From: a virus
Direction: 5' to 3' (one strand)
DNA length: 23,391 nucleotides
Virus record (IMG/VR): IMGVR_UViG_3300027852_000170
Span: 1-23,391 of that record
Part shown: in pieces, positions 1 through 23,391 of the stretch
How the letters are laid out: the number at the start of each line of letters is the position of its first letter
Position numbering within the stretch: position 1 is the stretch's first letter
Made by a program: the position numbers and the translations under genes
The notes under the pieces: generated by a model
Seen by the model: the letters and a program-made list of their open reading frames with translations, nothing else
Database searches by the model: none
What the model was told of the DNA's origin: nothing

Positions 1-1087
1 GGTCATTTTTTCTGTACCAGTCAAAATCCTTCTTTGGATCATCCTCATTTTTAGGATCCACACCATTATTCAATTGTTGTGATAATGATTTTCTAGGAGT
101 TAAACTATCCACAAACTCTTTTGCAGCCTCCATATCATTAGTTGCCATTTTAGTTAAGGATGCAACTTGATTCTCCTGGATCAATTCTTTGCTTTTTGCA
201 TTAGCAACAAAATCTGTCACAGCTGCTTCAGCTTGAGTTTGCAATTTTGCTTCAGCTGCAGTTAATTTTGTATTTAAATCTGTGTTTTTGTTGGTAAGGT
301 TTTTAACTTCTGTAAGGAAGTTTTCCTCAGTAGCATTTTCGGCATCGATTTCAATACCAGCAACCGCAAAAGCGGCAATAAATTGAGCGATAAGTTTCAT
401 ATCTTCAGGTTCTTGATTATTATTATTTTCAATTGAGTTTGTAATTTGATCTTGATAGAAATTAAATACAGCTAATGGATCAGTAGCATTATCAGGAGAT
501 TTTTTAATCACCTTACTTTTTGTAGTTTTACCAACCAGTTTAAGTCGTTTAGCTTCATCCGCTTTGATGTAATGATCTAAACCATCCATCCACTTAGCTT
601 TAATCTTTTTACTAGATAAACCAGTACGTTCTGCTAAGATGTTCACTAGGTCATCTTCATAACCTTCAATCGTATCAGCAGCATTTCTAACTTCAGAAGC
701 AGTTCCATAACCAATCCCTTTTGCGCTATGATTCATGATTCTGGCCATATTGCCCATTTCAAGATCATCAACCGGAATAGCCATTGCAATTATACTTCCC
801 ATTGAAGCAGCCAATCCATCTATCTTTCCAGTAATCTTAAATTCATTCCCATCAGCAGCTTCTTTAATATGGTTATAAACAGGGATTCCTTCAGTAATAG
901 AACCTCCATATAGATTAACAATATCAATGTGAATGTGCTGATTGCTTTCTTTAAGCTCATTAAAATCTTTAATGAACTGAGATGCAGAAAATGAATATTC
1001 TCCATTATAAAAAGAAATACTACCGGTAAGCATCATAGTAGCTTTACCATTAGTTCCTTTGTTAATTACTGTGAAGTTTTTTGACAT
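1..1087 (-). CDS. Prohead protease with scaffold-like C-terminal part (Mu gpI-like), partial
   Basis: The reading frame opens at ATG 1087 and stays open for 362 codons to the left window edge, so the C-terminus is missing. Residues 1-190 look like a ClpP/S49-type serine protease. The segment GLAASMGSIIAMA (91-103) carries the likely nucleophile Ser95, and IMNHSAKG carries the likely catalytic His120. Residues about 230-362 are polar, Ala/Glu/Lys/Gln-rich and coiled-coil-like, as expected for an internal scaffold. In Mu-like phages such a protein (gpI, with scaffold gpZ) matures the capsid. It is divergent from the terminase operon, so the capsid and tail genes probably continue leftward on this strand. 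The protease call is well supported by motifs; the scaffold role is inferred. Confidence 0.85.
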   Translation of the reverse strand, partial: MSKNFTVINKGTNGKATMMLTGSISFYNGEYSFSASQFIKDFNELKESNQHIHIDIVNLYGGSITEGIPVYNHIKEAADGNEFKITGKIDGLAASMGSIIAMAIPVDDLEMGNMARIMNHSAKGIGYGTASEVRNAADTIEGYEDDLVNILAERTGLSSKKIKAKWMDGLDHYIKADEAKRLKLVGKTTKSKVIKKSPDNATDPLAVFNFYQDQITNSIENNNNQEPEDMKLIAQFIAAFAVAGIEIDAENATEENFLTEVKNLTNKNTDLNTKLTAAEAKLQTQAEAAVTDFVANAKSKELIQENQVASLTKMATNDMEAAKEFVDSLTPRKSLSQQLNNGVDPKNEDDPKKDFDWYRKND

Positions 1088-1148
1088 TATTGCTTCTAAT
1101 TTCTAAGCAAAAGTCATTCGGTTTCTCTGAGAAAAAAAATACACTATC

Positions 1149-1177
1149 AAAAAACCTTATTATTTCATAGGTTTTTT
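1149..1177. terminator. Bidirectional terminator-like hairpin in the divergent late intergenic region
   Basis: AAAAAACCT (1149-1157) and AGGTTTTTT (1169-1177) form a perfect 9-bp stem with an 11-nt loop. Read on either strand the stem ends in a U run, the shape of an intrinsic terminator. It sits between the protease start (1087, -) and the terminase start (1245, +), where late promoters should lie. It may insulate the two divergent operons or be a regulatory leader. GC content of the stem is low, so terminator strength is doubtful. Confidence 0.4.
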
Positions 1178-1244
1178 ATAAGAAATCATTATAAATTTTA
1201 AACAAGCTTTTTTCATCTGCATATTATAGGTGCAAATTTGTGCT

Positions 1245-1709
1245 ATGGCACGAAGAACTAAGCAAGAAAATGAAAAAAGGAAACAATGGGCTAAAGATGA
1301 ATTTTTACTCAAGGATCTAACGGGTAAAGAAATTGCTAAAAAAGTAGGAATTACCCAAAAGACATTCAGTAAATGGAGAGCTGAAGGAAAATGGGATGAT
1401 TTAAAAGCAGCTACCATTATTTCTAAACCACAACAACTAGCCCTATTGTATGAGCAAATAAACGAGCTCAACACCTCTATAAAATCTAGACCACAAGGTG
1501 AGCGCTTTGCTGATTCAAAAGAAGCAAGTACACTTATCAATCTTACTAAATCGATTCAATACCTCGAGGGTGATCTTGGCTTATCTGAAATTATCAATGT
1601 ATCAGTACCCTTACTAAAATATATCAAGTCAATTAATTATGAAGATTCTCAAAAATTAAAAGGCTATTTCGACAGCTTTATAAGTGATAAGATCAGTGGG
1701 AACAATTAG
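1245..1709 (+). CDS. Small terminase-like HTH protein
   Basis: A 154-aa protein. I chose ATG 1245 (MARRTKQE), because the frame upstream offers only a GTG at 1230. Residues about 22-47 form a helix-turn-helix (LTGKEIAKKVGITQKTFSKW), the usual N-terminal DNA-binding module of small terminase subunits that recognise the phage DNA for packaging. The C-terminal half is helical and hydrophilic. It is first in the plus-strand packaging operon and its 3' end overlaps the start of the large terminase, which is the main support for the call. Without the context it could be any small HTH protein. Confidence 0.7.
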   Translation: MARRTKQENEKRKQWAKDEFLLKDLTGKEIAKKVGITQKTFSKWRAEGKWDDLKAATIISKPQQLALLYEQINELNTSIKSRPQGERFADSKEASTLINLTKSIQYLEGDLGLSEIINVSVPLLKYIKSINYEDSQKLKGYFDSFISDKISGNN

Positions 1710-3240
1710 AAAACATACCGATCGTGATGCCATAAAAAAATGGGAACAATTCTCCAAAGGATTTGCTACACCCATTAGTGAAGATTTAATCGAATCTGCA
1801 AAAGAGAAAATTGATCGAACTCAAAAACTATTAGGAAACTTTGAAAAATTCTGTTATTACTATTTTCCTAAAATAACCAAAGCTAAGTTTGCAAAATGGC
1901 ATAAGAAATTCACCAAACATTTAATTGAATCTAAATTCAACATCAATATTGCAGTAGCAAAAGTTTGTCGTGATATGGCCAAGAGCTCTGTCACAGTTTT
2001 ACTTGTAATATTTATGTATTACAATGGCCAGTTTAGATCACTAGGTCTATTTTCTCATAACTATGATAATGCAGAAACTCTTTTAAAACCCATTAAAACG
2101 GCATTAGAAAAAAATGAATTGCTGATTCGCGACTTTGGATCAAAACAAAGTTTAGGTAATTGGACCTCTGGAAGTTTTACAACAAATGATGGGGTGAGCT
2201 TTAAAGCCTTTGGAGCAGGACAAACTCCAAGAGGAAGTAAAAATGATGAGTCCGATCGTTTAGACTTTTTAATCTTCGATGACTTTGATCATCCAGAGGT
2301 GTGTATGAATCCGGAACGATTGGATAAAAACTGGAAATTTGTCGAAGGAGATTGTTTTGGAGCCTTGCACGTAACGGGTAAAAAATGGGTCATATTTCTT
2401 AATAATAAAATTGCTGAAGATTGCATCATTCAAAGAATGTGGGACAAATGCCTTAGAGAGTTTCCTGATGCATTTCTTACTACCATCAACTTAACAGACG
2501 GAGAAGGAATATCCATGTGGCCTGAGGCATATTCTGATCAAGAATGTAAAGAAATGATTGCCTTGGTAGGAGATGAATCGGATACAGAATATTTTAACAA
2601 TCCTTCAGAAAAAGGAAAAGAGTTTTTAAAAGAATGGTTCCAGTATAAAAAACTACCTCCACTCAACCAATATAAACATTTAGTAGCTTATTTAGATGGT
2701 GGATTTAAAAAGACTAAAAGTAGTGATACCAAAGCACTAATATTATTAGGTTTTATGAATGGCGAATATCATCTACGTAAATGTTATGTAGAAAATGTGA
2801 CCATTGGTTCCATGATTGCTTGGCATTATGATTTAGATGAGTTTTTAATAAGTAAAAATGCAACTGCAGTTTGGTGGATGGAAGAGGTATTTCTATTAAG
2901 TCTATTACATGATCATTTTGATGCTGCAGTAGAAAAATATACCTACCGAATCCCTATGAAAGGAGATAAACGAAGCAAGCCTGATAAGGACCTTCGAATA
3001 TCAAATACCGCAGGTTATTTTGAAAGAGGAAAATTCTGGTTAGATGAATCCTTAAAAAATGACAGATACGCAAATAGACTTATCCAACAATATTTAAAAT
3101 TTAAAAGTGGAGTACGTAACAATGAAAAGGATGGTCCTGATGCTGTAGAAGGAGCTATCTATTTATTAAACGAAATGGCTAGAGATGCTACTGGAAGCCT
3201 TGGCGTTGGAACGAGTCGTAAAAACAAATTTAAAATATGA
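1684..3240 (+). CDS. Terminase large subunit (Mu gp28-like)
   Basis: About 518 aa; packages DNA into proheads using an ATPase and a nuclease domain. The N-terminal ATPase has a degenerate Walker A (CRDMAKSS, about 95-102, lacking the leading Gly) and a clear Walker B (LDFLIFDDFD, about 193-202). The RNase H-like nuclease begins with YLDGGF (Asp about 337), has a second acidic residue in SSDTKAL, and ends with GPDAVEGAIYLL (Asp about 485), the usual spacing of TerL catalytic acids. The first in-frame ATG is near residue 97, inside the ATPase, so the true start must be a GTG, either 1684 or 1696; both overlap the preceding gene. The stop overlaps the next ATG (ATGA). Confidence 0.88.
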   Translation: MIRSVGTIRKHTDRDAIKKWEQFSKGFATPISEDLIESAKEKIDRTQKLLGNFEKFCYYYFPKITKAKFAKWHKKFTKHLIESKFNINIAVAKVCRDMAKSSVTVLLVIFMYYNGQFRSLGLFSHNYDNAETLLKPIKTALEKNELLIRDFGSKQSLGNWTSGSFTTNDGVSFKAFGAGQTPRGSKNDESDRLDFLIFDDFDHPEVCMNPERLDKNWKFVEGDCFGALHVTGKKWVIFLNNKIAEDCIIQRMWDKCLREFPDAFLTTINLTDGEGISMWPEAYSDQECKEMIALVGDESDTEYFNNPSEKGKEFLKEWFQYKKLPPLNQYKHLVAYLDGGFKKTKSSDTKALILLGFMNGEYHLRKCYVENVTIGSMIAWHYDLDEFLISKNATAVWWMEEVFLLSLLHDHFDAAVEKYTYRIPMKGDKRSKPDKDLRISNTAGYFERGKFWLDESLKNDRYANRLIQQYLKFKSGVRNNEKDGPDAVEGAIYLLNEMARDATGSLGVGTSRKNKFKI

Positions 3241-3668
3241 GCACATTTATAACAAAACCGGATTATGCTGTACACATTCGAAACAACCGTTTGGATGGTA
3301 TTGTGGACTTTGATGATAGTCTCCTGGACAAAGCAGAGCTCAGAGCAATTAAAGTAATGAAAAGTCATTTAAATGCTCGATTCAATGTTGAAGAGATTTT
3401 CAATAAAGAGGATGGAGCAAGAGATGAAGCTGTACTAGGATATTGTTTAGATATCACACTTTATTATTTATATAGAATGGCCAATCCGAGAAAAGTTCCA
3501 AACTATCGAAAGGAAGCTTATATGGATGCTATGGATTGGCTTGATGGTGTTAAAGAAGGAAGTATCAATCCTGATGGCTTACCTCTTTCATTGGATGAAG
3601 ATGGTAAAAATACAAAAGCCGAATTCCGATATGGAAGTATGGCAAAAAGAACCAATCACATTAGTTAA
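3237..3668 (+). CDS. Phage head/neck protein, DUF1320 (Mu gp36-like)
   Basis: A 143-aa acidic, mostly helical protein starting at an ATG that overlaps the terminase stop, so translation is probably coupled. Length, the helical central part (AVLGYCLDITLYYLYRM, about 65-81) and the neighbourhood fit the DUF1320/gp36 family of Mu-like phages, thought to act in head completion or head-tail joining. It lies between terminase and portal genes rather than after the major capsid gene as in Mu. The family call is from pattern memory and gene order; no catalytic motif is expected or seen. Confidence 0.65.
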   Translation: MSTFITKPDYAVHIRNNRLDGIVDFDDSLLDKAELRAIKVMKSHLNARFNVEEIFNKEDGARDEAVLGYCLDITLYYLYRMANPRKVPNYRKEAYMDAMDWLDGVKEGSINPDGLPLSLDEDGKNTKAEFRYGSMAKRTNHIS

Positions 3669-3670
3669 TT

Positions 3671-6163
3671 ATGGCAAAGTCAAGTACACATAGTAAAATA
3701 GGAAAAAAATATACTGCATACTCAGGTACTGTAAAAACTGCAGGTACTCGAATGTCAAGTCAAGATATTAGCAATTGGGTTCGTGCGATCAATTCAGCAA
3801 GAAGTATCACCAATCCAAAACGTCGAATGTTATTAGACCTATATGATAATATAAAAATCGATGGCCACCTGGAGAGTGTAATGGAAAAAAGAACCATTTC
3901 AGTCATTAATAAAAAACTCATTTTTACCGAAAAGGACAAACAAGGTGAAGACAATGAGTTCATGCGTGATATGGTTTTAAACACACCTTGGATGCGTAAA
4001 CTTCTAAAGGAATCTATGAATGCTATTTATTATGGCCATTCATTAATTGAGTTGATTCCTAAAGATGGAATGATTGACGATGCTGTTTTAATTCCAAGAA
4101 TGAATGTCGTGCCTGAAAAAGGATTTTTAATGCAGGATATCGGGACTCCAGATAAAGGTGACTTTTACCGTGAAGAAACATTTCAATATTACAATTATTT
4201 AATTGAAGTAGGAGGTCCAAAGGAATATGGAAAATTAATGACTGCAGCACAATACGTAATTTATAAACGTGGTGGCTTTGGAGATTGGGCACAATTTGCT
4301 GAAATGTTTGGGTCTCCTTTTAGAGTTGGAAAGTATAATAAATACGATGATGATGTTCGTAAAAAATTAGAAAATTCTTTAGAACAAATGGGATCAGCTC
4401 CTTGGGCAACTATTCCGGAAGGAGCTTCAATTGAGTTTATAGATAATAACAATACTGGAAAAAGTGATGTTTTTAATAAGCTGATTGATTTCTGTAATAG
4501 TGAACTATCAAAGTTATTTGTGGGTCAAACCATGACTACAGATGATGGTTCCAGTAGATCACAAAGTGAAGTGCACAAAGAAGGTGAGGAAGATATCAAT
4601 ATGAGTGATATGATCGAGCTTGAATTTATGCTTAACTGGCAATTTGTACCTAAACTTAGAAACATTGGATATCCAATTCCTGAAGGGACAATTTCTTTTG
4701 ATCAAACGAAAGCACTTTCAATGTTAGATCGAATTAAAATCGACATGGAAGTATCTTCAAGAGTCCCTTATCCAAAAGAGTACTGGTATAAAACCTATGG
4801 TATTGATAAGCCTACAGATGAAGAAATAGTAGAATGGGAAAAACAACAAAATTCAAAACGGGAAGGCCCTCCAGTGCCACCGGAACCCAATCCGAAAAAA
4901 AAAAAGGAAGCGCCAAAGAATGAAGTGATCATTCAGCAAATTACTCATGTCACTAATGCATATTCTCCTTCAACAGAAGATGAGGATTACATCAAGAGCT
5001 TCTATGATAAATCAGTTACCTATTCACCTAAAAGACTTCAAAAGGAACTTAAAAAATTAACAGCTGCTATTCGTAAAGATTTTCCTGTCAATGCAGGTTA
5101 TATGCAACCTGATTATATTGCCGGTGCAATGCTTGAATTAAACATCAATCGATTTGGTTTTAATAAAACAGTTGCGCAAGTAATAGAACTCAACAAAGCA
5201 TTAGCCATTGATGAAGGCTACGGGGCTTTTAGAAAGCGTGCTGTTGAGATTATGGGTAAGTTTGATAACTACCTGCAGACAGAATATAACGATGCGATTG
5301 CAACGGCTCAAAATGCCTCCAGCTATATTCGCCAAATGGCTCAAAAAGATCTTTATCCATACTGGAGATATGAAACAGTAGGAGATGATAAAGTACGCTT
5401 ATCACATGATGCATTGGATGGTAAAATATTTAATATTAATGACAAAGCTTCAAGAGGATTGATTCCTCCAAATGAACATGGCTGCCGTTGTTTTAGAACC
5501 GTGCTTCGTTCCTCTGAAGTAAAGAAAAGTCAGGTTAGTAGTTTTGCTTCAGCTAAAAAGGCCCTTGGAAAAGATTTTGATTCCATGAAAGAAAACGGGT
5601 TCCTAGTTAATCGGGGTGAAACTCTCGAGGTATTCGATTTAAATAAAACCTATATCAGTAAATTACCTAAAGGAGCTGTGCCTGAAACATCAACTGTTGA
5701 TTATACTTTGTATGGACTTCAAACAATAGCTACTATTCGAAAGGCTAGAAAACTTAAAAATATAAACATTAATAAAACAGATACTCCTGCTAAACTTTTA
5801 AAAGCTTTTGATAAAAAGAAAGTGAAAGCTGGAGATCATGATGTGAATATTTTAAAAGACTATTCCGGAAGAGAGATCGCCATTAATTTAAATACCTTTA
5901 AAAAGCATTTAAAAGGGAAATATATTACCTCTTTTCAAAGAGATAAAATATGGAATAATGTAAAAAATGTATTGTTGTCTCCAGATGAAGTGTACTTAAA
6001 CAAATATGCAAATAAATTACAATACACTTATTTGAAATTTTATAATGATCAGGTAATGGTTGTGATCGTGAAAGTGAATAAAGAAACAGGAATGGAAATT
6101 ACAACCTGGTATTTGAGTGATCTTCCTGAAGAAAAAATTAGAAGTGGAATCCTTATAAAATAG
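3671..6163 (+). CDS. Portal (DUF935) - MuF head morphogenesis - C-terminal nuclease-like fusion
   Basis: An 830-aa protein in three parts. Residues 1-395 match the Mu gp29/DUF935 portal type (YYGHSLIELIP, MFGSPFRVGKY, LSKLFVGQTMT). A Pro/Lys-rich linker (about 399-415) follows. Residues 430-612 are a MuF (gp30-like) minor head domain with R576, H579 and the terminal PPNEHGCRCF (C605, C607). Residues about 715-830 are extra. They carry KKH (744-746), R757, a PDEV turn (771-774), then Tyr/Lys-rich beta strands and a VVIVKV strand (797-802), resembling the BECR-fold RNase toxins (PBECR-type) often fused to MuF proteins. Portal and MuF are separate genes in Mu. The portal and MuF parts are solid; the nuclease call is inference from strand pattern and precedent. 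The reading frame is intact. Confidence 0.8.
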   Translation: MAKSSTHSKIGKKYTAYSGTVKTAGTRMSSQDISNWVRAINSARSITNPKRRMLLDLYDNIKIDGHLESVMEKRTISVINKKLIFTEKDKQGEDNEFMRDMVLNTPWMRKLLKESMNAIYYGHSLIELIPKDGMIDDAVLIPRMNVVPEKGFLMQDIGTPDKGDFYREETFQYYNYLIEVGGPKEYGKLMTAAQYVIYKRGGFGDWAQFAEMFGSPFRVGKYNKYDDDVRKKLENSLEQMGSAPWATIPEGASIEFIDNNNTGKSDVFNKLIDFCNSELSKLFVGQTMTTDDGSSRSQSEVHKEGEEDINMSDMIELEFMLNWQFVPKLRNIGYPIPEGTISFDQTKALSMLDRIKIDMEVSSRVPYPKEYWYKTYGIDKPTDEEIVEWEKQQNSKREGPPVPPEPNPKKKKEAPKNEVIIQQITHVTNAYSPSTEDEDYIKSFYDKSVTYSPKRLQKELKKLTAAIRKDFPVNAGYMQPDYIAGAMLELNINRFGFNKTVAQVIELNKALAIDEGYGAFRKRAVEIMGKFDNYLQTEYNDAIATAQNASSYIRQMAQKDLYPYWRYETVGDDKVRLSHDALDGKIFNINDKASRGLIPPNEHGCRCFRTVLRSSEVKKSQVSSFASAKKALGKDFDSMKENGFLVNRGETLEVFDLNKTYISKLPKGAVPETSTVDYTLYGLQTIATIRKARKLKNININKTDTPAKLLKAFDKKKVKAGDHDVNILKDYSGREIAINLNTFKKHLKGKYITSFQRDKIWNNVKNVLLSPDEVYLNKYANKLQYTYLKFYNDQVMVVIVKVNKETGMEITTWYLSDLPEEKIRSGILIK

Positions 6164-6254
6164 GAGAACCTTTAAATAGAGCTTCCCGAGTGGGTTATTT
6201 ATACGATACAGTCTCCTGCTCTTGATCCTTTATTATTAAGCTCTATTTAAAGGT
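6162..6254 (+). ncRNA. Candidate structured RNA: 17-bp stem with a possible pseudoknot
   Basis: ACCTTTAAATAGAGCTT (6168-6184) and AAGCTCTATTTAAAGGT (6238-6254) are a perfect 17-bp inverted repeat enclosing 53 nt. Inside are a small hairpin CCC-GAGT-GGG (6185-6194) and TCTCCT (6212-6217). The latter is exactly complementary to AGGAGA (6162-6167), which immediately precedes the left arm, so a pseudoknot is possible. The element begins at the stop codon of the portal-MuF gene and ends 20 nt before the next ATG. It is not followed by a U run, so it is not a plain terminator. Alternatives are an mRNA processing or stability element, or the remnant of a small inverted-repeat element. No known riboswitch or ribozyme core was recognised. 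Confidence 0.5.
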
Positions 6255-6274
6255 ACAGTACAAATATACAAAAA

Positions 6275-6847
6275 ATGAGCCAAAAATATCCACATCCATT
6301 TAGTAAGGTAGCAAAGGACTTTCGTAGGTTTAGAAAGGACCTTCCTGAAGTGGTAAGTAATATTGCGCTGAATGATTTTGTGCATAATTTTAAAAGGCAG
6401 GGATATGTAAATCAAAATGGTGTGTTTATTCCCTGGAAAGGAACTAAGAAAAAAGCACGTAGAACCTTAGGTAGAAAAAGCAAAGGAATTTTAATTCGTT
6501 CGGGAAGATTAATGAGAAGTATGCGAACTGCAGCTCGCTATAATGAAGCTCGTGTAGTTTCAAACTTGCCTTATGCAAAAGCGCATAATGAAGGTGTAAG
6601 TGAAACTGTAAAAGTTAGATCCTATAAACGTAATCGATATGGAAAAAAGGAAGAAAAATATAAAACTCGATCAGGAAGATCTCGCACAAAAGTAGTTAAT
6701 GTGAAAAAGGGCTCTGGTGTAGTTAAACAACATAATCGTAGAATGAAGCTCGATCGAAGGCCTTTTATGATTACAAGTAAAACTATCCTGAAAGAAACCG
6801 AAAAACACGTATTTAATGAACTCGATAAAATCTGGAATAAATTATGA
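6275..6847 (+). CDS. Phage virion morphogenesis protein (Mu gpG-like)
   Basis: A 190-aa very basic protein (Arg/Lys-rich, notably 65-85 and 108-160). It shows the pattern of the gpG/HK97-gp10-like tail-completion family: an N-terminal helix ending in NDFVHNFKRQGY, then FIPWKGTKKKA, then RSGRLMRSMR followed by VVSNLPYAKAHNEG, and a closing RRPFMITSKTI strand. In Mu-like phages this protein helps join or stabilise head and tail. The segment KVRSYKRNRYGKKEEKYKTR is an insertion that lengthens it. Its TGA stop overlaps the next ATG (ATGA), indicating translational coupling. Confidence 0.75.
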   Translation: MSQKYPHPFSKVAKDFRRFRKDLPEVVSNIALNDFVHNFKRQGYVNQNGVFIPWKGTKKKARRTLGRKSKGILIRSGRLMRSMRTAARYNEARVVSNLPYAKAHNEGVSETVKVRSYKRNRYGKKEEKYKTRSGRSRTKVVNVKKGSGVVKQHNRRMKLDRRPFMITSKTILKETEKHVFNELDKIWNKL

Positions 6848-7380
6848 TACTATCAAACTTTTATGAAGCCTTAATACAACGATTTGAAGATAAGAATATC
6901 GGAAATGAATATTTTGATATCTGGAATGATCAACTCTATCGAAATGATAATAAAGAGGATAACCTGTTCTTTAACTATCCTGCTATCTTTTTACAATGGG
7001 ATCCTATTGAATGGGAAACTTTAGGAAAAAGAAAACAACAAGCTGAGTCTACCTTTAATTTAATCATTGCAAGTGAATCATTGCATGAAACTGGATCCAT
7101 CGAGGAACCTGAAGAAAGAGGACGAGGCCTTGAACATTTAATTCTATTAGATAATGTATTTGCAGCACTCCAGGGTTTTAATAAATCTTATGAAGATGGG
7201 AGTGCTTTTGGGAGTATTTCCCGAACTGGAACCGCTTATGATCATGAAGCTTCAGGCGGTCCCATTATAGCACATATATTGCCTTTTAAATGTCGATTGT
7301 TAGATATAGCTGCTCAGCGAACTTTCGTTACTAGAAATCCAGAGTTTGATAATACAGTAGATGTTGATAGTGATATATGA
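6844..7380 (+). CDS. Phage neck/tail-terminator-like protein
   Basis: A 178-aa acidic protein, coupled by ATGA to the gpG-like gene. Size, position and an alternating strand-helix pattern (STFNLIIASESLHE, EHLILLDNVFAALQGF, GGPIIAHILPFKCRLLD) fit tail-terminator or neck proteins, which follow gpG-like genes in many tailed phages. I do not recognise a specific family. It is the last gene of the plus-strand operon; its stop at 7380 lies two bases from the end of the converging minus-strand operon, and no terminator hairpin is visible between them. The rest of the tail must therefore be encoded elsewhere, probably left of the window. Confidence 0.5.
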   Translation: MILSNFYEALIQRFEDKNIGNEYFDIWNDQLYRNDNKEDNLFFNYPAIFLQWDPIEWETLGKRKQQAESTFNLIIASESLHETGSIEEPEERGRGLEHLILLDNVFAALQGFNKSYEDGSAFGSISRTGTAYDHEASGGPIIAHILPFKCRLLDIAAQRTFVTRNPEFDNTVDVDSDI

Positions 7381-7382
7381 TT

Positions 7383-7550
7383 TTACTCTTTAGCTATCTC
7401 AATTAGAATTTTGAATTCTTCAGGTGAAATATTTGCATCTTTCTTTGCGTACTCCTTATCATGTAGTGTGATAAAATCTGTACCTTCACAATGACCTACA
7501 TATTCTATGTATTTCTTTAATAATTTCTTATAATTAATACTATTCGCCAT
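7383..7550 (-). CDS. Small acidic protein of unknown function (55 aa)
   Basis: ATG 7550 opens a 55-aa frame (MANSINYKKLLKKYIEYVGH...) ending at TAA 7383-7385. The composition is helical: a basic N-terminal helix, a central CEGTDFITLHDKEYA segment and an acidic C-terminal helix. It lies 4 bp downstream of the next small gene and is the last gene of the early operon, so it probably shares that transcript. Small phage proteins of this look are common in Bacteroidota prophages, but I can assign no function. Confidence 0.6.
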   Translation of the reverse strand: MANSINYKKLLKKYIEYVGHCEGTDFITLHDKEYAKKDANISPEEFKILIEIAKE

Positions 7551-7554
7551 AATT

Positions 7555-7734
7555 TTAAACTCTGTGAAATATTATTTGCTCAATGGTAGATGGATGCTTA
7601 AAATACTTTTTAGCTAACTTATTATACATCCATTTGTAAGTATATTTTTGTACACCAAATTCCATGACATTGAGTTTACCAAAGTCATTACGAATCGCTT
7701 CATACATTTTTTTTGTAGATTCTTTTACTGGCAT
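7555..7734 (-). CDS. Small basic protein of unknown function (59 aa)
   Basis: ATG 7734 opens a 59-aa frame ending at TAA 7555-7557. The protein is basic (pI clearly above 9 by eye) and helical, with YTYKWMYNKLAKKYF followed by HPSTIEQIIF. The C-terminal half reads like a helix-turn-helix (a long helix, then a HPSTIEQII recognition-type helix), as in small DnaA-C-terminal-like or replication initiator-like domains. That is only a shape-based suggestion. It sits tightly between two other small genes of the early operon. Confidence 0.6.
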   Translation of the reverse strand: MPVKESTKKMYEAIRNDFGKLNVMEFGVQKYTYKWMYNKLAKKYFKHPSTIEQIIFHRV

Positions 7735-7755
7735 AAGGCTAAATTAGTATATTCT

Positions 7756-7950
7756 TTAGGATTTTAAAAGTTCTTGTAATTCCTTTGTAATAGCTTCAGA
7801 TTCGATTGAAGCTATTTTAGATCCTGGTACAATGATAATTGTTGCTGTTTGATCATTCTCAGATACTAATTCAATAGGATCTCCTAGATTACCTTTTGTG
7901 TGCACTGCAGCATATTCTACATTCTTAATAATTACGATTTGATTTGACAT
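7756..7950 (-). CDS. Small hypothetical protein (64 aa)
   Basis: ATG 7950 is preceded by an A/T-rich leader. The 64-aa product has beta-strand-like segments (QIVIIKNVEYAAVHTKG, TATIIIVPGSKIASI) and a short C-terminal helix (ITKELQELLKS). I do not recognise the family. It follows the DGR module by 20 bp and is probably cotranscribed with it, so a role tied to the retroelement cannot be excluded, but nothing in the sequence demonstrates it. Confidence 0.6.
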   Translation of the reverse strand: MSNQIVIIKNVEYAAVHTKGNLGDPIELVSENDQTATIIIVPGSKIASIESEAITKELQELLKS

Positions 7951-7970
7951 AGTTTTTATTTATTTGTTAA

Positions 7971-8267
7971 TTATGTAAACTCATAAAACTCGTTGTCTCC
8001 TTTGATTGTGGTCATAAAAGGAAAATCAGCTTTATCTATTTTTTGTATTTGATTCATCAGAACTTTAGAGCCTGTAAAAACCACATTTCTAAAACCCTTA
8101 TTTTCTATTTGCAAAGTCAAGTATTTTGTTCCTGGTGTTTGAGTTGAGTCTTTAATTTTAAAATCAAGTACTATTATTTCAGTATTTAAAATTCGTCCTA
8201 TTTTTATTTTATCTCCTGTAAATGACGAAATTTCAGGAGCTATATTAAAATCACTAAATTTCTTCAT
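7971..8267 (-). CDS. RT-coupled 98-aa protein, candidate DGR accessory factor
   Basis: A 98-aa protein whose ATG (8267) lies inside the end of the RT gene; the frames overlap by 14 bp, so translation is very likely coupled to that of the RT. The sequence is mostly short beta strands (IKIGRILNTEIIVLDFKI, TKYLTLQIENKGFRNVVFTG) with one short helix (GSKVLMNQIQKI), compatible with a small OB-fold or other beta-barrel nucleic-acid binding domain. It is not a four-helix protein and therefore not a typical Avd, the usual DGR accessory factor. The function is unknown. Binding of template RNA or cDNA is an inference from coupling and fold pattern alone. Confidence 0.65.
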   Translation of the reverse strand: MKKFSDFNIAPEISSFTGDKIKIGRILNTEIIVLDFKIKDSTQTPGTKYLTLQIENKGFRNVVFTGSKVLMNQIQKIDKADFPFMTTIKGDNEFYEFT

Positions 8268-9216
8268 TCGGTAATAGTTTTTTAATTAAATGATTCGAAT
8301 CACAATGTTTTGCCCAACCTAAATAAGAAGCTGTGGAAGCTTTATTAGGGTTGCTTTTCAGCATACGTGCAAAATTCTTTTTAATACTCTTACGAAGCTT
8401 CGTGTGCGTATGAAAATGAACATAACCCACAAAGTCAATACCCCGAGATTGAACAGGAAAAATTTGATAATTGCCCTTTACGTCTAGTTTTAAATTGGAT
8501 TTTAAATAGATTTTAATATCATTTAAAAGGGCATGCAAGTAAGGTTTGTTAGATGCTAGTATAACGATATCATCTGCATATCTGAAGTAGTATTTTACAG
8601 CCTTATCTTCTTTGATCCAATGATCAAAATAAGTTAAATAGAAATTAGCAAAGGTTTGGCTCAAATAATTCCCAATAGGTAGTCCTGGAGCACTCTCGAT
8701 AATTTCATCTAACAACCAAAATAAATCTGAGTCTTTAAACTTCTTTCGAAGTAAGGATTTTAAAATATTATGATCAATATTAGGGTAGAATTTAGTAACA
8801 TCGAGTTTTAAACAGTATGTTGTTTCAGAAATATTTTTAAGTGCTAGTTTTAATTTATCTGAAGCTTGATGTATTCCTTTTCCTTTGATGGAGCTATATG
8901 TATCTGCAGTAAAACACCTGATAAAAATAGGCTCTAAAATATTCATAATTGCATGATGCGTGATTCTATCAGGAAAGTAAGGCAACCTGTACACATTGCG
9001 CTCTTTTGGCTCATATACTTTGAAAACTTGATACGATGATGTTTTAAATGTTTTTACCTGGAGCATTTTTTGAAGCTTCAAAAGATTAGCTTCTTTATTC
9101 TTGTTATGAAGAATCACACCATAACGAGTAGATTTTCCTTTTTGAGCATTTTCATCTGCTAATCTAAGATTATCGATGTCTGTAATTAAGTGATATAAAT
9201 TTCCTATTCTTTTCAT
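8254..9216 (-). CDS. Reverse transcriptase of a diversity-generating retroelement
   Basis: A 320-aa RT from ATG 9216 (MKRIGNLYH, the typical opening of DGR RTs). A GTG at 9237 would add seven residues and is less likely. The active site includes LDVTKFYPNID (first catalytic Asp at 139), GLPIGNYLSQ (178-187) and YADD (213-216). The IGxxxSQ form of RT domain 4, in place of QGxxxSP of group II intron RTs, marks the DGR class. There is no maturase or endonuclease domain and the length is normal for DGR RTs. The protein makes an adenine-mutagenised cDNA from the adjacent template repeat and directs it into the two variable repeats upstream. It overlaps the following gene by 14 bp. Confidence 0.95.
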   Translation of the reverse strand: MKRIGNLYHLITDIDNLRLADENAQKGKSTRYGVILHNKNKEANLLKLQKMLQVKTFKTSSYQVFKVYEPKERNVYRLPYFPDRITHHAIMNILEPIFIRCFTADTYSSIKGKGIHQASDKLKLALKNISETTYCLKLDVTKFYPNIDHNILKSLLRKKFKDSDLFWLLDEIIESAPGLPIGNYLSQTFANFYLTYFDHWIKEDKAVKYYFRYADDIVILASNKPYLHALLNDIKIYLKSNLKLDVKGNYQIFPVQSRGIDFVGYVHFHTHTKLRKSIKKNFARMLKSNPNKASTASYLGWAKHCDSNHLIKKLLPNEEI

Positions 9217-9297
9217 TTGCCTTATTAAGTAGGTCACCTTCCATTGGGTACCAATGCCCTTTTTAATGTTGTTATTTTTTGCTTTGTTAGCAAGGTC

Positions 9298-9411
9298 TGT
9301 AATGCAATAATTTTATAAGATGGGCGCTGACGTTCGAGTTCGTATTCCAGTTATCGTAGTTGTTATACGAGAAACTGACACCCGAAGGAGAACTACAGCA
9401 ACGGCATTACA
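9298..9411 (-). ncRNA. DGR template RNA region with flanking 8-bp inverted repeat
   Basis: The 187-bp interval between the VP1 stop and the RT start contains the template repeat and no gene. TGTAATGC (9298-9305) and GCATTACA (9404-9411) are a perfect inverted repeat enclosing it, which could pair in the transcript and present the template as a loop. DGR template RNAs are normally structured and extend beyond the repeat. The transcript ends are unknown, so the boundaries given are only those of the inverted repeat. Confidence 0.6.
9322..9393 (-). repeat. DGR template repeat (TR), 72 bp
   Basis: Read on the minus strand, this 72-bp segment matches the variable repeats of the two upstream genes without gaps. 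In the reading frame of the targets it encodes SPSGVSFS, YNNYDNWNTN and SNVSA, with six Asn codons of the AAY type. AAY is the classic template codon because adenine mutation there gives many residues without stop codons. It has 18 adenines on this strand. The distal end reads GCGCCCATC where both variable repeats read GCGCCCGCC, an IMH*/IMH-like difference marking the copy that is only donor. Confidence 0.95.
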
Positions 9412-9423
9412 CAACCCTAATTA

Positions 9424-9801
9424 TTATTCTATCTTTCTTTCATAAACCATTATATCCTTGTATAATTCAGGGAACGTTTCGGCTATATGTTCAGCTGCTT
9501 CACTCGATTCTGAAACGAGGCGGGCGCCGACGCCCGAGATCGTAGCCCAGCGATCGTAGTCGAGAAACGAGAAACCGACACCCGAAGGAGAACCCATTTT
9601 AAACCATGGATTGTATTTATTCCATTCTCCGTCCGTAAAATCTGGTTGAAACTCTGGGTTTACAGCATCAACTACTACAAATAGTTTTGCCATTGAAATA
9701 AGCGCTTGTTTATGTCGTTCAGGAACGCCTTTAATAGTAATTGCGTTAGGATCTAAATTTTCTAGCTTAAAAGCTTCTTCTACTGATTTAATTTTTTTCA
9801 T
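9424..9801 (-). CDS. DGR target protein 1 (VP1), 125 aa, with internal variable region
   Basis: ATG 9801; 125 aa. An N-terminal part (1-50) of unknown function is followed by DFTDGEWNKYNPWFKMGSPSGVGFS (54-78). The variable repeat spans residues about 70-94, then an invariant tail (GARLVSESSEAAEHI...) of about 30 residues. The variable positions are spaced like surface positions of a C-type-lectin-like scaffold around fixed Y, D, W, S and V residues. It shares the PxFKMGSPSGVGFS and VGAR frame with target 2. I recall this small-protein family in Bacteroidota prophages (P-W-F...VGSRLCF pattern) but no function is known. It has no signal peptide and no tail-fibre features, and it ends 30 bp before the template repeat. 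Confidence 0.9.
   Translation of the reverse strand: MKKIKSVEEAFKLENLDPNAITIKGVPERHKQALISMAKLFVVVDAVNPEFQPDFTDGEWNKYNPWFKMGSPSGVGFSFLDYDRWATISGVGARLVSESSEAAEHIAETFPELYKDIMVYERKIE
9522..9593 (-). repeat. DGR variable repeat VR1 in target 1
   Basis: A 72-bp ungapped match to the template. On the coding strand it differs at 13 of 72 positions and all 13 are template adenines (to G, T or C). The 54 non-adenine positions are identical. Encoded changes relative to the template include Ser to Gly, Tyr to Phe, and Asn to Leu, Asp, Arg, Ala, Ile and Gly. Three bases past its distal end is an imperfect hairpin (9503-9519, arms CTCGATT and AAACGAG, six of seven pairs), similar in position to the hairpins that follow the target repeat in other DGRs. 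Confidence 0.95.
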
Positions 9802-9811
9802 GATTTTAATA

Positions 9812-10273
9812 TTAAGAGGTTCTTGATTGTTTGTACTCTGGTAAAAATTTCTTTACTGCATCCAACATATGTTTCTTTGCTTTTGGTCCACAAAAAACTT
9901 GGCGGGCGCCGACGAGCGAGTACGAATTCCAGTCATCGTAGTTGAAATACGAGAAACCGACACCCGAAGGAGAACCCATCTTAAAATATGGCCAATATTT
10001 ATAGGTTCCATCTGTAAAGTCTGGTAACTTACCTTCATTATAAGCTGCTACAATTAGCTTCTCTTTTCGATAACCTATTTCATCTGGAAGTAAACCTTCG
10101 TTTACCTTATCAAATTCTAGCCTAGTAATACTATTGGCAGCAAGTATGTCATCAAAAGTTTGTAATCTTTCGATAATTGATTTTGGAGTTTCTTTAAATT
10201 TAATGACTCCTTCTTTTTTATTGAGATAATCTACCTCGAACCCTTCAGGGATTTCAAATTTTAGTGTTTTCAT
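9812..10273 (-). CDS. DGR target protein 2 (VP2), 153 aa, with internal variable region
   Basis: ATG 10273 overlaps the stop of the preceding gene (ATGA). The N-terminus (MKTLKFEIPEGFEVDYLNKK) is a compact beta motif, followed by a helical middle (30-80). Then comes PDFTDGTYKYWPYFKMG, the variable segment (100-124: SPSGVGFSYFNYDDWNSYSLVGAR), and a 29-residue basic tail. It is paralogous to target 1 from about residue 84 onward but has an unrelated N-terminus, so the two present one variable scaffold on different N-terminal parts. The template-matching segment is internal, not C-terminal. Function unknown; a binding protein is the natural inference for a DGR target. Confidence 0.9.
   Translation of the reverse strand: MKTLKFEIPEGFEVDYLNKKEGVIKFKETPKSIIERLQTFDDILAANSITRLEFDKVNEGLLPDEIGYRKEKLIVAAYNEGKLPDFTDGTYKYWPYFKMGSPSGVGFSYFNYDDWNSYSLVGARQVFCGPKAKKHMLDAVKKFLPEYKQSRTS
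9904..9975 (-). repeat. DGR variable repeat VR2 in target 2
   Basis: A 72-bp ungapped match to the template. On the coding strand it differs at 9 positions, all at template adenines. The Ser-to-Gly changes at both ends of the repeat are the same as in VR1, while the central changes differ (Asn to Phe, Asp, Tyr, Leu; Thr to Ser). Eight bases beyond its distal end is a small 5-bp hairpin TTTTG/CAAAA (9881-9895), weaker than the one after VR1. Confidence 0.95.
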
Positions 10274-10533
10274 TGTTTGTTATATTGAGTTAAAATAAAT
10301 TCTTGTAGTGCAGCAGGATCTATTTGATTTCCTGCTTTATCCCACACAATATTGCCGTTTACTTTTAATTGAACTTTGGGCTTAAAAGCGGTGTTAATAG
10401 TTGTTACTAGGATTGCTTTTGCAAATGGATGTAACTTATTATTTTCTATCCATTGCTCTTTAAAATGTTTACTGTAGTCGCAACCTCCTTCATTTATATT
10501 GAGATAGGCTGTAATTGAGATGTTTTGTTTCAT
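10270..10533 (-). CDS. Hypothetical early protein (87 aa)
   Basis: ATG 10533; 87 aa. Predicted strands (QNISITAYLNI, KVQLKVNGNIVWD) with a central amphipathic helix (HPFAKAILVTTINTAF). No motif is recognised. Its stop overlaps the start of DGR target 2 by ATGA, so the two are probably translated together. It could be a partner of the targets, but that rests on position only. Confidence 0.65.
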   Translation of the reverse strand: MKQNISITAYLNINEGGCDYSKHFKEQWIENNKLHPFAKAILVTTINTAFKPKVQLKVNGNIVWDKAGNQIDPAALQEFILTQYNKQ

Positions 10534-10551
10534 AATTATTGGATTTTAGAT

Positions 10552-10761
10552 TTATATACGTTCAGGGAATTCAGAATAAAGCATTCCCTTGGTAAGTTTT
10601 AATTTTTTAGCTTTTTTTTGATAATGAATAGATTTACAATCATAACAAACGAGCTCTCCAGTATCTCCATCACGAAACCCACCAAAGAGAACTGGAGTTT
10701 TTGATTTTGGAGGTAATCCACAATGATCACATGTTTTTACTTCTGAAAATAGATCTATCAT
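10552..10761 (-). CDS. Small zinc-ribbon protein (69 aa)
   Basis: I chose ATG 10761 (MIDLFSEVKTCDHCG); the longer frame has only a TTG start and would run into the upstream membrane-protein gene. Two CxxC knuckles, CDHC (11-14) and CYDC (39-42), frame a short loop with GDTGELVC, which is the layout of a zinc ribbon. A basic helix follows (QKKAKKLKL). Such proteins in phage early operons often bind nucleic acid, but the specific role is unknown. Confidence 0.7.
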   Translation of the reverse strand: MIDLFSEVKTCDHCGLPPKSKTPVLFGGFRDGDTGELVCYDCKSIHYQKKAKKLKLTKGMLYSEFPERI

Positions 10762-10771
10762 AATATTCGAT

Positions 10772-10897
10772 TTAAGGCCATAACTTTGGCGAATGGAGTT
10801 GTGGTTCTGGACATATAAAGAAAAGCCACACAATTAGCGCAAAACTTAGGATTAAGTATATTATAAATAGGATGAGTCTGTAAGTTTCTGATTTCAT
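10772..10897 (-). CDS. Small single-pass membrane protein (41 aa)
   Basis: ATG 10897 lies 3 bp past the stop of the upstream gene; the frame ends at TAA 10772-10774. After a short polar start (MKSETYR) comes one continuous hydrophobic stretch (LILFIIYLILSFALIVWLFF, about 8-27), then a Pro-rich tail (CPEPQLHSPKLWP). The start and stop spacing fits the packed operon well, which supports it as a real gene. A lysis-related or membrane-exclusion role is possible, but no evidence beyond the membrane segment exists. Confidence 0.55.
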   Translation of the reverse strand: MKSETYRLILFIIYLILSFALIVWLFFICPEPQLHSPKLWP

Positions 10898-10900
10898 AAT

Positions 10901-11335
10901 TTATGAGTTAAAGTCATCTAGCCATCTCTTTTGATATAGATAGGTGTCAGGAAGCATTTTTGCTGTTCCTCGTTGACGTGCTAGCCAATTGTTATAAGGT
11001 TTTATACTAGCAATTGCATTGAACTGCTCAGTTTCTGTTAGTTTATTCCACAGCTGTTTAGCTCTAGTTAACTTTTGTTTTTTTGCATAAAGATTCCAGA
11101 AGGTATCAAAGCTTAAATCTGGCATTCCTTTTACCACAGTAAAGTTTTTAATACCATGCCAGGTCTTCATCATATTTTCATTAACTGGAATGCGAGGATA
11201 AAGCCATTTACGTTGCGCTTCATTTAAAGGATCTCCTGCATATTTAAAAAAGATTAAATCACCACTTAAATTGAATTTAAAAGTGATTTGCCCTTCTGTT
11301 TTTCCTGTAACCGTGTATGTAGTGCAGATTTCCAT
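10901..11335 (-). CDS. Early protein with replication-protein-like C-terminal domain (144 aa)
   Basis: The start ATG (11335) shares a base with the stop of the upstream gene (TAATG). The first half forms strands (TYTVTGKTEGQITFKFNLSG). The second half (about 76-144) has the pattern FDTFWNLYAKKQKLTRAKQLWNKL...WLARQ...LPDTYLYQKRW. This F-x-x-F-W-x-x-Y...KA-x-x-x-W-x-x-L signature is familiar from the C-termini of many phage replication-associated proteins. The exact function of that domain is not established. Confidence 0.6.
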   Translation of the reverse strand: MEICTTYTVTGKTEGQITFKFNLSGDLIFFKYAGDPLNEAQRKWLYPRIPVNENMMKTWHGIKNFTVVKGMPDLSFDTFWNLYAKKQKLTRAKQLWNKLTETEQFNAIASIKPYNNWLARQRGTAKMLPDTYLYQKRWLDDFNS

Positions 11336-11715
11336 TAAGCAAGCAATTGATTTATTTCAGCAGCTACTTTTACAGCTGTTGAGCGTTCATATCCAAAGTT
11401 CATATGCATTAAAATACCACGTATATATATTTCTAAATAGACAGCCTCGTATACCTCGAGAGTAATTTTTATTTTCTTTTTATCTGATCCTTTTATTTGA
11501 AGTTTCAATAATTTATTCTTCAAATTCTTACCAACTTTATAAAGAATAGAATGCATTGCATTCTCTGCAGCTCCTATATACGTCTCAGGTTGAAATAGAT
11601 CATAATAATTCCAGATCATTTGTAAACCTTCCAATTGGTTTGGGGTAAGGTGCATAGAAACGGGTGCTATTAATTTCTGAACTGATTTCGACTGTGTATT
11701 CATTGTATTCTTCAT
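11335..11715 (-). CDS. Hypothetical early protein (126 aa), overlapping the preceding gene
   Basis: ATG 11715 (alternatives ATG 11703 and ATG 11655, MHLTPNQLEGL). Mainly helical, with LEGLQMIWNYYDLF, AAENAMHSILYKVGKNLKNKLLKL and ITLEVYEAVYLEIYIRGIL. No family recognised. With the longest start it overlaps the preceding gene by 116 bp in another frame, unusually long for this operon; the internal start at 11655 would cut the overlap to 56 bp. Its stop is coupled to the next gene by TAATG. Confidence 0.6.
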   Translation of the reverse strand: MKNTMNTQSKSVQKLIAPVSMHLTPNQLEGLQMIWNYYDLFQPETYIGAAENAMHSILYKVGKNLKNKLLKLQIKGSDKKKIKITLEVYEAVYLEIYIRGILMHMNFGYERSTAVKVAAEINQLLA

Positions 11716-11932
11716 TTAAATAATTAGGAGTAACAATGGAGGCTACTCGTATATCTCTATTTTGTTTTCTAAGTTTTGCAATCTCATCGATTAACTTATT
11801 TTCACTATCTCGAGTGACTTTTTTTACTCGAGAATAATTTTGATCATATGCATAGTAGTTATGGTTCAAAAGGAAATCTGTATATCTTTGAATAAGATCT
11901 TCGTTCTCCTGGTATTTGTCCTTAACTGTCAT
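11600..11932 (-). CDS. Hypothetical early protein (110 aa)
   Basis: I chose ATG 11932, which overlaps the upstream stop as ATGA; the frame extends two codons further only to a TTG. An N-terminal helical part (YQENEDLIQRYTDFLLNHNYYAY) is followed by SRVKKVTRDSENKLIDEIAKLRKQNRD and a strand-rich C-terminus (EYTVEISSEINSTRFYAPYP). No motif is recognised. The C-terminal third overlaps the next gene in another frame. Either both are real and translated from overlapping frames, or the downstream gene starts later. Confidence 0.55.
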   Translation of the reverse strand: MTVKDKYQENEDLIQRYTDFLLNHNYYAYDQNYSRVKKVTRDSENKLIDEIAKLRKQNRDIRVASIVTPNYLNEEYNEYTVEISSEINSTRFYAPYPKPIGRFTNDLELL

Positions 11933-12063
11933 GCACAATCTGTTTTTGGTTTTGAAAGCTGCTTATCACAAAGCGGGCAAAAGAGAGCAGTAACCTCGCA
12001 ATTAACTGCTCCTCCAATTACCCTAATGTGGGGAGTTACATTATGACTGCACTTTTCTTCCAT
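11929..12063 (-). CDS. Small Cys-rich protein (44 aa), likely zinc-binding
   Basis: ATG 12063 lies inside the end of the GemA-like gene (23-bp overlap), and its TGA stop overlaps the next gene's ATG (ATGA). It therefore fills the otherwise empty 110-bp gap exactly, which is good evidence that it is a gene. Cys5, His7, Cys22, Cys29, Cys32 (CPLC) and Cys43 could hold one zinc ion. Function unknown; small zinc-knuckle proteins of this kind are common in phage early regions. Confidence 0.6.
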   Translation of the reverse strand: MEEKCSHNVTPHIRVIGGAVNCEVTALFCPLCDKQLSKPKTDCA

Positions 12064-12469
12064 TGGACCATTTAGTAGTTTTTTCTAAAGCATGAATCAC
12101 TTTACTGGTTTCTTCAGTTGACATGCTTCTTAATGCTTTTTTGACTGGACTATCTTCATGTAAAAACTTATCTAACCAATTCAAGTCAGCTACCTGACCA
12201 TATTTTGGATGTTGCACACAATGACCTGCCTGCATGCATAGCGATAAAATGTAGCTGTGTTGTTTATTACCAGGAGTAAAGGATGACCATCTAGCTTCAG
12301 GGGTTCCTCCTAAGGATAGGATTAATCCGTTTGCTTGATCAAAATCTAGATCGTGAGTACTGGTGAGTCTCATATCATTGGTAATACCAAATACTAAGGA
12401 TCTCTTCTTTTCTTTGTCGCCTCTACATAATTGGTAGATACGCTGACGTTGTTGTTTTGTAGAATTCAT
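12041..12469 (-). CDS. GemA-like regulatory protein (DUF1018-type)
   Basis: I chose ATG 12469 (MNSTKQQRQRIYQLCRG), giving 142 aa. The longer frame starts at a TTG and would read through the structured region upstream. The core has TNDMRLTSTHDLDFDQANGLILSLGG, a linker, KQHSYILSLCMQAGH, NWLDKFLHEDSPVKKALRSM and an EETSKVIHALEKTTKW helix. This resembles the Bacteroidota version of Mu GemA/gp16 (DUF1018), a late-early regulator in transposable phages whose mechanism is poorly understood. The assignment is from pattern memory. Confidence 0.6.
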   Translation of the reverse strand: MNSTKQQRQRIYQLCRGDKEKKRSLVFGITNDMRLTSTHDLDFDQANGLILSLGGTPEARWSSFTPGNKQHSYILSLCMQAGHCVQHPKYGQVADLNWLDKFLHEDSPVKKALRSMSTEETSKVIHALEKTTKWSNGRKVQS

Positions 12470-12702
12470 GTTGCAATTGTTGTTTAAAAAACCGTGATAT
12501 CGCTCACGGAAAGCGGTCATTATCATTCTTGAGAATAAAGTACATCTTACGGTGTGTAGATTCCTTGACAATACTTCTCCTATATATTAATCTGCCAAGA
12601 CAGACCAAGCATTAAGATGGTATTGCAGAATGATCGAGTTCGACCCTGACTAGGGACTTCTGTTTACCCTACACACACCTGCATTATTATTTTTAAAATT
12701 CA
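12470..12702 (-). ncRNA. Non-coding, possibly structured stretch inside the early operon
   Basis: 233 bp without a credible gene in an operon where genes otherwise abut or overlap. GTGTGTAG (12552-12559) and CTACACAC (12669-12676) pair over 8 bp around a 109-nt interior. The interior contains a CCCT/AGGG hairpin (12644-12655) and TCTGC/GCAGA (12591-12595 with 12625-12629). A separate hairpin CCGTGA/TCACGG lies at 12492-12509. The strand is assumed from the operon direction. This may be a leader with an internal promoter, a regulatory RNA, or an mRNA-processing site. The distances and stems are seen; the RNA role is inference. Confidence 0.4.
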
Positions 12703-13344
12703 TTATATACTTGAAAAATTAAGGTCAATATTTTGATACGCTCCAGATAGGTCTCTTTTCCAGACCCTGAAATAGGTTTTTGATTTTGGTCGACGTATTG
12801 CTTCTTTGATTAGAGTTACTGCCTCAGAAAAAAGAGGGCTTTTAATCTTGCTCTCATATGATACAACTCGCATTACTTTACTCACATCTAATTGTCCTGA
12901 TCTTTGAGTTTCAAAAGAGTCTATAATCATCTGCTTTGCAAATTCAGTTTTGCTAGTAATATCTTTCTCAAGGAATTCATCTAATTTGATTTTTGCAGCT
13001 TTAATTCCTAAATCATCGAATTTAATAGGCTCGTTTACTGATACTTCAATTTTTATAGTACGATTGAAATTATACCATGTAAAATTTCCTTTTCGTTTCT
13101 TATTTGGATCAATATTTTTTTCCAACATAAAAGCATCATAAGCCTCTTGACTATAAAGTCGAACCATTTCTTTAAATGCTTTAATTCGTTTATTTAAATT
13201 GCTAGCCTCTTTTAAAATTTTTGCAGAGTAACGTTCATTAATTCGTTCAGATTTATTAATTCTACTTACTGGGATTTCGATATCATTTTCATCGATCCAC
13301 ATTCCATCTTTAATTTTTTGATTTATTATTTGATTATTATCCAT
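12703..13344 (-). CDS. DUF3164 family protein of Mu-like phages
   Basis: A 213-aa protein from ATG 13344. It begins with KDGMWIDENDIEIPVSRI, then a charged helical region (KILKEASNLNKRIKAFKEMVRLYSQEAYDAFML), then GNFTWYNFNRTIKIEVSVNE followed by a helix-rich half. The M-W-x-D-x-x-G/D-x-x-I-P-V start and the order of segments fit DUF3164, which accompanies MuA/MuB genes in many transposable phages; the function is undefined. It is followed by the 233-nt non-coding stretch before the GemA-like gene. Confidence 0.75.
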   Translation of the reverse strand: MDNNQIINQKIKDGMWIDENDIEIPVSRINKSERINERYSAKILKEASNLNKRIKAFKEMVRLYSQEAYDAFMLEKNIDPNKKRKGNFTWYNFNRTIKIEVSVNEPIKFDDLGIKAAKIKLDEFLEKDITSKTEFAKQMIIDSFETQRSGQLDVSKVMRVVSYESKIKSPLFSEAVTLIKEAIRRPKSKTYFRVWKRDLSGAYQNIDLNFSSI

Positions 13345-13377
13345 TTTAAAAGGGTTTAAAGATTATTTTAAGGGTAT

Positions 13378-13623
13378 TTATGATATGGTCCATTTACGAG
13401 CTTCATCGTCCCATAATTGATCAGGTTGTTTCCAATTTTTACGTTCAATTATATCTAGGATCTCATTTATTTTAATCCATAATGAATTGCTCAATTCGTT
13501 TTTGTTTTGGCCATTTGCATATTGATGTATCAAAATGCACTGTTCAGGGCTTAGTATATTGTTATGTAATCTGCTATAAGAGATTACAATAGTTAACTCG
13601 TGATGTTGAAAAGCTTCAGTCAT
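13378..13623 (-). CDS. Hypothetical early protein (81 aa)
   Basis: The ATG at 13623 shares its first base with the upstream stop (TAATG). Mostly helical, with HHELTIVISYSRLHNNILSPEQCILIHQYANG and ELSNSLWIKINEILDII, and a Trp-rich end (NWKQPDQLWDDEARKW). No family recognised. The coupling to its neighbour suggests the two small proteins are made in step. Confidence 0.6.
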   Translation of the reverse strand: MTEAFQHHELTIVISYSRLHNNILSPEQCILIHQYANGQNKNELSNSLWIKINEILDIIERKNWKQPDQLWDDEARKWTIS

Positions 13624-13958
13624 TAATTATATAATGGTTTTGTTGATGTTTTTTTACGAGCTGCATTAATCAGTGGTAAGCTTCTTAATGTGAAAATTGG
13701 AAGCACTGAATTAACCCAAATTTTTAATAATTCACTTTTATATGAATTATCCTTATAAAGTTCAACATCACTTAAAAATTGATTTTGAAGAACTTCAAGT
13801 TCTCTAATAAACCAATTGTTGAGTGGTGGGTTCGTAATTAGTAATTGAAGCTCAGCTTCATTACGTGCTTTTGATTTACAATAGTTCCACCAGAGATTGA
13901 ATAGATCCATCTCATATTCATGTTCTGACTTTCCGATAATTTGTGCAATTGTTTTCAT
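13623..13958 (-). CDS. Hypothetical early protein (111 aa)
   Basis: ATG 13958, 3 bp after the ATPase gene. Helical and Trp/Leu-rich (YEMDLFNLWWNYCKSKARNEAELQLL, NNWFIRELEVLQNQFL), with a basic C-terminus (RKKTSTKPLYN). No motif recognised. It lies between the RecA-like ATPase and another small coupled gene in the replication/transposition part of the operon. Confidence 0.6.
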   Translation of the reverse strand: MKTIAQIIGKSEHEYEMDLFNLWWNYCKSKARNEAELQLLITNPPLNNWFIRELEVLQNQFLSDVELYKDNSYKSELLKIWVNSVLPIFTLRSLPLINAARKKTSTKPLYN

Positions 13959-13961
13959 ATC

Positions 13962-14588
13962 TTAATTTATTTGTCCGTGATAAATAGCTGCTTTTTCAGC
14001 ATTGATTATAAAGGGTTCACCTCCACCAAATCGACTCTCTGGAAAAGCCTTAAATCCTTCTACTCTAATTTTAATCATGGCATCATTCTTAATATGTTTA
14101 GCTAAACTTCCACGAGGTGATTTACCATCTGCATGAGAAATGAAAATCCATAGCTTATTTGGAAATTCTTCTTTTAACTTTAGGAATGATTCCTTATTTA
14201 GATTTGCATATTGCAAACTGTCTGTAATAATAATCTCAGGACTTCTTTGACTTTTCAATCGTTGTTTTACTTTACCAAAAGGCACTCTGTTTCCAAGTAG
14301 TATTTTTTCTTGAACCATTGCTAAATTCGATCGCTTAGAAGTGAGCTTAAAGCTTTCAGTTTTACCCTCTTCCAGTGAGTTTATTAGTACTTTATGTTTT
14401 ACAAATTGTGTCAAGTATTTTGCTAATTGAACAGTAAAATTTGTTTTTCCTTGATATGATTCTCCATATACAATCCAAACTCCTGCCTTTTCTGGTTTTC
14501 CAAAGCTTTCTTCCCATTTTCCTGTAAATTCCATTACATCGAATGAGGTAGTCTCCAGCTCATGAACCGAAAAGAAATCTTTACCCAT
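13962..14588 (-). CDS. RecA-like P-loop ATPase
   Basis: A 208-aa protein. VWIVYGESYQGKTNF (37-51) is a Walker A, EIIITDSLQY (118-127, Asp123) is a Walker B, and LWIFISHADGKSPRG (about 146-160) resembles sensor and loop elements of RecA/DnaB-fold ATPases. The protein is short for a helicase and carries only the core. In phage early operons such proteins serve in recombination or replication (Sak4-like single-strand annealing proteins have this fold and size). Sak4-like is my preferred reading, not proven. The start overlaps the upstream gene by 8 bp. Confidence 0.75.
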   Translation of the reverse strand: MGKDFFSVHELETTSFDVMEFTGKWEESFGKPEKAGVWIVYGESYQGKTNFTVQLAKYLTQFVKHKVLINSLEEGKTESFKLTSKRSNLAMVQEKILLGNRVPFGKVKQRLKSQRSPEIIITDSLQYANLNKESFLKLKEEFPNKLWIFISHADGKSPRGSLAKHIKNDAMIKIRVEGFKAFPESRFGGGEPFIINAEKAAIYHGQIN

Positions 14589-15054
14589 TAATATTCTTTT
14601 TATTCATTTTCTTTTTAATTCGAGAAATAGACATATCAGAGGTGTTAAAATCCTTAGCTATTGCCTTTAGCGTATCTCCTTTTTCAAGGCGCTTTTCTAT
14701 TTTCTCTACATCCTTTTTAGAAAGTTGACTCAGGCTACTTCGTTTCACCTCTTTGGTTCCCATTTTTGGGTTGAATCCACAGGGTTTCCATTCTAAATTG
14801 GTATAATGAAATCCTTTACTTTTTTCGATGCGTGTTGCACACCAGCGTGGATTATCAGCCATACCATTCCAACACTCACAAACTAATTTTGCAACACTGT
14901 TTGAACGACCTTTGAAGTACACGTACTTTAAGTCTGTATTTCGTTCTTTGCGATTGGCTTCTTTTACTTCTAAAGTTTCGCCACAACACAAAACACTACT
15001 GCCATCTTCATTGACTTTTAAACCTTCTATTTCTGGATGATATCTATATGCCAT
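14581..15054 (-). CDS. HNH-derived protein with lost catalytic residues and a C-terminal HTH
   Basis: A 157-aa protein. Residues 1-93 follow the plan of phage HNH endonucleases with an N-terminal NUMOD-like strand region: SVAKLVCECWNGMADNPRW...FHYTNLEWKPCG. But the V-N-H-x-D-G motif that normally precedes N-x-x-x-N-L-E-W is replaced (WCATRIEKSKG), so catalytic His residues appear to be missing. Residues 113-151 are a helix-turn-helix (KKDVEKIEKRLEKGDTLKAIAKDFNTSDMSISRIKKKM). It is likely a DNA-binding regulator made from a homing-endonuclease scaffold. It sits directly after the MuB-like gene (11-bp overlap). Confidence 0.65.
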   Translation of the reverse strand: MAYRYHPEIEGLKVNEDGSSVLCCGETLEVKEANRKERNTDLKYVYFKGRSNSVAKLVCECWNGMADNPRWCATRIEKSKGFHYTNLEWKPCGFNPKMGTKEVKRSSLSQLSKKDVEKIEKRLEKGDTLKAIAKDFNTSDMSISRIKKKMNKKNING

Positions 15055-15895
15055 TTTCTAATTTGTAAATTCTTATTAACTCAGCAGCGATTCGTAAATC
15101 ACCATTGCATTTTTTTTGGATTGTACTTATCACTACTCTATCTGTGATTCCCTGTGCAGCTGCAAGTAGAGCTACATCTGCAGCACTTGTTTGTTCTAAT
15201 TCGATAAAGGTTCCAAATCGACTCAAGAGCTCTTCATATCCTTTTCTTCGGTTTCTAACTCCATCTTCCAATCGTTTTTTGAAATAATATGTTGACTGAA
15301 GTACAATGCTGCACTTCCATTTTAGTTCGTTATAGAATGTGATCAGGAAGTATAACATGCAATCACGAAGTTTATCCACTTCATCAACAATTAACTCTGG
15401 TGGAGTATCGTAATTTTTCAATCCTTTTATTATCTCTTCCATCATTTGTGGAATGCGATTGTGAGGATTACGAATTCCCATCTCCATTAAAATTTGCTGA
15501 AGGAAATGTTTTTCATCCCAATAAGAAGCGCATTCAACTCTGATAACATCTGAATTTTCAGAAGCATATTTTTTTGATACTTCTGTTTTACCAGATCCTG
15601 CATTTGCAATGATGGAAACAACCGATTGTTGCTGTTTTACTTTTTCTAATGTGGTTAGTAAAAACTTTGCATTGGTTGTTTCTACAAATTGCCAAGAGTG
15701 AGAATTATAGCCAATTTGATTGCCAATGTTTCTAAACATTTCATTACTGTAAGGTTCCCAATTCCCATTAATTAAATGAGAGATTACTGCAGTAGATACT
15801 CCTTTTAAAGAAGCAGCTGCTTTATTCTGTGAACCTTTACGATTCACATAGACTTGTAATAAGTCAACTATTTTTTGTTTCTCTTTTTGTACCAT
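15044..15895 (-). CDS. MuB-like AAA+ ATPase, transposition target selector
   Basis: 283 aa. An N-terminal HTH (about 22-47, KAAASLKGVSTAVISHLINGNW) precedes an AAA+ core with Walker A ANAGSGKT (97-104), Walker B ELIVDEVDKL (167-176) and a sensor-like SIVLQSTYYFKKRL. The C-terminal helices end with CNGDLRIAAELIRIYKL, as in Mu B and related transposition ATPases. It binds target DNA, recruits the transposase and gives target immunity. It follows the transposase gene by 7 bp, the standard A-B order of transposable phages. Confidence 0.9.
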   Translation of the reverse strand: MVQKEKQKIVDLLQVYVNRKGSQNKAAASLKGVSTAVISHLINGNWEPYSNEMFRNIGNQIGYNSHSWQFVETTNAKFLLTTLEKVKQQQSVVSIIANAGSGKTEVSKKYASENSDVIRVECASYWDEKHFLQQILMEMGIRNPHNRIPQMMEEIIKGLKNYDTPPELIVDEVDKLRDCMLYFLITFYNELKWKCSIVLQSTYYFKKRLEDGVRNRRKGYEELLSRFGTFIELEQTSAADVALLAAAQGITDRVVISTIQKKCNGDLRIAAELIRIYKLENGI

Positions 15896-15902
15896 GGTAA
15901 CT

Positions 15903-17924
15903 TTAGTTATTAATTATTCTATCAAATAGTGAATCACTATCACTTTGTAAATTTTCTTCTTTGGTTGCATATGCTGCACGTTTGGCAGCAAACTCGTAGT
16001 TGTTTTGCCCTTCAATTAGTGTATCTCTACTTATTCCTGTACGCTCAACAATATCTAAGTAGGCATTCCAATCATGCGATCTTACTTTTTCACGTACCTC
16101 AAGGTCCTTAAGCATCTGTTTATGCTCTCCTGGTTGTTTCAAGATGGCCACTTCTACATGTCTTCGTTTCTTTTGAGCATATCCTACAAATACCTTTTCT
16201 TCATTTTCGTTAATTCGATAAAGGGCTACATAGTCCTCCAGGTATTCCGGATCATAACTCACTATTAATTTTTGTTGCACATACTTGAGTTGGAAATCGA
16301 TATCGACATTACCATGTTCATCATATACTTCATATAAGTAATCTTGACCAGCTACCGTTAAAGGCATTCCGTGTGCATAGTATTTCTTAGGCTTAGTTTC
16401 ATTGATCCAAAACATTGAAATACGTTCTAGTGTTCCAAGTTCCTGAGTGTATTTTGATTTGATATTGAAGTACTCATTTCGAGTTTTTGAAGCTTTCTTC
16501 GATCGTAATCGTTCGTTCCATTCCTGGACCATTATCTCCCAATGTTTCTGAAGCTCTTCAAAAGAGGGTAAGGCTCCTTTATTTTCGTGAATAAAATCTA
16601 AGTTAGCTTTAGATCGTAATTGTTTTGTTTTGATACCTTGGCCATCAGAGAACCAACGTTTATTTATAACCTGTTGCTGCAGTCTGTTAAAAACCTGTTC
16701 AATAGGATTTGATTTTCTACCTACTTTGTGATGGTAATGTTGACCTCCTTTTGCAATTACTTTACTATAAAGCTCTTGCATTCGTTTTGATCTATGAGCG
16801 GACTGAGCATCGTACGTAAATAAATAAGGTTTTGCTCCAGCTTCATCTACTGCCATTCTAAGTGCTATAAAATGATCAATATGATTCTCAGTTAATGAAA
16901 ATGAATAACCAAGTATCTTTTCAGAAAACACATCGATAACAACATTGATCTTACAGACCGCTGCCATCTTAGATTTATTGTCCCAATAATGAACTGCATC
17001 AAGCTTAGTTCCATCAATGGCCCAGTGAGCATTTGGAAATAATCTATTTTTATCTTTGCTTAATGTATGAGCATAACGTTTATTGTAAACTTCCTCGCCG
17101 TGCCTTGCTAAGGTCCAAATACGTTCTCTTTCAGGTTTCATTAAGTAATTCGCAATACCAGACTCAGATAAATAAGGCCATCCATAATTACATCTCACTT
17201 TATTATAAAGCTCATGGAGATCATAAAATGAATTCTTAATAGGTAGGCATTGTTGAGCCATTAACCAATCTCCAATTTCATCAGTTATTTTAATTGAATT
17301 AGAATTACAATAATTATCATGAATTAAACCTTCTAGTCCTGTACGTGGATACCTCTTGTTTGGTTTTTCTAAAATGCAAGATTCGTATTTTGCTCGTAGA
17401 GCTCTGGAGTTGGTTGGTAGATCAAAAGGATATCGATCTTTAATTTCTTTGGAGAGGCTATGGATTGATTTTGTAAAGCGACTCCATAATTCGCCTTTGT
17501 TGATTTTTGGGTTTGCAGTAGTGATCTTTGCATGAACCTCTTTAATTGCATTAAACACAATTACATTGGCTGTATAGGTCTCAACTGCTTTTTCGTTTAC
17601 TTCAGATAAATACCTACTATCTTCAAGTTCGTAATTTGCAAAAAATGCAGCTACATTTTCATCATACTTTAAGTACCTGGAGAATGGAATTGTTTTACTT
17701 TCTTCGTAAGGATCTATCTGCAGATCATGCTCTATGATATTACGGAAGCGTTGTGGAAGACTATCATAAATGTATAAAGCGTAATTTCCTAAACCTCTAC
17801 CAGAACGAGCCTTTTTGATTTTACCTTTGTGGACCAAAAACTTCAAATTTGAAATAGAAGTTATTCCAGTTTCATCAAGCCAATTAGCTCTTACACATAA
17901 AGTATTTCCGTAATATTCAAACAT
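15903..17924 (-). CDS. MuA-like DDE transposase of a transposable prophage
   Basis: 673 aa from ATG 17924 (MFEYYGNTLCVR). The longer frame upstream is discounted because it would translate a GC-rich hairpin. N-terminal winged-helix-type DNA-binding segments (MFEYYGNTLCVRANWL...GYALYIYDSLP-like) recognise the phage ends. The catalytic core of the rve/RNase H type shows HWAIDGTKLD (Asp304), FTYDAQSAH (Asp372) and SNPIEQVFNRLQ (Glu409). A beta-barrel region and charged tail follow, as in MuA domain III. It performs strand transfer for integration and replicative transposition. It is the first gene of the long early operon. Confidence 0.92.
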   Translation of the reverse strand: MFEYYGNTLCVRANWLDETGITSISNLKFLVHKGKIKKARSGRGLGNYALYIYDSLPQRFRNIIEHDLQIDPYEESKTIPFSRYLKYDENVAAFFANYELEDSRYLSEVNEKAVETYTANVIVFNAIKEVHAKITTANPKINKGELWSRFTKSIHSLSKEIKDRYPFDLPTNSRALRAKYESCILEKPNKRYPRTGLEGLIHDNYCNSNSIKITDEIGDWLMAQQCLPIKNSFYDLHELYNKVRCNYGWPYLSESGIANYLMKPERERIWTLARHGEEVYNKRYAHTLSKDKNRLFPNAHWAIDGTKLDAVHYWDNKSKMAAVCKINVVIDVFSEKILGYSFSLTENHIDHFIALRMAVDEAGAKPYLFTYDAQSAHRSKRMQELYSKVIAKGGQHYHHKVGRKSNPIEQVFNRLQQQVINKRWFSDGQGIKTKQLRSKANLDFIHENKGALPSFEELQKHWEIMVQEWNERLRSKKASKTRNEYFNIKSKYTQELGTLERISMFWINETKPKKYYAHGMPLTVAGQDYLYEVYDEHGNVDIDFQLKYVQQKLIVSYDPEYLEDYVALYRINENEEKVFVGYAQKKRRHVEVAILKQPGEHKQMLKDLEVREKVRSHDWNAYLDIVERTGISRDTLIEGQNNYEFAAKRAAYATKEENLQSDSDSLFDRIINN

Positions 17925-17943
17925 ATTATTTTTTTTACTTAGT

Positions 17944-17983
17944 TCCCGCCGTGGTGTCGAAACCACGCTAAGCCGTGGCGGGA
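17944..17983. promoter_or_regulatory. GC-rich hairpin in the transposase leader with alternative pairings
   Basis: TCCCGCC (17944-17950) and GGCGGGA (17977-17983) are a perfect 7-bp inverted repeat in otherwise AT-rich DNA, 20 bp before the transposase ATG. Inside, GTGGT/ACCAC (17951-17966) and CCACG/CGTGG (17963-17978) are mutually exclusive hairpins sharing the CCAC segment. GCCGTGG also occurs twice in direct order. This may be an attenuator-like leader or a protein-binding site; it lacks a long U run on the transposase side. Confidence 0.45.
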
Positions 17984-17986
17984 TTT

Positions 17987-18023
17987 TCACTATATTTGGA
18001 TTACCAATCTTAAACTATAGTGA
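17987..18023. promoter_or_regulatory. Divergent promoter region with 8-bp inverted repeat and a TAnnTTTG box
   Basis: TCACTATA (17987-17994) and TATAGTGA (18016-18023) form an inverted repeat centred between the transposase leader and the zinc-ribbon gene, suitable for a dimeric regulator. TATATTTG (17991-17998, +) matches the Bacteroidota -7 box TAnnTTTG and lies 27 bp before the plus-strand ATG. No clear -33 TTTG is seen. The promoter call is therefore tentative. Confidence 0.35.
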
Positions 18024-18024
18024 T

Positions 18025-18228
18025 ATGAGTACTAATTATTCTAATTCAAAATGTCCATCTTGTAATAACTCTTCATTTGAAATGATAGAAGAAACACCTA
18101 AAGGATCAAGTTTTAAATTAATGTTCATTCGATGTAAATCATGTAAAACAGTCGTGGGTGTTACTGATTATTTTAACACCAATTTTCTACTTAAAAAATT
18201 AGCTGAAAAGCTTAATCTCGAAATTTGA
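18025..18228 (+). CDS. Small zinc-ribbon protein (67 aa)
   Basis: ATG 18025. CPSC (10-13) and CKSC (37-40) form a zinc ribbon with strands KLMFIRCKSCKTVVGV between and after, and a C-terminal helix (LKKLAEKLNL). The fold resembles small zinc ribbons that are common in Bacteroidota phages and mobile elements, of unknown role. It is transcribed divergently from the transposase operon and its 3' end overlaps that of the converging 118-aa gene by 17 bp. Confidence 0.75.
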   Translation: MSTNYSNSKCPSCNNSSFEMIEETPKGSSFKLMFIRCKSCKTVVGVTDYFNTNFLLKKLAEKLNLEI

Positions 18229-18568
18229 TTACAATGAGTTTACCTTGAATGGATGAATTATTTGGTTCTTTCTTTAATTGTTTAACTATATTTTTTAACT
18301 CATTTAAATTTGAATATTCAATAAGATCTGCTTCGATTGGATTGCTTACTGCAGCTTTTGAAGGATCATTAATATGAAATTCATTTTTTAAATTAAGTTT
18401 AATGTTAGTTTCAGAACTATCACAAAGTTTGCTATTTTTTAAACCCTGTTTTAAAACCTCGAAGAGTTCATGTTGAATATCTTCTTTATCTTTTATATCG
18501 GTTCTATTTAAGGTGACGATTATATCACCTCTTATACCTGTTAATTGAATTTGATGTTTTTGTATCAT
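18212..18568 (-). CDS. Hypothetical protein (118 aa) of the immunity region
   Basis: ATG 18568, 5 bp downstream of the Cro-like gene, so probably cotranscribed with it. Beta strands at the N-terminus (QIQLTGIRGDIIVTLNRTDI), a helical middle (DIQHELFEVLKQGLKN), and a final strand (QGKLIVIKFRD). No motif recognised. Its place right after the Cro-like gene suggests a role early after induction, but that is only positional. Confidence 0.6.
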   Translation of the reverse strand: MIQKHQIQLTGIRGDIIVTLNRTDIKDKEDIQHELFEVLKQGLKNSKLCDSSETNIKLNLKNEFHINDPSKAAVSNPIEADLIEYSNLNELKNIVKQLKKEPNNSSIQGKLIVIKFRD

Positions 18569-18573
18569 ATCAC

Positions 18574-18780
18574 TTATTTTAAAAATTGAAGGAATTCGTA
18601 AATGACATTTAATATATCCATAGATTTCTGTGAATTTATTTCACGTTCACCATTAATGATCATATTAACATATCGAGGAGAACAACTTTCATGTCCTTTT
18701 GTAGTAACTACTTTATTAGCGACTCTTCCAGTTTGTCTGTCTAAGATTCTTTTTTCAGTAGGGGAAAAGATTACTTTCAT
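18574..18780 (-). CDS. Cro/Ner-like small DNA-binding protein (68 aa)
   Basis: ATG 18780. The short protein has a Cro-like helical core; SPRYVNMIINGERE (34-47) matches the recognition-helix and turn pattern of XRE-type HTHs (S-x-x-Y/T-V-x-x-I-x-x-G-x-R). It is divergent from the CI-like repressor across an 89-bp region with repeated operator motifs, and its promoter overlaps one of them. In Mu-type phages the equivalent (Ner) shuts down early transcription. The N-terminus (residues 1-30) is less typical. Confidence 0.65.
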   Translation of the reverse strand: MKVIFSPTEKRILDRQTGRVANKVVTTKGHESCSPRYVNMIINGEREINSQKSMDILNVIYEFLQFLK

Positions 18781-18793
18781 TTTTTTATGTACA

Positions 18794-18816
18794 TTTGTTC
18801 TTGTTACAAGTACAAA
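18794..18816. promoter_or_regulatory. 23-bp near-perfect palindrome in the switch region
   Basis: TTTGT-T-CTTGTTACAAG-T-ACAAA: outer arms TTTGT/ACAAA and inner arms CTTGT/ACAAG match perfectly, with only the central base and one pair outside symmetry. It lies just upstream of the Cro-like ATG and differs from the AGAAAACTTTCT operators, so it may be the site of a different regulator or of Cro rather than CI. Confidence 0.5.
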
Positions 18817-18842
18817 AATATAGAAAACTTTCTAATTACAAA
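18813..18842 (-). promoter_or_regulatory. Bacteroidota-type promoter of the Cro-like gene
   Basis: On the minus strand TTTG (plus 18839-18842) is followed after 18 bp by TATTTTTG (plus 18813-18820), matching TTTG-N17-23-TAnnTTTG. The ATG is 32 bp further on. One AGAAAACTTTCT operator sits exactly between the two boxes, so a bound repressor would block sigma-factor contact. Confidence 0.55.
18820..18833. promoter_or_regulatory. Repressor operator copy 1 (ATAGAAAACTTTCT)
   Basis: A 14-bp motif containing the inverted half-sites AGAAA and TTTCT around a 2-bp centre. An identical copy occurs 31 bp away, about three helical turns. It lies within the Cro-like promoter. Confidence 0.65.
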
Positions 18843-18850
18843 ACAAAAAC

Positions 18851-18864
18851 ATAGAAAACTTTCT
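18851..18864. promoter_or_regulatory. Repressor operator copy 2 (ATAGAAAACTTTCT)
   Basis: An identical second copy, ending 5 bp before the CI-like repressor ATG at 18870. Occupancy here would repress the repressor's own expression, as in classical phage switches. The spacing to copy 1 puts both sites on the same DNA face. Confidence 0.65.
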
Positions 18865-18869
18865 CATTT

Positions 18870-19280
18870 ATGAGTAAAATCGTTGAAAGAATAGGTGAAT
18901 ACATTGAATTTAAAGGCTTAAAGGTTAGTAGAGTTGAGAGCAGTATTAATGTCTCTAACGGTACTTTAAGCAAGCCTATTGCTAATAATAAGTCTATAAA
19001 AACAGAAACATTAGAAAAGTTTCTAAGTTTTCCGGAATATAGCGATATTAATCTTCAATGGCTTTTTACTGGAGAGGGTAGTGTTATTATTAATGAAAGA
19101 AACTATCATATAGTAGCTGAAGAACAATTACAATATGCTAATTTAACTCATGAAGAGTTAGTCTATGAATTTTTAAAACATAAGAAGGAATCAAATGAAG
19201 ATATTGATCAACTTGTTAAAAGTGTTGGTAATATTGAATTAGAACTGGATGAGATTAAAGAAAAAAAGGATGCTAATTAA
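18870..19280 (+). CDS. CI-like phage repressor with XRE-type HTH
   Basis: A 136-aa protein. Residues 3-75 are the HTH form frequent in Bacteroidota phage repressors: MSKIVERIGEYIEFKGLKVSRVESSINVSNGTLSKPI, then SINLQWLFTGEG-like (DINLQWLFTGEGSVI), the usual helix closing this domain. The C-terminal half is acidic and coiled-coil-like (NEDIDQLVKSVGNIELELDEIKEKK), probably for oligomerisation; there is no peptidase domain, so induction is not by simple self-cleavage. It is divergent from the Cro-like gene with two operators between. Confidence 0.85.
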   Translation: MSKIVERIGEYIEFKGLKVSRVESSINVSNGTLSKPIANNKSIKTETLEKFLSFPEYSDINLQWLFTGEGSVIINERNYHIVAEEQLQYANLTHEELVYEFLKHKKESNEDIDQLVKSVGNIELELDEIKEKKDAN

Positions 19281-19441
19281 TCGTTATTAATTTTATCTAC
19301 AAAATCGGTTACTTTAGATCCTAAACTATTTAAACTTTTTGATATTGATTTTCTAATCGTAGATCTTTCTTTAGGCGTTAAAGTATCTCTAAGACTTTTA
19401 TAGTTATCAATTTCCTTTAATATTTTTGTTCTACTACTCAT
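19277..19441 (-). CDS. Small basic protein (54 aa)
   Basis: ATG 19441 (MSSRTKILKEIDNYKSL) was chosen over a longer frame because it overlaps the end of the upstream membrane-protein gene by a few bases, as elsewhere here. Charged and helical (TLTPKERSTIRKSISKSLNSLGSKVTDFVDKI). Its stop overlaps the stop of the repressor gene on the other strand. No family recognised. Confidence 0.5.
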   Translation of the reverse strand: MSSRTKILKEIDNYKSLRDTLTPKERSTIRKSISKSLNSLGSKVTDFVDKINND

Positions 19442-19835
19442 TTTCTTTGGGACGTTTTTTATAAAAATAAAATGCAATTAATAATCCTGCAATAATCAAT
19501 GTTACATAGAATTTAGTGTCAGCATTGTTCCATTCGGTTCCTTGCTGAGTAAACACTCTAATTATTAACTGGTAGGTTGTCATAATAATTGGAAGCCCGA
19601 GAACAAACCTCCATATTTCTCCTTTAGATTTCCACCATAAAAGAAATAAAATTATAAGGAATCTTAATTCAGCCCCAACTGTATAAGAATATACCCGAAG
19701 AGAGGATCTTCCGATTTTACCACTCCCTTTGGGTATAAAGTCATGAATGTATATTAGCAAAGTAGCTAATACAATAATAAAAATTACTTTAAATGTCGTC
19801 GTCGGTGATTTCGTCATCTCCAATTTGTTGTTCAT
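19434..19835 (-). CDS. Multi-pass membrane protein (133 aa)
   Basis: ATG 19835, or ATG 19817 which would shorten the overlap with the lipoprotein gene. Four hydrophobic segments are visible: VIFIIVLATLLIYIHDFI, LRFLIILFLLWW, FVLGLPIIMTTYQLII and FYVTLIIAGLLIAFYFY, separated by basic loops. No family recognised. It lies next to the repressor at the early end of the prophage, the usual place for genes expressed in lysogens, so a superinfection-exclusion function is possible. It could equally be host DNA. Confidence 0.65.
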   Translation of the reverse strand: MNNKLEMTKSPTTTFKVIFIIVLATLLIYIHDFIPKGSGKIGRSSLRVYSYTVGAELRFLIILFLLWWKSKGEIWRFVLGLPIIMTTYQLIIRVFTQQGTEWNNADTKFYVTLIIAGLLIAFYFYKKRPKENE

Positions 19836-19926
19836 TATTTACTCCATTATTATCTGGAGTACAACTTGTAAACACATTCATAGTTACTGCAAAGAAAAAC
19901 ATTGCAAAAAAAGTTACTTTTTTCAT
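19789..19926 (-). CDS. Small lipoprotein (45 aa)
   Basis: ATG 19926. MKKVTFFAMFFFAVTMNVFTSC is a short basic start, hydrophobic core and lipobox-like end with the lipidation Cys22, typical of Bacteroidota lipoproteins. The mature part (TPDNNGVNNEQQIGDDEITDDDI) is only about 24 residues and strongly acidic. It overlaps the start of the next membrane-protein gene by 47 bp in another frame. A pairing with that membrane protein at the cell envelope is suggested by the overlap only. Confidence 0.6.
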   Translation of the reverse strand: MKKVTFFAMFFFAVTMNVFTSCTPDNNGVNNEQQIGDDEITDDDI

Positions 19927-20244
19927 AATAAATAAATTTTAGGATTAAACCATAAATTTATTTATTAAAACAACTCATCTTAAACTCTTGTACTTAAGAT
20001 ATTAACGTGTTGTTAACTATGCTTTTTTAATTAGGGAGTTTCAAATATATGAAAAATACTACAAAGCTTCTTACGTATAAATACTTAATTGTTCAAAAAA
20101 GGACAAAACATACACAAAAAGTACAGCCATTATAGGTCTATTTTACAGAAAAACATGTAAAAGATACCCGTTCTTAACGTAACGTTCTGTATTTAGGGTG
20201 TTTACAAAATAAACTCATATATAAAAAACTATCATACCCCCCCT

Positions 20245-20319
20245 AACTCAACCCTTTTTTAGTGCATTTCGGGTCAAACTCATGTAGTATTACCCAAAAC
20301 TCAACACGTTTTTTAGTAC
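20245..20319 (+). repeat. Direct repeat pair, AACTCAAC...TTTTTTAGTRC
   Basis: AACTCAACCC-TTTTTTAGTGC (20245-20265) and AACTCAACACG-TTTTTTAGTAC (20298-20319) are near-identical 21-22-bp units, start-to-start 53 bp. The size and directness are like transposase end-binding sites of Mu-type phages; binding itself is inference. Confidence 0.55.
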
Positions 20320-20324
20320 TTTTT

Positions 20325-20360
20325 CTAACCCCTAATCTAACCCCTAACCTAACCGCTAAC
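20325..20360 (+). repeat. 12-bp tandem repeat, three units
   Basis: CTAACCCCTAAT, CTAACCCCTAAC and CTAACCGCTAAC follow each other without gap, and a degenerate CCTAAAA continues. The pattern is telomere-like in appearance but chromosomal. It could be a protein-binding array or replication slippage product. Confidence 0.8.
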
Positions 20361-20541
20361 CCTAAAATGTACTTTTTATAGTTCATAATGAAAATGGTTC
20401 GTTTTAGGCTGTTAAATAGCGTTTAAACACTTTTTTAAAGGGTGTTAAATACGCCTCTATGCCTTTTAAATAGTAGTTTTAAGGCATATTACTAATAAAA
20501 GTGTAGTTTTGTATTAAAAGATAGTAGTTAAAGCCTAGCGC

Positions 20542-20569
20542 AATGGTAGCACAATGGTATCAAATGGTA
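20542..20569 (+). repeat. Three phased AATGGTA direct repeats
   Basis: AATGGTA at 20542, 20553 and 20563, spaced 11 and 10 bp, so all face the same side of the helix. This is an iteron-like arrangement for cooperative protein binding. One GTACTTTTT motif begins 8 bp further on. Confidence 0.6.
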
Positions 20570-20724
20570 ATAAATTGTACTTTTTGCTTCGTTGTAGAAA
20601 ACTAGTATAAATAGCCATGAAGTACTAAAAACATTGAAAAAATCGACCTTTTTTAGACTTTTTTATATTGTACTATTTGTTTTAGGGGGTGTAATAAAAC
20701 ATGCCTAAAAAAAGGCACGTTTCA

Positions 20725-20745
20725 TATACGAGACCGTTGTAAGTA
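20725..20745. repeat. Left inverted end of the restriction-modification cassette
   Basis: TATAC...GTTGTAAGTA (20725-20745): its reverse complement begins TACTTACAAC and ends GTATA, as does the segment at 23361-23380 on the far side of the two-gene operon. The two thus form imperfect inverted ends of a roughly 2.65-kb unit. Confidence 0.5.
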
Positions 20746-20786
20746 ATGCGAAAATCGAGCTAAAATTGAAAATTTGAACTAAAAAA

Positions 20787-20876
20787 GCCAACGCGCAAAC
20801 AGCACATTTATTTTTTTGCCAACACTAAATGCCAACGCTTAAAAAAATAAAAGAGCTGTTTCTTGCCAACGCTCAA
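20787..20876 (+). repeat. Left GCCAACGC-containing direct repeat (about 90 bp)
   Basis: Contains GCCAACGC at 20787, 20831 and 20865 and GCCAACAC at 20818, and ends in TTGCCAACGCTCAA preceded by AAAAGAG. The same succession of words, in the same orientation, recurs at 23224-23315 after the operon. Confidence 0.6.
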
Positions 20877-20919
20877 AATAGTGTTAAATTGGAAACTGAT
20901 AAAAAATTTGAAATAGAAT

Positions 20920-22041
20920 ATGCCAATACCAACAATGACCAATGCGCAAAACGCAAAGAATGATGAATTTTACACTCAATATCACGACATTGAAAAAGAA
21001 GTTTCGGCATATTTAGAATTTAATCCTGAAATATTTAAAGATAAAACTGTACTTCTACCTTGTGACGACCCAGAATGGAGCAATTTCACAAAGTATTTTG
21101 CACAAAATTTTGAAAGATTTGGATTAAAAAAAATAGTAAGTACAAGTTATGCGCCTGCGAGTAAATTATACAAACTAAAAAATCAACCAACACTTTTTGA
21201 AACCAAACACCCAAACTTTGACAAAGATAAAACTATTCAAAACGGTAAAATTTTCACTTTAACTCGTGATATTTCTGGAGATGGAAAAATAGATATTGAT
21301 GATTTAGAATGGGAATATTTAAATGGAGATGGAGATTTCAACAGCAAAGAAATCCAAGCATTACGAGACGAAGCTGACATTATTGTAACGAATCCGCCTT
21401 TTTCCCTATTTAGAGATTTTTTAGCTTGGGTTACTAACGCTAATAAGCTTTTTTTAATTATCGGAAATTTAAATGCAATCGCTTATAAAGAACTTTTTCC
21501 TTTAATTCAAAGCGACCAACTATGGTTAGGCGCAACAAATTTCAATAAAGGTATGTACTTTCAAGTGCCAGAAGACTTTGTTTATTCTGACTCTTACAAA
21601 TTTGAAAGAGAACAAAATGGAGTAAAAGTTAATCGTGTTCCTGGTGTTTGTTGGTTTACTAATATTGACCACGGAAGAAGACATCAGCCATTACCACTTA
21701 TGACAATGTCGGATAATATAAAATTTAGTCGACACAAAGATATTAAAGGAAAAGAGTACGAAAAATATGAAAATTATGACGCTATAGAGATACCTTGGGT
21801 TGATTCTATTCCAAGCGATTATGATGGAATTATGGGTGTTCCAATTACGTTTATTGACAAATATTCACCTGAACAATTTGAAATAATTTGGCAAGCGACT
21901 GGAAACACAAGAGCTTCTGCACCAAAGGAAATATTAGAAAGACTTAAATACATACCTCTTAAAGAAGACAGAGGTGGTGGAGCTGTCGTTAATGGAAAAA
22001 GAAAATTCGGCAGAATCTTAATAAAACATAGAAAGAAATAA
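20920..22041 (+). CDS. Adenine-specific DNA methyltransferase, EcoRI methylase family
   Basis: 373 aa; ATG 20920, or ATG 20935 (MTNAQNAKNDEFYTQ), which fits the family's usual start better. Family marks: KNDEFYTQY near the N-terminus, the LLPCDDPEWSNF segment (45-56), and the catalytic NPPF tetrapeptide (158-161) in IIVTNPPFSLFRDFL. WQATGN (about 330-335) and the GRILIKHR end are also typical. It should transfer a methyl group to adenine N6 in a specific site, protecting the DNA from a partner nuclease. Residues about 118-142 contain DGKIDIDDLEWEYLNGDGDF, longer than the simple GDGDF turn I associate with this family. It abuts the next gene with no gap. Confidence 0.88.
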   Translation: MPIPTMTNAQNAKNDEFYTQYHDIEKEVSAYLEFNPEIFKDKTVLLPCDDPEWSNFTKYFAQNFERFGLKKIVSTSYAPASKLYKLKNQPTLFETKHPNFDKDKTIQNGKIFTLTRDISGDGKIDIDDLEWEYLNGDGDFNSKEIQALRDEADIIVTNPPFSLFRDFLAWVTNANKLFLIIGNLNAIAYKELFPLIQSDQLWLGATNFNKGMYFQVPEDFVYSDSYKFEREQNGVKVNRVPGVCWFTNIDHGRRHQPLPLMTMSDNIKFSRHKDIKGKEYEKYENYDAIEIPWVDSIPSDYDGIMGVPITFIDKYSPEQFEIIWQATGNTRASAPKEILERLKYIPLKEDRGGGAVVNGKRKFGRILIKHRKK

Positions 22042-23205
22042 ATGGAAAATATATTAAGAACAGATATAACAGTAAAGGATATTTGCGAGGGTTTTGTTTA
22101 TAATGAACTTGAGGGAAAAGGTTTATTTGGTTTATCAGGCAAATTAACTATTCAGCCAGAATATCAACGTAATTATATTTATGCAGATGGAAAAAAAGAT
22201 GTTGCAGTAATTGAATCTATATTAAAAAAATATCCTCTTGGACTTATTTATTTCAATAAAGTGAGTGATGAAAAGTTTGAAGTTTTAGATGGTCAGCAAC
22301 GAATTACGAGTATTGGTCGCTATGTATCAAATAAATTCGCCATTAAAGATGATAATGGAATGGAGCAATATTTTAGTGGAATCGCTAAAAGTAAACAGGA
22401 TTTGATTTTACAAACGCCTTTACTGATTTATGAATGTGAGGGAACTGAACCTGAAATTAAGAATTGGTTTCGCACCATTAATATTGTTGGTGTTCCGCTA
22501 AATAATCAAGAAATTAATAATGCTGTCTTTTCTGGACCTTTTGTGACTTTAGCAAAAGAAGAGTTTAGTAATAGTCAAAATTCAAACGTTCACAAATGGA
22601 GTGCTTACATATCAGGTAGCGCTAACCGTCAAGATTTTTTAGAGCGTGCTTTAGATTGGGTTAGTAAAGGCGAGATTATTCCATATATGAGCTTACATCG
22701 CTATGACGACAATATTAATGAACTAAAAACTTACTTCACAAGTGTAATTGATTGGGTTTCTGGAGTATTTAAAGATGTTGAGTCAGAAATGAAAGGACTG
22801 AAATGGGGAGAATTTTATGAGACTTACAGAAAGCAACCTTATAATCCTCAAAAAGTTTCAGAGCAAGTAAAACAACTTTACGCTGACCCTTATGTTAAAA
22901 ATAGAAAAGGAGTTTTTGAATATGTTTTAGGAGGTTTAACAGACACCAAATTACTTGATGTTAGAGTATTTGACGAAGCAACAAAAAAAGCAATTTATTC
23001 AAAACAAACACAAGAATCAGAGAAAAAAGAAGTTTCCAATTGTCCACTTTGTGCTATTGGAAATAATTCTAATAAAACGAGAATTTATAAGTTAAAAGAA
23101 ATGGATGCTGACCACGTAACAGCTTGGAGTAAAGGAGGAAAAACAGATATAAAAAATTGCGAAATGTTATGTAAAACTCATAACCGAGCAAAAGGAAATA
23201 AATAA
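22042..23205 (+). CDS. DUF262-HNH nuclease, probable restriction partner of the methyltransferase
   Basis: 387 aa, starting at the base after the methyltransferase stop. The N-terminal DUF262 (GmrS/ParB-like) domain has [11 protein letters not shown] (37-47) and [14 protein letters not shown] (81-94), with the DGQQR motif of that NTPase-related fold. The middle is helical. The C-terminus is an HNH nuclease with structural zinc cysteines CPLC (334-337), D357-H358, N372-C373, and [11 protein letters not shown] (C377, His380). DUF262-HNH proteins cut DNA, in some systems depending on modification. Next to a dedicated methyltransferase it most likely acts as the restriction enzyme, though modification-dependent defence is the alternative. 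Confidence 0.85.
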
Positions 23206-23223
23206 TAATTCGTACTGAATAAT

Positions 23224-23315
23224 GCCAACGCTTAAAGCCATACACATTTGCAATTCGCTTCAGCCAACACACAAGCCCAAAATTGCAAAAGAGTATGTCT
23301 TGCCAACGCTCAATT
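23224..23315 (+). repeat. Right GCCAACGC-containing direct repeat (about 90 bp)
   Basis: GCCAACGCTTAAA at 23224, GCCAACAC at 23263 and TTGCCAACGCTCAA ending near 23313, with AAAAGAG 15 bp before the last. The order and orientation of words match the repeat at 20787-20876, while the filling sequence differs. Confidence 0.6.
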
Positions 23316-23360
23316 CGAACTAAATAACAAACATTAAAAACCAAGAAGAACGTGAAGCAC

Positions 23361-23380
23361 TACTTACAACAACGTGTATA
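23361..23380. repeat. Right inverted end of the restriction-modification cassette
   Basis: TACTTACAACAACGTGTATA: the first ten bases and the last five match the reverse complement of 20725-20745. From memory, ACAAC-CGTGTATAA words recur between genes in flavobacterial genomes; this was not searched. Confidence 0.5.
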
Positions 23381-23391
23381 AAACATAGCTA

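Follow-up and report, generated by a model that had tools for sequence, protein, structure and literature searches.

The window analysed here, a virus record of 23,391 bases, is a Mu-like viral contig in which a MuA-type gene (15903 to 17990) and a MuB-type gene (15044 to 15895) head a minus-strand unit. They are followed, in this order, by replication-type genes, two target genes, a template repeat (TR), a reverse transcriptase (RT) gene, and a gene of 98 codons; terminase, portal/head, and neck genes occupy positions 1230 to 7380 on the plus strand. All cassette features given below lie on the minus strand. Target gene 1 (9424 to 9801; 125 aa) carries variable repeat 1 (VR1; 9521 to 9594) about 31 codons before its stop, and target gene 2 (9812 to 10273; 153 aa) carries VR2 (9903 to 9976) about 29 codons before its stop. 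The TR itself spans 9321 to 9394. Judged from sequence, the RT, the TR, and the two targets are a genuine diversity-generating retroelement (DGR) of a Mu-like phage. The first-pass annotation had called this DGR complete, which stands for the RT, the TR, and two VR-bearing targets but not for Avd, which is absent and whose place is occupied by another conserved gene.

The RT gene (8254 to 9216) encodes a protein with the motifs YADD and IGNYLSQ that matches phrog_1423 (E = 1.1e-117) and RVT_1. Its program-listed open reading frame, 8254 to 9237, starts at a GTG; since relatives match from residue 6-8 onward, the ATG at 9216 (MKRIGNL...) is the likelier start. The closest PDB entry, 8ub7 (E = 9e-40, with the next entries at 1e-13 or worse), is titled just "Reverse transcriptase"; at 328 aa it has the length of BPP-1 Brt, and we take it to be that enzyme in its RNP. 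In an IQ-TREE phylogeny that included four group II intron RTs and no retron RTs, the window RT grouped with BPP-1 Brt (a long branch) and with crAss-like and Firmicutes DGR RTs, and a 100/100 branch set it apart from all four group II sequences. Assignment as a group II intron RT was rejected on this separation and on a TIGR04416 score of 103 bits against a cut-off of 300.

Computer alignment reproduced the differences counted earlier between the repeats. Within the bounds used then (TR, 9322 to 9393; VR1, 9522 to 9593; VR2, 9904 to 9975; 72 nt each), VR1 departs from the TR at 13 positions and VR2 at 9. All 22 differences fall on the 18 TR adenines, and the claim of no change in 108 non-adenine comparisons holds (0/54 in VR1 and 0/54 in VR2). 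The maximal adenine-only segment is 74 nt long and contains 20 adenines, with 15 changed in VR1 and 11 in VR2. Given the number of differences, the hypergeometric probability that they hit adenines only is 1.2e-10 for VR1 and 5.7e-7 for VR2. When adenines were treated as wildcards, the TR, VR1, and VR2 were the only places in the window that matched; every other site had at least 28 mismatches. Three substitutions are common to VR1 and VR2, which differ at 12 adenine sites. Outside the VRs, 166 of 290 aligned columns of the two target genes are identical (57%), compared with 54/54 non-adenine positions between each VR and the TR. No stop occurs among the VR residues at AAY codons, and both target frames are open.

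Searches with the RT recovered 80 viral contigs, whose RTs are 65-74% identical to it, and 73 loci in named genomes, mostly of Bacteroidota; the window DGR belongs to a widespread lineage of Bacteroidota phages. Nearly all relatives have the same layout, which is repeated in more than 100 loci: the TR lies about 170 nt before the RT, and the VRs lie about 190 and 570 nt before the TR, within two small tandem genes. There are one to four VRs per locus, most commonly two. This layout was sought with a script that accepted adenine-directed differences only. Among 201 distinct TR-VR pairs from 107 loci, 1903 of 3016 core adenine cells had changed (63%) versus 9 of 5627 non-adenine cells (0.16%); the tally was taken over 43 core positions, and the detector demanded adenine-only runs of at least 45-50 nt, so these figures describe the detected pairs, with the untrimmed TR-VR table showing the limits of homology. 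All four bases occur in the VRs where the TR core has an adenine, with counts of 646 for A, 486 for G, 381 for T, and 241 for C. The DGR interpretation is thus supported on both points that could have told against it: in relatives, the VR changes keep to adenines almost without exception, and the RT does not group with the four group II intron RTs.

Four or five adenines at the edges of the repeat behave unlike those of the core in that the VR holds one constant base. This is G at -52 (95/97 cells), -45 (93/94), +3 (189/190), and +10 (167/168), the last three counts applying to sites that also differ in the window, and mostly T at +14. The TR has A at +3 in 190 of the 201 pairs, and the VR codons around this position are nearly frozen in the viral set (CGC in 128/132, CTT in 120/132, and TGC in 109/132). 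In the window, the A-to-G differences that are fixed in relatives comprise GTGTC[A]G, GTC[A]GC, and a further one at either end of the 74-nt repeat. The 22 differences had been read as adenine-directed mutations; all are indeed at adenines, but two per VR are framework sites fixed in nearly every relative, and part of the 22 are therefore fixed marks rather than random hits, leaving about 11 differences in the randomised core of VR1 and about 7 in that of VR2. The 3' ends of VR1 (approximately 9509 to 9527) and VR2 (approximately 9891 to 9909) both read GTCGGC..CCGCC against GTCAGC..CCATC in the TR, and these differences are fixed in relatives; a TR-VR difference of the IMH/IMH* type is present in the lineage. 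In BPP-1, the 3' differences between IMH and IMH* fix the direction of transfer (PMC3240598). The VR 3' ends of the window look like this arrangement, here apparently made mostly at adenines.

In situ activity and the separate rewriting of the two VRs are directly seen in relatives. Two contigs (L013 and L088) that align over 16,948 bp have an identical TR; each of their 21 differences falls at a TR adenine within a VR, 11 in one VR and 10 in the other. A second pair (L015 and L016) has 13.1 kb in common, in which VR2 differs at 11 TR-adenine sites and VR1 is identical. The latter pair bears out, in relatives, the proposal that the VRs were rewritten independently. The cassette, its adenine-only variation, and the rewriting in close relatives are demonstrated at the sequence level. 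The further statement that the system has been active here is plain for the near-identical relatives, and for this exact phage it follows by extension from them and from the contrast between VRs and flanks.

Two readings would deny the window a working DGR. That the cassette is a silent relic, which acted formerly and is now inactive in this phage, is compatible with the single copy of the phage that is known and with the fragmentary contig, but we hold it to be improbable: the RT frame, the YADD motif, the TR-enclosing stem, the spacer hairpins (see below), and the 98-aa gene are all intact, the VRs have kept every non-adenine position of the TR while the flanking gene sequence diverged, and activity is plain in close relatives. 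The repeats might instead be an ordinary duplication that gene conversion or a deaminase altered independently of the RT, which could account for the three substitutions that VR1 and VR2 have in common. However, a deaminase cannot yield the four bases found at core TR adenines, a DGR-type RT lies 85 nt from the TR, and the same layout recurs in more than 100 loci; this origin is refuted in practice, and we give it next to no credence.

The flanks of the TR form a 12-bp stem that encloses the repeat. Its 5' arm (GGUUGUGUAAUGC; 9404 to 9416) pairs with its 3' arm (GCAUUACAGACC; 9294 to 9305) in the MFE fold; across relatives, 97% of cells are paired, and 9 of the 12 pairs have changed on both sides. 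The spacer between TR and RT (9213 to 9297) is also structured, with a hairpin at 9279 to 9293 and a stem pairing 9255-9260 with 9231-9236, and these two spacer hairpins covary as well. Taken together, the enclosing stem and the spacer hairpins are 93% paired, with 216 double-changed cells versus 64 in shuffled and 19-30 in slid controls. A locus-by-locus shuffle test of contiguous TR-flanking stems was underpowered (p <= 0.05 in 39% of loci), and covariation was decisive instead. The spacer resembles the Rfam family RT-17 (RF03020), which scores 31.6 bits (E = 2e-4) in the window, under the gathering threshold of 40.4, and exceeds that threshold in the spacers of two relatives (44.9 in L034 and 43.5 in L003). 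Flanking stems occur outside the lineage too, among them one of 13 bp in L151 and another of 16 bp in phage Perkons, and a simple scan of BPP-1 gave no clear long match to the TR-enclosing stem. In BPP-1, it is the folded spacer that recruits the complex of RT and Avd (PMC12875486). Rfam matches to SNORD36, nos_TCE, and Afu_455 were set aside as chance. A GC-rich hairpin with a GRNA loop was found after none of 196 VRs, and the same search recovered the BPP-1 control (8-bp stem, GAAA loop). Because the VRs lie 20-37 codons before the stop, any post-VR hairpin would have to be coding. The covariation of the stems and the absence of a detectable GC-rich hairpin are direct readings of the aligned loci.

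Avd was first sought with PF05635; the BPP-1 protein proved to belong to PF22296, and the search was redone with BPP-1 as a positive control (2e-37). Neither the window nor 46 of 47 lineage records has a PF22296 match; the single one found (G046) lies about 11 kb from its targets. Downstream of the RT, a conserved gene of 98 codons (7971 to 8267) overlaps the RT stop by 14 bp. It is present in 79 of 81 viral loci and overlaps the RT stop in all 79; in one of the two loci that lack it (L065), the sequence runs out no more than 63 bases from the RT stop. Among the named-genome loci, 56 of 73 have the gene, including eight without a phrog_11581 target (the family to which the window targets belong), and in L111 its sequence and the RT form one frame. 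Conservation of the gene and absence of a detectable Avd are both read straight from these records. The AF2 model of the protein is a beta-barrel (pLDDT 92), and the top rows of VIA-align are mostly OB folds, including bacterial SSB and PriB, at Z scores of 5-6.8, a range that can reflect a common arrangement; Foldseek alone gave no significant match for the model, and Pfam gave none for the protein. We infer that the protein probably has a nucleic acid-binding accessory role.

Both window targets match phrog_11581 (E = 3.7e-11 for target 1 and 1.9e-4 for target 2), a family whose function is not annotated and to which 66 of 70 aligned targets of relatives belong. In relatives, the targets are tandem proteins of about 120-165 aa with VRs 20-37 codons before the stop. 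The structural model comprises N-terminal helices, the VR region, and a C-terminal helix, with a pLDDT of about 50-67 in the VR part. No usable match to a C-type lectin fold was obtained with PDB and Pfam profiles, Foldseek against PDB and BFVD, or VIA-align; the VR domain is modelled with low confidence, so this is not evidence against such a fold. Whole-contig searches of 45 viral contigs and two host genomes found no target paralogue within a long ORF. In non-Mu relatives, the neighbours of the targets, among the 25 commonest families listed, are mainly methyltransferases, helicases, DnaC/DnaB, RecT, exonucleases, and portal/head genes. The targets are small proteins, apparently stand-alone, and are encoded on the DNA-metabolism side of the genome.

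The roles of the 98-aa protein and of the targets each admit another reading. The former may be an SSB-like early protein of the phage that merely adjoins the RT, as its OB-fold-like model and its position within the early operon would suggest; moreover, several DGR RTs in the wider tree clade (from crAss-like phages, BalMu-1, and Perkons) have no such gene nearby. We consider this bystander reading rather unlikely, since the gene is kept with the RT in Mu-like and non-Mu phages and also with unrelated targets, overlaps the RT stop wherever it was found in the viral loci, and is fused in frame in one of the relatives. It may also be linked to the RT genetically without acting in retrohoming. 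The accessory role proposed above remains our preference. The targets, for their part, could be receptor-binding virion proteins, as in the BPP-1, crAss-like, and Hankyphage DGRs, here encoded apart from the tail genes. Most known phage DGR targets are tail or receptor-binding proteins with C-type lectin folds (PMC8144416, PMC10743442), and diversification of the VR residues falls on AAY codons here as it does in those receptor-binding systems. This reading is a serious contender that we judge somewhat less than even, in view of the lack of a tail or lectin match in the sequence and structure searches (with the low confidence of the VR model noted above), the lack of a long-ORF paralogue in the contigs and genomes searched, the DNA-metabolism, portal, and head genes that prevail among the 25 commonest neighbour families in non-Mu relatives, and the location of the window cassette in a unit that starts with MuA/MuB. 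As a guess, we place an intracellular role slightly above one in the virion. If the targets act inside the cell, a phage would have protein hypermutation aimed at a purpose other than host recognition.

A mechanism consistent with these observations would begin with an RNA that contains the TR, with the TR flanks paired in a stem around it and the structured spacer behind; the phage RT would copy this RNA while misincorporating opposite adenines. The resulting cDNA would overwrite the core of either VR in the two tandem targets, VR1 and VR2 being rewritten separately. The G that the VR holds where the TR has A, at the IMH-like 3' end and at the 5' framework sites, would mark the VR as the recipient and/or preserve essential Gly or Arg residues; as with priming, the function of the IMH-like end is proposed here by inference. 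The 98-aa protein, translated in overlap with the RT, probably does part of the job of Avd or of a host factor, most simply by binding single-stranded cDNA or RNA. We regard it as very probable that the overall account is correct, namely, a DGR of a Mu-like Bacteroidota phage with a stem-held TR, an OB-fold-like helper, and small targets from the DNA-metabolism side. A bolder version is offered tentatively and is doubtful in its entirety: a distinct DGR lineage in which an RT-coupled OB-fold protein replaces Avd, a stem cages the template, and a hairpin after the VR is dispensable; its diversified products would be small proteins that work inside the cell, for instance against factors of the host or of rival phages, and not receptor-binding proteins of the virion. 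The mechanism of DGRs is known almost solely from BPP-1, which requires Avd and the hairpin after the VR; a common lineage with neither detected, yet plainly active in nature, makes it possible to ask what mutagenic retrohoming cannot do without. For part of RT-17, apparently known just as an RT-associated RNA, the conserved stem around the TR suggests a likely function. A literature search that covered neither the 2017 candidate-RNA paper nor the 2018 DGR survey in NAR found no paper joining DGRs with an OB fold.

Set against known systems, the window resembles the BPP-1 DGR (Brt/Avd/Mtd) in RT clade, adenine-only VR changes, a TR placed between target and RT, structured RNA after the TR, and 3' TR/VR differences like IMH*/IMH (PMC3240598, PMC12875486). 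It differs, along with its lineage, in lacking Avd (PF22296; the window and 46/47 lineage records) and the GC-rich GRNA-loop hairpin after the VR (0/196), in having VRs 20-37 codons before the stop rather than at the C terminus, in having two or more tandem targets, which in the window are proteins of 125-153 aa rather than a 381-aa tail fibre, and in the additional OB-fold-like gene. Within the phage collection, the annotated RTs closest to that of the window, at up to 56% identity, are those of the crAss-like DGRs (LMMB, cr52_1, and others), where no Avd was found either; their targets, however, are annotated tail proteins beside the RT, and those genomes have no homologue of the 98-aa protein. 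Hankyphage, a transposable Bacteroides phage, is likewise a Mu-like Bacteroidota phage with a DGR; it has, however, an Avd-like ORF, and its one VR occupies residues 2188-2225 of a large protein of the C-type lectin kind (PMC6199706), as opposed to two tiny targets and no Avd in the window. In the Tentaclin phages nd4 and nd12 and in the Bacuni phages, one TR also serves two target genes (PMC10743442, PMC8143477), yet these encode lectin-fold proteins of at least 234 aa, and Bacuni has Avd. Rfam RT-17 (RF03020) matches the TR-RT spacer, over threshold in relatives and under it in the window, but its model spans the spacer only, whereas the TR-enclosing stem reaches to the other side of the TR. 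The DGR is of a known kind, and the combination of features in this lineage is the new part.

The TR is enclosed by a 16-bp inverted repeat in phage Perkons (L159) and by a 13-bp inverted repeat in a Dysgonomonas locus (L151), which suggests that the TR-enclosing stem extends past the lineage of the window. The Dyadobacter (L124) and Ignavibacteria MAG (L118) loci each carry variable repeats (VRs) of one TR both adjoining it and 3 to 7 kb off. Those of the Dyadobacter locus (n = 4) flank the RT on either side. In the otherwise near-identical phages L015 and L016, 14 differences form a second cluster outside the DGR (L015, 2896-3099).

In locus L111, a single uninterrupted reading frame (9788-11251) spans the RT and the 98-aa OB-fold-like protein. 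Only 1 of the 47 lineage records encodes an Avd-family protein (G046, the genome record of L080; C1:366-677; PF22296, E 4e-26), located ∼11 kb away from the DGR targets of that genome.

Elsewhere in the window, an early-region protein (13962-14588, minus strand), with weak iSTAND/ATPase similarity under the Pfam cut-off, is kept among Mu-like relatives (24 loci). A restriction-modification pair lies at the contig end (20920-23205, plus strand). It consists of an EcoRI-type adenine methyltransferase (PF13651, E 7e-128) and, directly after it, a GmrSD_N/HNH protein for which PADLOC gives a type II restriction enzyme match.

Finally, the Rfam family RF03020 (RT-17) matches TR-RT spacers of DGRs, and its members may thus be portions of DGR template RNAs.

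Follow-up and report, generated by a model that had tools for sequence, protein, structure and literature searches.

A complete DGR in the early operon of a Mu-like phage

The stretch of DNA analysed here, called the window below, is an IMG/VR virus record of 23,391 nt (Table 1). Every gene between positions 17,990 and 7,756 lies on the minus strand, in the order transposase, MuB-like ATPase, another ATPase (phrog_6891), small genes including a partial replication-initiation match, and finally a DGR; the placement of the DGR targets in a transposase/replication operon, proposed in an earlier note on this DNA, is thereby borne out. Terminase, head-tail adaptor, portal/minor head and neck genes are carried by the plus strand and are convergent with this operon. 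The combination of a DDE transposase (phrog_310) and a MuB-like ATPase (phrog_296), by which Mu-like transposable phages are recognised, is present. Since the record spans 23.4 kb and contains no recognised tail genes, it is probably a fragment of a phage genome. Two plus-strand genes at the right end (20920-23205) look by eye like a DNA methyltransferase-type and a DUF262/HNH-type gene, possibly cargo or host flank.

Table 1. Coordinates of the early-operon and DGR features in the window
Feature	Position	Strand	Match or remark
Mu-type transposase	15903..17990	-	phrog_310, E 1.1e-48; heads same-strand early operon
MuB-like transposition ATPase	15044..15895	-	phrog_296, E 3.1e-51
Target 2 (upstream), 153 aa	9812..10273	-	phrog_11581, E 1.9e-4; orthologues in ~70 loci
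VR2, internal to target 2	9904..9975	-	9 mismatches to TR, all at TR adenines
Target 1 (downstream), 125 aa	9424..9801	-	phrog_11581, E 3.7e-11
VR1, internal to target 1	9522..9593	-	13 mismatches to TR, all at TR adenines
TR	9322..9393	-	3' end GTCAGCGCCC, with fixed A where both VRs have G (IMH*/IMH-like boundary)
DGR RT, up to 327 aa	8254..9237	-	phrog_1423, E 1.1e-117; PF00078, E 1.3e-15; motifs IGNYLSQ and YADD
98-aa ORF directly after RT	7971..8267	-	phrog_19665; conserved cassette partner

The DGR is complete and is arranged as target 2, target 1, TR, RT and a 98-aa ORF. Both target ORFs have exactly the positions and the lengths of 125 and 153 aa given earlier. Over the aligned 72 nt, all 22 mismatches between the TR and the two VRs (13 + 9) fall at TR adenines and none elsewhere, an outcome with a chance probability of ~6e-14, given 18 A among the 72 TR bases. 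The translated RT contains the sequence IGNYLSQ, which conforms to the (I/V/L)GxxxSQ motif of DGR-clade RTs (PMC3521204); relatives align from about residue 6, and its true start may be an internal ATG. We regard it as practically certain that the small targets are diversified by this DGR.

Neither VR reaches the C-terminus of its protein: 30-32 residues follow it in the window, close to the tail of about 30 residues that had been described. The two targets share the scaffold around the VR (their C-terminal halves are ~50% identical) and differ in their N-termini, again as had been noticed; target 2 consists of an N-terminal beta-hairpin module joined to the variable scaffold. When the ORFs surrounding the RT were searched against protein families, no Avd was detected, and the conserved 98-aa ORF sits there instead. 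The ORF comes after the RT in 74 of 81 loci, and the RT of phage BT-TP2 ends in a similar domain, a C-terminal extension (E 3e-5); for these reasons its product is probably a partner of the DGR and a candidate accessory protein.

The same cassette in relatives

An RT query of IMG/VR returned 303 relatives, from which 80 loci with RTs 65-74% identical were kept, each of which was scanned by a script for repeats whose differences lie mainly at template adenines. Among 81 loci, the window included, 62 have two targets, five have three, eight have one and six have none, the last six all being devoid of upstream sequence. Nearly every locus with enough upstream sequence contains two or three targets of ~120-165 aa with an internal VR, a TR and an RT. 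Upstream targets are mostly 150-165 aa and downstream ones mostly 120-139 aa long, typically with 20-36 residues beyond the VR. In the relatives, 2,117 of 2,181 TR/VR mismatches are at TR adenines and 64 elsewhere, a proportion produced by a script that favours adenine mismatches by design; the comparisons made in the window, in a near-identical pair of loci and in LoVEphage are independent of it. PHROG 11581, a family of unknown function, was matched by 61 of the 64 downstream-type targets.

Upstream targets have one of two interchangeable N-terminal modules, an IPEG beta-hairpin or a short helical 'KAHEEA..LLENLFG' segment, joined to the same scaffold, which hints at a common docking partner. 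Several loci deviate from the usual architecture. One downstream target (L005:5427-5744) has a disrupted C-terminus and another target, in a locus where no RT was found (L104), an in-frame stop; L096 has an RT and no detected VR. All three are possible cases of decay. In L111 and L115, too, a target is present and the available sequence contains no RT. L096, L104, L111 and L115 may be relics or sequence gaps.

Boundaries and variability of the rewritten segment

To locate the variable positions, 144 VRs were aligned with their own TRs on the glycine of the VG(S/A)R motif. At positions -14 to -2, almost no change other than at adenines was observed, and the AAY codons at -12, -8, -6, -4 and -2 reach an entropy of 3.3-3.7 bits. 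The variable segment of about 25 residues claimed earlier agrees with the VR itself, which has 24 codons, whereas the truly variable tract of the 144 VRs covers only ~13 residues. Between -8 and -2, highly variable residues alternate with more conserved ones, as would be expected from one face of a strand.

The 3' boundary is marked by fixed differences, TR AGC against VR GGC in 136 of 136 cases and TR CAY against VR CGY in 122 of 123. Judged from the aligned sequences, they resemble the IMH*/IMH boundary of known DGRs, here placed within a gene. Another fixed A-to-G difference (TR TCA, VR TCG), synonymous and in third codon position, is found ~19 codons upstream of the VGSR glycine in 72 of 73 VRs; it suggests either an upstream limit of the copied tract or a constraint on TR RNA structure.

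Recent VR change and selection on the scaffold

The window phage is represented by one sequence, and recent VR change was seen in near-identical relatives. Two loci of the window lineage (L018 and L019) differ at 11 of 169 VR sites versus 14 of 10,868 sites outside the TR and VRs. In a pair of LoVEphage-type genomes, 20 of 113 VR sites differ versus 0 of 472 other sites of the small gene, and the 23 polymorphic VR sites of the small gene in six such genomes are all opposite TR adenines. Outside the VR, dN/dS between related loci ranges from 0.01 to 0.24; the pooled pN/pS of VRs is ~3. These ratios indicate that the scaffold is under purifying selection while the loop is rewritten.

Small proteins as the only targets found in the window lineage

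Fifteen relatives with records of 38-55 kb were scanned with their TR on both strands, two of the scans covering all but the last few hundred bases. No tail gene with a VR was detected in any of the 15, the small targets being the only matches. The possibility that the window lineage has a tail VR beyond the end of the record was considered and dropped on this result. Likewise, a target profile run over 30 records recovered small genes and the TR only. In the record of locus L033 an additional, third small target with A-only change lies 13.6 kb from the RT (L199:10637-10706), which shows that distant targeting also takes place in a lineage with small targets only.

The wider family in Bacteroidota phages and prophages

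Queries of viral and genome contigs with single target proteins gave no match; the RT query, followed by a narrow target alignment, was productive. In the genome collection, the narrow alignment retrieved 76 loci, nearly all from Bacteroidota (the exceptions being one Ignavibacteria MAG and two MAGs labelled Clostridia), and 33 of the 76 have an RT of the same kind in the locus. No homologue was obtained in a plasmid search. Flavobacteriia, Chitinophagia, Sphingobacteriia, Cytophagia and Bacteroidia all have phages or prophages in which this family is targeted by a DGR. In two crAss-like phages of the genus Buchavirus, the loop region of 135-aa homologues (L259:4992-5399 and L260:4977-5381) looks variable.

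Homologues from gut Bacteroidales, which belong to PHROG 11581 (one matches it with E 1.3e-60 over positions 3-195), have no RT nearby; in most genomes examined an RT is present on the same contig, mostly 13-43 kb away. Homologues without a linked RT had been named as a possible refutation, one that fails here, an RT with its TR being found mostly 13-42 kb off on the same contig. In eight of ten gut prophages, comparison of the small-gene VR with the RT-adjacent TR revealed change restricted or nearly restricted to adenines (0-2 other mismatches; A/other counts of, for example, 21/0, 15/0, 14/0, 14/0 and 10/0). Of the other prophages, one (L243/L244) has a weak TR match with 9 A and 8 other mismatches and one (L231/L232) none. 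Both a variability peak and linked RT/TR pairs, the test set for the homologues, were observed, and the idea of a widespread, uncharacterised Bacteroidota family hypervariable in the same segment holds.

The same eight prophages possess a second VR of the same TR, 5-22 residues from the end of a large tail-type gene, near its 3' end. From their size, position and annotated cases, these large second targets appear to be tail genes. In BT-TP2 the A/other counts are 14/0 for the large gene and 13/0 for the small one; LoVEphage (19/0, adjoining an annotated tail collar fibre gene) and Versailles (14/0) behave alike. Because the TR of gut phages also acts on a tail-type gene, at its 3' end, the small protein of gut phages is an added target and not a replacement for the tail-type one. 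The earlier statement that the DGR targets are not tail fibres is supported for the window lineage in so far as its targets are not recognisable as tail proteins, with no tail-family match and no tail VR in the 15 long relatives, and does not extend to the gut Bacteroidales, whose TR serves a tail-type gene as well.

As one TR serves both genes, the VR peptide of the gut homologue resembles that of the large tail-type protein, and its likeness to the large tail-type PHROG is confined to the VR (phrog_14959, positions 2445-2487). The small early target of Versailles (L250:6965-7546) carries the annotation 'tail protein', a label probably owed to the likeness of its VR to the one at the C-terminus of tail proteins.

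In the RT tree, several gut RTs nest with the window group and BT-TP2-type RTs form a separate deep lineage (support 100/99, to be read with caution on account of long branches). The phylogeny therefore suggests that at least two RT lineages have recruited the small family.

Gene neighbourhoods and predicted structure

In the window lineage, a MuB-like gene is present in 18 loci and convergent head genes in ~25. Elsewhere, the small target is located between a RecT-like protein/metallo-hydrolase and DnaD/DnaC-like loaders (L141), beside a RecE-like exonuclease, a helicase, a replication initiator and a primase (L150), between NinB and the replisome organiser (Versailles), or among methyltransferases with a tRNA ligase (LoVEphage and BI-TP1). 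None of the neighbourhoods examined had a small target in a tail module. A hydrophobic segment resembling a membrane helix occurs in one of 138 targets and is absent from the other 137.

AlphaFold models of the window targets (mean pLDDT 87 for target 2 and 80 for target 1) consist mostly of helices, two of which are C-terminal, and form a short sheet at the VR; an N-terminal hairpin is present in target 2 only. Searches of the PDB by sequence and by fold yielded no usable match. No C-type-lectin match appeared among the PDB searches of the models, in which the VR itself is of low confidence and poorly determined. A 121-aa protein with ~60 N-terminal residues modelled as helical would leave little room for a standard C-type lectin domain. 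All significant matches in a viral structure library are uncharacterised phage proteins, including those of crAss-like phages. The targets had no match in Pfam or NCBIfam, members of the upstream-target alignment gave scattered weak Pfam matches only, and family searches found no tail family for the targets.

Possible role of the diversified proteins

We propose that the DGR at the distal end of the Mu-like early operon copies its TR into adenine-mutagenised cDNA, which would retrohome into the two adjacent small genes. Each product would consist of the PHROG 11581 scaffold with a hairpin or loop of ~13 residues rewritten at alternating, fully variable positions and otherwise kept. The small proteins are expected to be transcribed with the early genes, to be cytosolic and to expose the loop. 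The variable hairpin may then bind a fast-changing partner in the host cell, most plausibly host defence proteins, so that a phage population would at all times include individuals capable of neutralising whatever defences the next host has.

Taken as a whole, the small proteins are, in our judgement, probably a non-virion, early, intracellular diversified binder. Counter-defence as the specific purpose is proposed tentatively and falls short of an even chance. Three things make it the best-fitting purpose: the family turns up repeatedly beside genes for replication, recombination and DNA modification, the phages keep two or three copies that vary independently, and the authors of two earlier studies held a similar view on distal VRs of gut phages. 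Against an intracellular binder, the gut TR is shared with a tail-type protein and the variable peptide could have an adhesion-type role. The sharing of one TR by a tail-type 3' end and a small gene in BT-TP2, LoVEphage, Versailles and the gut prophages, the 'tail protein' annotation of the Versailles copy and the preponderance of tail proteins among characterised phage DGR targets (PMC8144416) would all suit a part in receptor binding, as minor virion or tail-tip accessory proteins encoded at an unusual locus. We nevertheless consider such a role improbable: the genes lie in recombination/replication operons, convergent with head genes in the window, their resemblance to tail proteins is limited to the VR, which the TR overwrites (phrog_14959, 2445-2487), and gut phages already have a conventional tail-type target.

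The partner could also be a rival phage. As a system of superinfection exclusion or a phage-carried immune receptor, acting in the lysogen or early in infection, the small proteins would recognise proteins of competing phages by their VR; bacteria do have DGR-diversified cytoplasmic putative sensors (PMC10907252). Many carriers of the family are prophages or induced temperate phages (BI-TP1 and PV4-TP1). However, the early operon of Mu-like phages is normally repressed in the lysogen, and family searches recognised no effector domain in these proteins of 120-200 aa, which makes this role unlikely in our view. The consistent placement among replication and recombination genes of unrelated phages would also agree with binding of DNA, RNA or host replication and repair factors, the hairpin tuning replication or transposition in new hosts with no defence involved. 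Such tuning seems a rather poor prospect, given that no nucleic-acid-binding family or fold was matched and that hypervariation would be unusual towards a housekeeping partner. Finally, the small genes might be passive hitch-hikers that share the TR sequence and are mutated as a by-product, with no selected function, a reading to which the TR common to tail-type targets in gut phages and the occasional broken copies (L005, L104) lend themselves. The purifying selection on the scaffold (dN/dS) already largely refutes it; moreover, two targets are kept in 62 loci and three in five, the small genes are the sole targets in 15 long records, and the family is present with at least two deep RT lineages, which together leave it hardly any credence.

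Returning to the intracellular binder, it is possible, though we hold it with reserve, that we are dealing with a dedicated intracellular DGR system, in which the loop of an early scaffold is rewritten against proteins of host defence or rival phages as an antibody-like counter-defence, either as the sole purpose (window lineage) or beside tail diversification (gut phages). Phage DGRs have so far been understood almost only as diversifiers of host attachment. If the small proteins, in many of the family's phages the only target found, work inside the cell, hypermutation would be aimed at an interaction after entry, suggesting that DGRs can arm the virus inside the cell besides changing its attachment range. 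As LoVEphage-type phages and Versailles have already been induced or isolated, the intracellular reading is directly testable.

Comparison with known DGR systems

With the BPP-1-type DGR, which diversifies the tail-tip protein Mtd, the present system shares an SQ-motif RT, adenine-specific VR change, AAY-rich TR codons and fixed 3'-boundary differences. In contrast to it, the targets of the window are small, lie outside the tail module, have an internal VR and number two or three per cassette, the fixed boundary is inside coding sequence, and a 98-aa ORF follows the RT. According to Roux et al. (2021), VRs are C-terminal in targets with a C-type lectin, and the targets of viral DGRs are for the most part tail proteins (PMC8144416). 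The finding of a VR, fixed 3' boundary included, within a gene goes against the usual explanation for C-terminal VRs.

Distal non-structural VRs are already known in a few gut phages. Benler et al. (2021) reported a distal non-structural second DGR target in Quimbyvirus (PMC8008677), and in a 2025 Nature study four prophage species were reported to have a second, distal VR close to methyltransferases (PMC12629997). These share with our family a hypervariable non-structural gene away from the RT, and the Quimbyvirus target has the same kind of neighbourhood as the LoVEphage/BI-TP1 copy (methyltransferases and tRNA ligase), as far as descriptions can be compared. The distal targets were, however, reported as a C-type-lectin protein or an unnamed gene in few phages, whereas here a single family, PHROG 11581, extends over many Bacteroidota lineages; they were also second targets, whereas in the window lineage a PHROG 11581 protein is the only target found. 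Leaving aside the DGR classification of Wu et al. (2018), we found no description of the distal targets as one small-protein family, nor of this family as the tandem-pair sole target, in consistent context, of a large group of Bacteroidota phage DGRs; both appear new.

The Hankyphage DGR diversifies a tail protein, from which the window lineage, with its early-operon targets, would differ. Hankyphage is alike in being a transposable Bacteroides phage with a DGR (PMC6199706, PMC12135933). Tentaclins (PMC10743442) also come as two DGR targets per TR with a non-terminal VR, but they are proteins of 569-579 aa with C-type-lectin and Ig-like domains, described as receptor-binding, while the present ones have 120-200 aa and no such domains. 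The DGR-diversified cytoplasmic proteins of multicellular bacteria and cyanobacteria (PMC10907252, PMC7517822) are similar in being predicted intracellular targets; they are often multidomain, with a C-terminal C-type lectin joined to a kinase, NTPase or other domain, in contrast to the small phage proteins described here.
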